A stretch of 64,000 nucleotides of DNA from Cytophaga aurantiaca DSM 3654. GTDB taxonomy: Bacteria > Bacteroidota > Bacteroidia > Cytophagales > Cytophagaceae. Under the pieces are notes generated by a model. The model made no database searches and was not told where the DNA came from. It was given only the letters and a program-made list of their open reading frames with translations. The position numbers and the translations under genes are program-made. Of this stretch, positions 1 through 64,000 are shown one piece after another. The stretch covers positions 62,001 to 126,000 of the forward strand of contig NZ_KB903643.1 of assembly GCF_000379725.1 (NCBI RefSeq), read 5' to 3'. Every line of letters begins with the position of its first letter. The stretch's first letter is position 1.

Positions 1-19
1 GTTTTTTAGAACTACCCAA

Positions 20-1072
20 ATGAAGCATTTTATTATTTTCCCTTACAAACCATTATTGTTGGTGTGTTTATTCGCATCTATACTCTTTGCATGCAAAACA
101 AAAGAGAAACCAAGTCAGATCACCAATGCGATTTATGTATGGAATGAGCGATCGGGATATAATTATTTTTCCGATGAAGAATTAAATTTTATTAAAGTAA
201 ATAATATTCAACAGGTGTATTGCAAACTGGCGGATGTAAGCTGGGATGAAACGGATCATGCGTATCCGCACGACATCAATCAGCTGCCGGGGGATCGTGT
301 ATTGCAAACATTCATAAATATTGTTCCATGTATTTTTATGGAAAACTCTGTGATGCTGAAAAGCACAAAGCCTGAATTGGAATACATGGCTCAAAAAATT
401 GCAGCACGTATTAAAAATTTTGACAAACATACAAAGATCTGCCAGGTCGATTGCGACTGGAGTGCAGCAAGCAAAGACAATTATTTTTTCTTTCTGGAAA
501 AAATGAAACAGCACCTGGATTCAACAAAACTTTCGGTTACGCTACGATTGTATCAATATAAGTATCCTGAAAAAACAGGTGTGCCGCCTGCAGACCGTGT
601 TACGTTGATGTTATATAATTTTAATTCACCTACCGTTTACCGTCAGGAGAATAGCATCTTTGATAAAGCAGAAGCAAGCAAATACATTACCGGTAAAAAA
701 TATGCGTTGCCGATGGATTTTGCCTTGCCGGCTTTTTCATGGAATGTGGTCTATGATCATGAGGATAAATTTGCGGGCTTTCTTAAACTCAGCGGAGATT
801 TTGACAAAATCGAATATTTGAAATTAGTAAAGGATCATGTGTATGAGGTAACAGCAGATACAGTTATTGATGCATACTATTTAAGGAAAGGATATAAGCT
901 AAAGTTTGAAGAGGTCAATCATAAAAAATTGAAAGAAGCATACAGTCTGATCGATAAATTTAAAAATACAGATACCTTTTCTGTTGCTTTATTTGATTTG
1001 AATTATGAAACATTGAAAAAAATAACTGAAGAAGATCATGCACCGCTATACAATTCGATTCTGGTTAAGTAG
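20..1072 (+). CDS. Exported lipoprotein of unknown function, possible TIM-barrel fold
   Basis: A 350-residue protein with a lipoprotein signal peptide: basic start, hydrophobic residues 11-24 and a lipobox LFAC with the lipidated Cys at residue 25. The mature part has alternating beta/alpha character and segments such as QVDCDW (about residue 138) and VTLMLYNF (about residue 194) that recall the strand ends of glycoside-hydrolase-like TIM barrels. That fold is a guess and no catalytic pair was identified. The 3' end overlaps the next gene by 35 nt, so the two are probably translated together and may work together at the envelope. No specific function can be named. Confidence 0.75.
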   Translation: MKHFIIFPYKPLLLVCLFASILFACKTKEKPSQITNAIYVWNERSGYNYFSDEELNFIKVNNIQQVYCKLADVSWDETDHAYPHDINQLPGDRVLQTFINIVPCIFMENSVMLKSTKPELEYMAQKIAARIKNFDKHTKICQVDCDWSAASKDNYFFFLEKMKQHLDSTKLSVTLRLYQYKYPEKTGVPPADRVTLMLYNFNSPTVYRQENSIFDKAEASKYITGKKYALPMDFALPAFSWNVVYDHEDKFAGFLKLSGDFDKIEYLKLVKDHVYEVTADTVIDAYYLRKGYKLKFEEVNHKKLKEAYSLIDKFKNTDTFSVALFDLNYETLKKITEEDHAPLYNSILVK

Positions 1073-3326
1073 TATTATTCTACTGCTGCCGCTGATTCCA
1101 TTGAAGCCCTGCGGCGATTATTATGCAAATGGAATACGTGTTACCAATTTCATGGATAACGTACTGCATTTTGATGAACTTACGAAATATGTTTTCACGA
1201 CAGATTATTATAAATACGATTACGATATACCCACATATGAGTCGTACAAAGAAAATATTGAACAATGGTTTGTGTATTGCAATAATCAACATGTTAAACG
1301 AAAAGATATTTATGATTATTTATATATTCTATCAGATGAGGATTTTATAAAAAATGAACGCATCTTATTAGAAAAAAACACCTTTCTTTCTTCCTTAAAA
1401 AATAAAAAAGAAGCACTGAATTATGTCTTGTCACTAAAGCATACATCCGGCGGTAGCTTTGAAAAGACCTGGGATGATTTTGGAAATGAATATGGTTCAT
1501 ATTATAATGGAAGAGAAAAAGTATATGATATAAAAGCTTTAGATAGCTTACTTGCAAATACACAGGATGCTTTTTTGAAAAGACGTTATGCATATCAATT
1601 GTTGATCGCTTCTTTTTATTATGCGGATAGTATTCCTCATACGGTTGAAAATATCTTTGATCTGAATTTTAAAGAAGGTAAAAAAGATTGGATGTATTAT
1701 TCAGCCTTGCATTATGTGGCGTATGTTGTACCGAATGAAAATGAAGTGCGTTTAGAGTGTATCATGTATGGTAGCGATAAGCAGTCTCGCAATATAGAAT
1801 TGCTATATGCTTCACCTACATTTAACAGTTTTCTTGCAACTGAAAAAGATCCGGTAAAAAAATCATATTTGTTAGCTGTTAGATCGATGCGCAATATGGG
1901 GCCTTGTCTGGCTGATCTCAAAGAAATTTATCGTTTGAATCCGAAAAATAATTATCTGAATTTTTTACTGAATAGGGAAGTGAATAAAATTGAAGACTGG
2001 ATCTTAACACCGGAGTTTACGTCATTCGCTCCATATGTTGGATATACAGAAGATATGGAATCACACGCTGCACGGAATTATAAAAAAGATCTGCTGTATA
2101 CGAATACGTTGTTAGAGTTTACAAGCCAGTTGCAGGGTACAAACAATGTTATGTTTGTAACACTGATAAATTCTTACTTAAACTATATTTTACACAGACC
2201 TGAAAAAGCATTTGAAATCTTAAACACTATAACATATTCCGGAAATGAAACATTGAATCTCCAGGCACGGACGATTGCACTTCTAATAAAGCTTTCCGAA
2301 AAGAATGTAAATGCGGAAACTGAAAATGAATTGTGTGAATTGATTAAACGTTCTCCAAATTATGCCTTCCGCAATCAATTGATACGAAGCTGTGCGAGTT
2401 TATTATTTAAGGTTCCTGCTTATAGAGCGAAGGCATTTTTATTATTAAGTCAGAGCTGGTATCCGAAAGAATATTTCGGAAACGATCTTTATTACGATAT
2501 TCACGATGATGCTTCAATCGATGAAATATATCAGATGATCGCTATTATCAATAAGCCTAAGAAATCTACACTGGAAACATTTATTGCTACAAACAACACA
2601 AGAACATATTCGTGGGAAGATGAAATCAATGAAGAACGTCAGGCATACGATACCTTGAAGATGAAAAACCTGATCGCAATGAAGTACATTCATGCAGATC
2701 AATTAGAACAGGCACTTGCCGTTTATAACACATTTCCGGAGTCGTATTGGGAAGATTCCTATTTCGATGATCCCTTTACTTTCAGCATTTTTGACGGACA
2801 CAATCATGCAAAGACCGATAAGATCGGTTACACAAAAAAACAATTTCTGGAACAATTTATCGCCTATAAAAAAGATCTTTCCGCTAAGCCGAATGATCCG
2901 CTGTTAAATTATTACGTAGGAAATGCGTATCTGTCCCTTACTTGGTATGGGAAAAACTGGTACATGACGGATATCGGATGGAGTTCAATGGGATTGGGCT
3001 ATAGAACAAAAGCATTATCTCAATTTGAAAAAAACTATTATTATTTTGCCAGAGCTTTGCCCTATATTAAAAAAACTGCTGCCAATAATTCAGATAAGAT
3101 CCTGCAGACATTAGCAAAATTAAATCTGGCCTATTGTTACAGTAATATTAAAGAGGAGCAGCTTTCAGATTTGTTGGATGCACATACACGTGCATACTAC
3201 GCTGAAATTAAATTGAACTGCGATGTCTATGAACAGTATTTAAATCATTACCGATTGGTTGATCACAATTATTCTCCGGTTGTTAAGCTCAAACGATTTG
3301 AACATTTTGAGGATCGTTGGTATTAA
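1038..3326 (+). CDS. Large exported protein of unknown function
   Basis: A 762-residue protein. The start inside the preceding gene gives a good signal peptide (basic residues 3-7, hydrophobic LSSIILLLPLIPL, then KPCGDYY). The rest is rich in Tyr, Asn, Lys and helical segments, with TPR-like stretches (about residues 380-470 and 600-700), but no family is recognised with certainty. It overlaps the upstream lipoprotein by 35 nt in another frame and its stop overlaps the stop of the convergent porP-like gene by 4 nt, so there is no spacer. A periplasmic or surface partner of the upstream lipoprotein is the simplest reading; this is inference. Confidence 0.75.
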   Translation: MHRYTIRFWLSSIILLLPLIPLKPCGDYYANGIRVTNFMDNVLHFDELTKYVFTTDYYKYDYDIPTYESYKENIEQWFVYCNNQHVKRKDIYDYLYILSDEDFIKNERILLEKNTFLSSLKNKKEALNYVLSLKHTSGGSFEKTWDDFGNEYGSYYNGREKVYDIKALDSLLANTQDAFLKRRYAYQLLIASFYYADSIPHTVENIFDLNFKEGKKDWMYYSALHYVAYVVPNENEVRLECIMYGSDKQSRNIELLYASPTFNSFLATEKDPVKKSYLLAVRSMRNMGPCLADLKEIYRLNPKNNYLNFLLNREVNKIEDWILTPEFTSFAPYVGYTEDMESHAARNYKKDLLYTNTLLEFTSQLQGTNNVMFVTLINSYLNYILHRPEKAFEILNTITYSGNETLNLQARTIALLIKLSEKNVNAETENELCELIKRSPNYAFRNQLIRSCASLLFKVPAYRAKAFLLLSQSWYPKEYFGNDLYYDIHDDASIDEIYQMIAIINKPKKSTLETFIATNNTRTYSWEDEINEERQAYDTLKMKNLIAMKYIHADQLEQALAVYNTFPESYWEDSYFDDPFTFSIFDGHNHAKTDKIGYTKKQFLEQFIAYKKDLSAKPNDPLLNYYVGNAYLSLTWYGKNWYMTDIGWSSMGLGYRTKALSQFEKNYYYFARALPYIKKTAANNSDKILQTLAKLNLAYCYSNIKEEQLSDLLDAHTRAYYAEIKLNCDVYEQYLNHYRLVDHNYSPVVKLKRFEHFEDRWY

Positions 3327-4336
3327 AATTTTGGACAAACAACCCGGCGCTGAATGCGTTTAGGTTGTTTGGTTTTAAAGCTATAGGATAAAGTAAGTTC
3401 ATGAGCACCTCCGGATCTGCCTGAAAGTTTTGATATAGTATAATCGTAGCTGTATCCCATGGTTACATTTTTATAAATAAAACCAATTAAAAGAATGATT
3501 GCTTCGTTGTTCATTTTTTCGGGTTTAAATACTTTTACAGGTATGCCTCTATACCACATGCCGATTACAAGTATATTATATCTTCCGTAGAGCCCGATGT
3601 CCAGTTGGTCGGACTTGCCTTGCATCTTATAAAATGCAGTTGGAGTAATGCTTTTTTCTTCATCCGGATTCACATATCTTTTTTTCCATTCCGGAGTAAA
3701 TGAAAATTTGTATCCACCGAAAAAAGAGATTCTCATTGGTAATTCACTTTGGCCATGAATAAAACTTTGTTCGGGAGTATTCATGTGATGTGTTGAGGCA
3801 CCTATCCAGAATTTTTCTGAATATAAAATTCCACCGGCAGAAATATCAAGATAAGAAACTGTTGAAGCATTATACGGTTCATTGCTCGGACCGCCTGTGT
3901 ATCCATTGTTTGTGTATTGCGAACCAAATGTTAGACTGTTAAAATTAAGGCTTCTATTTACATAGGACAATTGAAGTGCCGGTCTGAATACGATTTTTTT
4001 TGAGAGTTCGGCATGGAAAGCATAAATTCCGCCTATTTCATTTGAACGTAATTGTGCAGCGGTTGAAAAATCGGATGTTGCTATCAAACCTATTCCGCTT
4101 TTATACCGATCGATATAATGGTCTACCGAAAATGTATTTGAAATAAATGATGCATCTAAACCCGGCCATTGATAGCGCGTGGCAAAGATGGCTCGTGTAT
4201 TTTCTTCTGCACCTGCAAACGCCGGGCATAAGTATAATGCATTGGCATACATTTGCGAATATTGCGGATCCTGGGCATAGATCTGCCTGCTGCAAAGGAT
4301 TACGAATGTTAGTGTGAGTATAAACTTCATGTTCAT
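3323..4336 (-). CDS. PorP/SprF family type IX secretion membrane protein
   Basis: A 337-residue outer-membrane protein with a signal peptide ending near IYAQ and the family opening DPQYSQMYANALYLCPAFAG, followed by alternating beta strands of a small barrel. PorP/SprF proteins help T9SS secrete and anchor cargo, often the product of the adjacent gene with a type B C-terminal domain. That is the arrangement here: the giant cargo gene lies 4 nt upstream in the same operon. A second in-frame ATG two codons downstream (4330) could be the true start. The 3' end overlaps the convergent neighbour by 4 nt. Confidence 0.92.
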   Translation of the reverse strand: MNMKFILTLTFVILCSRQIYAQDPQYSQMYANALYLCPAFAGAEENTRAIFATRYQWPGLDASFISNTFSVDHYIDRYKSGIGLIATSDFSTAAQLRSNEIGGIYAFHAELSKKIVFRPALQLSYVNRSLNFNSLTFGSQYTNNGYTGGPSNEPYNASTVSYLDISAGGILYSEKFWIGASTHHMNTPEQSFIHGQSELPMRISFFGGYKFSFTPEWKKRYVNPDEEKSITPTAFYKMQGKSDQLDIGLYGRYNILVIGMWYRGIPVKVFKPEKMNNEAIILLIGFIYKNVTMGYSYDYTISKLSGRSGGAHELTLSYSFKTKQPKRIQRRVVCPKF

Positions 4337-4340
4337 TGAA

Positions 4341-7300
4341 TTAACGTACCAATGTAATACTGCCCTTTATCACATGCTCCTTGTGTTCCGGATCAAGTGT
4401 ACTTGTATAGCTAATGATCCATGGATAACTTCCCGAAGGCATTAATTCACCTCTGTATGTGCCGTCCCATCTTATATCTCTGTCTGTTGAAATGAAAACA
4501 ATTTCTCCCCAGCGATTAAATATGGTGATTTTAAAATCGGTAAAATGTTTTCCGAAAATTTCTACATCATCATGCAGACCGTCATTATTAGGTGTAAATC
4601 CGGTTGGAACAAAAATCTTTGTTTCGCAAAATTCTGTTACGTTTATCTGTTCGGTATAAGAACATTGATTGATATCTGTAGCTGTTACACTATACGTACC
4701 AGCTTGTGTAATTTCAATGCTTTGAGTTGTTTCTTTTGATGGCATCCAAATGAAAGACTGAGCAGTATTGGCAGTAAGCGTTAAAACTCCTTCGTCAAAA
4801 CAATATGCGGTATCGTGTACAGATATAACGTCAAATGGCTTCAGCACTGTAAGGTTCAATGTTACAATGCTGTCACACGTACTGGTTGAAAGTGTATCGC
4901 GGTAGATACCGGTTTGATTATAGGTATGTACACCAATCGTTATACTTTGACCTGTGCAAATAGATCGATTTATCGTAGTGCGCTTAATTGGAAGTACTAT
5001 GAGATCTGTAACAATAACACTGTCGCATCCGAAGGAAGAACGCAATGTATCGGTATAAAATCCGGTTAGGGTGTACGTATGATCTGCTATTGAAAAATAT
5101 GTTCCTTCGCATATAGCTGTTTGAATGGTATCTGGATATCCGTTCACTTCCAACTTTGTTACTGTTATCTCATAGCATCCATATGCATTCTGAATAGAAT
5201 CTTTATATAATCCAGGTTGATTGTATGTATTCCCGCCCAAAATAATATGTTCTCCATTGCAGATACGAACATTCGCTGTATCTATTTTTTTAGGCAGCAT
5301 GGTTAATGTAATGATACGAATGCTGTCACAACCTTCCTGATTTTGTAAGGTGTCGGTATACACGCCGGATGTTGTAAAAATCTTCGTTCCTATGGTTAAG
5401 GAATTTCCTTCACAAAATGTAATTGTTTGTCGGTAAACATCGGGTAGCTTAAGGTGGTAGCTTGATTGAAATGTATCTACACATCCGTTAATATTTACTC
5501 TTTTTTCAATTATATACAGTCCCGTATCTGCAGGAGAAAAAGCATTTATAATAAGAGAATCCCCGGTGTATATACTGCCATTCGGGCGCTTCCAATCGTA
5601 TTCAAAAAAAGTAGAAGTAATTGCTTTTAAGACAATTCTATTTCCTCTGCAGGTTGCTCCAATTCTTAAGATGGGCGCAAATTTTGCTGAATCAACAGAA
5701 ATTTGTTTTGCATTGCTATTGCCGCACGCATCTCTTATTCGAATAGAATATTCTCCATAGGTTGGTAGTTGAAACACATTTCTGCTTTGTAATGGAAATG
5801 TTGTTGGTCCGTTATTTATTTCATATTGGTATGGAGGAATTCCAAATGTGCTATCTGCATGGATCTCTACATAATTGATATTATTACATAAAATGGAAGT
5901 GTGGGATTGGAAATTTGAATTACTTGCTTTTTCTTTAATACGAATTGTATCTGTTAATACTGCGCAGCTGGTTGGACCATCGGTTATGCTTGCATTGGAT
6001 GTTGTTCCATACGTAATTTTTAAAAGATATTTTCCGGCTTGTAAAGATGTGATGGAATCCGGGATCACCACACCTGCTCGTTTATAAAGATCCGTATTTG
6101 TAGAGACATTTGTAATAACAATTCCTGTAGCATTGGAGTTTGTTGCATTGAATTTTAGAACATTATTTCCTGCACATCCTTTTGTTAATGTATATGTATA
6201 AGACATGCTATTTAAATTTGAAGACGGTATGATAAATGAACCGTTTACAATTGTTCCGCAGGTATCAGTAACTTTATAGCTATATGTTCCGGCAGCCATA
6301 TTTTTAATAGAATATCCATTGGCACTATTCGCAAAAAAAGTTTTAGGATAAGTAATTGGATAGGAAAAACGATAGCCCGGTTTTGTACTTTCAACTTTTG
6401 ATGGACCTGATAGAATCTGTATAGTAACCGGTGCGCCAAAATTTTTAAGATTGAAATTTGCTACAGATGTTGAATCCAAACAACCCTTTCCAATTGAGAC
6501 ACCAACGCTTGCAGGATCAATGATGGGTGCAGGCCATTGAATATTCCGTTGAAATACTTGACCACAACCATCTGTAATTCGTAATATATACGTGTTACTG
6601 GTAATTCCATTTGAAAAATAAAGGGAACAAAAACTATTGTTACAACCTGCAGAATCAACTAAGGCATTTGTTGAAACATCGCGTAGTGTAACCGACAACG
6701 GAGAACGGAAAGCAGTGTTCATAAAGGGCTTTCCTGAAATGGAATTATATACTGCATGTCCGGTGAGATTATAACCACATGCAAAATAGCTTGTGTTGAA
6801 TGCTACATCAAAATCAAAAGGGGCAATAGAATCTTTTGTTGCACAAATTTCATAACCGCAAACATCTTTGAGACATCCATGCAGGTAGTCATTGTAGGAT
6901 ATATTAAGTATTGTATCCCGGATTACATAAAGTGCAGGTTCATAATTTATTGTATCAACCGGTATAGGGTAAACGGTTTTTACTGTACTGCTGCCATCAC
7001 CTCTGGTAAGTGTTAGTGTAAGGGGATATCTGGATCTGTCTTTTAATATTTTTACATCCATGTTATACAACATACTATCACACCCGATTTTAGTTATTGT
7101 AGGCACCCCATTATATGTATGTGATAAGCCTGTACCTCTGTCTAAAATAATAGCTGTCCGGGTTTGATAATTTCCACATGCATCGGTTAATTTAATGACA
7201 TAGTTTCCTGCGGAAAGATTGTTAAATACATTCGTTGTTTGTGTGATGATGGAAGAAGCAGGTGAAGTTAAGTCCCAGGTAAAAGGAGCCTTTCCTTTTC

Positions 7301-7724
7301 CGGGTAAAACGCTGCCAACTATCTTTCCATTTGCACTACCCAAGCAAAAGGGGGCTGTGATTTGCAGATTGATATCAGGCAATTTATAATTTCCTGTAAT
7401 CGTAAACTGTTGTTCTCTGTATACAAAATCTATATCATATATACGCACAGTATAGGTGCCGGGAAATAAGGATGAGAAAACAGGAACGGTTTGTATAGCC
7501 GCAGTAGTAGGACCTGAAACAATTTCATAAAATAAAGACGGATTGGGTTTGCTGCTTGTTGCAACGATTGTTGCTGTACCGTTATTACTACAGCTGCTTA
7601 TTGTTGTTGCAATAGAATGAACGGTAATGGTTGCAGCTGCAACTTTTGCATTTAATAAAATAACAATACAAAAAATATATTTGAATACGTATTTTACTTC
7701 TAAAGTAAAAAATGATACGCGCAT
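4341..7724 (-). CDS. Giant T9SS cargo with type B (gliding-motility-associated) C-terminal domain
   Basis: About 1127 residues from the chosen start. An in-frame ATG at 7784 would add 20 residues ahead of the signal peptide; 7724 gives a normal signal sequence (VFKYIFCIVILLN, cleavage near AAA). Most of the protein is Ig/SprB-like beta repeats. About residues 780-975 hold four tandem repeats of about 48 residues with the pattern CxGxxxxIGxxxYxxxGxYxDTLxxxxGCDSI. The end is the type B sorting domain: FVPTGFTPNNDG, IFNRWGE, WDGTY and a terminal ITLVR. It is probably displayed on the surface or released through T9SS, with the PorP/SprF gene 4 nt downstream as partner. Ligand unknown; adhesion is an inference. 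Confidence 0.93.
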   Translation of the reverse strand: MRVSFFTLEVKYVFKYIFCIVILLNAKVAAATITVHSIATTISSCSNNGTATIVATSSKPNPSLFYEIVSGPTTAAIQTVPVFSSLFPGTYTVRIYDIDFVYREQQFTITGNYKLPDINLQITAPFCLGSANGKIVGSVLPGKGKAPFTWDLTSPASSIITQTTNVFNNLSAGNYVIKLTDACGNYQTRTAIILDRGTGLSHTYNGVPTITKIGCDSMLYNMDVKILKDRSRYPLTLTLTRGDGSSTVKTVYPIPVDTINYEPALYVIRDTILNISYNDYLHGCLKDVCGYEICATKDSIAPFDFDVAFNTSYFACGYNLTGHAVYNSISGKPFMNTAFRSPLSVTLRDVSTNALVDSAGCNNSFCSLYFSNGITSNTYILRITDGCGQVFQRNIQWPAPIIDPASVGVSIGKGCLDSTSVANFNLKNFGAPVTIQILSGPSKVESTKPGYRFSYPITYPKTFFANSANGYSIKNMAAGTYSYKVTDTCGTIVNGSFIIPSSNLNSMSYTYTLTKGCAGNNVLKFNATNSNATGIVITNVSTNTDLYKRAGVVIPDSITSLQAGKYLLKITYGTTSNASITDGPTSCAVLTDTIRIKEKASNSNFQSHTSILCNNINYVEIHADSTFGIPPYQYEINNGPTTFPLQSRNVFQLPTYGEYSIRIRDACGNSNAKQISVDSAKFAPILRIGATCRGNRIVLKAITSTFFEYDWKRPNGSIYTGDSLIINAFSPADTGLYIIEKRVNINGCVDTFQSSYHLKLPDVYRQTITFCEGNSLTIGTKIFTTSGVYTDTLQNQEGCDSIRIITLTMLPKKIDTANVRICNGEHIILGGNTYNQPGLYKDSIQNAYGCYEITVTKLEVNGYPDTIQTAICEGTYFSIADHTYTLTGFYTDTLRSSFGCDSVIVTDLIVLPIKRTTINRSICTGQSITIGVHTYNQTGIYRDTLSTSTCDSIVTLNLTVLKPFDVISVHDTAYCFDEGVLTLTANTAQSFIWMPSKETTQSIEITQAGTYSVTATDINQCSYTEQINVTEFCETKIFVPTGFTPNNDGLHDDVEIFGKHFTDFKITIFNRWGEIVFISTDRDIRWDGTYRGELMPSGSYPWIISYTSTLDPEHKEHVIKGSITLVR

Positions 7725-8054
7725 ATTCTGAATCGATTTACATTCAGATAGTCTTTTGTATATGTTTGTATCTGTACTTTCCATTTGCTATTAAATAAAA
7801 TGATCTATGGACCGTATTGCACAAGTCAATAAGATCCCTAGGCAATCAATTAAGCTAAAGCAGGGGAATAGATAAGATTAATAGCTGGTTAACCTCTTGG
7901 TAAACATAACATAAATTTCAACTAATGGAATTACATTATTTCCATTGAAATTCCATTGAATATATATGTTATAAAAAAATCGGTGTTTTATGTAACAACT
8001 GTGTTCAATTAAATGGTATGGTTTTCCTGTTTGATTTTTAAATGAATTAAAAAT

Positions 8055-9119
8055 TCAGAACAATCCGAGTTGTCCTTTGTTGCTGCGAACAAACAGATCC
8101 GTACGCAGTTTAGGGAATTCTCTTCCTGCTAAATACTTTTTCTTGGATACCATAAACAGATCCCGTATGATCGTAGCGATGTTTCCTTCACCACGCATGC
8201 GTGTTCCGAATCTGCTGTCATTTAGTGTACCGCCATGGCACTCTTTAATCTGATTCAATATTTTATCAGCTCTGTCGGGATATGCTTTGCGCACCCAATC
8301 TTCAAAGACAATACCAATTGAACCATTCAAACGCACTATGGTATAGGCTGCAGAGGAGGCACCGGCATCTGCGATCTGTTTCATGATCTGCGGAATCTCA
8401 TGATGATTGATACCGGGAATGATGGGAGCGATCATCACATTCACCGGAATATTTTCTTTCGCTAAAGCCTCTACTGTTTTTAAACGTTGTGAAATGGCTG
8501 AAGCTCGCGGTTCTAATTTTTGTCTGATCTCATCTCGGGCTGAAGTAATGGAAATGCTCACATGCGCCAGATGCTGTGCAGCAAGTTCTTTCAGAATATC
8601 AATATCACGTGTGATCAAATGATTTTTTGTGATCATGCTAATCGGATGTTTATAACGTGCCACTACCTGCAGCATGTTTCGCGTGATCTGCAGCTTGCGT
8701 TCGATCGGTTGATAACAATCTGTGTTGCCTGAAAACATAATGGGTAGCACTTCCCAATTTGGTTTCTCAAAAGTTTTAGCCAACACACTTGCTGCATTCC
8801 GTTTTACAATGATCTTCTTTTCAAAATCCATCCCAGCATTGTAACCCCAGTATTCATGGGAGTTTCGGGCATAGCAGTAAATGCAGCCATGCTCGCAGCC
8901 TTGATACGGATTCATAGAATACGCAGCACCTACATCTCCACTTTCAACCTTGTTTACGATCTGTTTTGCATTTTCATAAAAATACTGTGTTGGTGTATTG
9001 ATGTCGGTATATTCATCAATCCCTTCAATATGATCCTGAACAATTTCCTGTGCATGAAAGCGGCTTTTGGCTTGCATTTGCGCACCACGGCCTTTGATGA
9101 AGTCGGAGTTTTCTTCCAT
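8055..9119 (-). CDS. Radical SAM protein, PA0069/Rv2578c family
   Basis: A 354-residue cytoplasmic protein with the radical SAM cluster motif CxxxCxxC at Cys75, Cys79 and Cys82 (context GCEHGCIYCYARNSH), followed by the TIM-barrel SAM core (SGNTDCYQPIE, SITSARDEI, APIIPGINHHE). Length and motifs match the PA0069/Rv2578c family, distantly related to spore photoproduct lyase. The substrate of this family is not established. It is monocistronic, flanked by a 270-nt AT-rich spacer on one side and an inverted repeat on the other. No partner gene is adjacent. Confidence 0.9.
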   Translation of the reverse strand: MEENSDFIKGRGAQMQAKSRFHAQEIVQDHIEGIDEYTDINTPTQYFYENAKQIVNKVESGDVGAAYSMNPYQGCEHGCIYCYARNSHEYWGYNAGMDFEKKIIVKRNAASVLAKTFEKPNWEVLPIMFSGNTDCYQPIERKLQITRNMLQVVARYKHPISMITKNHLITRDIDILKELAAQHLAHVSISITSARDEIRQKLEPRASAISQRLKTVEALAKENIPVNVMIAPIIPGINHHEIPQIMKQIADAGASSAAYTIVRLNGSIGIVFEDWVRKAYPDRADKILNQIKECHGGTLNDSRFGTRMRGEGNIATIIRDLFMVSKKKYLAGREFPKLRTDLFVRSNKGQLGLF

Positions 9120-9139
9120 AGAAATATTATGATGCTAAT

Positions 9140-9217
9140 AAACCTCCAAGGTTTTTTAAGTTGTATCGCAGCTTAACAAATTAGCAGGAGGTAATTGAGA
9201 TAAAACCTTGTAGGTTT
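9140..9217. repeat. CTCCAAGG-type inverted repeat, 16-bp arms
   Basis: Arms 9140-9155 (AAACCTCCAAGGTTTT) and 9202-9217 (AAAACCTTGTAGGTTT) are inverted with one mismatch, separated by 46 nt. The spacer lies upstream of the radical SAM gene and downstream of the dnaJ-like gene. A perfect 16-bp version of almost the same arm occurs at 56658-56720, so this is a recurring intergenic sequence. It could fold into a long hairpin in RNA; function unknown. Confidence 0.6.
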
Positions 9218-9281
9218 CATTTCCTATTTAAAGTAGTTGTTGATTCAAAAATACTAAAAATAATAGTAAATACTAAAAATA

Positions 9282-9821
9282 TTAGAAATATCTTTTTGCC
9301 TCACGAAGCCACTTCGGAGTCGCAAGAAGTAAAAAAACGGCAAGACAGATAAACGGGAGAAATATAAAAAAGAACATCAGGTGATATGTCCACATAAGCC
9401 ACAAGCAACTAAACAGAATGCCGATCCCAAAAAGATAGAACACAAATGGGGCTAAAAGTAAAAGCGCTTTGGCCGGTTTAAAGTATTTGGATTGTTGAAA
9501 TGCTTCTTTACGTTTTAAAAAATCCTGGAATGCTTTTTCTTCCAATTCCTCAATTTTTCTGCGTTCAATTTCTTTCCATTGTCCATAGGTTAAAAGATGT
9601 TCAGAATTTGAGATCATAGCCATGTCGTATAAATGGCGCTTGTTTGCATCGATCAAGATTTCGTAAGCCTGACGGAGAATTAAAAAATGCATGTGCGCAT
9701 TTGATTGCCCACTCGTATCGGGGTGATATTGTTTTGCCTTTTTTCTATACGCTTTCCGAATCTGCTCGATAGTAGCATTCTGAGGTATCTCTAACAGATC
9801 GTAATAGGTGTTGATAGACAT
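9282..9821 (-). CDS. J-domain (DnaJ-like) membrane protein
   Basis: From the chosen ATG the protein has 179 residues and starts directly at the J domain (YYDLLEIPQNATIEQIRKAY). The Hsp70-activating HPD is at residues 33-35. After the J domain comes a charged coiled segment (WKEIERRKIEELEEKAF) and two hydrophobic helices at about residues 110-165. It is therefore a membrane-anchored J protein, expected to recruit DnaK to the inner membrane. There is no Gly/Phe region or zinc domain, so it is not a canonical DnaJ. An upstream in-frame ATG at 9923 would extend the gene into a repeat sequence and is unlikely. Confidence 0.87.
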   Translation of the reverse strand: MSINTYYDLLEIPQNATIEQIRKAYRKKAKQYHPDTSGQSNAHMHFLILRQAYEILIDANKRHLYDMAMISNSEHLLTYGQWKEIERRKIEELEEKAFQDFLKRKEAFQQSKYFKPAKALLLLAPFVFYLFGIGILFSCLWLMWTYHLMFFFIFLPFICLAVFLLLATPKWLREAKRYF

Positions 9822-9878
9822 GTGTTGGTGATTTCTGTTGCAAGTACGAAGAACTGATGTGAAATTCCAAAAAGTTTT

Positions 9879-9955
9879 ACGTTCTAAGTAATAAGTTTTA
9901 AGAAAAGGTACACTACTATTCATTTTCTTAAAACATAAAACATATTACATAAAAC
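9879..9955. repeat. Paired inverted AT-rich repeat, TAAGTAATAAGTTTTAAG family (copy 1)
   Basis: The left arm (about 9879-9908) contains CTAAGTAATAAGTTTTAAGA. The right arm (about 9923-9955) contains TTCTTAAAACATAAAACA and is its imperfect reverse complement. Related pairs occur at 22714-22860 and 31712-31859. In each case the two arms flank a short spacer next to a gene end. The repeat explains why the reading frame of the dnaJ-like gene extends spuriously upstream. Confidence 0.6.
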
Positions 9956-9957
9956 AT

Positions 9958-11934
9958 TTAAAATGTCCACCGTACTTGCCAAGTACCTGAATAAATTGTT
10001 TTAGATACCGCAATATCCAGCTGTGCTAATGGTTTTGTTAAGCCGATTTTAAACCACAAATCCATATTGTTAAAGAGATTGTATTTGATGATGATGAATG
10101 GATGCATTGCTTTTCCATTATATGCCGGAATGTAGAAACTATAGGGAACATCGGGTTCATATGCATACTGTCGGGCATTGTAATCTTGTACATCGTAAAA
10201 CATCCATCGGAAAGTGACTTGATATTTTCGTTGCTTGTAAATAATATCCTGCGCAACTAAGCTACCTGTTGTAATTTTATCATTGGTTTCATAACTGCCC
10301 CATTGGATGCGTGTACGTAAGGTGAGCGCAAAACCGATCTTATGTTCGAAATAAATAATATTTAATTTTTTAATTGCCGGTAACGTAAGAAAAGTACCGG
10401 TTATATCCCACGATTTTTGTTCGTATCGATATTGAAAATAGATACTTGTTTTCTTTGTTGGTTTGTATTCAACTTTAATAAAATATTCTTCACCGCTGCT
10501 GGGTGTGTGGATGCGATACTTCAGCCATGGAAAAACAAATACATCTGCGTAGGCATGTATGTTCCATTCTTTCTTCGGTCGTACTTTCAATCCAAGATAA
10601 CAGCCCTTTTCATTAGATACCGCCGCCGACTCTCCAAAGGCTTGTGCAAACGGACTTACATATTCCTTTCCATAGTTGCGGTATAGAATGGAAAGATCTG
10701 CTTTGCGATGCAGTGCGATCATTGTACCAATTAATAGCGCTTTTCCGCCCGAAGCTGTCATTGCAGCTTCTCCGAATAAAAGCATATTTTGAAATTGCCA
10801 TTGCATGTCTAGGGAGGCTCCTGAAAATTCTTTTCCCGATACATAAAACTGATTGTAATAATTCCGTTCAGGTTGTAGGTTAGCAGATAGAATGCGGTGT
10901 ACATATGTTGTACCCATCGAAAAATTTCTGCGTTCGTAACGCACATGGAAACCCGCTACCTGAACGAGCAATGCTTTGCGTTTCGCTAACTCTACATCTG
11001 TGCGGTGATAACCTGTTTCGGAGATCGATTGAAATGTTTGTTCGAAACCGCTGGTATCAATACCGGCGTCCTGGTTTGTTCTGGAATAAAATCCGGTAAT
11101 GGAAATTTTTTTTGTGAATTGATACGTTGAACTGATCCCGAACAAGCGGTTGTATTCGGTTGTACTTCCAATGGGTATGATAGCGCGGCCGGCCTTTCGA
11201 AGGGTTGTGATGGTTTCAGAACCTTTGCCTGCATAAAATCCTGCGCCCATCAATACGCCTTGTCCGAACTGCAGATTCTGTGTTCCGATGGTAAGCTGTT
11301 TCCATTTTTTTGATGGAATATAATGCAGGTAAAAATTGATGTTGTCAAATCCAAAGTAATTTTTTTTAGCGTTCCATGTTATTTGTTCTCCTGCATCTTT
11401 TTCAAGACTCAGACCGAAACGCATTTTGTTAGGTATACTTGTTTGAAAGCGTATCGAAGCTTTATCACCGCTGCCTTTCCATTCTTTTGGAACAACGGCT
11501 GGCGCAGCACCATAGCGGAGTAATACCATGCTTTGTTCTTTCCCGACCAGGTGATGCAGGAGATTTGTTTCAGTCGGCCCCGATGAAACTTTAAAGCAGG
11601 TGTTCAATAAGGAATACGTTTGCTCATTCATGGATGGTAGTGTCTGCAGCTCAAGTAAATTCAACAGTGGACCGTAGTCGTTCACGTAATCAGCAATCTC
11701 TTTGATCTGATTTTCTTTTAAAAAGCCAATACTTAATAAGGCAGAAGCATCTATTTTATTGATGTCCAGGGGATTTTTAGTTAAGATGGCGAGATTTTCA
11801 GCAGCCTCAGAATTGTTTTCAATAACATCTTCATTGGCTGTTAAATTTTCAACTATACCTGATTCTTCAAAACCATTTTGTGCAGAAAGGCTGAAAATAA
11901 ACCAGAAGAAGAAAAAAAATAGAACCGGCTTCAT
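9958..11934 (-). CDS. Exported helix-hairpin-helix protein with C-terminal outer-membrane beta-barrel
   Basis: A 658-residue protein with a signal peptide (LFFFFFWFIFSLSAQ). About residues 53-118 form a ComEA-like helix-hairpin-helix region (NPLDINKIDASALLSIGFL, then IADYVNDYGPLLNLLELQ). The remaining roughly 530 residues alternate aromatic/polar strands typical of an outer-membrane barrel and end in a C-terminal aromatic residue (WQVRWTF). Proteins of this architecture are known in Bacteroidota but uncharacterised. HhH motifs usually bind DNA non-specifically, so DNA contact at the envelope is possible; the motif may be only structural. Its start overlaps the stop of the upstream gene by 4 nt (ATGA), indicating an operon. 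Confidence 0.85.
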   Translation of the reverse strand: MKPVLFFFFFWFIFSLSAQNGFEESGIVENLTANEDVIENNSEAAENLAILTKNPLDINKIDASALLSIGFLKENQIKEIADYVNDYGPLLNLLELQTLPSMNEQTYSLLNTCFKVSSGPTETNLLHHLVGKEQSMVLLRYGAAPAVVPKEWKGSGDKASIRFQTSIPNKMRFGLSLEKDAGEQITWNAKKNYFGFDNINFYLHYIPSKKWKQLTIGTQNLQFGQGVLMGAGFYAGKGSETITTLRKAGRAIIPIGSTTEYNRLFGISSTYQFTKKISITGFYSRTNQDAGIDTSGFEQTFQSISETGYHRTDVELAKRKALLVQVAGFHVRYERRNFSMGTTYVHRILSANLQPERNYYNQFYVSGKEFSGASLDMQWQFQNMLLFGEAAMTASGGKALLIGTMIALHRKADLSILYRNYGKEYVSPFAQAFGESAAVSNEKGCYLGLKVRPKKEWNIHAYADVFVFPWLKYRIHTPSSGEEYFIKVEYKPTKKTSIYFQYRYEQKSWDITGTFLTLPAIKKLNIIYFEHKIGFALTLRTRIQWGSYETNDKITTGSLVAQDIIYKQRKYQVTFRWMFYDVQDYNARQYAYEPDVPYSFYIPAYNGKAMHPFIIIKYNLFNNMDLWFKIGLTKPLAQLDIAVSKTIYSGTWQVRWTF

Positions 11935-12749
11935 GATCTTTTTGCAATCGTAAATCGTGCAGAAAGCTGATGCCTGTAGCCCAACGGCGACTGATAGCTA
12001 AGGCTGTAGTCGATTGAGATAAATTTGTTTGCAAAACCAACGCCGCCATTTAACCGCAGCGGCTTTAATTGCAGTCCGCTGCGAATATAAAAATGCGCAT
12101 GTATTTTATATTCCAGTCCGGAATGCACACTTATACTACTGTTGCTTTGTTTCACAAGATCGGTGTAAAGCAGTACCTGATCCGAAAGTTTGTAGAACAT
12201 GCCGCCCTGTATGGACAAAGGAAGTGTTTGCGTTTCATTTTGTGTATTGCTGCAATTACTGATATGCAATCCAAACTGAACGGATCTGTTCAACGACATG
12301 GTACCGCCAATATTGAAAAGCGGATAGAGTTGGTGATAGGTTTCACCTGCAACGCGTTGCCATAAGATAAAACTAGCGCCTAAGCTGTAAACACTGATCT
12401 TGTGCGCCACATGAATACCGATCTGCTGATCGTTGAACCATTTATAGCCTTGCTTCTGAAAAGTGATTCCTAAAATGAATTTTCGTTTAAACGGAACTAG
12501 TATCGCTGCGGAAAAACTTTTAATGTCCTGAATTCCGTAGAGCTGTTCATCACTGACTAATAAAGTGGAGCGTTTAATGCGTGTACAACCTGCCGGGTTT
12601 GCAAAAACCGACCAGGCATTTGTATCTGCTACGCAGGTGTTTCCTAATGCACGTGTACGCGCGCCAGCTGAAAAATCCTGAGCGAAAGTGTACTGTTGTT
12701 GAACCAGTAATAGAGAAACAACAAGGAATAATTGACTGAAAAATTTCAT
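11931..12749 (-). CDS. PorV/PorQ-like outer-membrane protein
   Basis: A 272-residue exported protein with a signal peptide ending near YTFAQ. It starts with FSAGARTRALGNTCVADTNA and FANPAGC, the pattern of the FadL-like PorV/PorQ family (early Gly-rich segment, then F-NPA). The rest is beta-barrel-like and ends in RFTIAKRS. It is the first gene of a two-gene operon and overlaps the helix-hairpin-helix barrel gene by 4 nt. PorV/PorQ proteins act in T9SS, but this protein could be a paralogue with another job, and the pairing with the HhH barrel suggests a joint outer-membrane role. Confidence 0.72.
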   Translation of the reverse strand: MKFFSQLFLVVSLLLVQQQYTFAQDFSAGARTRALGNTCVADTNAWSVFANPAGCTRIKRSTLLVSDEQLYGIQDIKSFSAAILVPFKRKFILGITFQKQGYKWFNDQQIGIHVAHKISVYSLGASFILWQRVAGETYHQLYPLFNIGGTMSLNRSVQFGLHISNCSNTQNETQTLPLSIQGGMFYKLSDQVLLYTDLVKQSNSSISVHSGLEYKIHAHFYIRSGLQLKPLRLNGGVGFANKFISIDYSLSYQSPLGYRHQLSARFTIAKRS

Positions 12750-12870
12750 AATAGATTTAAAAATCCATCAAATAAAATCATAATTTTTCTGCTTCAATAT
12801 TTCTCCGTATTTCTTTATCGAATGTTAAGAAGTGTGTTCATTATTAGGAATTTAGCAAGTTCTAATTAAA

Positions 12871-12947
12871 AGTGGGCGGAAGGACAAAAAAGCCGTCTGA
12901 CCACTAGAGCACTATTCGTCAGACCACTTTTTTGTGGTCCGACGAAT
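12871..12947. repeat. Double-hairpin dispersed repeat, copy 1
   Basis: Hairpin I spans 12871-12905 (right arm AGCCGTCTGACCACT, A-rich loop, degenerate left arm). Hairpin II spans 12914-12947 (arms ATTCGTCAGACCAC and GTGGTCCGACGAAT around TTTTTT). Hairpin II is identical over all 34 nt to 24769-24802 and to the reverse complement of 28582-28615. This copy sits between divergent genes, so it does not terminate either neighbouring operon. Confidence 0.85.
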
Positions 12948-12973
12948 AACCCCAATTGTATAAAATATATTGC

Positions 12974-13003
12974 ACGCTCCAAGGGTTTAAACCCTTGGAG
13001 CGT
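12974..13003. repeat. 30-bp perfect palindrome
   Basis: ACGCTCCAAGGGTTT is followed immediately by its exact reverse complement with no loop. With the double hairpin at 12871-12947 it makes up most of the 365-nt divergent spacer 12750-13114. On the plus strand it is followed by TTTT. It could be a cruciform, a protein-binding site or a remnant terminator; being about 110 nt upstream of the plus-strand gene, it may lie in its upstream control region. Confidence 0.7.
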
Positions 13004-13114
13004 TTTGGTTAAGAGCTTTCGCTTTTTTGCAACTGAATTCACCTTCTATCTTGAATGAATTATCATGTATTTTTTGTACTTTACTAATGAATAACCGATC
13101 TAACTGTATCTATT

Positions 13115-15187
13115 ATGTTTCGATATGTAAGTGCATTTCTAATTCTTCTTTCAAGTATGTATGCGTATGCTCAACAAACGAAAGAGTATTATGAGAATAC
13201 AAAAGTTGTAAAGGCTGAAGGGAATTTAGTGAATGGCAAACGTGAAGGTTTGTGGAAGAGCTATTATTATTCAGGTACAGTAGAAGCAGAAGAAAATTTC
13301 AGCAACAATCTTTTTAATGGCGCGGTTGTAAATTATCACCCCAACGGTAAAATTTCATTGCAGGGGAATTTTGTAAATGGAAAAGAAGAAGGTGACTGGA
13401 AAGAATTCTATAACAACGGACAGCTCTCTGTACAGACTACCTTTACAGATGGGAAGCGCAATGGAGTTTACAAAGAATTCTATTCAAACGGAAAACCATC
13501 GATTGATGGATCGTATAAATTAGACGTAAAAGACGGGGTGTGGAAAGAATATTATCCATCCGGACAAATAAAGATCGACGGGGTATATGCTGTTGGTGAG
13601 CGTAAGGGGGCATGGAAAGAGTATTATGCGAATGGTACGTTGTATCATTCATCTGCTTATGTAGATGGAAAAATTGAAGGTACGGTTGTGTGGAACCATG
13701 CAAATGGTAAAACCAAGATCAGCGGACAGTACGTGCATGGCAATATGGATGGGGAATGGAAAGAATTTTTTACCTCAGGCAAAATACAATCGCTTTCACA
13801 TTATGCAGACAGTTTAGAGAATGGATTGTTCGAAGAGTATTCAGGCAAAGCAATAAAGATCTTTTCTGGAAATTATAAAGCAGGGAAACCGGATGGTACC
13901 TGGACATACTTTTACGAAAATGAAACCGGTACAAAGAAAAGTGTAGAGATCTGGAGTGAAGGCAAATTGATGGAAGCTCCTGAATTTTATTCTGAAGCAG
14001 GTGTGGCTTTAAATGCAGGCACTCTGAAAGATGGAAAAGGTACACGCAATATTTATTATCCGAAAGGTGCCTTGCTGATGGACATTACTTTTGACAACGG
14101 AGTTGAAAATGGTTTGGCAACAAGTTATTATGAGAACGGATTTATAAAAGCCGAAATCTATTATGTGAATGGCGTGCAGGAAGCAATCATGCGCGAATAC
14201 TACAACACAGGTACACTTGCAGCAACTACTTCCTATGAGAACGGCGTTGAAACAGGTGAGTACAAACAATTCACAAAAGATGGTGTTATATCTGTTTATG
14301 GATTTTATAAAAACGGAAAAGAAGACAGTGTTTGGTTTGAGTATCACGCCAACGGAAAAGTTTTCAGCGAAGGCTATTATGTGGATGGTCAGAAGGAAGG
14401 AGAGTGGCTGGAGCATTACGACAACGATACGCTTGCATCCAGAGGTGCGTATGTGAATGGTAAACCGGATGGGTTATGGGTCGATTATTATCCGACCGGA
14501 AAAGTTACAGCTCAAGGATATTATGTGGATGGTATGAAAGAAGGTTTATGGAAAAGTTATCACGACAATGGTAAAGTTTCTATGGAAGGAAATTTTGTAC
14601 AAGGATATGAAGACGGTGCCTGGAAAATTTATTATGAAACGGGCAGAATAAATATGGAAGGCTCGTTTGTGATGGGTGAAGAGATTGGGTTGTGGAAAGA
14701 ATATCATACAAATGGGAAGCTTGCTTCTGAAGGTGTCTATGTGAATGGACTGGAAGAAGGCAAGTGGAAAAATTACTGGAGCAATGGTATTCTTATGTCT
14801 GAAGAGACGTATGAGAAAGGACGTTTGGTATCTATAAGCGACATCACATCCATGCGTGGTTCTAAGTTGTCGAAAGGTTCTTTCAAAGATGGCAACGGTG
14901 TTTTGAAAAGTTACCATTCGAATGATAAGGTTGCAGCAGAAGGGAATTTTAAAGATGGTTTACCGGATGGTAAATGGAAATATTACCATAGTAATGGAAT
15001 CTTATCCGGTGATGGAGAATATGTAGAAGGATTGCGTCAAGGGCACTGGCGTTTTTATACTGAAGCCGGGTTGCTTGAAGCAGAAGGAGAGTATACAGAC
15101 GATGAGATTTCAGGCATCTGGAAATACTACGATCAAGGAAAACTCGTTCGTATTCAAAATATTGATGTAGACGAAGAAGAGGAATAA
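13115..15187 (+). CDS. Exported MORN-variant (MORN_2) repeat protein, long form
   Basis: A 690-residue protein with a signal peptide (YVSAFLILLSSMYAYAQ). The rest is an almost uninterrupted array of roughly 23-residue MORN_2 repeats with the pattern YYxNGxxxxxGxYxxGxxxGxWKxYY. Database pipelines often call such proteins YwqK-family antitoxins, but nothing here shows antitoxin activity. A periplasmic or surface beta-scaffold is the safer description. The end is acidic (DVDEEEE). One nucleotide separates it from a second, shorter MORN_2 gene, so they are co-transcribed. Confidence 0.88.
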   Translation: MFRYVSAFLILLSSMYAYAQQTKEYYENTKVVKAEGNLVNGKREGLWKSYYYSGTVEAEENFSNNLFNGAVVNYHPNGKISLQGNFVNGKEEGDWKEFYNNGQLSVQTTFTDGKRNGVYKEFYSNGKPSIDGSYKLDVKDGVWKEYYPSGQIKIDGVYAVGERKGAWKEYYANGTLYHSSAYVDGKIEGTVVWNHANGKTKISGQYVHGNMDGEWKEFFTSGKIQSLSHYADSLENGLFEEYSGKAIKIFSGNYKAGKPDGTWTYFYENETGTKKSVEIWSEGKLMEAPEFYSEAGVALNAGTLKDGKGTRNIYYPKGALLMDITFDNGVENGLATSYYENGFIKAEIYYVNGVQEAIMREYYNTGTLAATTSYENGVETGEYKQFTKDGVISVYGFYKNGKEDSVWFEYHANGKVFSEGYYVDGQKEGEWLEHYDNDTLASRGAYVNGKPDGLWVDYYPTGKVTAQGYYVDGMKEGLWKSYHDNGKVSMEGNFVQGYEDGAWKIYYETGRINMEGSFVMGEEIGLWKEYHTNGKLASEGVYVNGLEEGKWKNYWSNGILMSEETYEKGRLVSISDITSMRGSKLSKGSFKDGNGVLKSYHSNDKVAAEGNFKDGLPDGKWKYYHSNGILSGDGEYVEGLRQGHWRFYTEAGLLEAEGEYTDDEISGIWKYYDQGKLVRIQNIDVDEEEE

Positions 15188-15188
15188 T

Positions 15189-15824
15189 ATGCAGGAGCAA
15201 TTAAAATATCTAGTCATTTTTTGTAGTTTGTTTGTGCAGATCACTGTTTTTGCACAAATGAATGATTCCATGATCGAACGCTATCCCAATGGAAAAGTAA
15301 AAGCTGTGGGCGGTTTGAAAGATCATGAAAAAGATGGTGAGTGGAAATTTTATTATCCTACAGGTGCTCTTTCTGCAAAAGAAGAATATGATGAGGGTAT
15401 TTTAAATGGCTTTGCACATTATTATGATACCTTGAATCATTTAGTTGCAAAGGAGCAATGGCAGAACGGTTTGGAGCAGGATAGTGCCTGGTACTATTAT
15501 GAGAACGGGCAAGTAAAACGTACCGGAGTTTATTTTTATGGAATGTATAAAGGCATCTGGCATACCTATTATGAGAATGGAAAAATTAAAACCGTAGGCG
15601 GCTACACAAACGGTACACCAAATGGTCTGTGGAAGTTTTACTCAGCAAATGGGTTGCTTACAGAAGAATATACCTATGTGGATGGTGTGTTAAATGGCCC
15701 TGCAAAATTGTATGATAAGAAAGGCCTTTTATCTTCAACCGGAAATATGGAAAAAGATTTGCCTGTAGGAACGTGGCAGTATTACAATAAAAAAGGTAAG
15801 GTTAAAAAGACGAAAGTTTATTGA
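15189..15824 (+). CDS. Exported MORN-variant (MORN_2) repeat protein, short form
   Basis: A 211-residue protein with a signal peptide (YLVIFCSLFVQITVFAQ) followed by about seven MORN_2 repeats (YPNGKVKAVGGLKDHEKDGE, then YYENGQVKRTGVY). The C terminus is strongly basic (KKGKVKKTKVY), opposite in charge to the acidic end of the upstream MORN_2 protein, so an interaction between the two is conceivable. It starts 1 nt after the upstream stop. The next genes on the other strand include a CdiI-like immunity protein, but no toxin gene is visible. Confidence 0.86.
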   Translation: MQEQLKYLVIFCSLFVQITVFAQMNDSMIERYPNGKVKAVGGLKDHEKDGEWKFYYPTGALSAKEEYDEGILNGFAHYYDTLNHLVAKEQWQNGLEQDSAWYYYENGQVKRTGVYFYGMYKGIWHTYYENGKIKTVGGYTNGTPNGLWKFYSANGLLTEEYTYVDGVLNGPAKLYDKKGLLSSTGNMEKDLPVGTWQYYNKKGKVKKTKVY

Positions 15825-15846
15825 TACATCAATGCATATTCCATTT

Positions 15847-16119
15847 TTACTTTAAAACTTTGATCCAAAGAAAATGTGAGAGTACGGCTGCTATTGTTCC
15901 AAAAAGCCAAAATGCAAGCGTAATACCAAGTATTGGCATGCCGCAATCTGCTCCATTCGGGTTGGGTTCAGGGTAGAAAAATTTAGGAAAAATAAATAGA
16001 TGTCCAACCAATAGTATAATAAGAATTATATAAGAAGGAATTTTAATAGTATACCTATCTAATATATAATAGGAGATCACTTGAAGCATAGAAGCCGCTA
16101 TAATAAAGAGTAAAATCAT
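15847..16119 (-). CDS. Small membrane protein, unknown function
   Basis: A 90-residue hydrophobic protein with three predicted membrane segments (about residues 1-18, 27-47 and 62-87). It is not recognised as a known family. It is the last gene of the tight minus-strand run 22698-15847, 27 nt after the CdiI-like gene, and its end lies 22 nt from the convergent MORN_2 gene. Small polytopic proteins in such positions can be immunity proteins; this is only a context inference. Confidence 0.6.
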   Translation of the reverse strand: MILLFIIAASMLQVISYYILDRYTIKIPSYIILIILLVGHLFIFPKFFYPEPNPNGADCGMPILGITLAFWLFGTIAAVLSHFLWIKVLK

Positions 16120-16146
16120 TTTATTTTAGTTTGTAATTATCACTTC

Positions 16147-16563
16147 CTATTTCAAATTTTTAAATATACTGTTCTCAAATTTCGAAGTGTCAAATTTTAG
16201 CTTTGCAATTTTATCTCGCTCATGTTTGATCAGATCATTCATTTGTAACCAATATTCTTTATTATTATTCCAGAACTTTGTTTCAATTGACAATACGTTT
16301 TTTAAGAGATCTCCTTCAAACAGGTCGCCTTCAGCAAATAAGTTGATCGATAATGTTTCAATGGATAATGGAATCAAATATGGTAGACTCATCTGCTGTC
16401 CAATCATAATTCTTAAATCTTCTGTAGTAAAAGTATTTAAAGGAATATCTCGTAATTGGTTTAGTCTTAGGATTAAGCGACTATCAAAGGAAGAATCGTT
16501 CCATTTCTGTTTTTCCAAATGAGACAATGTTTTTGTTTTCCAATTGTGTTCGAGTTTTATCAT
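16147..16563 (-). CDS. CdiI-family contact-dependent growth inhibition immunity protein (orphan)
   Basis: A 138-residue cytoplasmic protein from the ATG at 16563; an in-frame TTG two codons upstream is less likely. The central segment LRDIPLNTFTTEDLRIMIGQ, then YLIPLSIETL and FAEGDLFEGDLLKNVL, is the signature of the family annotated as CDI immunity proteins. Such proteins bind and neutralise a toxin domain delivered by contact-dependent systems. No CdiA, Rhs or other toxin gene is present in the window, so this is an orphan copy, either protecting against neighbours or left over from a lost toxin-immunity pair. It lies 22 nt downstream of the metallo-beta-lactamase gene. Confidence 0.78.
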   Translation of the reverse strand: MIKLEHNWKTKTLSHLEKQKWNDSSFDSRLILRLNQLRDIPLNTFTTEDLRIMIGQQMSLPYLIPLSIETLSINLFAEGDLFEGDLLKNVLSIETKFWNNNKEYWLQMNDLIKHERDKIAKLKFDTSKFENSIFKNLK

Positions 16564-16585
16564 TGGCAATATGGTTAAACCACAA

Positions 16586-17317
16586 CTATTTTTTCTTCTT
16601 ATATTCCTCTAATAACTTTAATGTATGTTCTAAGGATTTTGTGCTTGTCCAATCCTGGTGGCCGGTAATGATGTATGTAGGATTTTTACAATTCTCCTGA
16701 ATATTTCTGATTGTTGAAGGCCAGGCTTCAACATCTGCATCTGCTAAATTACCTAAGTCTATAGCTTCAATACTTTTTATTAAACAGCCTCCATATAATA
16801 TTTTTTCTTTTGAAAACCAGATCACAATATTATCCGGTGTATGTCCGGGGCCTGCGTAATAGGTTTGAAAAGAATATTGACCAACTGTAAATACAGAATC
16901 ATTCGTAATCGTGTATTGCGCCCGTGGCTCATTACGTTCTCTGCAGATCGAATCGGTTTGTTTTGTCGTGTAGGTTTTAATACCGATTTTTTTGTAGTAA
17001 CTCAAACCGGCAGTTCGATCTTCATGAGAGTGTGTAGCAATGCAAACAATAATCTTTTTGTGATGTCTTGCATAGATGCTGTCAAGTAAAGGCTGAAACT
17101 GCGTCGTATCCCATGGTGTATCAAATAATACAACACCTTCTTTTGTTACCACATACATTCCGTTTGCAGACATTTTTTGTCCGTTGTATGATTGATAGGT
17201 AATATAGACGTAAAAATTACCGGTTATATGAGAGAGCTTTAACCGCTGGTTGGTCTCTTGTGCAAAAGAAGTTATACAGCTTATTCCAAGTAATATAAGT
17301 AGAGTGACGTAGCGCAT
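16586..17317 (-). CDS. bla: Subclass B1 metallo-beta-lactamase
   Basis: A 243-residue protein with a signal peptide cleaved near residue 19. All six B1 zinc ligands are present: His96, His98 and Asp100 in HSHEDR, His159 in GPGHTPDN, Cys178 in GGCLIKS and His220 in ITGH. The Lys after GGCLI, which binds the substrate carboxylate in B1 enzymes, is also kept. The family hydrolyses beta-lactams including carbapenems in the periplasm, and chromosomal B1 enzymes are common in Bacteroidota. The gene is embedded in a run of small accessory genes, and no mobile element lies next to it. Substrate range cannot be read from sequence. Confidence 0.9.
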   Translation of the reverse strand: MRYVTLLILLGISCITSFAQETNQRLKLSHITGNFYVYITYQSYNGQKMSANGMYVVTKEGVVLFDTPWDTTQFQPLLDSIYARHHKKIIVCIATHSHEDRTAGLSYYKKIGIKTYTTKQTDSICRERNEPRAQYTITNDSVFTVGQYSFQTYYAGPGHTPDNIVIWFSKEKILYGGCLIKSIEAIDLGNLADADVEAWPSTIRNIQENCKNPTYIITGHQDWTSTKSLEHTLKLLEEYKKKK

Positions 17318-17349
17318 GTTAACTTAATGATTTTAATATTGAATAAATT

Positions 17350-17712
17350 TTAAGACTTGATCGTTTTATAATCATCAAAGTTTACTTCAATTTTTTCAAA
17401 GCGTTTATCTGCAACCAGCAATTCATTGATCTTACTAATGCAATCCTGATTGTGGTCAGCCATGATAAATGCTAAGTTCCAGATGTCTTTGAATAATGTA
17501 AACTCACCTAATGCAGATCGCATGGAATACAGTACTTCATCATTCATCCATAGATCATTTAAATCTACTAATTCTGCTTTGATATGTTTTAGTGCATCAA
17601 ACAGATCAAGCATGAATGTTTCCTCTTCCACACCGCTAATGAACTCGATCAGTAGTTTTTCAGAACCATATCCAGGACGTAAATAATACTTATATGATGC
17701 TGAATGTTTCAT
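17350..17712 (-). CDS. Uncharacterised cytoplasmic protein
   Basis: A 120-residue protein without signal peptide or membrane segment, starting at the ATG whose A lies in the stop codon of the upstream GNAT gene (TAATG), so it is translationally coupled to it. An in-frame TTG four codons upstream is possible but less likely. It has mixed alpha/beta character with many acidic residues. No family is recognised. Small acidic proteins in clusters like this are often immunity proteins, but there is no direct evidence. Confidence 0.65.
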   Translation of the reverse strand: MKHSASYKYYLRPGYGSEKLLIEFISGVEEETFMLDLFDALKHIKAELVDLNDLWMNDEVLYSMRSALGEFTLFKDIWNLAFIMADHNQDCISKINELLVADKRFEKIEVNFDDYKTIKS

Positions 17713-18248
17713 TATTTGATCCAATCTTTCTTCAAGATAACATATTCATAATGCAATACCTTTTGTCCGTAGTAATCAAAATCTACTTCAGTAACTTTCG
17801 TAGCTCCGATAGTTAAGATTGCTTTTTGTGAACGGATATTGTTTGCTCCGATATGAAAGTATACCTGATCTACATATTGAAACGCATAATCTAACAGAAT
17901 TTTCTTGGATGTTTTATTGTATGCAGTTCCCCAATACGATCTATTTAAAAACGTATAACCAACGGCAATGCTTGATTGCTCTGGTTTGTAATCGTAATAG
18001 CGCGTAGACCCTATGAGTTTATCCGTTGCTTTATCAATGATCAGAAAAGCAGCTTTGCTGGCAATTGCTCCATCAAAGAAGAGTTGGAAGACTTCTTTTT
18101 TATATCGGTCTTTTGTTGGGTGTTGCTCCCAGATGAGCGGATCTGCAGCTACTTCAAACAAATTGTCAACGTCTGATTCGCGAAGTGGTACAAGTTTTAC
18201 AAGATCGTTTTCGAGATGCGTGGGCTGCCAGTTGAGAGTGGTGGTCAT
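17712..18248 (-). CDS. GNAT family N-acetyltransferase (RimJ/RimL-like)
   Basis: A 178-residue acetyltransferase of the RimJ/RimL branch. It has an N-terminal LVKLVPLRESDVDNLF, strand 4 (IGSTRYYDYKPEQSSIAVGYTF), the conserved SYWGTAYNKTSKKILLDYAF helix that positions acetyl-CoA, and a C-terminal ANNIRSQKAILTIGATK motif. The acceptor is unknown; related proteins acetylate protein N termini, polyamines or drugs. It is coupled to the following gene by a TAATG overlap. Confidence 0.88.
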   Translation of the reverse strand: MTTTLNWQPTHLENDLVKLVPLRESDVDNLFEVAADPLIWEQHPTKDRYKKEVFQLFFDGAIASKAAFLIIDKATDKLIGSTRYYDYKPEQSSIAVGYTFLNRSYWGTAYNKTSKKILLDYAFQYVDQVYFHIGANNIRSQKAILTIGATKVTEVDFDYYGQKVLHYEYVILKKDWIK

Positions 18249-18289
18249 AGCTGTATTTTGGGAAACATAAATTGTATTCTAAGCTACTA

Positions 18290-18760
18290 TTATTTTTTCA
18301 GAATAATTTCTGCTTTTTTTATTTTAAGAGTAGGGTTGTCGGATGCTATCAATATTCCTTTGAATGTATAAGTCGCATCTTCGGGAATGGTAAACTCTGA
18401 ATTTTTTCCGGTGAAGCTCCAGCTTGTTTTATTCATTAAGGATGTTTTTACTTCACCAATAGTGATATTTTTGTCCGTTGGATCAATTGTAAGAACACCT
18501 ACATTTTCGTTGTTTTTTAGAATTTCTATTTTGAATCGCAGCGACACATTACCTTTATATTCCATGTCCATGTCAGACCAGAAGGCAATTTTTTCATCCT
18601 TTTTAAGTACTAAGGATGTGTCTTTAATGATCAGGTTATTGGTATCCTTGCTTATTTTATTTATTGTCAGTCTGCCTATTTCCTTACCTGTTATTGCCTC
18701 GCAGCCGGTTAAAAGAGCAAAAGAAATTGAAATAAGTAAAAGTAGTTGTGTTTTTTTCAT
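18290..18760 (-). CDS. Lipoprotein of unknown function
   Basis: A 156-residue protein with a clear lipoprotein signal (LLLLISISFALLTGC, Cys at residue 20). The mature part is a beta-rich domain with SLRFKIEIL and DATYTFKGILIAS, suggesting an immunoglobulin-like or jelly-roll fold. It sits in the minus-strand accessory run, 41 nt upstream of the GNAT stop. A long open frame on the opposite strand is a shadow. No family is recognised. Confidence 0.7.
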   Translation of the reverse strand: MKKTQLLLLISISFALLTGCEAITGKEIGRLTINKISKDTNNLIIKDTSLVLKKDEKIAFWSDMDMEYKGNVSLRFKIEILKNNENVGVLTIDPTDKNITIGEVKTSLMNKTSWSFTGKNSEFTIPEDATYTFKGILIASDNPTLKIKKAEIILKK

Positions 18761-18802
18761 GGGGGATTTATTTTTAATAATACAATATAGACTTGATGTT
18801 TT

Positions 18803-19507
18803 TTATTTTGGCTGTGCCATTTTGATCAGGAGGTCTTTTGTTTCCGGGTTCTCATAAAATTTTTCTAACATCGCATCAAATTTATTTCCTTTAACCAATG
18901 CATTAAAACCATATTTGCAGAGAACAAGTCTGCTGGTTGATTCACTATACGTGTATGAAAGCTTGTATTTTTTATTTGTAGGATCTACATTTATTGAATC
19001 TATTTCAACAATTTTGTTTGCATATATTTTAAAGTCGTTTACAGTCATTGTGGAAATGTCTTTGCCCTCTTTAATTTTTTCGATTTGTTGTTTTGTAAGG
19101 AACAGGATATATAATGGTTGTTTCTGAAATTGTGGTATTGCATTTTCAGCAGCAGCTATGTTTGAAAAAGCAACGTTCGTAGACTCTATATTCATATGGT
19201 TTTTTCCACTATTAGTGTCAACTATAAAACCAAATAAATAATAATTGGTAACGCTATCTGTAAAAGACGATACGATGTAATTCGTATGTACGATTTTCTC
19301 GATCCTAAATGCTCTATCTGCATAGCCATAGTCGCGCAGACTATCATAGCTGCATTTTCGGAATACAATGGAATCTGTTGAAATAATAACGTGTAGCAAT
19401 TTATTCCGAAGTGGTGTATACCAATTTCCTTCAAGGGTTTGGGCCAACAGTGTCCTTGGAGTTGTGAAGCTAATTAAAATTAGAATTAAAAAAAGGAGAC
19501 GTTTCAT
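18803..19507 (-). CDS. Exported protein of unknown function
   Basis: A 234-residue protein with a signal peptide (LLFLILILISFTTPRTLLAQ). The mature domain begins TLEGNWYTPLRNKLLHVIIS, which resembles the first strand of a lipocalin-like barrel, and continues with mixed beta strands. It lies between two other exported products in the same transcription direction with spacers of 42 and 28 nt. No catalytic motif is seen. Confidence 0.68.
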   Translation of the reverse strand: MKRLLFLILILISFTTPRTLLAQTLEGNWYTPLRNKLLHVIISTDSIVFRKCSYDSLRDYGYADRAFRIEKIVHTNYIVSSFTDSVTNYYLFGFIVDTNSGKNHMNIESTNVAFSNIAAAENAIPQFQKQPLYILFLTKQQIEKIKEGKDISTMTVNDFKIYANKIVEIDSINVDPTNKKYKLSYTYSESTSRLVLCKYGFNALVKGNKFDAMLEKFYENPETKDLLIKMAQPK

Positions 19508-19535
19508 TTTATAACTATTTTAATGATTGAAAATT

Positions 19536-20294
19536 TTATCGCATCCAACCTTCGATCACGTAATTTTTTTCAAATACTTTTATTTCTTTTTCTTCTTCAG
19601 TATCTGATTTGAACCAGACTTCAAAGCGTGCTGCATAAGGATTTCCCCAGTCACCTTCATAAATGGCAAAGTGTTGTGAAGTTTTAAATTTTCTTAAATG
19701 ACCTTCTGTGTTATAAATGCGTATGCTTGAACGTTCTTTTAATCTTTTTGCTGATAATTGAATTCCTTGTGTAATTTCAAACGCTTTAAGATAAATGTAT
19801 CCATTTTTCTTAGAGGTCAACCAAATATCATATTCATACAATCCGGGTTGAAGAGAATTGTAAAGCTGAAAAGAGGCAGGATACGCATCCTTGATTTTAT
19901 CGGATGTTTGTACATATGATCTTTCTTCAAATGGATAATTGAGTGGTACATTTTCAGGGAGTTTTAAATTAGACGCAAATCCATCGGTACTCGGACCGAA
20001 TACAGATAGAACGAGTGAAATGTATGAAATGAAGATGATTGCGGCAACGCCTGAAAGCAATGTAAACAGTTGAAGTATTCCCCAGTACCATTTTCCATTT
20101 ATAAATTGCCATACTGCTGCAAAAAAAAGTAAAAGTCCGAGAATTCTGAATAGAATAAATGAAACAGGAACAAGTTGTGAAATTTTATTAAAAGGTAAGA
20201 AGAAAAAACATGCATATAATAAAGAAGCTACAAAAAAAATGAGCATTGGCAGCCACCATTTAGTCAGTAGATATTTTTTAAGTAGTTCCTTCAT
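19536..20294 (-). CDS. Membrane protein with extracytoplasmic domain, unknown function
   Basis: A 252-residue protein with three hydrophobic helices (about residues 14-34, 43-64 and 70-98), followed by a roughly 150-residue soluble beta-rich domain containing YPASFQLYNSLQPGLYEYDI. The N terminus is basic (KELLKKYLLTKWW). No family is recognised. It belongs to the minus-strand accessory run with short spacers on both sides. Confidence 0.65.
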   Translation of the reverse strand: MKELLKKYLLTKWWLPMLIFFVASLLYACFFFLPFNKISQLVPVSFILFRILGLLLFFAAVWQFINGKWYWGILQLFTLLSGVAAIIFISYISLVLSVFGPSTDGFASNLKLPENVPLNYPFEERSYVQTSDKIKDAYPASFQLYNSLQPGLYEYDIWLTSKKNGYIYLKAFEITQGIQLSAKRLKERSSIRIYNTEGHLRKFKTSQHFAIYEGDWGNPYAARFEVWFKSDTEEEKEIKVFEKNYVIEGWMR

Positions 20295-20314
20295 CGTTTA
20301 TTTAATTAAACATT

Positions 20315-20776
20315 TTAAATTTTTTCACCTGTCAACGGCTCAATTAAGATAGGTTGTTTTTTTGATATTTTTCTAAAATACCCATGAGCAACAACACCAT
20401 GCCCCCAACAATCGCGTTCACTTTTTTCAGATATATTAATTCCTTTTTTACTAAAAGTAAAAGTTGTTATACAATCTTCATTTATATAGGTGACAATGTT
20501 GTTTATAAAATCTAATGTATCAACAAAGGAACCTGAATTATAACTGGGAGCGCCTTTGCATATAAAAAAGGTCATTACAATTTTCGTGTCACTTAATTTT
20601 TTCACTTGAATTGTTCCGAAGTAACCATATATGTCTCCATCTTTTTTTGTTGTCTTTCCTTGAAATTCGTATGTTCCTGTTTGGTCGAATGTTGTTTGCC
20701 CAAATGAGGAATTTACTGTCACTACGAATAGTGTGATTCCGAAAAATAAATGATTAAAAAGTTTGATTGCTTTCAT
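20315..20776 (-). CDS. Exported protein of unknown function, lipocalin-like
   Basis: A 153-residue protein with a signal peptide ending near SSFGQ. The mature domain opens with FDQTGTYEFQGKTTKKDGDI and has alternating strands, two internal Cys residues (about 85 and 112) and a third in DCWGHG. The pattern suggests a small beta-barrel. It lies 20 nt upstream of the membrane-protein gene in the same direction. No function can be assigned. Confidence 0.62.
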   Translation of the reverse strand: MKAIKLFNHLFFGITLFVVTVNSSFGQTTFDQTGTYEFQGKTTKKDGDIYGYFGTIQVKKLSDTKIVMTFFICKGAPSYNSGSFVDTLDFINNIVTYINEDCITTFTFSKKGINISEKSERDCWGHGVVAHGYFRKISKKQPILIEPLTGEKI

Positions 20777-20786
20777 GTTTTTTATA

Positions 20787-21065
20787 TCATTTTGAAAGTA
20801 TTCTTTTTATAAACCAGGCAATTGATAAACTAAACAATTGTATGGGTATCATAAGTATTAAGAATGGTCCGTCAAATACATATGGTTTTGTATTAAAGTC
20901 AATGATGAATGATGCAAACGGCCATCCCATATTTAATACTTCATCATTAGGATCACTGCCTGTATATCTGAAATGTGGACTTTCATATTCCGGATACAGA
21001 TCCATTATAAGGAAGATAGCTAAGAGAGAATAAAATAATATAGCACCAACTTTTAAATTCTTCAT
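20787..21065 (-). CDS. Small membrane protein, unknown function
   Basis: A 92-residue protein with hydrophobic helices at residues 5-20 and about 66-88 and a short extracytoplasmic loop between them (PEYESPHFRYTGSDPNDEVL). It is not recognised. Spacers to its neighbours are 10 and 12 nt, the tightest in the run, implying co-transcription with the rhodanese-like gene. Confidence 0.58.
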   Translation of the reverse strand: MKNLKVGAILFYSLLAIFLIMDLYPEYESPHFRYTGSDPNDEVLNMGWPFASFIIDFNTKPYVFDGPFLILMIPIQLFSLSIAWFIKRILSK

Positions 21066-21077
21066 TTGAAGTAGTTT

Positions 21078-21689
21078 TTATTTTACGGCAGTGCCCTCAA
21101 ATGTTATTCTACTATCGTTTATATTTACCAGCTCATCTAATTCATAAATATTTTTATAACCATAACCATACAGATTAATATATGTTGGAATATTCAATGC
21201 AAGCATAATCGGTTTTCTATTCGATAAAATCTGATTTTGCATCATATTAGGTGTCATATTAGAATTGAGAGGTAATGCAACTTTAGATGCAAAATTTATT
21301 TGGTCTCCTTGAAAGTTGTTGTTGCAATAGATCAATATTTTAGTGGTTGTATCAGGGATTAATGTTCTGAGATTGTCTTGCGTGTAATCCGTGAAGTCTA
21401 AATGGATAGCCCCTTTTAAATGTTTTTTGTTAAAGCGAAAGTCAGAACGGCTATCTAAAATAACAACATTATTTTCTTTACTCATCTTTAAGAAAACATC
21501 TAAGTTGATCAGGCGTTCATTTCTATGTTTTTCAACTTCGGATACAAGATTTTTAAAATCATCGTAATCAACCAGTGCTTTGGGATACGTTTGTTCGCTC
21601 ATAGTTTTTGTGTTATCTAACGTTTGTGAATAAACAATGTAACCTGTTAAACAAGCTATTGTTAAAAGTGTAATTACTATCTTTTTCAT
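21078..21689 (-). CDS. Exported rhodanese-like protein
   Basis: A 203-residue protein with an N-terminal signal or anchor (residues 1-20). A rhodanese fold is visible: VVILDSRSDFRFNKKHLKGA (residues 75-94), AIHLDF and an active-site loop YCNNNFQGDQ with Cys122. The loop CNNNFQG is slightly unusual compared with CxxGxR, so sulfurtransferase activity is likely but not certain. An extracytoplasmic rhodanese could handle sulfane sulfur or simply bind. It is part of the accessory run. Confidence 0.75.
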   Translation of the reverse strand: MKKIVITLLTIACLTGYIVYSQTLDNTKTMSEQTYPKALVDYDDFKNLVSEVEKHRNERLINLDVFLKMSKENNVVILDSRSDFRFNKKHLKGAIHLDFTDYTQDNLRTLIPDTTTKILIYCNNNFQGDQINFASKVALPLNSNMTPNMMQNQILSNRKPIMLALNIPTYINLYGYGYKNIYELDELVNINDSRITFEGTAVK

Positions 21690-21741
21690 TCTCTACGTGA
21701 TTTAAATTTTGTATTCATTCTTGGGCAGTAAAATTGTCGCC

Positions 21742-22137
21742 TTAGTTTTCAATTACTAAGTTTCCATTTTTATAAAAGGCACAAAACATTCCAGAGCTTA
21801 TACTAGAATTGTTAGGTAAGGTTATTTTATGCTTCATCCAGTCTATCAAATTTGGTAAGACGTGTTCTGTAAAAAGTGTTTCTGCTTTCTTTCTATCGGA
21901 AGAGGGAACAACTCCTGTTCTAATATAGAAACGAGCGTAATCAACGTTTTGATTAGACAGCCAATATTCAGCTTCTATCAAGGAGCAATCTGTTTTGTTA
22001 TCCCTTTGAGGTGTCCAATAGATTAAATGTACATTACAGTCAAGGTTGTTAGAAATAATCGCATCTTCAAGTACAGAAGATTTTAGAATATAACTCAGGC
22101 CTTTCCATGTTTTTGGTTTTTCAATATCAAACCTCAT
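21742..22137 (-). CDS. Uncharacterised small cytoplasmic protein
   Basis: A 131-residue protein with no signal peptide. Features are EKPKTWKGLSYILKSSVLED near the start and a Trp/Tyr-rich middle (EYWLSNQNVDYARFYI). It resembles small single-domain immunity or hypothetical proteins but no family is recognised. It lies 52 nt upstream of the rhodanese gene. Confidence 0.6.
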   Translation of the reverse strand: MRFDIEKPKTWKGLSYILKSSVLEDAIISNNLDCNVHLIYWTPQRDNKTDCSLIEAEYWLSNQNVDYARFYIRTGVVPSSDRKKAETLFTEHVLPNLIDWMKHKITLPNNSSISSGMFCAFYKNGNLVIEN

Positions 22138-22197
22138 TTTCTATCCGGATATATCTTTAAAAATTACAGTCACGTATATAACGTTCTTGTAAATTAC

Positions 22198-22698
22198 CTA
22201 GCGTATACTTGCCGTATGCGTCTCGCCCAATATGTATACCTTAGGTTTGATCAGGTAAGGGATCACACCTACAGCCACCATACCTGCACCCATTCCAAGA
22301 TAGGCACCTGTAGAGCCGCCGCCATTGTCTGCCAGTGCACCGGAGCTTGCCATGGTATATGCACCACCCAAAATCAATAAGCCTCCAACAACTCGAGATA
22401 CATTGTGTATTGTTGTTGCTTTCTGTATGCTTTTGATCTCGCTTAAGGGTACTTCTCTAACCGGACTGCTTTCATCTTCATCCGGCAAATAAAATACAAT
22501 CGTTGTAGCTGTGATGTTTTGAATTTTCACTTTTTCAAAATCGGTATCTTCCAAACCTTTGTAACGGATCGTTTGTCCGATCTTAAATACTTTTACTTTT
22601 CCCGTAACAGTATCTTTTAATTCCAGTTGTTTCTGAGCGAAAGCAGAAAGGCAGAGGATGTTTAAAAGCAGAACTAAAATTGCAGTTGTTTTTTTCAT
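22198..22698 (-). CDS. Exported protein with Gly-rich C-terminal membrane segments
   Basis: A 166-residue protein with a signal peptide ending near SAFAQ, a beta domain (LELKDTVTGKVKVFKIGQTI, then VPLSEIKSIQK) and two Gly/Ala-rich hydrophobic stretches (VVGGLLILGGAYTMAS, then YLGMGAGMVAVGVIPYLI). Proteins of this type are common in Bacteroidota and not characterised. It is the first gene of the minus-strand run; an inverted-repeat pair and the ABC exporter gene lie upstream. Confidence 0.68.
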   Translation of the reverse strand: MKKTTAILVLLLNILCLSAFAQKQLELKDTVTGKVKVFKIGQTIRYKGLEDTDFEKVKIQNITATTIVFYLPDEDESSPVREVPLSEIKSIQKATTIHNVSRVVGGLLILGGAYTMASSGALADNGGGSTGAYLGMGAGMVAVGVIPYLIKPKVYILGETHTASIR

Positions 22699-22713
22699 AG
22701 ATATAAAAGTAAT

Positions 22714-22860
22714 ACGTTCTAAGTAATAAGTTTTAAGAATGGTGATCGTTTACATTTAATGTTTAGTTAGCAGGCTTTAGTAGTTACATAATTCTATGTT
22801 TTATGAATAAAGACCGTTAGTACTTTCTTAAAACTTAAAACATATTACTTAAAACTTAAG
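22714..22860. repeat. Paired inverted AT-rich repeat, TAAGTAATAAGTTTTAAG family (copy 2)
   Basis: The left arm at 22714-22742 includes ACGTTCTAAGTAATAAG. The right arm at 22824-22860 includes TTCTTAAAACTTAAAACA and TATTACTTAAAACTTAAG, its imperfect reverse complement. The pair occupies most of the spacer between the ABC exporter stop (22869) and the next minus-strand gene. Confidence 0.65.
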
Positions 22861-22868
22861 CCTTCGGC

Positions 22869-24653
22869 TTAAGGAGTCTCATGAAGCTGTTTCAGATAAA
22901 TGCTTTTGTAAATACCTTCAATCTGGATCAATTCGTCGTGCGAGCCGCTTTGAGCCACTTCTCCATCTTCTAAAACGATAATTTTGTCCGCAAGTTTCAC
23001 AGACGAGACTCTGTGGGAAATAATAATGGTGCTGCGATCGCCCAATACCTCTTTCAGGTTCGTAAGAATGGTGTCTTCGGTTTTTGTATCCACGGCAGAT
23101 AAACAATCGTCCAGTATAAACAAGCGCGGATTGCGTATGAAGGCACGCGCCAGTGACAAACGTTGTTTTTGTCCGCCCGATAAGGTAATGCCGCGTTCTC
23201 CCAAAATCGTATCCAGTCCCGCCGGGAAGCCCTCAATAGATGTATACAAATCTGCAAACTTCGCTGCTTCAATGATCTGTTCTTCACTTACGTCGTCAGA
23301 GCCAAAGGCAATGTTGTTGCGGATGGTATCCGAAAATAAGAACACATCCTGAGGTACAAAACCGATCTGGCTTCTTAAATGCTGCAGATTGTATTCCCGT
23401 ATAGAAATACCATCGATGGTGATGTCGCCTGTTGTAGTGTCGTACAAACGACAGAGCAGAGAGGCTACTGTAGATTTTCCTGAACCGGTATTACCAATAA
23501 TGGCAAGCGTTTGTCCGGGTGATACGCTAAAGTTTATATGTTTTGCAGCTTCAATGCCTGTATCCGGATAAATGAATGAAACATCTTTAAAATCAATTGC
23601 TCCCTGAATGGGAGAGGTTAATTCTTTGCCTTTTAATAAGGTGTTTTTTTCTTTTAAGAATTGGTTGATGCGTTCCTGAGATACTTCTGCACGTTTGATC
23701 ATTACTGTGATCCAGCCCAGAGATGTTACAGGCCATGCTAATTTATTCAGATAGAAAATAAACTCTGCAATATTACCGGTAGTAATGCCTTCGTTGGCAA
23801 TTGCTTTTGTACCGCCGATCCACACAATGAAGATGATAGAAGCACCGATCAGCGATACCATCAAAGGAAAGAATAAGGCATTGATCTGTGCCAGACGAAC
23901 CGATTTTTCTTTGTAATCCGAACTTTGTTCATCAAACTGAGTACTCATGGATTCCTCTCTGCCAAAGGATTTCACCACGCGTATTCCTGAAAATGTTTCC
24001 TGTACCAGCGAGGATAAATTAGACATGCTGCGTTGAATTTCTTCGGAGTGTTTGGTGATCACATTCTGTACGGTATAAATACTGATCACAAGAAAGGGCA
24101 GTGGTATCAGGGTATACAGCGTCAATTCAACACTTACCGACAACATGATCGGTATGGTAACCATAAAGATGGCAACCAGGTTGATGCCGTACATAATGGC
24201 CGGTCCCAGATAATTTCGTACCTGATTCACATCTTCGGAAATGCGGTTCATGATATCTCCTGTATTGTTTCGTTTGTAGAAACTTACCGGAAGCTGTTGG
24301 TAGTGGTGGTAGATCTCATTTTTCAGGTCGAACTCAATGCGTCTGGATGTTCCGATAATGATCTTGCGTTGAAAATATAGAAATACACCACTAAATACAG
24401 TCAAACCAAGAATCTGCAATACTAAAAACGTTATTTGTTTGCTGAATTCAGACTGCAGGGCTTCTTTCTGAACGCCGCTGGCCGTTTTAAGCAAGGGTAG
24501 CGATTTTTCCAGATAATCAATCGTTTCCCGGATCACAGGTCCCTGATAACTGCCAAAGAAGTTGTTCAGAAAAACGAACAACAGGCCGGTCAGGAGGTAG
24601 TATTTGTATTGAAGAAGGTATTTATTTAAATGACTTAATGCCCAGCTTTTCAC
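22869..24653 (-). CDS. ABC exporter, fused membrane and ATPase domains (MsbA/MDR type)
   Basis: A 594-residue half-transporter: six membrane helices (about residues 15-315) and a C-terminal ATPase with Walker A GNTGSGKST, signature LSGGQKQR, Walker B FILDD and switch His in ISHR. The residue after the Walker B Asp515 is Asp516, where active sites have Glu (DDCLSAVD instead of DEATSALD). That substitution typifies the degenerate site of heterodimeric exporters such as BmrC and TM287, yet no partner gene is adjacent. The start is GTG (24651-24653) and gives the expected N terminus. Substrate could be lipid or drug. Confidence 0.9.
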   Translation of the reverse strand: MKSWALSHLNKYLLQYKYYLLTGLLFVFLNNFFGSYQGPVIRETIDYLEKSLPLLKTASGVQKEALQSEFSKQITFLVLQILGLTVFSGVFLYFQRKIIIGTSRRIEFDLKNEIYHHYQQLPVSFYKRNNTGDIMNRISEDVNQVRNYLGPAIMYGINLVAIFMVTIPIMLSVSVELTLYTLIPLPFLVISIYTVQNVITKHSEEIQRSMSNLSSLVQETFSGIRVVKSFGREESMSTQFDEQSSDYKEKSVRLAQINALFFPLMVSLIGASIIFIVWIGGTKAIANEGITTGNIAEFIFYLNKLAWPVTSLGWITVMIKRAEVSQERINQFLKEKNTLLKGKELTSPIQGAIDFKDVSFIYPDTGIEAAKHINFSVSPGQTLAIIGNTGSGKSTVASLLCRLYDTTTGDITIDGISIREYNLQHLRSQIGFVPQDVFLFSDTIRNNIAFGSDDVSEEQIIEAAKFADLYTSIEGFPAGLDTILGERGITLSGGQKQRLSLARAFIRNPRLFILDDCLSAVDTKTEDTILTNLKEVLGDRSTIIISHRVSSVKLADKIIVLEDGEVAQSGSHDELIQIEGIYKSIYLKQLHETP

Positions 24654-24716
24654 AATTATGTATGTTTCTGTAAAATATTCGATTGGAATTAATAACGTTT
24701 GGTGAGGTATCCGTCA

Positions 24717-24802
24717 AGTGGTTGGACGGCTGAAAAAGCCGTCTGACCACTGTTCTTTGCTAGAGCGCATTCGTCAGACCACTTTTTTGTGGTCCGACGA
24801 AT
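24717..24802. repeat. Double-hairpin dispersed repeat, copy 2
   Basis: Hairpin I pairs 24717-24731 (AGTGGTTGGACGGCT) with 24737-24751 (AGCCGTCTGACCACT) around GAAAA. Hairpin II is 24769-24802, the 34-nt unit identical in all three copies. The repeat lies in the 327-nt divergent spacer between the ABC exporter and nusB; its 3' side is about 40 nt before the proposed nusB promoter. Confidence 0.87.
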
Positions 24803-24839
24803 TTTTAAAGCTATCGTGTACTTAACTAAACAATATTGG

Positions 24840-24870
24840 TTGGAATCTTTTCGTAAAAAGAGTACCTTTG
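24840..24870 (+). promoter_or_regulatory. Predicted Bacteroidota-type promoter for nusB
   Basis: TTG at 24840-24842, a 20-nt spacer and TACCTTTG at 24863-24870 match the Bacteroidota consensus TTG-N17-23-TAnnTTTG exactly. The start of transcription would be near 24877, giving a leader of about 100 nt before the nusB ATG at 24981. Confidence 0.5.
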
Positions 24871-24980
24871 TAATTCATCACAAAGTAAGAAATTTCTGTT
24901 TCTTTGTCTCACCAAACAGAAATACTTACATAATAATTCACAGAAATTGCTCTGTAAAACAAAAATGTTCTTTATAAGTT

Positions 24981-26150
24981 ATGCTGAATAGAAGAATTCT
25001 ACGGATTAAAGTAATGCAATCTTTATATGCATTATACCAAACGAAAGTCTCAAATTTCCACTTAGGTCTGGATGAAATCTCGGGTGTATTTGCCCCCGAT
25101 CTGATGTCGCCAGATGTACAGGATGTTCCGGCCCTGGAAGCCAAAAAGAAAACAGCACACACTTTTTATGAATCGTTTTTTGATAAGAACGATAAAGCTT
25201 ATTTAGAACAGGCACCAGATATCCGCAAAGCAATTACAGAAGCCATCAATCAATACGACAACGCACACATCAAAGACATTACGCATTTCAAAAACATGCT
25301 GCTTGAAGATGTAGCACGTGTTGAAAATATGTATAAACTTGTTCTGTTCAGTGCAACACGTTTTATGGCGATTGCTGAAGCAGATGCAACGGAAGGTATA
25401 CACTCGGTTGTAAAAAGCGAAGTGCCTGAATATTTTTATAAACTTAAAAAGAATCCGGTTTTACTTTCTATTGAAAACAATAAATCATTGAAAAGTTTTG
25501 TTGAAAAACACAAACTGAATCCGCCGGTTGATCTGTTAAAGACCGTTTATAAGAAAAAGATCAAGCAGGATCCATTGTACATTGAATACCAAAAATTTCC
25601 GGAGTCTTCGTTCGAAAAAGACAAAGAAATTGTATTACATCTGATCAAAACTTATTTGTTCAAAAACGAACAATTGGATGCGTATTGGGAAGATCTGGAT
25701 TACAACTGGACTGAAAACGACGAGGCGATCAGAAGTCTTACATTGAAGGCAGCTAAAGGCATTCAGGAAAATACCGATTCAACGTATGAGTTACCGTCTT
25801 TATCTCCGAACTGGGAAGAAGATCAGGCATTCATGCTGGAATTGTATAAAGCATCTTCAGAATTTGATGCGGAAGCTGAAAAGTTAATTACAGATAAAGT
25901 GCAGAACTGGGACATCGAACGTCTTGCCTTTACCGATCGCATTATATTAAAAATGGCACTTACAGAGATGGTGAAATTTCCGAACATCCCTGTAAAAGTT
26001 ACTATTAATGAGTATATTGAAGTATCAAAATCATATAGTACCCCGAAAAGTAAGCAGTTCATCAATGGGTTGTTAGATACCATTTCTATTGACCTGCAGA
26101 AGAACGGTATGATTCTGAAAAGCGGAAGAGGTTTGATGGATAATAAATAG
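24981..26150 (+). CDS. nusB: Transcription antitermination factor NusB, long Bacteroidota form
   Basis: A 389-residue protein, much longer than the roughly 140 residues of E. coli NusB but normal for this phylum. The N terminus (RRILRIKVMQSLYALYQ) and C-terminal region (WDIERLAFTDRIILKMALTE, then VTINEYIEVSKSYS and KQFINGLLD) are the NusB fold, with a long helical insertion between. NusB binds boxA RNA with S10 (NusE) and prevents early termination on rRNA operons. It begins a plus-strand run of housekeeping genes. Confidence 0.93.
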   Translation: MLNRRILRIKVMQSLYALYQTKVSNFHLGLDEISGVFAPDLMSPDVQDVPALEAKKKTAHTFYESFFDKNDKAYLEQAPDIRKAITEAINQYDNAHIKDITHFKNMLLEDVARVENMYKLVLFSATRFMAIAEADATEGIHSVVKSEVPEYFYKLKKNPVLLSIENNKSLKSFVEKHKLNPPVDLLKTVYKKKIKQDPLYIEYQKFPESSFEKDKEIVLHLIKTYLFKNEQLDAYWEDLDYNWTENDEAIRSLTLKAAKGIQENTDSTYELPSLSPNWEEDQAFMLELYKASSEFDAEAEKLITDKVQNWDIERLAFTDRIILKMALTEMVKFPNIPVKVTINEYIEVSKSYSTPKSKQFINGLLDTISIDLQKNGMILKSGRGLMDNK

Positions 26151-26156
26151 TTTCTT

Positions 26157-26257
26157 TAGTTACCAGTTTCTAGGTACTAGTTACTAGACAATGTTAAATT
26201 AGTGATCATATTTCAATTTGAATCGTCTAGTACCTAGAAACTAGCACCTAGTAACTA
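26157..26257. repeat. Paired inverted repeat, CTAGTAACTAGAAACTAG family (copy 1)
   Basis: The left arm at 26157-26189 includes TTTCTAGGTACTAGTTACTA. The right arm at 26225-26257 includes GTCTAGTACCTAGAAACTAG. Together they fill the spacer between nusB and the YtxH gene. A related pair flanks the spacer at 44192-44277 and a single arm lies at about 48988-49018. The arms also contain small internal palindromes built on CTAG. Confidence 0.65.
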
Positions 26258-26266
26258 AAAACAAAT

Positions 26267-26566
26267 ATGGAAAGCAAAAATTCAAACGGCGGCAGCAGCG
26301 TAATTACTGCACTACTCCTGGGCTTAGCTGCAGGCGCAGTATTAGGTGTATTATTTGCACCGGATAAAGGTTCGAATACGCGTGCGCATTTGAAATTTAA
26401 ACTTGCAAGTTATAAAGAACAACTGATGGCATTCTTAGAAGAGTTCGAAGCGCGTAAAGAATCCGTATTGCAATCAGACGAAGTTGCTGAATCTAAAAAA
26501 GCTGCTGAGAAATTAGTGTCTGAGATCGAAAGTTTAATTGAAAAAATACAATCAGGAAAAGCCTGA
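26267..26566 (+). CDS. YtxH domain protein
   Basis: A 99-residue protein with a Gly/Ala-rich membrane helix at residues 10-30 ([20 protein letters not shown]) followed by PDKGSNTR and a charged helical tail, the standard YtxH layout. Proteins of this family are small membrane-anchored helical proteins, often stress-linked, with no defined biochemical role. It ends 1 nt before the next ATG, so the two genes are co-translated. Confidence 0.85.
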
Positions 26567-26567
26567 A

Positions 26568-27431
26568 ATGAAAACACATATATTTCTATATCCTGGAGAC
26601 GGCATAGGCCCGGAGCTGTTTGATTCGCTTCGGGCTTTTTTTAGTTTATTCGATGAAACAATTGAATATCATTATTTAAGTTCCTTTCAGGATTTGTCAG
26701 GTCTGAATAAGCCGTACTTTGTGCTTTGCGGGCCGTTTGTTTCTGAACAGGAACAAACAGAAACATTCAAATCGTTAAAGCCTCTGTATGCACATACGCA
26801 GATCCCTCACGAAACGAAAGGGTACACCAGTGTACTTGCAGTACCTGTTACAGAGAAGCAGATGCACACGGGTGCATTAAAAGATATGACGGTAATACAT
26901 GCTTGTTTTAAAGAGGATCAAAAAGTCGTAATGGTGCAGCAATACCAGGAGCAGCCACAGGTGTGGGAAGACACCATGAAAGCCTGGACACGACTTGCCT
27001 TCTCCAACAATCACTGGCGCTTCGAAGATGCAAATGTATTGTCGTTCATTAAACACAGTCAATATAAAAATACCAATCAGGTTGTAAGCTCCATTGAAGG
27101 GGCAAATGTGTTGAAGGCCTTGTATGCTTCCATACACAATTCATTGAACCGTGCACATACCTTGATTGAAGTAGAGGATGGCTATATTGCTGCGGCGATG
27201 CACGGACATGCACCGGATATTGTAGGAATGGGAATTGCCAATCCATATGCGCTTATGATGGCATTCTGCAGATTATTATCGGTGGCTGGATTTGCAGACT
27301 TATCTCAACGTGTTGAAAATCAAATTGAAACATTCTTTTTTGAAAATAAAGAGCTAACCACGCCAGATCAGGGCGGAATCTTAACGACCGAAAAATATAT
27401 GTCTAAAATAATAGAATATATAAATTTGTAA
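26568..27431 (+). CDS. Reduced isopropylmalate/isocitrate dehydrogenase-like protein, probably non-catalytic
   Basis: A 287-residue protein from the ATG one nucleotide after the YtxH stop; a TTG start 10 codons upstream is unlikely. It keeps the N-terminal PGDGIGPEL of the IMDH/IDH family and the C-terminal adenine-binding loop HGHAPDIVGMGIANPYALM plus TPDQGG and TTEKY. The usual length is about 350 residues. I do not find the substrate-binding Arg motifs (YANLRP-like), the VREN/GG-Y motif or the catalytic Lys and Asp region, so decarboxylating activity is unlikely. Its role may be regulatory or nucleotide binding; that is inference. Confidence 0.75.
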   Translation: MKTHIFLYPGDGIGPELFDSLRAFFSLFDETIEYHYLSSFQDLSGLNKPYFVLCGPFVSEQEQTETFKSLKPLYAHTQIPHETKGYTSVLAVPVTEKQMHTGALKDMTVIHACFKEDQKVVMVQQYQEQPQVWEDTMKAWTRLAFSNNHWRFEDANVLSFIKHSQYKNTNQVVSSIEGANVLKALYASIHNSLNRAHTLIEVEDGYIAAAMHGHAPDIVGMGIANPYALMMAFCRLLSVAGFADLSQRVENQIETFFFENKELTTPDQGGILTTEKYMSKIIEYINL

Positions 27432-27444
27432 GATGGGAATTTCG

Positions 27445-27512
27445 GCCGTGGTTGTGTCTTTTCGACCAACCACTAGCCAGATGGTGGTTGGTCGAAAAGA
27501 CACAACCACGGC
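27445..27512. repeat. Long perfect inverted repeat, 29-bp arms
   Basis: Arm 27445-27473 (begins GCCGTGGTTGTGTCTTTTCG) is the exact reverse complement of 27484-27512, with a 10-nt loop. The predicted hairpin is very stable. It lies 13 nt after the stop of the IMDH-like gene and has no T-run, so it is not a classical intrinsic terminator. It could protect the 3' end of the upstream mRNA or be a repeat element. Confidence 0.8.
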
Positions 27513-27550
27513 AAACTGCAGAGGAAAATAGCTTAATCTTTTTTGATAAC

Positions 27551-27583
27551 TTGATTAAACTGGATTAATTTTAATTAAATTCG
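27551..27583 (+). promoter_or_regulatory. Possible promoter for the DUF1573 gene
   Basis: TTG at 27551-27553, a 22-nt spacer and TAAATTCG at 27576-27583 approximate the Bacteroidota pattern TTG-N-TAnnTTTG (one mismatch in the second box). The ATG follows at 27604, giving a very short leader. The preceding strong hairpin separates this unit from the upstream operon. Confidence 0.35.
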
Positions 27584-27603
27584 TAGACTAAAATATATAA
27601 CTT

Positions 27604-28092
27604 ATGAAACGTATTGTTACTTATGCATTTTTACTTTCGTGTGCAGTAATGACTGTGTCTTGTGATGATAAAAAGAATGAAGAGGCAGCAGTTGCACAAC
27701 TGGATTCAACAGGAGTTCCTGTTGTTCAGGAGTTAAAAACAACTTCAATTGCATTTAATGAAGCAGAACATGAATTTGGCGATGTAAAAGAAGGAGAGTT
27801 CGCTAAACACGAATTCGTATTTAAAAATACCGGAACAGAACCTCTATATGTAAGAGATGCAAAAGCATCATGTGGCTGTACAACTCCGGAGTGGACAAAA
27901 GATACCATTGCACCTGGTGCAGAAGGAAAAATTCTGGTTCAATTTAACAGCGAAGGCCGTCCGGGCAATTTCACTAAAACAGTGACAGTACTTGCCAATA
28001 CAGATCCGGAAGCAACAGTAATTACGATCAAAGGATTTGTAATCGCAAAGGCGAAAGACATTTCAGGTCCATACATTAAAGACGCGAATTAA
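27604..28092 (+). CDS. DUF1573 lipoprotein
   Basis: A 162-residue protein with a lipoprotein signal (FLLSCAVMTVSC, Cys at residue 20). The mature part is a single DUF1573 Ig-like domain: FNEAEHEFGDVKEGEFAKHE, FKNTGTEPLYVRDAKASCGC and APGAEGKILVQFNSEGRPG. These domains are abundant in Bacteroidota envelopes, with no defined activity. It is followed 37 nt later by yajC. Confidence 0.9.
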   Translation: MKRIVTYAFLLSCAVMTVSCDDKKNEEAAVAQLDSTGVPVVQELKTTSIAFNEAEHEFGDVKEGEFAKHEFVFKNTGTEPLYVRDAKASCGCTTPEWTKDTIAPGAEGKILVQFNSEGRPGNFTKTVTVLANTDPEATVITIKGFVIAKAKDISGPYIKDAN

Positions 28093-28129
28093 TTCCTTAA
28101 TCAATAAATCAAAACTAAATTCAATAACA

Positions 28130-28435
28130 ATGGCTAACGTTCAATTAATTTTATTACAAGCTTCAGGTACAAATAACTATTTCCAATTTGGTTTCATTGC
28201 ATTGATGATTGGGGTATTCTATTTCTTCATGATCCGTCCTCAGCAAAAGAAAGCAAAAGAGCAGGAAACATTCCGTTCAAGTTTGAAACCTGGAGACAGC
28301 GTGCAAACAATTGGTGGCTTACATGCTAAAGTTGCAAGTGTTGAAAGCGATGGAACAGTGATCCTTATTGTTGATCGCATTCGTATGAAATTCGAAAAAA
28401 GCGCTATTCAAGGCTTATCTACTAAAGCTGAATAA
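28130..28435 (+). CDS. yajC: Preprotein translocase subunit YajC
   Basis: A 101-residue protein with one membrane helix (about residues 21-36, GFIALMIGVFYFFMIRPQQK) directly followed by the hallmark RPQQKKAKE and the conserved LKPGDSVQTIGGLHAKVASV and VILIVDRIRMKFEKSAI. YajC is an accessory of the SecDF-SecYEG channel. Here it is not next to secDF. A hairpin with a U-rich tail follows. Confidence 0.95.
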   Translation: MANVQLILLQASGTNNYFQFGFIALMIGVFYFFMIRPQQKKAKEQETFRSSLKPGDSVQTIGGLHAKVASVESDGTVILIVDRIRMKFEKSAIQGLSTKAE

Positions 28436-28453
28436 GTTTTTTGAAATACTATT

Positions 28454-28500
28454 AAAACCTCCATTGACTGTATCACTACTTCATTGGAGGTTTTGTTTTA
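28454..28500 (+). terminator. Intrinsic terminator after yajC
   Basis: AAAACCTCCA at 28454-28463 pairs with TGGAGGTTTT at 28485-28494 across a 21-nt loop, followed by GTTTTA. It begins 18 nt after the yajC stop and fits termination of the DUF1573-yajC unit. Confidence 0.6.
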
Positions 28501-28539
28501 AAACAGGTTATTCGTTTTGTTAAGACTATTTAATGAGCT

Positions 28540-28615
28540 GTGATCCGACGGCTTTTTTGTCCGTCAGATCACTTTTATTAAATTCGTCGGACCACAAAAA
28601 AGTGGTCTGACGAAT
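28540..28615. repeat. Double-hairpin dispersed repeat, copy 3 (hairpins inverted)
   Basis: Hairpin I is 28540-28572 (GTGATCCGACGG, loop with TTTTTT, CCGTCAGATCAC). Hairpin II is 28582-28615, the exact reverse complement of the 34-nt unit at 12914-12947 and 24769-24802. On the plus strand the order hairpin I then II is the same as in the other copies, while the A-run/T-run loops are swapped. It lies between yajC and the YbbR-like gene. Confidence 0.87.
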
Positions 28616-28656
28616 CTCTCTAACAATCACGAATACACAATTAACCCAACACGATT

Positions 28657-29352
28657 TTGAAAGCTATACTGAGACTATTTAATCGAAAATACGACTGGAA
28701 GGTAATGTTTGTCTGCCTTCTGGCAACAATATTTATCTGGTTGTTAAATTCAATGAATAGAGATCATTTAGCAGATGTATCGTATCCGATTGTTTTTAAA
28801 TACGACAATCAGGCGCTGATGCACAAGAATGAAGACAATACAAAGATCACCTTTCACGCATACGGTTTGGGTTGGGATCTGTTGAAACTGAAATTAAATT
28901 GGTTTGTTGATCCCATTGAGATTGACATTACGAACAGAAAGAAATACAGATATGTATTGGCTTCGGAGATAAGACCTTATCTGGAGGATAAGTTACCGAT
29001 CGTTGAGATCCGGTATTTTATATCTGATACCTTGTATACAGGCTTAGATAAAGTCAAAAAAGATAAGATGAAGATCTATGTAGATCGTGAGCCGACTTTT
29101 TTAGCAGACGACTATAAGATTGATGGCAATATCCGTATCAATCCCGAGTACATTGTGGTAACAGGCCCTGCATCTATTCTGGACACCATGTCTCATAAGA
29201 TTGTAGTTAAAGTATCAGACAACAATATTGCAGATGCTTACAAAGAAGAGATCTCACTTCCGAAACCGTCGAACCCTCAGGTAAAATATGGTGCGGATAA
29301 AGTTGAAGTATCTTTTAATGTAACGAAATACAAGCGACCATTTACACAGTAA
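28657..29352 (+). CDS. YbbR-like (CdaR-like) membrane-anchored protein
   Basis: A 231-residue protein with one N-terminal membrane helix (MFVCLLATIFIWLLNSMN, residues 17-34) and two YbbR-type extracytoplasmic repeats (about residues 40-120 and 140-225, with DYKIDGNIRINPEYIVVTGP). The TTG start is supported because it supplies the basic segment (KAILRLFNRKYDWKV) that usually precedes the helix; the first ATG at 28705 would begin inside it. In Firmicutes CdaR regulates a diadenylate cyclase, but here the gene pairs with coaE, 3 nt downstream, a common Bacteroidota arrangement. Confidence 0.82.
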   Translation: MKAILRLFNRKYDWKVMFVCLLATIFIWLLNSMNRDHLADVSYPIVFKYDNQALMHKNEDNTKITFHAYGLGWDLLKLKLNWFVDPIEIDITNRKKYRYVLASEIRPYLEDKLPIVEIRYFISDTLYTGLDKVKKDKMKIYVDREPTFLADDYKIDGNIRINPEYIVVTGPASILDTMSHKIVVKVSDNNIADAYKEEISLPKPSNPQVKYGADKVEVSFNVTKYKRPFTQ

Positions 29353-29355
29353 GCT

Positions 29356-29952
29356 ATGTTTAAAGTAGGCATTACAGGAGGCATTGGCACTGGTAAATCA
29401 ACGGTATGTCGTATTTTTTCGATTTTAGGTATTCCTGTTTACGATGCAGATTCCCGGGCAAAATGGCTCACTGAAAATCATCCGGATATCCGTAAAGGAT
29501 TGATCGCTGCTTTTGGTTCAGAAGTTTTTAAAGACAATGTGTTAAACAGGCCGTATCTGGCTTCTGTAGCCTTTGCAGACGATAGCAAAACGGCTGCGTT
29601 GAATGCCATTACACATCCTGCAGTACGACGTGATTTCAACGATTGGGCAAACGCTCAATCCAATGCTCCCTATATCATCAAAGAAGCAGCCTTGTTTTAC
29701 GAAGCCGATACCGCGAAAGAAATGAATGAGATGATCGTTGTGACTAGTCCAACGTCATTACGCATAGAACGTGTATTGCACAGAGATACACACCGCAATG
29801 AAAAACAGGTTAGGGATATCATGAACAGACAAATACCCGATGCTGAAAAGATCGAATTGGCCGATCATGTTATTTTTAACGACGAGGAACAACTGCTGAT
29901 CCCGCAGATTTTAAGGCTGCACGAACATTTTATACTGCGGGCACTTTTATAG
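29356..29952 (+). CDS. coaE: Dephospho-CoA kinase
   Basis: A 198-residue P-loop kinase with GGIGTGKST at residues 8-16, the DADSRAKWL substrate motif and VVTSPTSLRIERVLHRD with LID Arg residues. It performs the last step of coenzyme A synthesis, phosphorylating the ribose 3' hydroxyl of dephospho-CoA with ATP. Length is normal. It starts 3 nt after the YbbR-like stop. Confidence 0.96.
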   Translation: MFKVGITGGIGTGKSTVCRIFSILGIPVYDADSRAKWLTENHPDIRKGLIAAFGSEVFKDNVLNRPYLASVAFADDSKTAALNAITHPAVRRDFNDWANAQSNAPYIIKEAALFYEADTAKEMNEMIVVTSPTSLRIERVLHRDTHRNEKQVRDIMNRQIPDAEKIELADHVIFNDEEQLLIPQILRLHEHFILRALL

Positions 29953-29994
29953 ACCATTTTTTCTTAGTAGATTCAACTACGAAAAAATATCCCA

Positions 29995-30459
29995 ATGTCA
30001 TCTATACAAACAAGCAATGCTGTAATGCGCTTTGAATGTCATTCACCGGAAGAAACGATTTCTTTTTTAGGAGCATTGATTGATTTTGCGCAAGGTGAAT
30101 TGATCTGGGTATTATACGGGGAGATGGGTGCAGGCAAAACTACCTTTGTGCGCCAATGCGGAGAATTTTTAGGATTTATTGAGTCGGTTAACAGCCCTAC
30201 GTTTTCTATTGTAAATGAATACCGTTCAAACAACGGGAAAATATATTATCACTTTGATTTTTACAGAATAAATTCTGAGCGGGAAGCCTTTGAAATAGGC
30301 TGCGAAGATTATTTCTATTCAGGCAATATGTGCTTTATAGAATGGGCTTCACGCATACCGTCTTTACTGCCGGAAAAATATCTGCATATAAAAATTGATG
30401 CGATAAGCGAACAATCCAGAGTGTATACAATTACCCGATATGGTGCAGGAGCTAATTAA
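29995..30459 (+). CDS. tsaE: tRNA t6A biosynthesis ATPase TsaE
   Basis: A 154-residue ATPase with Walker A GEMGAGKTT (residues 42-50), the conserved VNSPTFSIVNEY and HFDFYRI segments and FIEWASRIPSLLP. TsaE acts with TsaB, TsaC and TsaD to make N6-threonylcarbamoyladenosine at position 37 of ANN-decoding tRNAs. The TsaC/Sua5 enzyme is encoded at 51062. It is followed by ald, 39 nt downstream. Confidence 0.95.
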   Translation: MSSIQTSNAVMRFECHSPEETISFLGALIDFAQGELIWVLYGEMGAGKTTFVRQCGEFLGFIESVNSPTFSIVNEYRSNNGKIYYHFDFYRINSEREAFEIGCEDYFYSGNMCFIEWASRIPSLLPEKYLHIKIDAISEQSRVYTITRYGAGAN

Positions 30460-30498
30460 TAGGAACGTGTTCTGCATTCAAATGAACTCCCTAGTCTC

Positions 30499-31713
30499 AT
30501 GAAAAAGAAGTCTGAATTAGACGTATTGGTAAAAGAACAGATTCTTTATCCCAAAGAACAATTGATGAAGGTTCGGAAACAGCTTCCGCAATTGTGTATT
30601 GGTATTCCAAAAGAAATTGATGGTATTGAAAACAGGGTGTGCTTAACACCTGAAGCAGTGGCCCTGATCGTCAACAACGGGCATGTTGTGCAGGTTGAAA
30701 CAGGTGCTGGTTTGAATGCAAAGTTTTCAGACAGAGAATACAGCGAAGCAGGTGCGAAGATTGTGTATTCAAAACAAGAAGTTTTTGACTCGGAGATTGT
30801 ATTGAAGGTTGATCCGCCTACGATGGAAGAGATTGGTTACATGAAGCCCGGAAAGACCTTGATCTCTGCATTGCAGATGTCTACACTGGACGCGGCATAC
30901 ATTGCAGAAATAAATAAAAAACGCATTACCGGTTTGGCATATGAATTTATTGAAGACAAAGCAGGCGGCAAACCGGTTGTAAAATCAATGAGTGAAATTG
31001 CGGGCAGCGCGGTAATGTTGATCGCTGCGGAGTATCTTATTTCTAAAAACGGAATGGGCGTAATCCTGGGCGGCGTTACAGGTGTTCCATCTACCAAGGT
31101 ATTGATCTTAGGTGCAGGTACCGTGGCAGAGTATGCAGCGCGTACTGCTATAGGGTTAGGTGCTGAAGTAAAAGTATTCGATAGTCATTTGTATCGTTTG
31201 CGCAGATTGAAATTGAATTTAGGGTTGCAATTATATACCTCTGTTATTGATACCGTGAATTTGCGTAAGGAATTACGCGAAGCAGATGTAGTCATAGGTT
31301 CGTTGAGGGCAGAAGAAGGAACATCCTGTCTGGTAACCGATGAAATGGTTGCAGAGATGAAACCGAATTCCATTATTGTGGATGTGAGTATCGATCAGGG
31401 CGGTTGTTTTGAAACGTCAGAAATAACGAATCACATGAGCCCGATTTTTAGAAAATACGATGTGATCCATTATTGCGTACCGAATATCCCATCACGGGTA
31501 GCGCGTACAGCAACCGTTTCCTTGAGTAATATTTTTGCACCGATCTTATTGCAGATCGCTGAAGCGGGTGGGGTAGAAGAAATGATTCACCACAAAGAAT
31601 GGTTTATGAATGGGATCTACAGCTACAAAGGATATTTAACCAATTCCATTATGGCTAAAAAATATACCGTTTCGTATAAAGATATAAAGTTGTTAACGGC
31701 GAGTATGTTTTAA
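30499..31713 (+). CDS. ald: Alanine dehydrogenase
   Basis: A 404-residue NAD-dependent enzyme of the AlaDH/PNT family: IGIPKEIDGIENRVCLTPEA near residue 35, the pyruvate-site Lys region (LKVDPPT), LISALQMSTL and a Rossmann nucleotide-binding stretch VLILGAGTVAEYAARTA. It interconverts alanine with pyruvate and ammonia. It carries an N-terminal extension of about 32 residues compared with Bacillus Ald, as expected in this phylum. It ends the plus-strand run; a bidirectional terminator follows. Confidence 0.9.
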   Translation: MKKKSELDVLVKEQILYPKEQLMKVRKQLPQLCIGIPKEIDGIENRVCLTPEAVALIVNNGHVVQVETGAGLNAKFSDREYSEAGAKIVYSKQEVFDSEIVLKVDPPTMEEIGYMKPGKTLISALQMSTLDAAYIAEINKKRITGLAYEFIEDKAGGKPVVKSMSEIAGSAVMLIAAEYLISKNGMGVILGGVTGVPSTKVLILGAGTVAEYAARTAIGLGAEVKVFDSHLYRLRRLKLNLGLQLYTSVIDTVNLRKELREADVVIGSLRAEEGTSCLVTDEMVAEMKPNSIIVDVSIDQGGCFETSEITNHMSPIFRKYDVIHYCVPNIPSRVARTATVSLSNIFAPILLQIAEAGGVEEMIHHKEWFMNGIYSYKGYLTNSIMAKKYTVSYKDIKLLTASMF

Positions 31714-31859
31714 TACGTTTTAAGTTTTAAGTAATAGGTTTTAAGAAGGAGATTACTTAATAGATAAGTTTACTAATAAATAGAAGGCATAAAAAAGTCC
31801 TAGGTAAATAGTTTACCTAGGACTTTTTTCTTAAAACCTAAAACGTAGTACTTAATACG
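31712..31859. repeat. Paired inverted AT-rich repeat, TAAGTAATAAGTTTTAAG family (copy 3)
   Basis: The left arm at 31712-31749 includes AAGTAATAGGTTTTAAGAAG. The right arm at 31828-31859 includes TTCTTAAAACCTAAAACG and TACTTAATACG. The arms enclose the 18-bp perfect hairpin at 31791-31829. The spacer is between convergent genes. Confidence 0.6.
31791..31829. terminator. Bidirectional intrinsic terminator
   Basis: AAAAAAGTCCTAGGTAAA (31791-31808) and TTTACCTAGGACTTTTTT (31812-31829) are perfect 18-bp inverted arms around a 3-nt loop. The A-run and T-run on either side suit termination of ald (plus) and the T9SS cargo gene (minus). Confidence 0.85.
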
Positions 31860-31862
31860 TGT

Positions 31863-34631
31863 TTACTGTTTTACAATTTTTGTAGTAACAATGTCGGTGT
31901 TTGTAAGCACTGTTAACATGTACATGCCTTTCGCTAAGGTTTCACCAACTGTCTGGATCTGATTGATTGTGCCTGAGCCTTGCTCTACCAATTGTCCGTT
32001 AACACTGTAAAGCATGTAGGTATAAGTTGCAGCATCCGGTCCGCTTACTAAAAGCGTTGTATTGTTCTGGAACGGATTCGGGTATGTTGTTACCTCTATA
32101 AGACCTAGAGATGAGTATGGTTTCATTGCAGTAGACGAATGCTTTCCATCGTAGTCATATTGTATGACATAGTAATACGAAGTACCGGATAATGGTTCCG
32201 TATCTACATAATAATAATTGCTGGCAGCATCTCTATTGCCGGCTCCGGATAAAGTAGCAATCGTTTCGAAGTTAACTCCATCTGCCGAACGTGCGATCGC
32301 AAAATACGAATTGTTGGTTTCGTTTGCAGTACTCCAAACCAATTTGCAGCTGTTGTCATCCTGTGGAACAAGATAGAAAGAAGTCCATGTAACAGGAGTT
32401 ACGCAGTTGTTGATTGCGCGAACAGGTATACGGTTACAAGCAGTTTGTGCTGATATTCCCCAATTGTACAAAATGTTATATCTATCCGTTTTTCCTGCTC
32501 CATATTCATATGAACCTGTTATACTTGTTACATTAGGAATTGATGAAAGAAAAGGAAATGGTGTAGGACTCAAACTTGTTCTTTGACCAATTTTAAATCT
32601 CCAAGTCGGATAATTAGTATTAATTTGGTCAATTTTAAGTGTTAGAGCACTTCCAACACCAGCTGACGAAGGATCAATAGTGAAATTACTGAATGTAAAG
32701 GTGTATAAAGCAAACGTAGCTGAGTTACCTGCAGGAATAACAATAGCTGCATTATTAGATGTTGCAGTGATTGTTGTTGCTGTACCATCTTGTTTGTACA
32801 CTTTAAGTGCAATAGAAGTAATTGTCATGTCAACTGCGTCGGTTTGGCTTATCCTGATTGGTATTTGAACGGAGTTTATATTAAATGTTTGGTTTGCTGT
32901 AAAATCAATACCAAAACCTGTTCCTTGGGCATTTCCGGCATCCACATCTCCAAATGAACCAGTTGAAAGACTTGAAGTTGGTCCAACAGTACCAGTACTG
33001 ACGGTTTCATCCTGTACATAATACGTTTGTGTACCAGTTGTGCCCATAGGTATGGATATGCCATAACTGGCTCCTGTATTAACTGCACTGCCGCCTGAGG
33101 ATGCAGTATACCATTTAAAAGTTGCGCTGTTTGTTCCAGTGGCTCCTAATGTAACTGGTACTGCTCCAGCGGTAGCACAATAAACGGCATCTACAGGTGT
33201 TACGGGTGAAGTCGAAGTTACTACGGTAGTACCGCTGGTTGTAGTGGTACAACCAGGCAATTTAACATCGACTGTATAGTTACCAGGAGATATTGCTGAA
33301 TAGGTTTTGTTGGTACTTGGTGCGGGTAAATTTACACCATTTAATTTCCATTGATACGTAATGCCCGTACCTGTCAATACAGCATCCAAAGGTACAGGGT
33401 TTGTTTTACAAAGATCACCATTGGCGCTTGTAGTAGGTGCTGAAGTTGCACTTGCACTTATTACTGTAGTACCACTTGATACGGTACCACAACCAGGTAC
33501 CGTAACATCTACGGTATAATTACCTGCTGTTGTTGCTGTATAGGTTCTGTTTGTACTTGGCGCAGGCAGGTTGGAACCGTTCAATTTCCATTGGTAGGTT
33601 GCACCAATACCAGTAAATACAGCATCTAATGGTGCAGATGGATTACCGCAAAGGTTTGCATTAGGAGATGTTGTTGGCGTAAAGGTATTTGAAATAACAA
33701 TAACATCTGACTTTACACAAGAACCATTGTCTGTAACACAAACAGAATATGTTCCAGGAGCAGTAATTACTCTTGAATAAAACGCAGGGTTGGATCCCAT
33801 ATTAGAAGTACCATCACTCCATGAAACCGTTGTTGTAGCCAACATCGGAACATTTGCATTTAAGGTGATCGATCCACCTGTACCACATAAAGATTTATCC
33901 GGTCCTAAGTCAGGTTGCGGACCAGGAGATCCATACGAACAACCCGGAATAAAGGCAATATCATCAAGAGCAAAATCTACTTCATTACCACAGTTAGCCG
34001 TATTTTGGTTTTCAATACTGATGACAACGTTTCCACTGGTTGCACCTGAATTCCATATAACTTCATATTTTTGCCATCCACCGCCGGGACTTCCTCCTCC
34101 CAGAGCAGGAGCAACAATATTAGACCCTATATTATTGCCTCCAATATCAAAGTTTAAGACGCCCGGATTGGTTGGGTTGTCTTTTAATGAATTGATCCAC
34201 ACAGAGAAATAATAATTGGTGTTTGGTGCTACATTTACTGTTTGAGTAAACAATTTTACACCCAATTTACAAACCCCATCCACCATCAGAAAATTTCCTG
34301 TGCCGGTTGTGTGATCACCAAATGTTTGAAAGCCTCCTGTATTGAACTGAACAGCAGGATTTGTTCCTACTAAAATATCGCCCGGTAAGGAATTCGCACC
34401 ATGTATACGATATCCGTCAGCTTGTGGAGCCGGAGGGTTACCCGTCCATGGAATTGTTTGAGGGGTAAATGACCATCCTGTATATCCATTAGAAAAATCA
34501 CCATTTACAACACTATTCTGCCCGTAATTGACATCTGTTGGACACTGTGCATACAATGTTATTGATGAAGTAAGAAACCAACCTAAAATAAAGATAGGTA
34601 TGAATGTTTTAATCATCGGTTTTGCTTCCAT
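31863..34631 (-). CDS. T9SS cargo with type A C-terminal domain, N-terminal beta-sandwich and Ig-like repeats
   Basis: A 922-residue exported protein; the start may also be the ATG at 34616. After the signal peptide (cleaved near LYAQ) comes a beta-sandwich of about 200 residues (NGDFSNGYTGW to EVDFALDDIAF) of the carbohydrate-binding type often found in surface proteins. Then follow two near-identical tandem Ig-like repeats of about 85 residues (ATYQWKLNGSNLPAPSTNRT and ITYQWKLNGVNLPAPSTNKT), a further beta region, and the type A sorting domain (TYPNPFQNNTTLLVSG to LAKGMYMLTV and IVKQ). It is probably attached to the cell surface by T9SS. The N-terminal domain is shared with the gene at 35036. 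Confidence 0.9.
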   Translation of the reverse strand: MEAKPMIKTFIPIFILGWFLTSSITLYAQCPTDVNYGQNSVVNGDFSNGYTGWSFTPQTIPWTGNPPAPQADGYRIHGANSLPGDILVGTNPAVQFNTGGFQTFGDHTTGTGNFLMVDGVCKLGVKLFTQTVNVAPNTNYYFSVWINSLKDNPTNPGVLNFDIGGNNIGSNIVAPALGGGSPGGGWQKYEVIWNSGATSGNVVISIENQNTANCGNEVDFALDDIAFIPGCSYGSPGPQPDLGPDKSLCGTGGSITLNANVPMLATTTVSWSDGTSNMGSNPAFYSRVITAPGTYSVCVTDNGSCVKSDVIVISNTFTPTTSPNANLCGNPSAPLDAVFTGIGATYQWKLNGSNLPAPSTNRTYTATTAGNYTVDVTVPGCGTVSSGTTVISASATSAPTTSANGDLCKTNPVPLDAVLTGTGITYQWKLNGVNLPAPSTNKTYSAISPGNYTVDVKLPGCTTTTSGTTVVTSTSPVTPVDAVYCATAGAVPVTLGATGTNSATFKWYTASSGGSAVNTGASYGISIPMGTTGTQTYYVQDETVSTGTVGPTSSLSTGSFGDVDAGNAQGTGFGIDFTANQTFNINSVQIPIRISQTDAVDMTITSIALKVYKQDGTATTITATSNNAAIVIPAGNSATFALYTFTFSNFTIDPSSAGVGSALTLKIDQINTNYPTWRFKIGQRTSLSPTPFPFLSSIPNVTSITGSYEYGAGKTDRYNILYNWGISAQTACNRIPVRAINNCVTPVTWTSFYLVPQDDNSCKLVWSTANETNNSYFAIARSADGVNFETIATLSGAGNRDAASNYYYVDTEPLSGTSYYYVIQYDYDGKHSSTAMKPYSSLGLIEVTTYPNPFQNNTTLLVSGPDAATYTYMLYSVNGQLVEQGSGTINQIQTVGETLAKGMYMLTVLTNTDIVTTKIVKQ

Positions 34632-35035
34632 AGACTTATTTATAGAATAAATATAAAAATACTAAACTTATTAAACGGGTAATATTATCTAAAGTTAAAG
34701 AAAAAAAAGGAAAAGTCTGAAGAAAATTCATTAAGTAATTAACATTCAATTTATTGAATGGAGTAAAAAAGTGACATTGTGTGGATAAGTCTGATATGTT
34801 ATGTTTAAAGCCATATAGGAGGATTTTAACCCGATAATACCACAAGTAAGAAATCAACTTGATTAGATTTTAAACTGTTATTTACAATATGTTGTATTTT
34901 TAATACTGTTATTTTAGTAGAGAAAAAATAAAAAAGGTTTGGTTGTAAAGATCATCTTAGAATAAAAGTAGGGATAAATTCGTATAAAAATTACCGCTGT
35001 TACTACTTATTTCAGGAGCGATGCAGTTTTATATC
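34632..35035. other. 404-nt AT-rich spacer, no gene seen
   Basis: The spacer between two minus-strand genes is very AT-rich, with runs such as GAAAAAAAAGG and TTAAACTG. I see no conserved ORF, RNA gene, strong hairpin or repeat family member. It probably holds the promoter of the T9SS cargo gene on the minus strand, but no consensus box stands out. Confidence 0.5.
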
Positions 35036-36091
35036 TTATTGAAGAATGTAAATCTCTGCTCTGCGATTTTTTACACGTCCTTCAGGAGTATCATTTGTAT
35101 CTACAGGGCGGGTTTCCCCAAACCCATTTGTACGTATTCTTTTTGCATCTATACCTTTAGAGATAAGATCGTTTTTAACAGCTTCTGCTCTTTGTTTGGA
35201 TAGATCAAGATTCTTTTCGAAGGTATCTTCCGCATCGGTATATCCTTTGATATATAATTTATACGTTGGGTTTTGTTTTAGTTCTTTTGAGACCTCATTT
35301 AATAATTGAAAATAAACAGAATCAATTACAAAAGATCCTGTTTCAAATAATACATTATTGAATTGTTTAAGAACAGAAGTCTTTTTTTGTGGCTCACTTT
35401 TAACAGGTTTGAGTTCAATGTCATCAATTCCAAAATCTACTTCTGTCTCACACGTTTCGGTATTATTATTTTCAATACTTATTTGTATAGATCCACTAAT
35501 AGAATCCGAAAACCATATTTTTTCATAATGAACCCATCCACCACCAGAACTGTCGGGTGTTGCTCCGCCTTTAAGTGGAGCAATAATGTCAGAACAAATG
35601 CTCTGTCCTCCAATATTACATAAAAGAATACCTGGATGTTTCAAATTATCTTTAAGAGATGAAACCCAAATAGAAAAGAGATAATACGTATTGGGCACTA
35701 TAGTTACTGTTTGTTTCCAGATTTTGATATAATTCGAATTGCATTTACCATCTACCATTAAAAAATTTCCGTTGCCGGTAGTATGGTCGCCATAGGTATC
35801 AAAGCCACGTACACCGAAACTTCCTTTATTGAACATTGCAGGATTTGTTCCAACTTGTATATCGCTGGGATTTGAAACTCCATCATATCGTATATGATAA
35901 CCGCCACTTCCTTTATCAAAATCCCATCCTGCATATTCGTTTGAAAAATCACCATTGATAATAATGTTCTTATCGTAAATGACAGATAAGGCGCTTGCTC
36001 CGAACATATCAAGCTTTGTTCCTGTTTGTCCGGAAACATTTCCCGCCAATAAAAATATAGTACAAATAATGATGAAAGAGTATTTAAACAT
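35036..36091 (-). CDS. OmpA-family protein with N-terminal beta-sandwich (apparent hybrid of its neighbours)
   Basis: A 351-residue protein with a signal peptide ending near VSGQ. Residues about 40-232 match the N-terminal domain of the downstream T9SS cargo (shared INGDFSN, VGTNPA, GDHTTGxGNFLMVDG, SLKDN, GGGW, EVDF and DDI). Residues about 240-350 are an OmpA C-terminal peptidoglycan-binding domain (FNNVLFETGS, YKLYIKGYTDAEDT, NLDLSKQRAEAVKN) closely resembling that of the upstream OmpA protein, including the TPEGRxKNRR end. The Asp and Arg that contact peptidoglycan are kept. It has no TSP3 repeats and no sorting domain. It probably links surface material to the cell wall. Confidence 0.88.
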   Translation of the reverse strand: MFKYSFIIICTIFLLAGNVSGQTGTKLDMFGASALSVIYDKNIIINGDFSNEYAGWDFDKGSGGYHIRYDGVSNPSDIQVGTNPAMFNKGSFGVRGFDTYGDHTTGNGNFLMVDGKCNSNYIKIWKQTVTIVPNTYYLFSIWVSSLKDNLKHPGILLCNIGGQSICSDIIAPLKGGATPDSSGGGWVHYEKIWFSDSISGSIQISIENNNTETCETEVDFGIDDIELKPVKSEPQKKTSVLKQFNNVLFETGSFVIDSVYFQLLNEVSKELKQNPTYKLYIKGYTDAEDTFEKNLDLSKQRAEAVKNDLISKGIDAKRIRTNGFGETRPVDTNDTPEGRVKNRRAEIYILQ

Positions 36092-36176
36092 AATGATTCA
36101 ACGTGAAATATGTTTTACGTCTAGCGTATAAATTTCTTGTGTTGAACCTAGTTAACTAATTATTTTAAATAAAAAA

Positions 36177-36204
36177 AAGTCCCCCGATAGCTATCGGGGG
36201 ACTT
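36177..36204 (-). terminator. Terminator of the TSP3-OmpA gene (28-bp perfect palindrome)
   Basis: AAGTCCCCCGATAG and its exact reverse complement form a 28-bp palindrome. Read on the minus strand it is followed by a run of eight T, a good intrinsic terminator 34 nt downstream of the ompA stop. The core CCCGATAGCTATCGGG looks like a sequence reused as a terminator in this genus; a genome count would show that. Confidence 0.82.
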
Positions 36205-36237
36205 CCTTCAGAATCTAAATGATTTTTTTTTAAAAAA

Positions 36238-37200
36238 CTATTGAAGAATATGCATTTCCACACGGCGGTTTTTCTTACGTCCTTCAGGCGTTTCATTTGT
36301 ATCTACCGGTTTCATTTCACCAAAACCATCGGTACTTAATCGAGTACCGGCAACACCCTTAGAGATCAGATAGTTTTTCACTGAGATCGCTCTGCGTTTT
36401 GATAGATCTAAGTTTGCATCGTCATCACCTACATTATCGGTATGTCCTTCAATGTATAATTTGAAGCTTAAGTTGTTTCTCAACACTTTTGCCAAATCAT
36501 CCAACGATTGGAAAGAAGAAGATACAATTACATCTGAACCTGATTCAAATAACAAGTTGTCGAATGCTTTTTGTAAGGCTGCTTTATCTGCAGGTTTCAA
36601 TTCCGGACAACCTCTGTTTGTTTTAACTCCAGGTGTGCTTGGACATAAATCTGAGTAATCTTCAACACCATCACCATCAATATCGCTATATGGCGGCGGA
36701 CAACCTTCGTATTTAACAATACCAGGTACAGTAGGACATTTATCCTTATTATCCGGAATACCATCACCGTCTGTGTCCGGGCAACCGTGGTATGTTTTTA
36801 AACCAGCTTTATCCGGACAGTCATCTACGTTATCCATAATGCCGTCGCCGTCTCTGTCACCCCACGGACAACCATGGTTTTCTCTTGGACCGGCTTCGTT
36901 TTTACATGAATCTTCGTAATCAAAAATACCATCAAAATCCACGTCATATGGGCAGCCAAATGTAGTTACAGGCTCACCTTTAGGCGTGTGTATACATTGA
37001 TCTCTGCTATCCGGTACACCATCGTGATCCGCATCTGCATCATGATATACAGGGGTATATGGATCTTTCTTTTTCTTTTTAGCTGCTTTCGCTTTCTTTT
37101 TATACTTCTTGCTCTGTGCAGGATTTTGCGCTGAGACTTCAAAAGTACCTGCCGCAGATACAAGCAGCAATAAAATCAGTACACGTAGAAAATGTTTCAT
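36238..37200 (-). CDS. OmpA-family protein with thrombospondin type 3 repeats
   Basis: A 320-residue protein starting at the ATG at 37200 (an upstream in-frame codon would give an atypical start). It has a signal peptide ending near VSAQ, a Lys-rich linker (KKYKKKAKAAKKKKK), five Asp-rich calcium-binding TSP3 repeats (DHDGVPDSRDQC, DFDGIFDYEDSC, DGDGIMDNVDDC, DGDGIPDNKDKC, DGDGVEDYSDLC) and a C-terminal OmpA domain (YIEGHTDNVGDDDANLDLSK). It should tether the outer membrane to peptidoglycan. The C-terminal domain is a close paralogue of that at 35036. Its stop is followed by the terminator at 36177-36204. Confidence 0.93.
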   Translation of the reverse strand: MKHFLRVLILLLLVSAAGTFEVSAQNPAQSKKYKKKAKAAKKKKKDPYTPVYHDADADHDGVPDSRDQCIHTPKGEPVTTFGCPYDVDFDGIFDYEDSCKNEAGPRENHGCPWGDRDGDGIMDNVDDCPDKAGLKTYHGCPDTDGDGIPDNKDKCPTVPGIVKYEGCPPPYSDIDGDGVEDYSDLCPSTPGVKTNRGCPELKPADKAALQKAFDNLLFESGSDVIVSSSFQSLDDLAKVLRNNLSFKLYIEGHTDNVGDDDANLDLSKRRAISVKNYLISKGVAGTRLSTDGFGEMKPVDTNETPEGRKKNRRVEMHILQ

Positions 37201-37226
37201 TCGATTAAGGATTAATAACAATTTAA

Positions 37227-39923
37227 TTAAGCAACGATTTCTTTCAGAGCTTCCTCCAAAGATTTTATTTTTGAAAGCGCATCCTGTTGTTTTTGTCGTT
37301 CATTTTCGAGCACAGATGCTGCTGCGTTTTGTACGAATTTATCATTATTTAGTTTCTTTTCAACAGAAATTAAGAAACCTTTTGTGTATTCAAGCTCTTT
37401 TTCAATACGTTCCTTTTCAGCTTCAGAGTCCAGATTGTTTTCTTTTTCAATCTGAATCTGATATTTATTATTAATAGCATACGGATAGAAGTGTTGGAAC
37501 AGAGGAACACCATCCTTCAATGTTTTTATGTCAAAATCACATTTAGACAATTTAATAATGTAGGGTAAGAATGAGTCCGCAGTGTTATGCTCTTCCGTAG
37601 TATTAGGAACTATGAAAAGACTGTTTAGTTTGCTCGTTCTTTTTAAATTATTTTTTTGAATGTGATTATTGATCGCAGTGATAGCTGGCTTAAGTGTATT
37701 TTCAACAAATGATAATGTAGAGATTTCATTGCTATTTAAATCAGATACCGTAGGCCATTGTGCAATAATCACACAATCTTTTGCATCACGTTCTTTAATG
37801 TCATGCCACAATTCTTCTGTGATAAATGGCATAAACGGATGAACAATTTTCAATATTTTTTCAAAAATGAGTAAAGTTTCCTGATATGTTTTTGCATCTA
37901 TTGGTAAACTCTTATCTAATTCTCTATCATATTCAGGCTTGATCATTTCTAAATACCAGGAACATAAATCATCCCAAACCAGTTTATATACACTCATCAA
38001 TGCATCAGACAAACGGTACTTGCTGAAGTGATCTTCAATTTCCACTAAGCTTGAATTAATTTTAGCATTCATCCACTCTACAGAAGCTGCATGTGTGTAA
38101 GGCAAGTTGCGATCAACTTCCCAGCCTTTTATTAAACGGAATGCATTCCAAAGTTTATTCGTGAAATTTCTACCTTGTTCACAGTACTTATCATCAAATA
38201 ATAAATCATTTCCTGCAGGCGAACTTAATAACATACCGAAGCGAACACCGTCAGCACCATACTTCGTAATTAAGTCTAATGGATCAGGTGAGTTGCCCAA
38301 AGACTTCGACATCTTACGTCCTTGTTTGTCGCGCACAATACCGGTAAGGTATACATTGCTGAAAGGTTTCTCTCCTCTGAATGCGTAGCCCGCCATGATC
38401 ATACGTGCAACCCAGAAGAATAAAATTTCAGGAGCCGTTACTAAATCGTTGGTAGGGTAGTAGTACTTGATGTCTTCGTTGTTCGGATCTTTAAATCCAT
38501 CAAATACAGAGATTGGCCACAACCACGAAGAGAACCAGGTATCCAGTACATCTTCATCCTGTCTTAAATCTGAAAGTGTCAACGATGTATTTCCGCTTAG
38601 TGTTTTTGCTTTTGCCAACGCTTCTGTTTCATTCATCGCAACAACGTATTGCCCGTCGGATAAATACCATGCAGGTATACGTTGTCCCCACCACAATTGA
38701 CGGGAGATACACCAGTCTTTGATATTATCGATCCAATGCTTGTATGTATTTTTGAATTTCGCAGGATGTAATTTTATTTCGTCGTTCATTACTGAACTCA
38801 ATACTTCCGGATGTTTGTCCATGAAGCTGCGCATGTTCACAAACCATTGCAAGGATAGACGTGGTTCAACAACAGCGTTTGTACGTTCAGAATAACCAAC
38901 GTTGTTTGTCAGGTTTTCCGTTTTCGTTAAATATCCTTTTTCTTCTAATTCTGCAGAAAGCTGTTTGCGAACTTTGAAGCGATCCAGGCCAACATAAAGC
39001 TGAGCTTTTTCATTGAAGGTACCATCGTCGTTCATGATGTCGATGATTTCCAGACCGTGTTTCTGACCCAACTGATAATCGTTTACATCGTGCGCCGGTG
39101 TTACTTTTAAACAGCCTGTACCAAATTCAAGATCAACATATTCATCTTCGATGATCGGGATCTCTTTATTGATCAAAGGAACAATTACTTTCTTGCCTTT
39201 TAAATGTTTCCAGCGATCATCTTTCGGGTGAATACAAACAGCTGTATCACCAAGAATGGTTTCCGGACGGGTAGTAGCTACCAATGCATAATCGTCTGAA
39301 CCAACAACCTGGTACTTGATATAATATAATTTCGATTGAACTTCTTTGTGAATTACTTCTTCATCTGACAAAGCAGTCTTGCCTTCGGGATCCCAGTTTA
39401 CCATGCGGAATCCGCGGTAGATCATACCATCCGTGTGCAATTTATTGAACACTTCGATTACCGCTTCTGAAAGATTGTCTTCCATGGTAAAACGTGTTCT
39501 TTCCCAATCACAGGATGCACCTAATTTTTTTAATTGTTCTAAAATAATGCCGCCATATTTTTCTTTCCAAACCCAGGCATGTTCTAAAAATTTATCGCGT
39601 GACAGATCACTTTTTTTAATTCCCTGTTCGCGTAACAAGGCAACAACTTTTGCCTCCGTAGCAATAGAAGCGTGGTCCGTGCCGGGTACCCAGCAGCTTT
39701 CCTGGCCTTCCATACGCGCTTTTCTGATCAATACATCCTGAATGGTATTGTTCAGCATATGTCCCATGTGCAATACTCCCGTAACATTTGGTGGAGGTAT
39801 TACAATTGTATATGGTTTTTTATTCGCATTGGGTGCAGAATGAAAGAACTTATTTTCCAGCCAATAGGAATACCATTTACTTTCAACTTCAACGGGGGAA
39901 TATGTTTTACGAATTTCAGACAT
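37227..39923 (-). CDS. valS: Valine--tRNA ligase
   Basis: An 898-residue class I synthetase starting at the ATG 39923; upstream in-frame codons would add an atypical extension. The HIGH motif is HMGH at residues 52-55 in PPPNVTGVLHMGHML and the KMSKS motif is in GRKMSKSLGNS. The editing domain includes TTRPETILGDTAV and GTGCLKVTPAHDVND, and the C-terminal coiled-coil arm is present. It charges tRNA-Val and edits mischarged Thr. It ends 26 nt before the ompA start on the same strand. Confidence 0.97.
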   Translation of the reverse strand: MSEIRKTYSPVEVESKWYSYWLENKFFHSAPNANKKPYTIVIPPPNVTGVLHMGHMLNNTIQDVLIRKARMEGQESCWVPGTDHASIATEAKVVALLREQGIKKSDLSRDKFLEHAWVWKEKYGGIILEQLKKLGASCDWERTRFTMEDNLSEAVIEVFNKLHTDGMIYRGFRMVNWDPEGKTALSDEEVIHKEVQSKLYYIKYQVVGSDDYALVATTRPETILGDTAVCIHPKDDRWKHLKGKKVIVPLINKEIPIIEDEYVDLEFGTGCLKVTPAHDVNDYQLGQKHGLEIIDIMNDDGTFNEKAQLYVGLDRFKVRKQLSAELEEKGYLTKTENLTNNVGYSERTNAVVEPRLSLQWFVNMRSFMDKHPEVLSSVMNDEIKLHPAKFKNTYKHWIDNIKDWCISRQLWWGQRIPAWYLSDGQYVVAMNETEALAKAKTLSGNTSLTLSDLRQDEDVLDTWFSSWLWPISVFDGFKDPNNEDIKYYYPTNDLVTAPEILFFWVARMIMAGYAFRGEKPFSNVYLTGIVRDKQGRKMSKSLGNSPDPLDLITKYGADGVRFGMLLSSPAGNDLLFDDKYCEQGRNFTNKLWNAFRLIKGWEVDRNLPYTHAASVEWMNAKINSSLVEIEDHFSKYRLSDALMSVYKLVWDDLCSWYLEMIKPEYDRELDKSLPIDAKTYQETLLIFEKILKIVHPFMPFITEELWHDIKERDAKDCVIIAQWPTVSDLNSNEISTLSFVENTLKPAITAINNHIQKNNLKRTSKLNSLFIVPNTTEEHNTADSFLPYIIKLSKCDFDIKTLKDGVPLFQHFYPYAINNKYQIQIEKENNLDSEAEKERIEKELEYTKGFLISVEKKLNNDKFVQNAAASVLENERQKQQDALSKIKSLEEALKEIVA

Positions 39924-40045
39924 AAGAATTTTTGATACTGTATTTATCAATAAATGAAGATGCAAGTTAGTTATTTCTTATAGCAAGGAAAAATGCTAAA
40001 TTGCAGTATTATTGCATAAATATTCACAATCAACAAAAAAATACA

Positions 40046-40777
40046 ATGAGAACATCAAATCCGGCATTAAACGACGCTACTTTTGATAACCATGCTCTTG
40101 CAGGTGAGGAAACGATGACCATTCAAGGGACGGTGAACAAAAGCTTTATTTTGATTGCACTGGTTTTTTCAACCGCATTATTGTCATGGGATTTTCTGAC
40201 GCAACTGGAAAGCGGACTTATTTATGTAATTGCTTCAGCAATTATCGCATTGATCGTTGGTTTAGTTACTTCATTCAAACCAACCTGGGCGCCATATACT
40301 GCACCTGCGTATGCCTTATTTGAAGGTGTATTTCTTGGAGCACTTTCCGGTTTTGTAGATTCAATTTATCCGGGTATCGCTATTCAAGCGGTATTATTGA
40401 CGTGCGGAACATTTCTTTGTTTGTTGATGGCATATCGTTCAGGTTTAATTAAGGCAACTGAGAATTTTAAATTGGGAATTGTTGCTGCAACAGGCGCAAT
40501 CGGTTTGATCTATTTAGCATCTTTTATTCTGGGTTTCTTTGGAATTCAGATTCCATATATTCATGGTAATGGCATCGTAGGAATTATATTCAGTGTAGTA
40601 GTTGTTGCGATTGCGGCATTGAACCTGGTATTGGATTTTGATTTTATTGAACAAGGGGAGGCAAAAGGTGCACCTAAATACATGGAGTGGTATGCATCGT
40701 ATGGCCTGCTTGTAACGCTGGTTTGGTTGTATATCGAAATTTTGAAATTACTTATGAAGTTAGCCAGCAGAGACTAA
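40046..40777 (+). CDS. Bax inhibitor-1/YccA family membrane protein
   Basis: A 243-residue protein starting at the ATG 40046 (upstream in-frame sequence is an unlikely extension). The short cytoplasmic N terminus (SNPALNDATFDNHALAGEE) is followed by seven membrane helices, with APAYALFEGVFLGALSG typical of the YccA branch and FIEQGEAKGAPKYMEWYASYG before the last helix. Members bind to membrane proteases or act as pH-sensitive ion leaks; the cellular role here is unknown. Monocistronic, with a terminator downstream. Confidence 0.93.
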   Translation: MRTSNPALNDATFDNHALAGEETMTIQGTVNKSFILIALVFSTALLSWDFLTQLESGLIYVIASAIIALIVGLVTSFKPTWAPYTAPAYALFEGVFLGALSGFVDSIYPGIAIQAVLLTCGTFLCLLMAYRSGLIKATENFKLGIVAATGAIGLIYLASFILGFFGIQIPYIHGNGIVGIIFSVVVVAIAALNLVLDFDFIEQGEAKGAPKYMEWYASYGLLVTLVWLYIEILKLLMKLASRD

Positions 40778-40801
40778 TTCAAAAGGTAAAAAAGAGATAT
40801 A

Positions 40802-40836
40802 AAAAAAGACCCCGCCAAATGTGCGGGGTCTTTTTT
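40802..40836. terminator. Bidirectional intrinsic terminator
   Basis: AAAAAAGACCCCGC (40802-40815) and GCGGGGTCTTTTTT (40823-40836) are perfect 14-bp arms around a 7-nt loop. It serves the plus-strand BI-1 gene and possibly the convergent XRE regulator, which ends at 40890. Confidence 0.85.
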
Positions 40837-40889
40837 GTTCCGGGGAGAACGATTATAGTGTCTGTTCAAGAAGGTGTGGTAAAGTTATT

Positions 40890-41258
40890 TCATATCACGC
40901 GATTTGTTTTTAATAGATTAATGATCTCTTCTTTGTCCCTGATCTGTTCTTTCAGATACTCAATCTCACGCATCATGCTTTCCATTTTTTTTGCAGTCTC
41001 AAGCTCTTCATATGGACTTGAATTTAGATCCGACTGTTCCAATAACATTTGTCCATTGCCCATGTAGAGCCAGTGCGGACTGATGCTTGGCAGGGCCTTA
41101 TATATAGCATTGAAAAACTCAATATTAGGAATGTTCTTTCCTTTTTTTGCATTTGAAAGCGTATTCTCTGGTAGACCAGCCTGCTTTGCTAATTGCTTTT
41201 GGTTTAAATTGAAATGTTTTAGGATCAATTCAATCCTAGCGTTTACGGGTACGTTCAT
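40890..41258 (-). CDS. XRE-type helix-turn-helix regulator with C-terminal coiled coil
   Basis: A 122-residue protein. The HTH (residues about 8-60) has the standard layout LNQKQLAKQAGLPENTLSNA and KGKNIPNIEFFNAIYKALPS; HWLYMGNGQML follows, as in phage-repressor-like proteins of Bacteroidota. The C-terminal ELETAKKMESMMREIEYLKE region is a coiled coil for dimerisation. Targets are unknown. Isolated, with no phage genes nearby, so a host regulator is more likely than a prophage repressor. Confidence 0.87.
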   Translation of the reverse strand: MNVPVNARIELILKHFNLNQKQLAKQAGLPENTLSNAKKGKNIPNIEFFNAIYKALPSISPHWLYMGNGQMLLEQSDLNSSPYEELETAKKMESMMREIEYLKEQIRDKEEIINLLKTNRVI

Positions 41259-41355
41259 GCCACTTTGAAATTTATTTATTCAACAAATTGAATTTGTCGT
41301 GACAGTTTTCTATATTTGGTTTCTGTAATAAACATAGAAAACTAACGTTTAACTT

Positions 41356-41386
41356 TCACTTAGAATTTCCTTACGATTCTAAGTGA
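41356..41386. promoter_or_regulatory. Hairpin in the XRE/response-regulator spacer
   Basis: TCACTTAGAAT (41356-41366) and ATTCTAAGTGA (41376-41386) form a perfect 11-bp inverted repeat around 9 nt. It lies about 100 nt upstream of the XRE start and 150 nt upstream of the response-regulator start, in the 281-nt divergent spacer. It could be an operator for the XRE protein; no second copy was found, so this is only a candidate. Confidence 0.3.
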
Positions 41387-41539
41387 GGGTTGTCGTTACT
41401 GTTGATCACGCTTCATAACACATTGTACGAGATGTTGATTAAATAAGTTATCTTTTTAGACAATTCTGTATTTTTTGTGTATTATAGAGGGATTTTAGAT
41501 CACAATTAATTAAATTGTGTGAATACTTTAAGGCAAAGC

Positions 41540-41935
41540 ATGACTTCAGTAGTGGATTGGGTATTGTTGGTTGACGACGATGAAATACAGAATTTCATTC
41601 ATCAGCGCATTATTCGAAAATATGTACAGGAAAGTCAGATTCTTGTAGCCACAAACGGTCAAGAAGGGCTTAAAATATTACAGGAACTCATCGAGAGTAA
41701 AGCGAATTTACAGCGAGGGATTATTTTTCTTGATATAAATATGCCTATAATGAATGGTTTTCAATTTTTGGAATTATATCAATTAGAGTTTGCTGGCCAA
41801 TTTAAAAACACCACACTTTATCCATTATCCAGTTCAGACGATATCAAAGACGTTATTCAGATGAATCAACTGGGTATTGAACATTATATTGTAAAGCCAT
41901 TAACACACGAATTTGCTACAAGCTTATTTGCGTAA
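41540..41935 (+). CDS. Stand-alone response regulator receiver domain
   Basis: A 131-residue single-domain CheY-like protein from the ATG 41540; an in-frame GTG at 41519 would add seven residues. Acidic pocket residues Asp12-Asp14 (LLVDDDE), phosphoacceptor Asp65 in FLDINMPIMNG, Ser of the switch (PLSSSDD) and Lys119 in YIVKPL are all present. There is no output domain and no adjacent histidine kinase, so it is an orphan, probably acting through protein-protein contact. Confidence 0.9.
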   Translation: MTSVVDWVLLVDDDEIQNFIHQRIIRKYVQESQILVATNGQEGLKILQELIESKANLQRGIIFLDINMPIMNGFQFLELYQLEFAGQFKNTTLYPLSSSDDIKDVIQMNQLGIEHYIVKPLTHEFATSLFA

Positions 41936-41971
41936 TTAATACTAGGAAAGGGGATCAGGCCTCTTCTAAAT

Positions 41972-42012
41972 AAAAAAACCTCCACGCCTAATTAAAGCGT
42001 GGAGGTTTTTTT
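41972..42012. terminator. Bidirectional intrinsic terminator
   Basis: AAAAAAACCTCCACGC (41972-41987) and GCGTGGAGGTTTTTTT (41997-42012) are perfect 16-bp arms around a 9-nt loop, between the convergent response regulator and S46 peptidase genes. Confidence 0.87.
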
Positions 42013-42030
42013 ATTTCAATTGCATTGCGA

Positions 42031-44142
42031 TTATTTTACAATGGTCATTTCGTTTATTAAATGCGTTGCTCCTGCATATTGTTCGATCATAAACAATACG
42101 TAGCGTATATCTACACAGATGCAACGCTGCAAAGAAGGTTCATATATAATATCACCGCTCATTGCTTCCCAGTTGCCGTCAAATGCAACACCTATAAGCT
42201 CGCCGTTTGCATTCATCACCGGACTTCCTGAGTTCCCGCCTGTAATATCATTTGTAGTTATAAAACACACCGGAAGTTTACCTTCAGCATTTGCATACGC
42301 GCCGTATGATTTTGTATTATATAGATCCTTTAATTTTTTAGGAACAACGAACTCTTCGTTTGTTGAATCTTCTTTTTCAATGATGCCTTCCAATGTTGTG
42401 TAGTAGTTATAATACACAGCATCTCTTGGAACGTAATCCTGAACGGTACCATAAGTTAAACGCATGGTAAAGTTTGCATCCGGATACAATACTTCATTTG
42501 CACGCATTTCAAGAATACCTTTTAGGTACAACTGATTATTAGCTTCTAATCTACTGAATACGCTTCCTAATGAAGGTCCAACATCGTTTCTGAAGTCGCC
42601 TAGTATAGATGACATACAAGCAAAGCCCGGATCTTTCTCTAAGGCTGCAGCAGTAGGATTTGCCATAAATGCTTCAAATAGTTTTTGGTTGGCAAAAAGA
42701 GATTTTGAAAAGACCATTGCAGCGTACTTTTTAAAATCACCTTTGTATTTTTTTTCTATCACCTTGAAAATTGCAGGATGTAAATCCTTGTCAATATCCT
42801 TGTAATACATTTCTAATAAAGCAGCAAAAACTTTTTGGTCCGTGGCTTTATTATAATCTTTAAAATACTCAGTACCTATATTCTGAATATTGTCTTTTGC
42901 GGCAGCATCTGCTTTGCCTGCTTTTAGCAAACCGTAATATTTATTTGTCTTATAGGCAAACTCTAAGATCTCTGTTCCGAAAGCAGCCTCCACTAAGTAT
43001 ACATACGGAAGGTTTACTTTACTGTAACTCTCGAATATCTTTTTATAATCACTGACTACATTATTGTATTGGGAGCGGCTGCTGTCTTGTTTGATCCAGG
43101 CTTCAAATGCCGCTTCTTCAACCTGTTTGTCTTCAATTACGTGAAGTCTTTTTAAGCCTTGGTTCTGCCCAATAAAATATTTGTAGTAGTTACTTACCCG
43201 TGCATATTTAGATGCATATTGAATGCGTACTTCCGGATTTGCATCCATGTCTTCTTTCATTAAAGCAAGACGTTTTTCACGGATCTTAATTTTTGCTGGA
43301 TTGCTTTGATTGTAATTCATTGCAACTTCAAACGAAGACATATAACGTTCTGTGCTTCCCGGATAACCCATTACCATAGAGAAGTCGTCTTTTTTAACAC
43401 CAGCTGTAGATACAGATAAATGCTGACGCGGGTGAAAAGGAACATTGTCTTTAGAATATTCTGCAGGTTTGCCATCTTTGCTCATATATACACGGAACAA
43501 AGAGAAGTCTCCTGTTTGTCTTGGCCACATCCAGTTATCGGTATCGCCACCGAATTTTCCGACAGAAGAAGGAGGAGCACCTACGAGTCTAACGTCTTTA
43601 AATATTTGATATACAAAAAGAATTTTTTGATTGCCTGCATAGAAGTTTTCAATTTCTATTTCATAAGCATTTGCTTCGCCATATTCTTTTTCCAATTCCG
43701 CAGTGATCGCTTCCTGTTCTTCTTCGGTCTTGCCCGCCAAACGATCTGTAACATCTACCATACGGATCAGGAAGGTAACAGTAAGGCCCGGGTTGCTTAA
43801 TTCCTTTGAACGATCCATTGCCCAGAAACCATCTGTTATGTAATCATGCTCAACAGAACTGTGTGATTGTACCGCGTCAAATCCGCAGTGGTGATTGGTA
43901 AGGATCAATCCGTCCTGAGAAATAACTTCGCCGGTACAGAAATTACCAAAGTTTACAACCGCATCTTTTAAACTGGAAGTATTGATCGAATAAATTTGTT
44001 CAGGAGTGATTTTCAATCCCAGTTTTTTCATCTGGTCGTAATTTTTTCCTAATAAAAATGGCAGCCACATACCTTCATCTGCACGAACATTTCCAAGACC
44101 AAGGGAAAGAAGAGTAATAAAAAGAATAAAACGTTTTAACAT
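42031..44142 (-). CDS. S46 family dipeptidyl peptidase (DPP7/DPP11 type)
   Basis: A 703-residue exported serine peptidase starting at the ATG 44142, with a signal peptide ending near VRADEGMW. The catalytic His region is LTNHHCGFDAVQ (His84/85), the Asp region is DTDNWMWPRQTGDFSLFR, and the Ser region is TGGNSGSPVMNANGEL (about Ser638). Members release N-terminal dipeptides in the periplasm and supply amino acids and peptides to the cell. The P1 preference (hydrophobic in DPP7, acidic in DPP11) depends on one residue I did not assign. Monocistronic. Confidence 0.95.
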   Translation of the reverse strand: MLKRFILFITLLSLGLGNVRADEGMWLPFLLGKNYDQMKKLGLKITPEQIYSINTSSLKDAVVNFGNFCTGEVISQDGLILTNHHCGFDAVQSHSSVEHDYITDGFWAMDRSKELSNPGLTVTFLIRMVDVTDRLAGKTEEEQEAITAELEKEYGEANAYEIEIENFYAGNQKILFVYQIFKDVRLVGAPPSSVGKFGGDTDNWMWPRQTGDFSLFRVYMSKDGKPAEYSKDNVPFHPRQHLSVSTAGVKKDDFSMVMGYPGSTERYMSSFEVAMNYNQSNPAKIKIREKRLALMKEDMDANPEVRIQYASKYARVSNYYKYFIGQNQGLKRLHVIEDKQVEEAAFEAWIKQDSSRSQYNNVVSDYKKIFESYSKVNLPYVYLVEAAFGTEILEFAYKTNKYYGLLKAGKADAAAKDNIQNIGTEYFKDYNKATDQKVFAALLEMYYKDIDKDLHPAIFKVIEKKYKGDFKKYAAMVFSKSLFANQKLFEAFMANPTAAALEKDPGFACMSSILGDFRNDVGPSLGSVFSRLEANNQLYLKGILEMRANEVLYPDANFTMRLTYGTVQDYVPRDAVYYNYYTTLEGIIEKEDSTNEEFVVPKKLKDLYNTKSYGAYANAEGKLPVCFITTNDITGGNSGSPVMNANGELIGVAFDGNWEAMSGDIIYEPSLQRCICVDIRYVLFMIEQYAGATHLINEMTIVK

Positions 44143-44191
44143 AAAGTAAATCTTTTGATTAAGAATGGATGAAAGTAACAAATATTTTTAT

Positions 44192-44277
44192 TAGTTGCCA
44201 GTTACTAGGTTCTAGTTGCTAGATTAAAGATCATCTTTTTTAAAGTCTAGGAACTAGAACCTAGTAACTAGAAGCTA
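44192..44277. repeat. Paired inverted repeat, CTAGTAACTAG family (copy 2)
   Basis: The left arm at 44192-44222 includes CCAGTTACTAGGTTCTAGTT. The right arm at 44246-44277 includes GAACTAGAACCTAGTAACTA and reaches the end of the BamA/TamA-like gene. Same design as 26157-26257, here between two minus-strand genes. Confidence 0.65.
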
Positions 44278-45699
44278 TATCGTTGCCTTAAAGTTTACAA
44301 ACACACCGCTTTGCAGGTCGCGGTTCACGGAATATTCAACCCGTAATACAAAATCGTAGTAGGTAACAAAATCCAAACCAAGGCCGCCGCCAGGTAGGTA
44401 GGTATTGGCATAGTGTACATTTCCCTGTGCATACATACTGGTTCGGTTATCCCATACATAGCCCATATCCATATAGGTTTTTAAGAATACTTTTAATGGA
44501 ATTTTTGAAAAGCGTTCTTCTTTGAATTCATGCAGCTGGAAATTCCAATCGAAGAGTTGGAATTTCAAATTCACTTTCCCCAAAATATATTTTTGTCCGT
44601 CAATGACATATTGCTCATAACCGCTTACGATTTCTTTGTCATAGCCCAGACCGCGTTGGTTAAAATAAGGTTGGTTCACGGGTGTTGAATATTTCCCTTT
44701 TAAGGTTGTAGCTAAATATAATTTCCCTATAAGTTTATTGAAGATGCTGACTTCTCCTTTAAGCGATGTAAGTGAGATGTCTTTCGTCAGGCCTAATCCC
44801 ATCTGCTCTACATCCATTCGCAGGTAAGAACCTGTAAGCGGGTAATAGCGGATATTTCGATGATCGCGGATCAGCGAATATTTCAAACTGATGTATTCCT
44901 GCCTAGAACTTGAGTCAGCAAAATAAGTCGGGTTAAGTGTGATCACCGTATCGCCGATGTGATTGTTGTAATACGTTGCACCCAACTGATGCTCTAGATA
45001 GAAAGAACCTCTGTAAGTAAAGGTAATTCCTGTGCCGAAACGTTCGCGAAGAAATTTATCGCCTTCGGTATAAAACAGTTTATTGTCGATGGTGTTGTAT
45101 GCTACCTGTCTGTTCAGTATATAGCCGATGTAATAGATCATGCCCAGCTTGCGCGATTTTGTTAAGTAGGGAATGGTATAGGTAAATTCAATTTTTTTAG
45201 TAAACCCGAATTCACCTTTGATCTTCATGGATTCATTTTTTCCACGCATGTTTTTCTGTAAAAAATACACGCCCAGTTCTAATCGGTTCAGCTTGTGGTC
45301 ACGCTGCACCCACCATTCATTAAAGTTACGGTCTGCCAATCCTATGATGGGTACGACGTAGGTATAAAAACGTTCTTTAACAGATACTTTTAAAATCTTA
45401 TGCGTTGAATCAATCGGTACGAGTGAAGTAGTGGTTTCCAGAAACAGCCCTGTGTTGAATAGCCTGTTTTGCGTGCGTTGTATGCGAAGATCTCTTTTTT
45501 GAGTAGAGACCGTATCTCCGATTTTAAAATCCAGTTCCCGAAGAATAATAACATCTTTCGTTTTTTTATTCCCTTCGATGTGTATACTATCGATCACAAT
45601 ATAGGATGGAGCTGTGGATGGTTCTACTTGTGCATAGCTTAGATGACAGCATGCAAAAACGGGAACGAAAAAAAGAATATGTTTTAAAATTGAATACAC
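44275..45699 (-). CDS. BamA/TamA-like outer-membrane assembly barrel
   Basis: A 474-residue protein with a GTG start (45697-45699) and a signal peptide ending near LSYAQ. One POTRA-type domain follows (YIVIDSIHIEGNKKTKDVII, then NRLFNTGLFLETTTSL), then a C-terminal 16-strand barrel with the family features ITFTYRGSFYLEHQLGATYY and GGGLGLDFVTYYDFVLRVEY. It is shorter than BamA (about 800 residues) because only one POTRA is present, so it may be a TamA-like or accessory assembly factor. No upstream ATG in the correct frame replaces the GTG. Confidence 0.85.
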   Translation of the reverse strand: MYSILKHILFFVPVFACCHLSYAQVEPSTAPSYIVIDSIHIEGNKKTKDVIILRELDFKIGDTVSTQKRDLRIQRTQNRLFNTGLFLETTTSLVPIDSTHKILKVSVKERFYTYVVPIIGLADRNFNEWWVQRDHKLNRLELGVYFLQKNMRGKNESMKIKGEFGFTKKIEFTYTIPYLTKSRKLGMIYYIGYILNRQVAYNTIDNKLFYTEGDKFLRERFGTGITFTYRGSFYLEHQLGATYYNNHIGDTVITLNPTYFADSSSRQEYISLKYSLIRDHRNIRYYPLTGSYLRMDVEQMGLGLTKDISLTSLKGEVSIFNKLIGKLYLATTLKGKYSTPVNQPYFNQRGLGYDKEIVSGYEQYVIDGQKYILGKVNLKFQLFDWNFQLHEFKEERFSKIPLKVFLKTYMDMGYVWDNRTSMYAQGNVHYANTYLPGGGLGLDFVTYYDFVLRVEYSVNRDLQSGVFVNFKATI

Positions 45700-45760
45700 G
45701 CAGTCATATTTATCTTTTAAATTTATATATTTAATTTGTATTTAACCGCTTTTTATACCC

Positions 45761-47656
45761 ATGATAAAACCAATTCAGTCATTTGAAGAATATACGGCAA
45801 CCTATGCTTCCAGTATTTCAGATCCGGAAGCGTATTGGGCATCGCAGGCAGATCAGTTTGTCTGGAAAAAGAAATGGACGAAAACTCTGGAATGGAATTT
45901 CACTGAACCGAGTGTGAAATGGTTTTTGAATGGTAAGTTAAATATCACAGAGAATATCTTAGACAGACATCTAAAAGTAAGTCCTGATAAGGTGGCGCTA
46001 TACTGGGAAGCGAATAATCCCGACGAACAAGGTAAAGCAATAAGCTACAAAGAATTGTATGAGCAGGTTTGTTTGTTTGCAGGTGTATTAAGATCAAAAG
46101 GAATTAAAAAAGGAGATCGGGTGTGTATTTACATGCCGATGATCCCTGAATTGACAATAGCTGTTTTAGCATGTGCACGTATCGGAGCCATTCATTCGGT
46201 GATCTTTGCAGGCTTTTCAGCCAGTGCGGTAGCGGATCGGGTTAACGATGCGCAGGCAGTTGCTGTAATTACTTCGGATGGTTCGTATAGAGGAACGAAA
46301 AGCATTGGTGTGAAATCGTTGATCGATGAAGCGCTGCAAACGTGTGCCTCGGTAAAAACAGTTGTTGTGGCAAAGCGTACGGGAGATGCGGTGGAGATGC
46401 TTTCAGGCAGAGATTACTGGTGGGAAGAGGAAATAAAAAAAGCAACTCCCGTATACGAAGCAGAAGAAATGGATGCAGAAGATCCTCTGTTTATTTTATA
46501 CACTTCCGGATCTACCGGTAAACCGAAAGGTGTAGTACATAGTATTGGTGGTTACATGGTGTACACCGCTTTTTCTTTTGCGAATGTATTTCAGTACAAA
46601 GAAGGTGATATTTATTTCTGTACAGCAGATATTGGCTGGATCACCGGACATAGTTATCTGGTTTATGGTCCCTTGTTACAAGGCGCTACACAGATCATGT
46701 TTGAAGGCGTACCAACCTTTCCGGATGCAGGCCGTTTCTGGAACATTATCGATAAATATAAGGTCACACATTTCTATACAGCACCAACAGCGATCCGTTC
46801 ATTGATGTCGTTTGGTAATGAGGTGGTAGAAAAATATTCGTTGAAGAGTTTGAAAGTATTGGGTTCTGTAGGTGAACCGATCAATGAAGAAGCGTGGCAT
46901 TGGTATAATGAATTCATCGGAAAGAAAAATTGTCCGATCGTTGATACCTGGTGGCAAACAGAAACAGGAGGGATTTTAATTTCTCCGCTTGCCGGTATTA
47001 CGCCATTGATACCATCGTATGCAACCTTGCCGCTTCCGGGTGTACAGCCGGTATTGGTAGATGCTAACGGCATGGTATTGGAAGGAAATAATGTAGAAGG
47101 GAATTTATGCATGAAGTTTCCGTGGCCCTCTATTATACGAACAACCTATGGTGATCACGAACGTTGTAAGCAAACGTATTTTTCAACGTATCCGAACTTA
47201 TACTTTACAGGTGATGGCTGTAAGCGCGACGAGAACGGTTATTACAGAATCATCGGCAGAGTAGATGATGTGATCAATGTATCTGGTCACCGTTTTGGAA
47301 CAGCTGAAATTGAAAATGCGATCAACGAACAGGCTGATGTGATCGAGTCTGCCATTGTAGGTTATCCGCATGAAATTAAAGGGCAAGGTATTTATGCCTA
47401 TGTGATCTGTGATAAAACAGATAAAAGCGAAGATCAGCTTCGAAAAGAGATCCTGGAAAGCGTTGTGAAGATGATTGGTCCGATTGCAAAGCCTGATAAG
47501 ATACAGATCGTGCCTGGCTTACCGAAAACACGTTCAGGAAAAATCATGCGACGTATTTTGCGTAAGATCGCAGAAGGAGAATTGAATAGTTTGGGAGATA
47601 CGTCTACGCTGCTGGATCCGGGCGTGGTGGAAGAGATCAAAAAGGGAGCGCTGTAG
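45761..47656 (+). CDS. acs: Acetyl-coenzyme A synthetase
   Basis: A 631-residue AMP-forming ligase with the ATP-binding P-loop YTSGSTGKPKGVVHS, DTWWQTETGG, and GRVDDVINVSGHR. The catalytic and acetylation-regulated Lys594 sits in TRSGKIMRR. It makes acetyl-CoA from acetate, ATP and CoA in two steps. Full length; monocistronic and divergent from the BamA/TamA-like gene. Confidence 0.97.
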   Translation: MIKPIQSFEEYTATYASSISDPEAYWASQADQFVWKKKWTKTLEWNFTEPSVKWFLNGKLNITENILDRHLKVSPDKVALYWEANNPDEQGKAISYKELYEQVCLFAGVLRSKGIKKGDRVCIYMPMIPELTIAVLACARIGAIHSVIFAGFSASAVADRVNDAQAVAVITSDGSYRGTKSIGVKSLIDEALQTCASVKTVVVAKRTGDAVEMLSGRDYWWEEEIKKATPVYEAEEMDAEDPLFILYTSGSTGKPKGVVHSIGGYMVYTAFSFANVFQYKEGDIYFCTADIGWITGHSYLVYGPLLQGATQIMFEGVPTFPDAGRFWNIIDKYKVTHFYTAPTAIRSLMSFGNEVVEKYSLKSLKVLGSVGEPINEEAWHWYNEFIGKKNCPIVDTWWQTETGGILISPLAGITPLIPSYATLPLPGVQPVLVDANGMVLEGNNVEGNLCMKFPWPSIIRTTYGDHERCKQTYFSTYPNLYFTGDGCKRDENGYYRIIGRVDDVINVSGHRFGTAEIENAINEQADVIESAIVGYPHEIKGQGIYAYVICDKTDKSEDQLRKEILESVVKMIGPIAKPDKIQIVPGLPKTRSGKIMRRILRKIAEGELNSLGDTSTLLDPGVVEEIKKGAL

Positions 47657-47753
47657 TTGACAGTAAACGGTGGTCAGTAGTCACACAAAAGTATAGAGTA
47701 CGGATTACTTCGTATTAAGTATAAAAAAGAAGGATAAGGTTAATGTTTGTAGG

Positions 47754-48326
47754 ATGAAAAAAAGTTGTCTGGTATTTTTATCATTTTTGATCTCGGCATT
47801 TTCATTGCATGTATTTGCCTCGGATTATGAGGAGCGTAAGCTGGGTTCGTTTCACAACATTACGGTTGAAGACGGTATCACAGTTGTTTTAATTCATTCG
47901 GATAAAAACAAAGCCTTTGTTAAAGTAGAGGATGTAGATTTGTCGGATGTAATCACAGACCTTTCTGTTTTTTCTCTTACAGTGAAAATGAAAAAGTATG
48001 TTGCAAATGCATCTGTTACCGTTGAGATCTATTATACCGACGCGCTGGATGAAATAACAACGGAGGCTGGTGTAAACCTTCTCTCCGAAGGCAAAGTGTA
48101 TACAGACAAATTAACGATCAATGCTCGGTTTGGAGGAGAAATACGTATTGAAATTGATGCGAAAGAAATTGAGATACAAGCTGGCGGCGCAACCATTACG
48201 GTTACCGGTAAAGTAAAAGATCTGGAGATACATGCATTGAAAAATGCCTTGGTTGATTGTTCAAACTTAAACTATCAATCGAAAGATGTGTTTAATAGCG
48301 GCGGTGTTGTGAAGTTGAAGGAGTAG
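47754..48326 (+). CDS. Exported DUF2807-like (head GIN domain) protein
   Basis: A 190-residue protein with a signal peptide ending near HVFASD. The mature part is a right-handed beta-helix-like DUF2807/GIN domain (LGSFHNITVEDGITVVLI, then LTINARFGGEIRIEIDAKEI and ITVTGKVKDLEIHALKNALV). These domains are frequent in Bacteroidota and thought to be surface or periplasmic, without known activity. It converges on a lipoprotein gene 9 nt away. Confidence 0.82.
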   Translation: MKKSCLVFLSFLISAFSLHVFASDYEERKLGSFHNITVEDGITVVLIHSDKNKAFVKVEDVDLSDVITDLSVFSLTVKMKKYVANASVTVEIYYTDALDEITTEAGVNLLSEGKVYTDKLTINARFGGEIRIEIDAKEIEIQAGGATITVTGKVKDLEIHALKNALVDCSNLNYQSKDVFNSGGVVKLKE

Positions 48327-48335
48327 TTGAATTAG

Positions 48336-48947
48336 CTATTGTCTTTTCGATGACTTTTTATTTTGTTTGAAAAAATCCGAATATTTAACTTTTGCATTTG
48401 CTACTTCTGTCTCATCGTCCCAGTTGTATACGGGCAGACCTAAGGATGAAAAAATTGCTTTTGTTTTATCCAAATCTAAACCTGCCGCTGGTTGAGGATG
48501 TATAGCAAATACATTGCAATGAAAACATATTGCTAACCTTCCTTTAATAATTCCTTTTTTATAAAAGAAAATTCCATGATAGGGTTGAAAGCAATCAGCT
48601 CTTATAGAATCATAGTTTCGCGTTCTTCCGGATAAATATCCTGTGACTAAATTGATTTGATCGGTACTCAATTTTCGTCTGCTTGACAATCCATATAAGG
48701 TATCCATCCGCGCCACATTATATAATATTCTTAGTTCACCGTTTAAAATCACTGCTACGGCACTATCAAAATCAGATTTTTGCCAGATAGAGTGTACTTC
48801 GGAAACGTACTTCGTTGTTGTGTCTATGGATGTTGAATTTTCTTTTCTCGTAGTATCTGCAGATGGGAGAACAGTATCAATCACTTGCTTTTTATCTTCG
48901 CTGCAAGAAAGTAAAAGACAGAGGAATAAAATTGAAAATATTCTCAT
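48336..48947 (-). CDS. Lipoprotein of unknown function
   Basis: A 203-residue protein from the ATG at 48947, which gives a tight lipoprotein signal (ILFLCLLLSC). An upstream in-frame ATG would place 16 extra residues ahead of it. The mature part has a Cys pair region (ICFHCN) and a short basic tail (KQNKKSSKRQ). CFQPYHGIFFYKKGIIKGRL and FSSLGLPVYN stand out, but no family is recognised. Convergent with the DUF2807 gene. Confidence 0.72.
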   Translation of the reverse strand: MRIFSILFLCLLLSCSEDKKQVIDTVLPSADTTRKENSTSIDTTTKYVSEVHSIWQKSDFDSAVAVILNGELRILYNVARMDTLYGLSSRRKLSTDQINLVTGYLSGRTRNYDSIRADCFQPYHGIFFYKKGIIKGRLAICFHCNVFAIHPQPAAGLDLDKTKAIFSSLGLPVYNWDDETEVANAKVKYSDFFKQNKKSSKRQ

Positions 48948-49019
48948 AAAAATAAATCCTATTGATAATGGTACTCTATACTTTTTGTCTAGCAACTAGT
49001 AGCTAATCACTCGAAACTA

Positions 49020-49259
49020 TTAAGGTACCGGATCATACCCGCTGCCACCCCAGGGATTACAGCTGCAGATGCGTTTTGTTCCCAGCCAGATTCCTTTAAG
49101 TGGACCGTATTTTTCAATTGCCTGCACCGTGTATTCGGAACAGGTAGGAGTGTAACGGCAAGCTCCCGGTAGTAATGGTGAGATACTATATTGATAGATC
49201 TTCACAGGTATAATAAACACCTGTTTTATAATTCCTGTGAAGATCTTTTTATCACTCAT
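49020..49259 (-). CDS. yidD: Membrane protein insertion efficiency factor YidD
   Basis: A 79-residue protein with the complete YidD core: [35 protein letters not shown] and GSGYDPVP, including the Cys residues of [12 protein letters not shown] and the CSCNPWGG. It assists YidC in membrane protein insertion. It starts immediately after the lgt stop, so the two are one operon. Confidence 0.95.
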
Positions 49260-50369
49260 TTATTTCGCCTGATTTTTTAAACGATATGCTCTGATCAATA
49301 CAAGCACACCTGCAAGTATTAATGGGATGCTTAAGAGTTGTCCCATGTTCCATTGCATGCCTTCTTCAAATTGAGATTGATTTTCTTTGAAGTTTTCGTA
49401 CACGAAACGCAATGAAAATAAAACTATTACGAACAAGCCGAACAATAAACCTTCCGGCGTGTCTTTGCCATATTTTTTATATAAGGCATACAGCAATCCG
49501 AATAATAGCAAAGAAGAAATTGCTTCAAACAACTGTGCCGGGTAACGCGGAATACCATATACCAATACATCAATCTCTTGGTTTTTCCCAACGTTTCTGC
49601 TGCCTAATACTAGGTTTTTATTCAAAGGTAATGCAATGTGTTCCGGATAGCCCGGTGCATTGTAGATCGCATTCCAAACTGCTGTGTTCACAAAGGCATC
49701 AACCGAATCAATGCGCTTCGTAGTTAAGGTCATTTTTAATTCTGTAACAGGAAATCCAAAATTTACAGAGTCTTTTCCCAATGAAGTAAATCGAACGTCT
49801 TTAATGGTTTTTTCTCCGAATACTTCTTGCAGACGTTCCTGTGTTGGATGTACAAATACAAACGACGTAGCAGATGCGGCAGGCTTACCGATAATTTCAG
49901 AGTTCATTAAGTTTCCCATACGTATACACGCACCGGCTAAGGCAACTACAATTACGATGCGGTCCAATACATATAAGAAACGTTGGTCTTTGTATTTTCT
50001 GGAGTACAACCAAACAGCGAAGATGATACCGAATGCAGCACCATGGCTCGCTAGACCTCTGAAGCCTGTGAATTTAAACTCAGGATCAAATTCAACCGGC
50101 AGGAATATTTCTAAAATATGATTTTGAAAATAAGCCCAATCGTAAAACAAACAATGTCCCAAACGTGCACCAATTAAGGTTGCCAGAAACATGTAGATGG
50201 CTAGTTTTTCAACTTCGGATTCAGGCCGACCTTCTGATTTATATATGGAAGTAAGAATTTTATATCCAAAAAAGAACCCTGCTGCAAACAAGAGACTATA
50301 CCAATGCAATTCGAAATTTCCTATTTCAGCCACATAGGGAGCAACATTCCAGATAATATAATTCAGCAT
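49260..50369 (-). CDS. lgt: Prolipoprotein diacylglyceryl transferase
   Basis: A 369-residue inner-membrane enzyme starting at the ATG 50369 (an upstream start would add an atypical 28-residue segment). The Lgt signature FRGLASHGAAFGI, the YSLLFAAGFFFG helix and ACIRMGNLMNSEIIG are present. It transfers diacylglycerol to the Cys of prolipoproteins, the first step in maturing the many lipoproteins encoded here. It is about 80 residues longer than E. coli Lgt because of an extracytoplasmic insertion after about residue 175 (VFVHPTQERLQEVFGE and onward), common in this phylum. Confidence 0.95.
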   Translation of the reverse strand: MLNYIIWNVAPYVAEIGNFELHWYSLLFAAGFFFGYKILTSIYKSEGRPESEVEKLAIYMFLATLIGARLGHCLFYDWAYFQNHILEIFLPVEFDPEFKFTGFRGLASHGAAFGIIFAVWLYSRKYKDQRFLYVLDRIVIVVALAGACIRMGNLMNSEIIGKPAASATSFVFVHPTQERLQEVFGEKTIKDVRFTSLGKDSVNFGFPVTELKMTLTTKRIDSVDAFVNTAVWNAIYNAPGYPEHIALPLNKNLVLGSRNVGKNQEIDVLVYGIPRYPAQLFEAISSLLLFGLLYALYKKYGKDTPEGLLFGLFVIVLFSLRFVYENFKENQSQFEEGMQWNMGQLLSIPLILAGVLVLIRAYRLKNQAK

Positions 50370-50597
50370 AATTTTATTGTAGTTGTAATTGGTTACAAAG
50401 TACGAAAAAAACCGACACGATTGCAGGATTAAACAGGATAACACGATTTCCATTCGGGATTAATAAATGGCTGTTTTGCAAGATTAAACAGTATTTAATT
50501 GGATGAGTGAGCGGATAATTATTTGTACGTCAATTGTTTTATCTTCAATATTAATTCAATAGGTTTGAGGGATCTTGATTTTTTAGAAAGAATAGCT

Positions 50598-50999
50598 ATG
50601 GTACATTATCTTATTTTGAATGGAGTTCTTACACTTTTTGTAAGTGTTGTAGGAGGTTTTGCTTTTGCAAAGGCAATTAAATCTATACCTGAACGTGAAG
50701 TTGCCTGGCGTGTGGTGCATTCAGGAGGCAGCATGGCCGGTATTATGTTGATGGTTTTTGGTTGTATATGGCAGTACATAGCGCTTGGAAAATATGAATG
50801 CGCTGTAGGATGGTCGTTGATTGTTTCTACAGAATTGATGGTTGTAGGAATGTTCCTGGCTGCACTTACTGGCAAACGAGGACTTCGTTCGGATTCAACA
50901 GGTATAGAAAAAGTAATTTATTGGTTGTATCTGAGCGGAGGGATTTTATCTACGGTTGCATTGACAGGAATTCTAATTGGGCTAATTTTCTCGTCGTAG
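50598..50999 (+). CDS. Four-helix membrane protein, unknown function
   Basis: A 133-residue protein from the ATG 50598 with four hydrophobic helices (about residues 2-26, 43-62, 73-91 and 107-131). No family is recognised; the topology suggests a small integral membrane protein. It is alone on the plus strand, convergent with tsaC, with an imperfect inverted repeat between them. Confidence 0.65.
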   Translation: MVHYLILNGVLTLFVSVVGGFAFAKAIKSIPEREVAWRVVHSGGSMAGIMLMVFGCIWQYIALGKYECAVGWSLIVSTELMVVGMFLAALTGKRGLRSDSTGIEKVIYWLYLSGGILSTVALTGILIGLIFSS

Positions 51000-51066
51000 A
51001 GACGCAATTTATTGCGTCTACTATTACGCAATGAATTATAAAGACGCAATGAATTGCGCCTCTACG
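50995..51066. repeat. GACGCAAT-type inverted repeat overlapping the tsaC stop
   Basis: CGTAGAGACGCAATT (50995-51009) is the reverse complement of AATTGCGCCTCTACG (51052-51066) with one mismatch. Inside lie further copies of GACGCAAT and ATTGCGTC. The right arm covers the last codons of the tsaC gene. The fold could terminate both convergent genes, but there is no T-run. Confidence 0.65.
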
Positions 51067-52009
51067 CGCAGGCACGTTTCAGTCTATCATTAATCGCAAG
51101 ACCTAAACCTGTTGCGGGTACATATTCCGTTAGGATAACTTCTGCACCACAGGTATCCAATTCACGCATGGCTGCAAATAAATGCTGTGCAGCTTCGGTT
51201 GTATCGCCTTTGGCAGATAAGATATAGTTTTTGTAAACGGATGGATAGGCTTTTTGAAAAGACAGTACGGCAATTTTTTTTGACGCATGCTGAGTAATCA
51301 ATTCTTCGATGTTGCCTTCTATCATCGGGATGCGTGGTGCATAATGACTTTTTAACATTCCTGGAGCAGCAGGATTGGAGCTGCTTACAGCCTGAATGTT
51401 TACAGGTCCGATCACGCGTTCAATTTCTTCGATCGATAAACCTCCTACACGCATAACTGTTGGAATATTATTTTCCCAGCCCACAATCGTTGATTCAACA
51501 CCGATTGTACACGCGCCTCCATCTAAAATATATTCCACCTCATTACCCAATTGATCTGCTACATGCTGCGCAGTAGTAGGAGAGATGTAACCGAATGGAT
51601 TTGCACTTGGCGCTGCCAGTGGAAAGTCCAGTGATTGCAATAACTCGAGTGTTAAGGGGTGATTGGGAATGCGGACAGCAACCCGATCCAGGCCACTGGT
51701 AACAAGATCGGGAATGTTATTTTTTTTAGGCAGAAGTAATGTGAGCGGACCGGGCCAGAACGCTTGTGCCAATTGCAAAGCCTGCTTCGGTATTTCTGTT
51801 ACAAAGTTTTTTAATGCTTCAATGGAATGCGTATGAACGATCAAGGGATCAAAACTCGGTCTTTTTTTTACAGAAAAAATTTGTGCAACGGCAATTACAT
51901 CCAACGCATTTCCTGCAAGTCCGTATACCGTTTCTGTAGGAATGGCCACAATCTTAGCCTGTTGTAATATTGTTTTTGCAGATGTAATGTTTTGTCCGAT
52001 AGTTGACAT
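51062..52009 (-). CDS. tsaC: L-threonylcarbamoyladenylate synthase, Sua5 type
   Basis: A 315-residue enzyme from the ATG 52009 (an ATG six codons upstream is possible). It has the YrdC/Sua5 nucleotide-binding core (VAIPTETVYGLAGNALDV, KKRPSFDPLIVH, AAPSANPFGYISPTTAQH) and an additional C-terminal Sua5 domain (about residues 210-315), which distinguishes it from short TsaC. It makes threonylcarbamoyl-AMP from Thr, bicarbonate and ATP for the t6A modification of tRNA, with TsaE encoded at 29995. Confidence 0.93.
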   Translation of the reverse strand: MSTIGQNITSAKTILQQAKIVAIPTETVYGLAGNALDVIAVAQIFSVKKRPSFDPLIVHTHSIEALKNFVTEIPKQALQLAQAFWPGPLTLLLPKKNNIPDLVTSGLDRVAVRIPNHPLTLELLQSLDFPLAAPSANPFGYISPTTAQHVADQLGNEVEYILDGGACTIGVESTIVGWENNIPTVMRVGGLSIEEIERVIGPVNIQAVSSSNPAAPGMLKSHYAPRIPMIEGNIEELITQHASKKIAVLSFQKAYPSVYKNYILSAKGDTTEAAQHLFAAMRELDTCGAEVILTEYVPATGLGLAINDRLKRACA

Positions 52010-52218
52010 TCTAAACGAGTTGTTCAAGTGGCTACAAATTTAGTCCAATTATTTTAGAATTGATCACGCTTTTGAAAATTGCGATTGTGGCCAGTTTGAG
52101 TTTTTTAGATTGAATTTTTAAAAAAATGGTACAGGAAGGCTTGTAAGAAGTGCTCAAATTATATGATTTAAGCATTTTAATATCAGTGTATTACCTGATT
52201 GTAATTTTTGAATGCAGA

Positions 52219-52425
52219 ATGGAAAAAAAATTACGAAGAGAAGTTGTTGCTTTACATATATCAACAACAGCTATTTTTATGGAACAGATTACAAAAAATG
52301 ATTACTCAATTTTTAGAAAGAATAACAGTATTTCTACTATTGAACGAATGATTGAAGCAATGCCTGGAGACATTATTATTCCCAGACCAAAGCCTAAGAC
52401 CAACAATGAAGATGAAGAACTTTAA
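52219..52425 (+). CDS. Small basic hypothetical protein
   Basis: A 68-residue protein from the ATG 52219. It starts KKLRREVVALHISTTAIFME and ends in a Pro/Lys then acidic tail (PRPKPKTNNEDEEL). No signal or membrane segment. An in-frame GTG at 52150 would add 23 hydrophobic residues and is less convincing. No homologue is recognised; coding status is only moderately supported. Confidence 0.5.
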   Translation: MEKKLRREVVALHISTTAIFMEQITKNDYSIFRKNNSISTIERMIEAMPGDIIIPRPKPKTNNEDEEL

Positions 52426-52455
52426 AGAGAATTAGATTGAGTCTTCTATCTAGGC

Positions 52456-54336
52456 TCAATCTAATTTATCCAACAGTTCTAATTCTCTTTTAAAACCTCC
52501 GCTCAGAATCGGAAAACGGCACCACGAACGTGGATCCACATTGAAGTCATCCATATGGAGAGACGGCGCTATGCGTTCACGTTTCCATTGGTTTATTGCC
52601 CAGAGTTTGTAAAATTTCTTTACCCAATATTTATATTCGTTGTGTGTGTGTGTCGAATCTTTAATTAATTCGGTATACACCTGTACCGGCGACCGACGCT
52701 CTTTAATTGCTTTACGCTCTATGCGTGCAAGTACGCTATATGGCATCAGATCACGTTCATCGGTTTGCACATAATCCGAAGGTCGGAGCTCGGCCGTAGG
52801 AGCAAGGCTATTTACAAGAGCCAAGCCCGTATGATTTCTGTTTTTTTCTGCCCAGCGCAGCCAGCTGCGAATGAAATCTTTGTCAACTCCGGCAATCGGT
52901 GCAATGCCGCCTGCCGTATCACCATCCATTGTTGCATAGCCCACATCGCCTTCACTTCTGTTGGATGTTGTAATCAGTAACGCCTGTTTTATATTTGTCA
53001 GCAGCCAGATGATCGGTGCACGGCCTCTTGCCTGAATATTTTGTAAGGCAAGATCGTCTGTTTCCCAGGCGAGCTTTCTTCCGATGATATGTTCAATCGT
53101 TGATTTGTAATTTTCTATTTCTTCGTTTACGCTCCAATTGTAAAACGTAGCACCGATTGACTCCGCCAGCACTTTGGCCGATGTAAGTGTTTCATCACCG
53201 GAGTTAACGGTGGATTGATAGGCTGTTGTAAGAAAAACAGAAGTGATCTTTTTAGCTTGTTCCTCAAAAGATAAAGAAGTCAGTGCAGGTATATCAAAGG
53301 ATTTTTGCATTCCTGATTTTTCAAGGAAATATTCCGCCCCTAATTCTTTTAATCCTTTGCGGATCATCTCTGCAACCATAATGGCGCAGGCTGCAGAATC
53401 TGCACCGCCGCTTAAAGAGAGTACAAAACCTTTGCTGTGACTTTTACGCATGTAGTCAAAAAGTCCCAACGACGTAGCTTCCCAGAATTCAAATTCTTTT
53501 TGCAGATCGTCGTGCGTGAGATCAACTTCAGGTGCGATGTCCGAATCTATGTCGATATCGACATAGATAAGATTGACATCTTTAAAAGACAGACGATCGT
53601 TGCGCTGCACAAGTTTTCCTCTGTGTGCGATCAGTACTTCACCATCGTATATCATTCGGCCTGCCTCATTGCCCAATAGATTTGAGTAGATGTAGGTACA
53701 ATTGAAGCGTTCCGAACCACCGATAACCAGATCGTAACGGATGCTTGATTTACCAAATGCAAAATGACTTGCACTTGGATTTAATATTAGAGTAGCTCCT
53801 TTTTCGTAATTGCGAATACCTACACGATCTACACGCCAGGCATCTTCACAGATCTCAAATCCGATGCGCGCACCTTTGACATTGTAGAGCACATCACCTA
53901 ATGGATAGGGTGTGTCATTGTATTTGAAGGTAGTAATGTGATTGCGCATCCAGGCGGTAAACCACCGTGTTTCGTAGTGGACGCCTTCATTAGCCAGGAA
54001 TTGTTTTGCAGTAAATCCTTTTACTTCGCCATCTTCGATCAGACAGGCGCAGTTGTAGGTATTGCCATTAAGTCGAACGGGTAAGCCGATGGAGACAATA
54101 ATATCGCTGCATTCTTCAGCAATTTTAAAACAATAATGTAAAGCAGTTTCGCAGACCCAATCCGTTAAAAATAGATCTTCACATCCGTAGCCCGTAATAC
54201 ATAATTCAGGCAAACATAAAATTTCTACGTTCGCATTTTTAGCGTCCTGTATTGCCTGTAAGATATTCTTAACATTGTTATCCCAGTCGATCGGGGTTTG
54301 ATTGACCGCTGCGCCACCTATCCGTATAGTACCCAT
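52456..54336 (-). CDS. nadE: Glutamine-hydrolysing NAD(+) synthetase
   Basis: A 626-residue two-domain enzyme. The N-terminal nitrilase-type amidase contains the catalytic Cys in GFEICEDAWR and the Glu in CLPELCITGYG. The C-terminal synthetase has the P-loop SLSGGADSAACAI (about residue 310), DVGYATMDGDTAGG and SLAPTAELRP. Ammonia from Gln is channelled to amidate deamido-NAD with ATP. Full-length and cytoplasmic, monocistronic. Confidence 0.96.
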   Translation of the reverse strand: MGTIRIGGAAVNQTPIDWDNNVKNILQAIQDAKNANVEILCLPELCITGYGCEDLFLTDWVCETALHYCFKIAEECSDIIVSIGLPVRLNGNTYNCACLIEDGEVKGFTAKQFLANEGVHYETRWFTAWMRNHITTFKYNDTPYPLGDVLYNVKGARIGFEICEDAWRVDRVGIRNYEKGATLILNPSASHFAFGKSSIRYDLVIGGSERFNCTYIYSNLLGNEAGRMIYDGEVLIAHRGKLVQRNDRLSFKDVNLIYVDIDIDSDIAPEVDLTHDDLQKEFEFWEATSLGLFDYMRKSHSKGFVLSLSGGADSAACAIMVAEMIRKGLKELGAEYFLEKSGMQKSFDIPALTSLSFEEQAKKITSVFLTTAYQSTVNSGDETLTSAKVLAESIGATFYNWSVNEEIENYKSTIEHIIGRKLAWETDDLALQNIQARGRAPIIWLLTNIKQALLITTSNRSEGDVGYATMDGDTAGGIAPIAGVDKDFIRSWLRWAEKNRNHTGLALVNSLAPTAELRPSDYVQTDERDLMPYSVLARIERKAIKERRSPVQVYTELIKDSTHTHNEYKYWVKKFYKLWAINQWKRERIAPSLHMDDFNVDPRSWCRFPILSGGFKRELELLDKLD

Positions 54337-54511
54337 AGTGATAAAAAGAAGTAATTGAAAGGTAAGAAAAAAAGTTCAAAGTTTAAAGTTCTGTATTTTA
54401 TGAAGGTTTATACACTTTCCAATAAAAAGGTGACTAAAGCGACAAGCTTAGAGCTTTTGGCTTTCGGCGTTAAGCTTTTTGCCTTTCGTTTTTTTCAACT
54501 ACATTTACAAG

Positions 54512-55552
54512 ATGTTATCAGTGAAAAATTTAAGCATGCGTTATCAGGAAGCTACTTTTGATGCCGTGCACGACATATCTTTTGATCTTCCCAAAGGTTC
54601 GAAATTGGCCATCGTAGGAGAGAGCGGCAGTGGCAAAACAACCTTGTTAAAATTGCTGGCTGGTTTATTTGATCCAAGTGCAGGAGAGATCTCTCTAAAT
54701 GAATCGCTGGTACTGGGGCCTTCTCATAATTTAGTGGCAGGTCACGAACACATTCGTATTGTGCTGCAGGATTACGGCTTGAAAAAAAATCAGTCGTTGA
54801 AAGAAAATCTGGAATATCCGTTGCGCTATTTTACACCGGAAGAACAGCAACAGAAAATTGCAGTTTTGGCAAAAACGTTTCACATACAGAATTTGCTAGA
54901 TCGTAAATCGTATCAATTGTCGGGCGGACAGCAACAGCGCGCTGCCATTGCTACCTGCTTTGCAGCGAACCCTCAGGTGATGCTGATGGATGAACCATTC
55001 AGTAATCTGGATGTATTGCTTGCGGATCATATACGTATGCATATGATGAAGGAAGTGAAGAAAAATAAAACAAGTCTGATCTTTGTTACACACCAAACAG
55101 ATGATGCGCTTGCATTGGCAGATACCATATTGGTGATGCGCAATGGCGAACGGGTGCAGCTTGGTACAGTTGAAGAAATTTACGATCAGCCGGTATCGCC
55201 GTATGTTGCCGCATTATTCTCGGATATTAATTTCTTCCGTTTTTCTAAATTAGAAGATTTGAAGTTGAAAGGATATAAGCCCTGTGAAAAGGAATTGGGT
55301 AATAATTTTGTTGCCGGTATCCGTTCACACGATATAGAAGTAATCACAAAAGGAAGAGGTTTGACAAAAGCAGTTGTGATCCGCAAAGAATTTCACGGAG
55401 ATCAATATAAATTATTTTTGCGCTTACCAAATAAATTGCAGCTGAAAGCTTTTACAACGGACATATCCATACAGGATGGAGATGTTGTAAAATTGAATTT
55501 CACCTTTGATGATGTGTTGCTGTTCCCGAATCAAACGAGTCTGGATGTTTAA
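54512..55552 (+). CDS. ABC transporter ATP-binding protein with C-terminal TOBE-like domain (orphan)
   Basis: A 346-residue ATPase from the ATG 54512. Walker A GESGSGKTT, signature LSGGQQQRAAIA, Walker B VMLMDEP with SNLD and switch His in VTHQTDDA are all intact. The C-terminal region (about residues 245-346) resembles the regulatory/TOBE domain of PotA/FbpC-type importers. The expected permease and binding-protein genes are missing; the nearest downstream gene is menC, 19 nt away. The substrate (iron, polyamine or other) cannot be told. An upstream start would add only 11 residues. Confidence 0.85.
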   Translation: MLSVKNLSMRYQEATFDAVHDISFDLPKGSKLAIVGESGSGKTTLLKLLAGLFDPSAGEISLNESLVLGPSHNLVAGHEHIRIVLQDYGLKKNQSLKENLEYPLRYFTPEEQQQKIAVLAKTFHIQNLLDRKSYQLSGGQQQRAAIATCFAANPQVMLMDEPFSNLDVLLADHIRMHMMKEVKKNKTSLIFVTHQTDDALALADTILVMRNGERVQLGTVEEIYDQPVSPYVAALFSDINFFRFSKLEDLKLKGYKPCEKELGNNFVAGIRSHDIEVITKGRGLTKAVVIRKEFHGDQYKLFLRLPNKLQLKAFTTDISIQDGDVVKLNFTFDDVLLFPNQTSLDV

Positions 55553-55571
55553 TTAATCGTAGAACAGGTGT

Positions 55572-56648
55572 ATGAATATTCGCTGGAAAAAACATCGGTT
55601 GGATTTTACATTTCAGGCAGGAACTTCAAGAGGTGTATTGACGCACAAAGATACGTGGATCCTGATCGGTTCTGAAGGTGGAAAAGAATTTTACGGAGAA
55701 TGCGGGCCATTAAAAGGTTTGAGTATAGATGACCGTCCGGATTTTGAAGCCAAGCTGGATGCTGTATGTGCGCATGCCAACACACGTTCTATACATGCCT
55801 GGAATACGTTAGGGTTCATTGATTCATTGGTACCTGAATTGGGATTGATCGGCTTTCCTTCTATTGTAATGGGATTGGAAACCTTACAGGCTGATTTTTT
55901 AAATGGGAGCAAACAGGAGATTTTCGAAAGCAGTTTTTATAATTTTGAATCACCGATTGCAATCAATGGTCTGGTGTGGATGAATGAACCTGAACACATG
56001 CTGACGCAGGCATTGCAGAAAATTGAATCCGGGTTTTCCTGTATTAAGCTGAAAGTTGGCGCCATTGATTTTGAAAAAGAATGTTGGGTGCTTGAAAAAA
56101 TAAGAGAGCAGCATCCGGAAGATAAAGTAGTATTACGCGTAGATGCGAACGGTGCATTTACCGAAGAGAATGTATGGCAAAGGCTGGAAGCGCTTTCTGC
56201 ATACGGTCTTCATTCCATCGAGCAGCCCATCAAAACCAAGCAGATCGAGTTGATGCGTCAACTCTGTAAAGACTCCGGTATTGATATTGCATTGGATGAA
56301 GAATTGATTGGTATTCATACGTTGGAAGAAAAAGAAAATCTGCTGGAGGAAATTGATCCGCCGTTTATTATTCTGAAACCAACCTTATTGGGAGGTTTCA
56401 GAGAAACGGATGAATGGATCAAAGCTGCGGAGTACAGAGGTATTGAATGGTGGATGACATCAGCGCTTGAATCCAACATTGGTCTGAATGCGATCTGTCA
56501 GTTTACTTCTACATATTCAATTTATATGCCGCAAGGCTTGGGTACAGGCAGCTTGTATCACAACAATATCCCTTCGCCATTAACTGTTTATCGTGGAGGC
56601 ATTCATTACGACAAAGATAAAAGCTGGGATTTTACTGTTCTTAAATAA
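55572..56648 (+). CDS. menC: o-Succinylbenzoate synthase (enolase superfamily)
   Basis: A 358-residue enzyme of the enolase superfamily with catalytic Lys159 and Lys161 in KLKVG, metal ligands Asp191 (DANGAF), Glu217 (SIEQPI) and Asp242 (LDEEL), and second-base Lys269 in ILKP. The Bacteroidota MenC landmarks GGF and WWMTSALESNIGLNAI follow. It dehydrates SHCHC to o-succinylbenzoate in menaquinone synthesis. The other men genes are not in the window. A dipeptide epimerase is the main alternative within the superfamily, but the motifs favour MenC. Confidence 0.88.
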   Translation: MNIRWKKHRLDFTFQAGTSRGVLTHKDTWILIGSEGGKEFYGECGPLKGLSIDDRPDFEAKLDAVCAHANTRSIHAWNTLGFIDSLVPELGLIGFPSIVMGLETLQADFLNGSKQEIFESSFYNFESPIAINGLVWMNEPEHMLTQALQKIESGFSCIKLKVGAIDFEKECWVLEKIREQHPEDKVVLRVDANGAFTEENVWQRLEALSAYGLHSIEQPIKTKQIELMRQLCKDSGIDIALDEELIGIHTLEEKENLLEEIDPPFIILKPTLLGGFRETDEWIKAAEYRGIEWWMTSALESNIGLNAICQFTSTYSIYMPQGLGTGSLYHNNIPSPLTVYRGGIHYDKDKSWDFTVLK

Positions 56649-56657
56649 TAATCCCCT

Positions 56658-56720
56658 AAACCTCCAAGGATTTTCAAAATAAAGCCAAATAGTTTAATAG
56701 AAATAAATCCTTGGAGGTTT
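56658..56720. terminator. Inverted repeat after menC, 16-bp perfect arms
   Basis: AAACCTCCAAGGATTT (56658-56673) and AAATCCTTGGAGGTTT (56705-56720) are perfect inverted arms with a 31-nt loop, followed by TAAAATAATT. It lies 9 nt after menC and may terminate it. The arm is nearly the same as the one at 9140-9217, so it is also a member of a repeat family. Confidence 0.6.
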
Positions 56721-56737
56721 TAAAATAATTGATTCCA

Positions 56738-57142
56738 ATGAATACACAACAACCCAATATAAGCTCTATAAACTTTTTTGCACTAGCATTGCAAGCAGCT
56801 TTTCTATTTTTGCTATATATAGGTTTTGACTATTCCGGTTCGGATGAATCAGCATTGTGGGCGGGAATGATATACTTAGTGCTTGCGTATGGTTTGCGTT
56901 ACTTCGTACCCATTCATCATCGTAAAGGTTTACGCGAATTGAAGCAAGGGAATTATGAAGAAGCGCTCAAGCATTTTGAAAAAAGTTATGAATACTTTTC
57001 AGCACATCCCTGGATCGATTTTTTCAGAGTGTTTACAATGTTTAGTGCGTCGAAATTATCGTACCGTGAAATGGCTATGATGAATAAATATATTTGTTTA
57101 GAAGCGTTAGGTCGGGTAGAGGAATTTTATAAAGAGTTTTGA
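56738..57142 (+). CDS. Small membrane protein with TPR-like tail
   Basis: A 134-residue protein from the ATG 56738. It has two membrane helices (about residues 10-28 and 38-56) and a soluble helical tail ending in a TPR-like segment (LKQGNYEEALKHFEKSYEYF), with a C terminus EEFYKEF. The sequence encoding this C terminus (57118-57143) is repeated once 255 nt downstream at 57373-57398 outside the gene. Function unknown. Confidence 0.7.
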   Translation: MNTQQPNISSINFFALALQAAFLFLLYIGFDYSGSDESALWAGMIYLVLAYGLRYFVPIHHRKGLRELKQGNYEEALKHFEKSYEYFSAHPWIDFFRVFTMFSASKLSYREMAMMNKYICLEALGRVEEFYKEF

Positions 57143-57398
57143 CGATCTGCTATCTAGCAAGTCTTTTATTTTCGATGATTTCAAATCAAAAACTACCCTA
57201 TCGCTGTTGTTGGTGTTTCCGCAAGAACTAAGTTATTTTAATGAGTAGAGAATAACGCGGATCACCAACAACCAACTGCTCTCAGTATTGTCTGCCTAGA
57301 TTGTTGGTGATCTGCGCAAATGCGCTTCCTCTAACGTCACATGTGCTCAGGCAGAAACACCAACAATAGCCAAGAAGAATTTTATAAAGAGTTTTGAC
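57118..57398. repeat. Nested inverted-repeat block between 26-nt direct repeats
   Basis: Direct repeats 57118-57143 and 57373-57398 differ at one position (core GAATTTTATAAAGAGTTTTG). Between them, an outer inverted repeat pairs 57203-57219 with 57354-57370 (GCTGTTGTTGGTGTTTC, one mismatch) and an inner one pairs 57256-57271 with 57301-57316 (CGCGGATCACCAACAA, one mismatch). The motif TTGTTGGTG or its complement thus occurs four times, alternating. There is no ORF. The direct repeats include the 3' end of the upstream gene, as if the block had been inserted with duplication of its target. Confidence 0.75.
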
Positions 57399-57411
57399 AG
57401 TTATTATAGTT

Positions 57412-57960
57412 CTAATCAACATAGCCGTTATATACTATTCGTGATAGAATATTATTTTTAAGGATCAACATAACATCCGTATTGCCTTCAAAATCTGTAA
57501 CGGTTAACGTATCTCTACTTGATTGTGCATTCAATGTTTTTAATAATTCATCTCTGGAAATTCCCACTTTAATTCCTTTGGAAAGAGAAATTTCAGCATT
57601 ACGAATATCTGAACTGATTAAAATGTTTTTATCAGGTGTGCGATAAATTGTTATGTTTGATTCTTTGAAACTTAAACGTTCAATTGTATCTATTTGTCCG
57701 GCTACGAACCTATTTGCTTCAGTTGTTTTTTCAGAACTGAAATTGAAATCAACATCCGTAGTAACCTTAATTAAATCATCAGACCACGTCAATAGCAACG
57801 AATCATCTTGCAGCCAACCATCAATATCATTATCTATTGTGTCGTTCAAATCATTTTCTGGTAACGTAGTTATCGTATCAATCAGTGCATTTTCTTCAAC
57901 ATGTTGTTTGGAACAGCTGCAAAGGAGTGCTATTAAAATTAAAGTGATAATTTTTTTCAT
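57412..57960 (-). CDS. Lipoprotein of unknown function
   Basis: A 182-residue lipoprotein from the ATG 57960 (signal LILIALLCSC, Cys at residue 16). It is acidic in the linker (ENALIDTITTLPENDLNDTI), followed by a beta-rich domain with FKESNITIYRTPDKNILISS and SKGIKVGISRDELLKTL, which resembles small periplasmic hypothetical domains of Bacteroidota. No family is certain. It lies 37 nt after the next minus-strand gene in the same orientation. Confidence 0.68.
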   Translation of the reverse strand: MKKIITLILIALLCSCSKQHVEENALIDTITTLPENDLNDTIDNDIDGWLQDDSLLLTWSDDLIKVTTDVDFNFSSEKTTEANRFVAGQIDTIERLSFKESNITIYRTPDKNILISSDIRNAEISLSKGIKVGISRDELLKTLNAQSSRDTLTVTDFEGNTDVMLILKNNILSRIVYNGYVD

Positions 57961-57997
57961 GATTTTAAACAAGTTTATTGTTCGTTCATATTAAAAA

Positions 57998-58585
57998 TCA
58001 TAAACCATCTGGATGATTTGAAAGCCAATCTTTGTATTTGGTTTTATACAGATCACGGGTTTTAGTATCCGGTAATATTATGTCCATTCCTCCATCGTAT
58101 GGAACAACAATAATATTTCTTATTGTATTTATGAACATTGCCCTTGTTTCGCCATCTGCAATTTTTATTAGTAATTCATTAAAATTTCCAGATTTCCAGA
58201 TTTCGTTTTTTATACATACTTCATAATACATTGTGTAATCGCTATATTCTAACGGTCTGATTTGATGTAATGCTAAGGTATCTACTTTTATAAAATCATT
58301 TAAATTAAAATAAGAATAATCATCGTTCACTTGTGCTGATAGATCAGATTTAAATAATCCTAGGGTAATAATAAAATCATCCGTATGAAATAAGTCTGTA
58401 ATTAATGTGTTTTGTCTGTTTAATATACATTCATACTCCGCTTTATTTTCGGCATATCTTTTTGAGTCTGGTAAATAATGAATGCGAAACCACCTATCTT
58501 TAAAATAGGTTTTTAATTCATAATCTATTGGATATGAATCGGGATAAATTGTATTCCAGTATTTTATAAAATTAGCCGATGTCAT
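57998..58585 (-). CDS. Cytoplasmic hypothetical protein
   Basis: A 195-residue soluble protein without signal peptide (ATG at 58585). Aromatic- and charge-rich, with FIKYWNTIYPDSYPIDYELK at the start and RNIIVVPYDGGMDIILPDTK near the C terminus. The layout, cytoplasmic next to a lipoprotein gene, is reminiscent of SMI1/KNR4-like or DUF immunity proteins, but no match is certain. It starts 2 nt after the reductase gene stop. Confidence 0.65.
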   Translation of the reverse strand: MTSANFIKYWNTIYPDSYPIDYELKTYFKDRWFRIHYLPDSKRYAENKAEYECILNRQNTLITDLFHTDDFIITLGLFKSDLSAQVNDDYSYFNLNDFIKVDTLALHQIRPLEYSDYTMYYEVCIKNEIWKSGNFNELLIKIADGETRAMFINTIRNIIVVPYDGGMDIILPDTKTRDLYKTKYKDWLSNHPDGL

Positions 58586-58587
58586 AT

Positions 58588-59637
58588 TTACACAATTCCA
58601 TTATCCGCCAACTGCTGAAACATCTCTGTAATGGATTCTTCAATCGGTCTGTAATGCACACCAAGTTCCTGTATACTTTTGCTGTTATCTACTTTCCATT
58701 CATGACCAACATTCCGACTGATCATCTTACGCTTAAATCCTGCCAGCGGTGCCAGCAACCATACAAGTGGCTTTGGTAAATAACGGCTTGGAAAAGGATA
58801 TGCCGTACCGTATTTTTTCTTTAAGATGTTTGCTAACGGAAGCAAGCCTGTATTTTCTGCAGATGTAATGTAACGGCCTTTTGCCTGCGGAGTAAAGCCT
58901 GCTTTGAAATGTACTTCTGCCACATCGCGGACATCTACTACACCAATATAAAATTCCGGAATACCGAATTTCATACTGCCATCACCGATCTGCCGTACAA
59001 TGTTGAAACTTTCGGATGTTGCAAACGCATTCAAACCCGGACCGATCACCAAAGATGGATTGATCGTTACCAGATCCCATCGATCCTGTTTTTTATTGAT
59101 CTCCCAGGCCGCACGTTCTGCGACAACTTTAGAATAATTATACGGTTGATGCGTTACGCTTGAAGTCGTATTCCAATAGGCTTCTGTTGCCAGTCCATTT
59201 GGAAACGATTCGCAATCTATGGCATCGCCTATGATGGCTACACTGCTGCTGGTTAATACCACACGTTGTACAGAAGCTGTTCTGTTTACAGCATCCAATA
59301 CATTCTTCGTTCCTATTAAGGCTGGATCTACTAAATCGCGCTGTGGGTCTTTTACTTTATTGATAAACGGAGAAGCTGTATGAAACACCAATTCACAGTC
59401 TTTCATCGCTTCATCAAATGATCCCGCTTCTAACAGATCCGCCTTGAAGAATTTTAATGTGCCGGGTGCTTGTGCAGCAATGTTCTGAAGGTATTTTAAT
59501 TTATCTGTATTGTGTGGATCCCTTACGGTAGCATGCACGGTTAGCCCTTCGTTCAGTAATTTTTTTACGATCCAGCCCGCTACATACCCTGTTGCACCTG
59601 TTACTAATACCGGTTTTTCTTTATCAATGACCCTCAT
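58588..59637 (-). CDS. NAD(P)-dependent epimerase/reductase, dihydroflavonol-4-reductase-like
   Basis: A 349-residue short-chain dehydrogenase of the extended type: TGATGYVAGWIVKKLL (Rossmann GxxGxxG, residues 14-20), DLLEAGSFDEAM, HTASPF, SSSVAI and catalytic YNYSKVVAE. The closest pattern is the dihydroflavonol reductase/cinnamoyl-CoA reductase-like branch, which reduces aldehydes or ketones. The physiological substrate is unknown. It is divergent from galE, another SDR of different type, with a YjbR gene between. Confidence 0.88.
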   Translation of the reverse strand: MRVIDKEKPVLVTGATGYVAGWIVKKLLNEGLTVHATVRDPHNTDKLKYLQNIAAQAPGTLKFFKADLLEAGSFDEAMKDCELVFHTASPFINKVKDPQRDLVDPALIGTKNVLDAVNRTASVQRVVLTSSSVAIIGDAIDCESFPNGLATEAYWNTTSSVTHQPYNYSKVVAERAAWEINKKQDRWDLVTINPSLVIGPGLNAFATSESFNIVRQIGDGSMKFGIPEFYIGVVDVRDVAEVHFKAGFTPQAKGRYITSAENTGLLPLANILKKKYGTAYPFPSRYLPKPLVWLLAPLAGFKRKMISRNVGHEWKVDNSKSIQELGVHYRPIEESITEMFQQLADNGIV

Positions 59638-59705
59638 CTATACGGTTTGTTAATTGTTAAAAATTATAGTTATAAAAGATATACGAAAACAATGAAGAAG
59701 CCGAT

Positions 59706-60065
59706 TTATTCTATCTCAGAAATTTCAGCTTTTGTTTTTTTAGGTAAAGCATTATACACTAAGTTGTATGAATCATCGATCCATTCTTTGATAAGAGATT
59801 CCCGTACACTTCCATCGCATATAATTGTATTCCAATGCTTTTTGCTCATGTGATATCCCGGTACTACGCAGGAGTATCTTTCTCTCAGTTCAACCGCTTT
59901 TTCCGGATCACTTTTAACATTGAATTGTACCGGAGAACCGGTTAACGAAAGCAGTAAAAATATCTTACCTCCAACTTTAAAAACGAGTGTCGTATCATCA
60001 AACGGAAAACTTTCCTCCACTGCTTTTTTACTGATGCAATAATTTCGTAATACCTCAACATCCAT
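59706..60065 (-). CDS. MmcQ/YjbR family protein
   Basis: A 119-residue protein with the YjbR fold landmarks: CISKKAVEESFPFDDTTLVF, GGKIFLLLSL, KSDPEKAVELRERYSCVVPG and MSKKHWNTIICDG, then LIKEWIDDSYNLVYNALPKK. The family has a DNA-binding-like double-wing fold, though DNA binding is not well established. Monocistronic. Confidence 0.92.
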   Translation of the reverse strand: MDVEVLRNYCISKKAVEESFPFDDTTLVFKVGGKIFLLLSLTGSPVQFNVKSDPEKAVELRERYSCVVPGYHMSKKHWNTIICDGSVRESLIKEWIDDSYNLVYNALPKKTKAEISEIE

Positions 60066-60230
60066 ATGATTCAGGATTTTATTAGACGTGTTTTCTATGT
60101 TAAAGGTAGTAACAGTTCAATCAAAATAGTAACAAAAAAATAATTTTATAAAATAATTGCTGATCGGGTCCATATTGTTTGGTTCTACGCCAGATTTGAA
60201 CTAGTTTAGTTTAGTATTTATATTCATTAT

Positions 60231-61223
60231 ATGTCAACAATTTTAGTTACTGGCGGGGCTGGTTATATTGGTTCGCATGCTGTAAGAGCACTTGCCAATT
60301 TGAATTACGAAGTAATTGTCTTAGATAATTTGGTTTACGGACATAAAGAATCCATTCTTAATAAAGAAGTCCGGTTTATCGAAGGAGATATCGCAAATAA
60401 ATCTTTGGTTGCGGACATTCTGAAAACATATAAAGTAGATGCGGTCATGCACTTTGCTGCCTATGCCTATGTTGGAGAGTCGGTGACCGATCCTGCAAAA
60501 TATTATTCGAACAATTTAACATCTTCGATTGCATTATTGGATGCGATGCGTGAAGCAGGTTGTAAAAACATTATATTCTCATCTACCTGTGCATCCTATG
60601 GTGCACCGAAATACATTCCCATTGATGAATCGCATCCGCAGGATCCGATCAATCCGTATGGCGCCAGTAAATGGATGCTGGAGCGTGTGATAAAAGATTA
60701 CCATCATGCCTATGGGATCAATTATGCATTCCTGCGTTACTTCAATGCTTCCGGTTGTTCTGCAGATGGTTTGATCGGTGAAGATCACGATCCGGAACCG
60801 CACTTGATTCCGTTGATACTAAAAGCGGTAAAAGGTGAGCGTGCTGCGATCACGGTATTTGGTACAGATTACGAAACGCCGGACGGTACGTGTGTGCGGG
60901 ATTACATTCACGTTGAAGATTTAGCAGATGCACACATCAAAGCGTTTGCCTATTTATCGAGTGGTAAAGGTCCTGTTATTTGCAACCTCGGTACAGGCAT
61001 CGGATATTCGGTGAAAGAAATGATCGATGCTGCCGAACGTGTTACAGGCAAACCGGTTCCTGTTATCTACGGAGATCGCAGAGAAGGTGATCCATCTTTC
61101 CTTGTAGGAAATCCTGCGAAGGCCTTAGCAGAGCTAGGCTGGAAGGCAAAATATACCAGCATTGAAGATATTATTGCTACTGCCTGGAAGTGGGAGAACG
61201 GCGAGCGTAAGGGGCGCTACTAG
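60231..61223 (+). CDS. galE: UDP-glucose 4-epimerase
   Basis: A 330-residue extended SDR with NAD-binding GGAGYIGSH (residues 8-16), the catalytic pair Tyr143 and Lys147 in NPYGASKWML, the Ser-Thr of SSTCASYG and the GalE-specific DGTCVRDYIHVEDLADAH. It interconverts UDP-glucose and UDP-galactose for polysaccharide synthesis. It is shorter than some epimerases but complete. A strong terminator follows. Confidence 0.95.
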   Translation: MSTILVTGGAGYIGSHAVRALANLNYEVIVLDNLVYGHKESILNKEVRFIEGDIANKSLVADILKTYKVDAVMHFAAYAYVGESVTDPAKYYSNNLTSSIALLDAMREAGCKNIIFSSTCASYGAPKYIPIDESHPQDPINPYGASKWMLERVIKDYHHAYGINYAFLRYFNASGCSADGLIGEDHDPEPHLIPLILKAVKGERAAITVFGTDYETPDGTCVRDYIHVEDLADAHIKAFAYLSSGKGPVICNLGTGIGYSVKEMIDAAERVTGKPVPVIYGDRREGDPSFLVGNPAKALAELGWKAKYTSIEDIIATAWKWENGERKGRY

Positions 61224-61281
61224 ACATTCTATTGGCCAAATTATTTCACATCGTTTTAGCGATGTGCTTTATATCATATTA

Positions 61282-61333
61282 AAAGAAGGAGTCACTACAT
61301 TTTATTTCAGTAAAGTGTAGTGACTCCTTCTTT
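61282..61333. terminator. Bidirectional terminator-like hairpin between galE and the M20 gene
   Basis: AAAGAAGGAGTCACTACA (61282-61299) and TGTAGTGACTCCTTCTTT (61316-61333) are perfect 18-bp arms around a 16-nt loop. The sequence lies between convergent genes. T-runs are short, so termination strength is uncertain. Confidence 0.75.
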
Positions 61334-61368
61334 AATAACCAAAGTACTCTAGGAATAAAGTGGATGTA

Positions 61369-62709
61369 TTATTTTTGAAACATCTCAAGCAATGCACCTG
61401 CGCCTAAATATGTGCAGTATGGTATTGCTGTTAAGTCAACTTTAAAATCTCCATTATGATTGTAGTAAGGAAACATTTTACCAGCTTTGTTAGCATTAGC
61501 TACATCAGTTGGATTCGCTATGCCCACTAAAAAATAATCATATACTTGTTTTTTTGCAGGAATAACTAAATGTTGAAAATCTTCAGAGCCCATTACTGGA
61601 GGCATTCCCAATATGTTTTTTCCTGGTCCTGCCATATCTTTAAGAGCGATATTTATTTTATCAACCATAAAGGTGTCATTCTTTAAAGGGATAACCAATT
61701 GCTTCATTTTTATTGTTGGATATAATTCTTTTGGTAGATTATTTGCAACAGCAATACCAGTATTGATTTGATTTATGCCATCAAGCATGAGTTTTCTATC
61801 AGTTTCATTAAACCAACGTAAGTTTAATTTTAATGTAGCTGAAGCAGGAATTACATTGTTGTCAGTACCAGCTTGTACTGCACCAACTGTAAGTACCGCC
61901 GCTGCCTGGGGATCGATGTTGCGGCTTATAATTGTTTGATATTGTAAAATTGCATTTGCAGCCATAACTATAGGGTCAATCGCTCCTTGTGGAGTTGAAC
62001 CATGTCCACCTACACCATGGAAGGTAACATCTAATTGATCAGCACCAGCCATTCGATAGCCTGGAGAATTTAAGTAATAGCCAACAGGTAAAGGGGCTGT
62101 ATGCATACCGAGTAAATAATCTGGTTCAGGGACACCTTTTTTATACATTTCTGCTGCCATAGCATTAGCGCCACCACCTGGTTCTTCTGCAGGTTGTGCT
62201 ACCATAACTAGCGTTCCTTTCCATTCGTTTTTGAGCGTAACCATAATTTTAGCAATACCCAGCATCCATGTAGTGTGCGCATCATGACCACAGGCATGCA
62301 TAACTGGAACTTCTATGCCTTCATCATTTTTTGCATTTTTTGTGCTAGCATAAGGAAGGCCTGTCGTTTCTTTTACAGCGTTACAGTCCATATCTGCACG
62401 ATACATTACAATCGGACCTTCACCATTTTTTAATATGCCCACAACACCTGTTTTCCCAATGCCTGTCATAACTTCATATCCTAATGCCTTCAATTCTTTA
62501 GCAACGATGGCTGAAGTTCTGAATTCCATAAAACCCAATTCAGGATTTTCATGGATGTCCTGAAATATTTTTACAAGCCTAGTAGAATCTGAATACGCTA
62601 ATTGTTTGATTTTTCTAAAATCAATCTTGGAACTTTTAGATATATGAGAACTAGTTAAAAGTAGGGATATTAAAAGTAGAAATACAAAACGTATTGATGT
62701 ATGTATCAT
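61369..62709 (-). CDS. Exported M20-family amidohydrolase
   Basis: A 446-residue protein with a signal peptide (VFLLLISLLLTSS). The M20D metal sites are visible: MHACGHDAHTTW (His and Asp), AQPAEEPGGGANAM (Glu-Glu), GMHTAPLPVG (His) and MGSEDFQHL (Glu region). The dimerisation domain is VTFHGVGGHGSTPQGAIDP. Members cleave N-acyl amino acids or peptides (hippurate, aminoacylase and related). The export signal suggests periplasmic scavenging of peptides or acylated amino acids. Monocistronic. Confidence 0.9.
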   Translation of the reverse strand: MIHTSIRFVFLLLISLLLTSSHISKSSKIDFRKIKQLAYSDSTRLVKIFQDIHENPELGFMEFRTSAIVAKELKALGYEVMTGIGKTGVVGILKNGEGPIVMYRADMDCNAVKETTGLPYASTKNAKNDEGIEVPVMHACGHDAHTTWMLGIAKIMVTLKNEWKGTLVMVAQPAEEPGGGANAMAAEMYKKGVPEPDYLLGMHTAPLPVGYYLNSPGYRMAGADQLDVTFHGVGGHGSTPQGAIDPIVMAANAILQYQTIISRNIDPQAAAVLTVGAVQAGTDNNVIPASATLKLNLRWFNETDRKLMLDGINQINTGIAVANNLPKELYPTIKMKQLVIPLKNDTFMVDKINIALKDMAGPGKNILGMPPVMGSEDFQHLVIPAKKQVYDYFLVGIANPTDVANANKAGKMFPYYNHNGDFKVDLTAIPYCTYLGAGALLEMFQK

Positions 62710-63056
62710 AATACATAGTATATAGTGATGAAAAACTTGAGTAAAATATGAATGAATGAATGAATGAATTGATTTGGAATCAATAAATATAAATTATTTC
62801 TATGAAAAATGAAATATGATTATCGTCAATTGTTTTGTGAGATACTTTGTGTATATGAATGAATAATGTTAAGATTTATTAATGATGATTTTTTAAAAAG
62901 GTTTTAATTAAATAATGGAAATTTTAAAATATGATAATTATGATAAAAGTTAGTGGAAAGATGTAACAAGCTTAGTTTATATAAGCATACTTTTAGCATT
63001 GATATATAATTTATTCGAATTTCTTTTATTCTCTATTACATTTAAATATAGTACAT
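62710..63056. other. 347-nt divergent AT-rich spacer with a TGAA tandem repeat
   Basis: Spacer between the divergent M20 and amylase genes. It contains five copies of TGAA (62749-62768) and a scattered partial copy near 62855. The remainder is very AT-rich with no strong hairpin. It must carry both promoters, but no clear TTG/TAnnTTTG pair was found. No small gene is supported. Confidence 0.5.
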
Positions 63057-64000
63057 ATGCTAAACGGGATCATGATGCAATTTTTTCACTGGTATTCCTG
63101 GGAAGGTGGTAATTTGTGGAGTTATTTGAAAAATGAAGCACCACGGCTTGCAGACCTTGGTGTTACTGCAGTATGGCTCCCACCTGCATATAAGGGAACT
63201 GGCGGAGAAAATTCAAGAGGTTACGATGTATATGATTTATATGATTTGGGCGAGTTTGATCAGAAGGGTAGTGTTAAAACCCGCTTTGGGACGAAAGATG
63301 AATATTTAGATTGTATTAAAACCCTTCAAGAGCATGGTATAACTGCTATTGCAGACATTGTATTGAATCATAAAGGTGGTGGCGACGAAATTGAAAAGGT
63401 ATGGGTTAAAAAAGTTAATCCCGAAAATCGAAATGAGTTTATAAGTGACCGTTATGAAATCGAAGCGTATACCAAGTTTACATTTCCAGGAAGAAATAAG
63501 CAGTATTCAGATTTTATCTGGACCTCACAATGTTTTTCAGGTGTAGATTATGATGCAGGAAATAAAGAGACTGCAATCTATAGCATTCAGAATGAATATG
63601 GCGATGGATGGGAAGAAGTGATTGATGTAGAAAAAGGAAACTTTGATTATTTGATGTGTTGCGATATTGAGTACAGAAATCAAGCAGTGCGTGATGAAAT
63701 AAAAAACTGGGGTAAGTGGTATCTTGAAACAACTGGTTTTAATGGTATGCGCTTAGATGCAATCAAACATATCTCACCTAGATTTATTATTGAATTTATT
63801 GATTACATGCGTAGTCTTAAAAATGATTTGTTTGTTGTTGGTGAATATTGGGCTCCTGGAGATTTGCCTTTGTTGAAAAAATATATAGATGTTACTCAAG
63901 GTCGCATGACCATATTTGATGCATCCTTACATCATAATTTATACGCCGCTTCGGAACAAGGAAAGGCGTATAATATGTCAACTATTTTTAATGGAAGTTT
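63057..64000 (+). CDS. Cytoplasmic alpha-amylase, GH13 (5' part, cut by window end)
   Basis: The first 314 codons of a GH13 alpha-amylase of the GH13_5 type, open to the window edge. No signal peptide is present; the start LNGIMMQFFHWYSWEGG is typical for cytoplasmic alpha-amylases. Conserved regions are seen: region I DIVLNHKGG, region II GMRLDAIKH with the catalytic nucleophile Asp, and region III VVGEYWAPGD with the acid/base Glu. Region IV lies beyond the window. It would hydrolyse alpha-1,4-glucans, for example storage glycogen. Divergent from the M20 gene. Confidence 0.93.
   Translation, partial: MLNGIMMQFFHWYSWEGGNLWSYLKNEAPRLADLGVTAVWLPPAYKGTGGENSRGYDVYDLYDLGEFDQKGSVKTRFGTKDEYLDCIKTLQEHGITAIADIVLNHKGGGDEIEKVWVKKVNPENRNEFISDRYEIEAYTKFTFPGRNKQYSDFIWTSQCFSGVDYDAGNKETAIYSIQNEYGDGWEEVIDVEKGNFDYLMCCDIEYRNQAVRDEIKNWGKWYLETTGFNGMRLDAIKHISPRFIIEFIDYMRSLKNDLFVVGEYWAPGDLPLLKKYIDVTQGRMTIFDASLHHNLYAASEQGKAYNMSTIFNGS

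Follow-up and report, generated by a model that had tools for sequence, protein, structure and literature searches.

The structured block downstream of a small membrane-protein gene in the window (the whole stretch of 64,000 nucleotides of Cytophaga aurantiaca DSM 3654 DNA that was analysed) is very probably a REPIN, i.e., a doublet of REP hairpins, with a RAYT as its partner. This REPIN fits the atypical type, lacking GTAG, that has been reported for RAYTs of Bacteroidetes, with mobility only in trans; its family occurs in each of the three Cytophaga genomes examined. The copy of the gene's end found beyond the element has about an even chance of being a local duplication at the REPIN edge, made at insertion or later, and the explanation as a whole, combining a REPIN/RAYT system with edge duplication, is in our judgement probable. 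The way in which RAYTs spread REPs is an open question; for the Bacteroidetes type, the available part of PMC6006769 describes only atypical structures, and a search of the open-licence PMC literature returned no title describing REPs of Cytophaga. The present analysis defines one such hairpin, with covariation, and names its likely partner RAYT.

Hairpin anatomy and genomic distribution

An earlier, sequence-only reading had described a roughly 230-nt structured block with nested inverted repeats, placed between direct repeats of which the left one is the end of the gene. This description was confirmed, with refinements. The direct repeat 57118-57143 / 57373-57398 spans 26 nt with 25/26 positions identical, its left copy coincides with the 3' end of ORF 56729-57142, TGA stop included, and the lone mismatch is, from the sequence, synonymous in the frame of that ORF. 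The outer inverted arms (57203-57222 / 57351-57370, 90% of 20) and the inner ones (57256-57271 / 57301-57316, 94% of 16) were likewise recovered. The structure is real, but the structured and repeated part is confined to 57203-57370; the whole block 57144-57372 was ruled out as the mobile unit because 57144-57202 lies outside the repeated family, matching the genome elsewhere only once and weakly (26 query bases at 86%, E 0.019). The features of the locus are as follows.

57118..57143, + strand: direct repeat, left copy; last bases of the small membrane-protein gene, stop included
57144..57202, no strand: 59-nt stretch from gene end to element, outside the repeated family
57203..57370, + strand: REPIN-like element of two inverted REP-like hairpins (family alignment, covariance-model matches)
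57203..57272, + strand: left hairpin, 70 nt (model match G000:C24:119203-119272; DNA fold z -6.5)
57273..57299, no strand: spacer, 27 nt (23-30 nt across the 13 pairs of this genome)
57300..57370, - strand: right hairpin, 71 nt (model match G000:C24:119300-119370, minus strand; DNA fold z -4.4)
57373..57398, + strand: direct repeat, right copy; starts 2 nt past the last base of the element

Folding of the block gave z = -5.9 as RNA and z = -5.4 as DNA, with 0/200 shuffles as stable in either form. Alignment of the copies delimits a unit, about 71 nt long, that is found both alone and in inverted pairs, with flanks varying between copies. The unit can fold into a hairpin in which a small internal loop separates a 10-bp outer stem from a 5-bp inner stem, the latter closed by a loop of about 35 nt. 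Palindromic hairpins, often arranged as inverted doublets with fixed spacing, are a hallmark of REPs and REPINs that this family shares; the hairpin size of 70-72 nt lies outside the canonical REP range (21-65 nt, PMC6006769, as given in its available part), and the 5' foot is GC in 34/34 aligned hairpins, not the canonical GT[AG]G.

Covariation among the copies, a check proposed from the sequence alone, was analysed on 34 distinct hairpins (36 hairpin halves minus the degenerate L014_L and the duplicate L011c_L). The 15-bp stem is paired in 98.4% of cells, and 5 of its 15 pairs changed on both sides (40 cells), yielding a covariation score higher than in 500/500 shuffles and in all slid versions; the identical 15 pairs were recovered by RNAalifold. 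Two signals run counter to this result: 8/500 shuffles attain the observed five both-side-changed pairs, and the shuffles average more further pair types (9.6) than the 8 of the real alignment. Comparison with known RNA families yielded a best Rfam match of E 0.41 (23 bits vs. a gathering score of 67), and an integron attC was rejected, as only the inner arms are rightly oriented and the core is unmatched (by eye, against the consensus).

The search of the genome for further copies of the block, also proposed by that reading, was positive. BLAST returned 24 matches including the block itself, the others covering parts of query 83-259, i.e., about 57200-57376. A covariance model of the hairpin was run on this genome (G000), two genomes of the same genus (G001, an uncultured Cytophaga, and G002) and 16 other relatives. 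It yielded 40, 38 and 13 hits in the three Cytophaga genomes, respectively, corresponding to 38, 37 and 11 distinct hairpins after removal of opposite-strand duplicates; among the other 16 relatives hits were confined to G007 (1) and G024 (3), all weak. The hairpins of this genome form 13 inverted pairs and 12 singles, with five pairs in G001 and none in G002. The copies are dispersed, their number here (38) being smaller than the more than 100 given as usual in the available part of PMC2817692. In a survey of 20 of the 23 sites fetched from this genome, the gene context was tandem in 11, convergent in 8 and divergent in 1, with elements mostly at gene 3' ends, and 18/20 sites were extragenic, having no overlapping ORF of at least 80 aa; the exceptions are L011b and L018, where seemingly spurious minus-strand ORFs (112 and 94 aa, respectively) extend into the element. 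A run of N between two element copies (L012 2109-2528, on G000:C45) is perhaps a collapsed tandem array.

A likely RAYT partner

The block had been said to carry no ORF, so that any movement would need help in trans. This is supported by the lack of a recognised gene in it and by a candidate helper located between copies on another contig. PF01797 has eight hits in this genome. The RAYT ORF L011:4746-5261 (G000:C44:128245-128757), which exceeds the cut-off of that family, sits amid copies of the window's element family: one pair ends 44 nt before the gene, a second lies 2 nt past its stop, and another follows, an arrangement around a RAYT gene that is typical of REPs and REPINs. This RAYT (TnpAREP, an HUH/Y1 transposase), lying between copies of this very family, is the likely partner of the window element. 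It matches the REP-associated tyrosine transposase model NF047646 with E 4.5e-19 and 68.8 bits, below the 80-bit cut-off, which is passed by its paralogue at C24:133957 (85.5 vs. 80 bits). Its motifs NHIH and YIHNNP conform to the NH[LIV]H and YIH[QN]NP of TnpAREP subclass 2.6; FWE precedes the Y motif and IWQ follows the HUH motif, the available text of PMC6006769 not saying which W is meant. No solved structure matched the RAYT in a sequence search at E 0.01.

A second REP family (24 matches) flanks the RAYTs at C24:133957 and C2:306554, the latter with one in-frame stop; a site of this family is found at L029 1278-1376 (G000:C24:133788-133886), its RAYT being about 8 kb past the end of the window. 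Across RAYT loci of this genome and its relatives (31, minus two dropped for short flanks), a repeat shared across the gene scored above the 99% control level in 19 of 29, a set that includes weak relatives and three loci of this genome. The RAYT relatives found in G001 and G002 are not adjacent to hairpins of the window family, and thus the partnership rests on one genome. The RAYT of an order-level relative (L054, G038:C1:2230337-2233834) is flanked by a repeat containing TTGTTGGTG and CACCAACAA.

Duplicated flanks and their possible origin

Flank repeats were scored for 65 elements of the three genomes (68, minus three dropped for short flanks). Repeats scoring at least 22.5 were found at nine of them, representing seven loci (three of them doubtful), elements of one locus not being independent. 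This score was reached by 10/4115 swapped controls and by 0/1500 random intergenic points (best 15.5), the latter drawn from this window only and strongly autocorrelated. Within this genome, 3/21 elements exceeded all 404 swapped controls, and across the three genomes 56/65 elements stayed below the 99% level of the controls. Overall, the copy of the gene end in the window is not due to chance, and an enrichment of flank repeats at family members is supported. The doubtful loci C45, C69 and C112, whose flanks resemble widespread kinds of sequence (C45 and C69 by eye), count less since similar sequences seem to be widespread in these genomes. Short repeats of AAATTCCAAATAACAAA-type (L195 876-921) and AATTATGAATTATAAA-type (L220 615-645) are widespread in the three Cytophaga genomes; in addition, a Lentimicrobium contig (L139 2765-3387) has, among the matches listed, which are mostly single ones from unrelated organisms, at least three matches to GTTGTTGGTRTTYCCGC at 303-nt spacing.

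Clear flank duplications, within an overall range of lengths from 25 to 147 nt, are those of the window (26 nt), of the RAYT 3' end (35 nt), of G001:C94 (147 nt, 123 identities in 148 columns) and of G001:C29, where three hairpins are present and the end of an ORF is repeated between and after them; the repeat at G001:C29 is partly of a widespread kind, its ORF-end part being absent from those matches. At three of these loci, namely the window, the RAYT and G001:C94, the start of the second copy falls 2-3 nt past the edge of the element, which makes this edge the likely switch point of copying or joining. The stretch between the left copy and the element (59 nt in the window, 24 nt at G001:C94) is not repeated on the right, and the 59-nt gap of the window is unexplained by a simple one-step duplication.

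The element is absent from the orthologous locus in G001 and G002, i.e., from both same-genus genomes in which an empty site was sought. The two minus-strand ORFs downstream of the window element have no match at these sites at the DNA level, and the C-terminus of the small membrane-protein gene differs there as well, so that the ancestral state is not visible. Pre-duplication sites of G001:C94, C29 and C112 were sought in G000 and G002, where the genes match and the intergenic DNA is too diverged. The window's small membrane protein (56729-57142) has 132-137 aa, with a C-terminus shorter than and different from that of the 154-aa G002 relative; the G001 relative has 128 aa. The two minus-strand ORFs, at 57412-58585 between the element and an epimerase gene, encode a lipoprotein-like protein and a DUF3885 protein (PF13021, E 1.2e-33).

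A possible course of events begins with REPIN hairpins becoming single-stranded and being bound by the RAYT, which would cleave beside them and rejoin the strand, so that copies could spread in trans to extragenic sites. Synthesis or strand joining may then jump back from the element edge to the gene end close by; this could happen during insertion, or afterwards if copying stalls at a hairpin or a RAYT nick. Such edge-triggered local duplication is plausible by analogy with the SBW25 REPINs (PMC3116915) and with RAYT activity as reported in the available part of PMC8266576, namely that REPs are cut at adjacent and at some distant positions and that a free 3' end results which could prime synthesis.

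The main competing account concerns the direct repeat alone: an independent local duplication by slippage or unequal recombination, in a place that the REPIN merely marks or destabilises. We give it somewhat less than an even chance, and one version of it, in which gene end and element were copied in tandem and the second element was later lost, is a serious rival. Tandem arrays do exist, with a unit of gene end plus element repeated at the RAYT, repeated flanks around the three hairpins of G001:C29, and tandem REPIN clusters including flanks in PMC3116915 (available part). However, as the left-hand stretches of the window and G001:C94 have no counterpart on the right, this account also needs a deletion with exact ends, and in three clear cases the junction lies 2-3 nt from the edge of the element. 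The proposal that arrival of the element duplicated its target is affected differently in its two parts: the copy is indeed non-chance (nine elements vs. no random point), while a classical target-site duplication is not supported, given the distance of the left copy, the many elements without flank repeat, the variable lengths and what is stated of known IS200/IS605 members (see below). The same evidence bears on a MITE mobilised by a DDE transposase and leaving a target-site duplication of 26 nt, a reading suggested by the inverted ends, the multiple copies and the surrounding direct repeat. A target duplication of constant length abutting both ends was not found, which already contradicts this reading; single hairpins also occur besides pairs, and copies adjoin a RAYT gene, leaving the MITE exceedingly improbable.

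Hardly more credible is a non-mobile structured RNA or terminator that the host maintains. It would account for stable, covarying hairpins located mostly at gene 3' ends, but the orthologous site lacks the element in both same-genus genomes, flanks vary by copy, a RAYT gene is nearby and no Rfam family reaches its gathering score. REPs can act secondarily on transcripts, and this alternative is therefore not exclusive of a REPIN.

Under the preferred reading of a REPIN with duplication at its edge, the flank duplications would be a trace of events at element edges, testable in cultured Cytophaga. A further, speculative and on balance unlikely extension is that RAYT-driven REPIN insertion or nicking is mutagenic in these Cytophaga lineages, with a hairpin left where the two copies of a local duplication (some 25-150 nt) meet; if true, REPINs would seed short tandem duplications of gene ends.

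Comparison with known systems

Three described systems, as well as IS200/IS605 elements, whose known members are stated in the available part of PMC2817692 to make no larger target duplications, provide a frame for this family. The TIR repeats associated with RAYT-like TIRYT genes (PMC3733652, available part) are alike in having long inverted repeats that are both gene-adjacent and dispersed in the genome; they are described with a GGGGWSAS motif, and the Cytophaga family differs from them in forming separate hairpins in doublets. TnpAREP subclass 2.6 of Bacteroidetes lacks GT[AG]G; its structures are atypical and recur at other genomic places (PMC6006769, available part). The likeness extends to a Bacteroidetes RAYT with NH[LIV]H and YIH[QN]NP motifs and flanking non-GTAG structures copied elsewhere, the structures being compared by their text description, not by their sequences. 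As differences, W is followed by E here where the table lists WQ (if the same W is meant), and the HUH-to-Y distance is 73 here vs. their median of 82. The REPINs of Pseudomonas fluorescens SBW25 (PMC3116915, available part) are likewise extragenic inverted REP doublets with fixed spacing, forming clusters by RAYT genes as well as tandem clusters that include flanking sequence. Compared with them, the Cytophaga hairpins are 71 nt long with a 35-nt loop, have no GTAG and are present in fewer copies, and some single Cytophaga elements lie between two copies of their flank.
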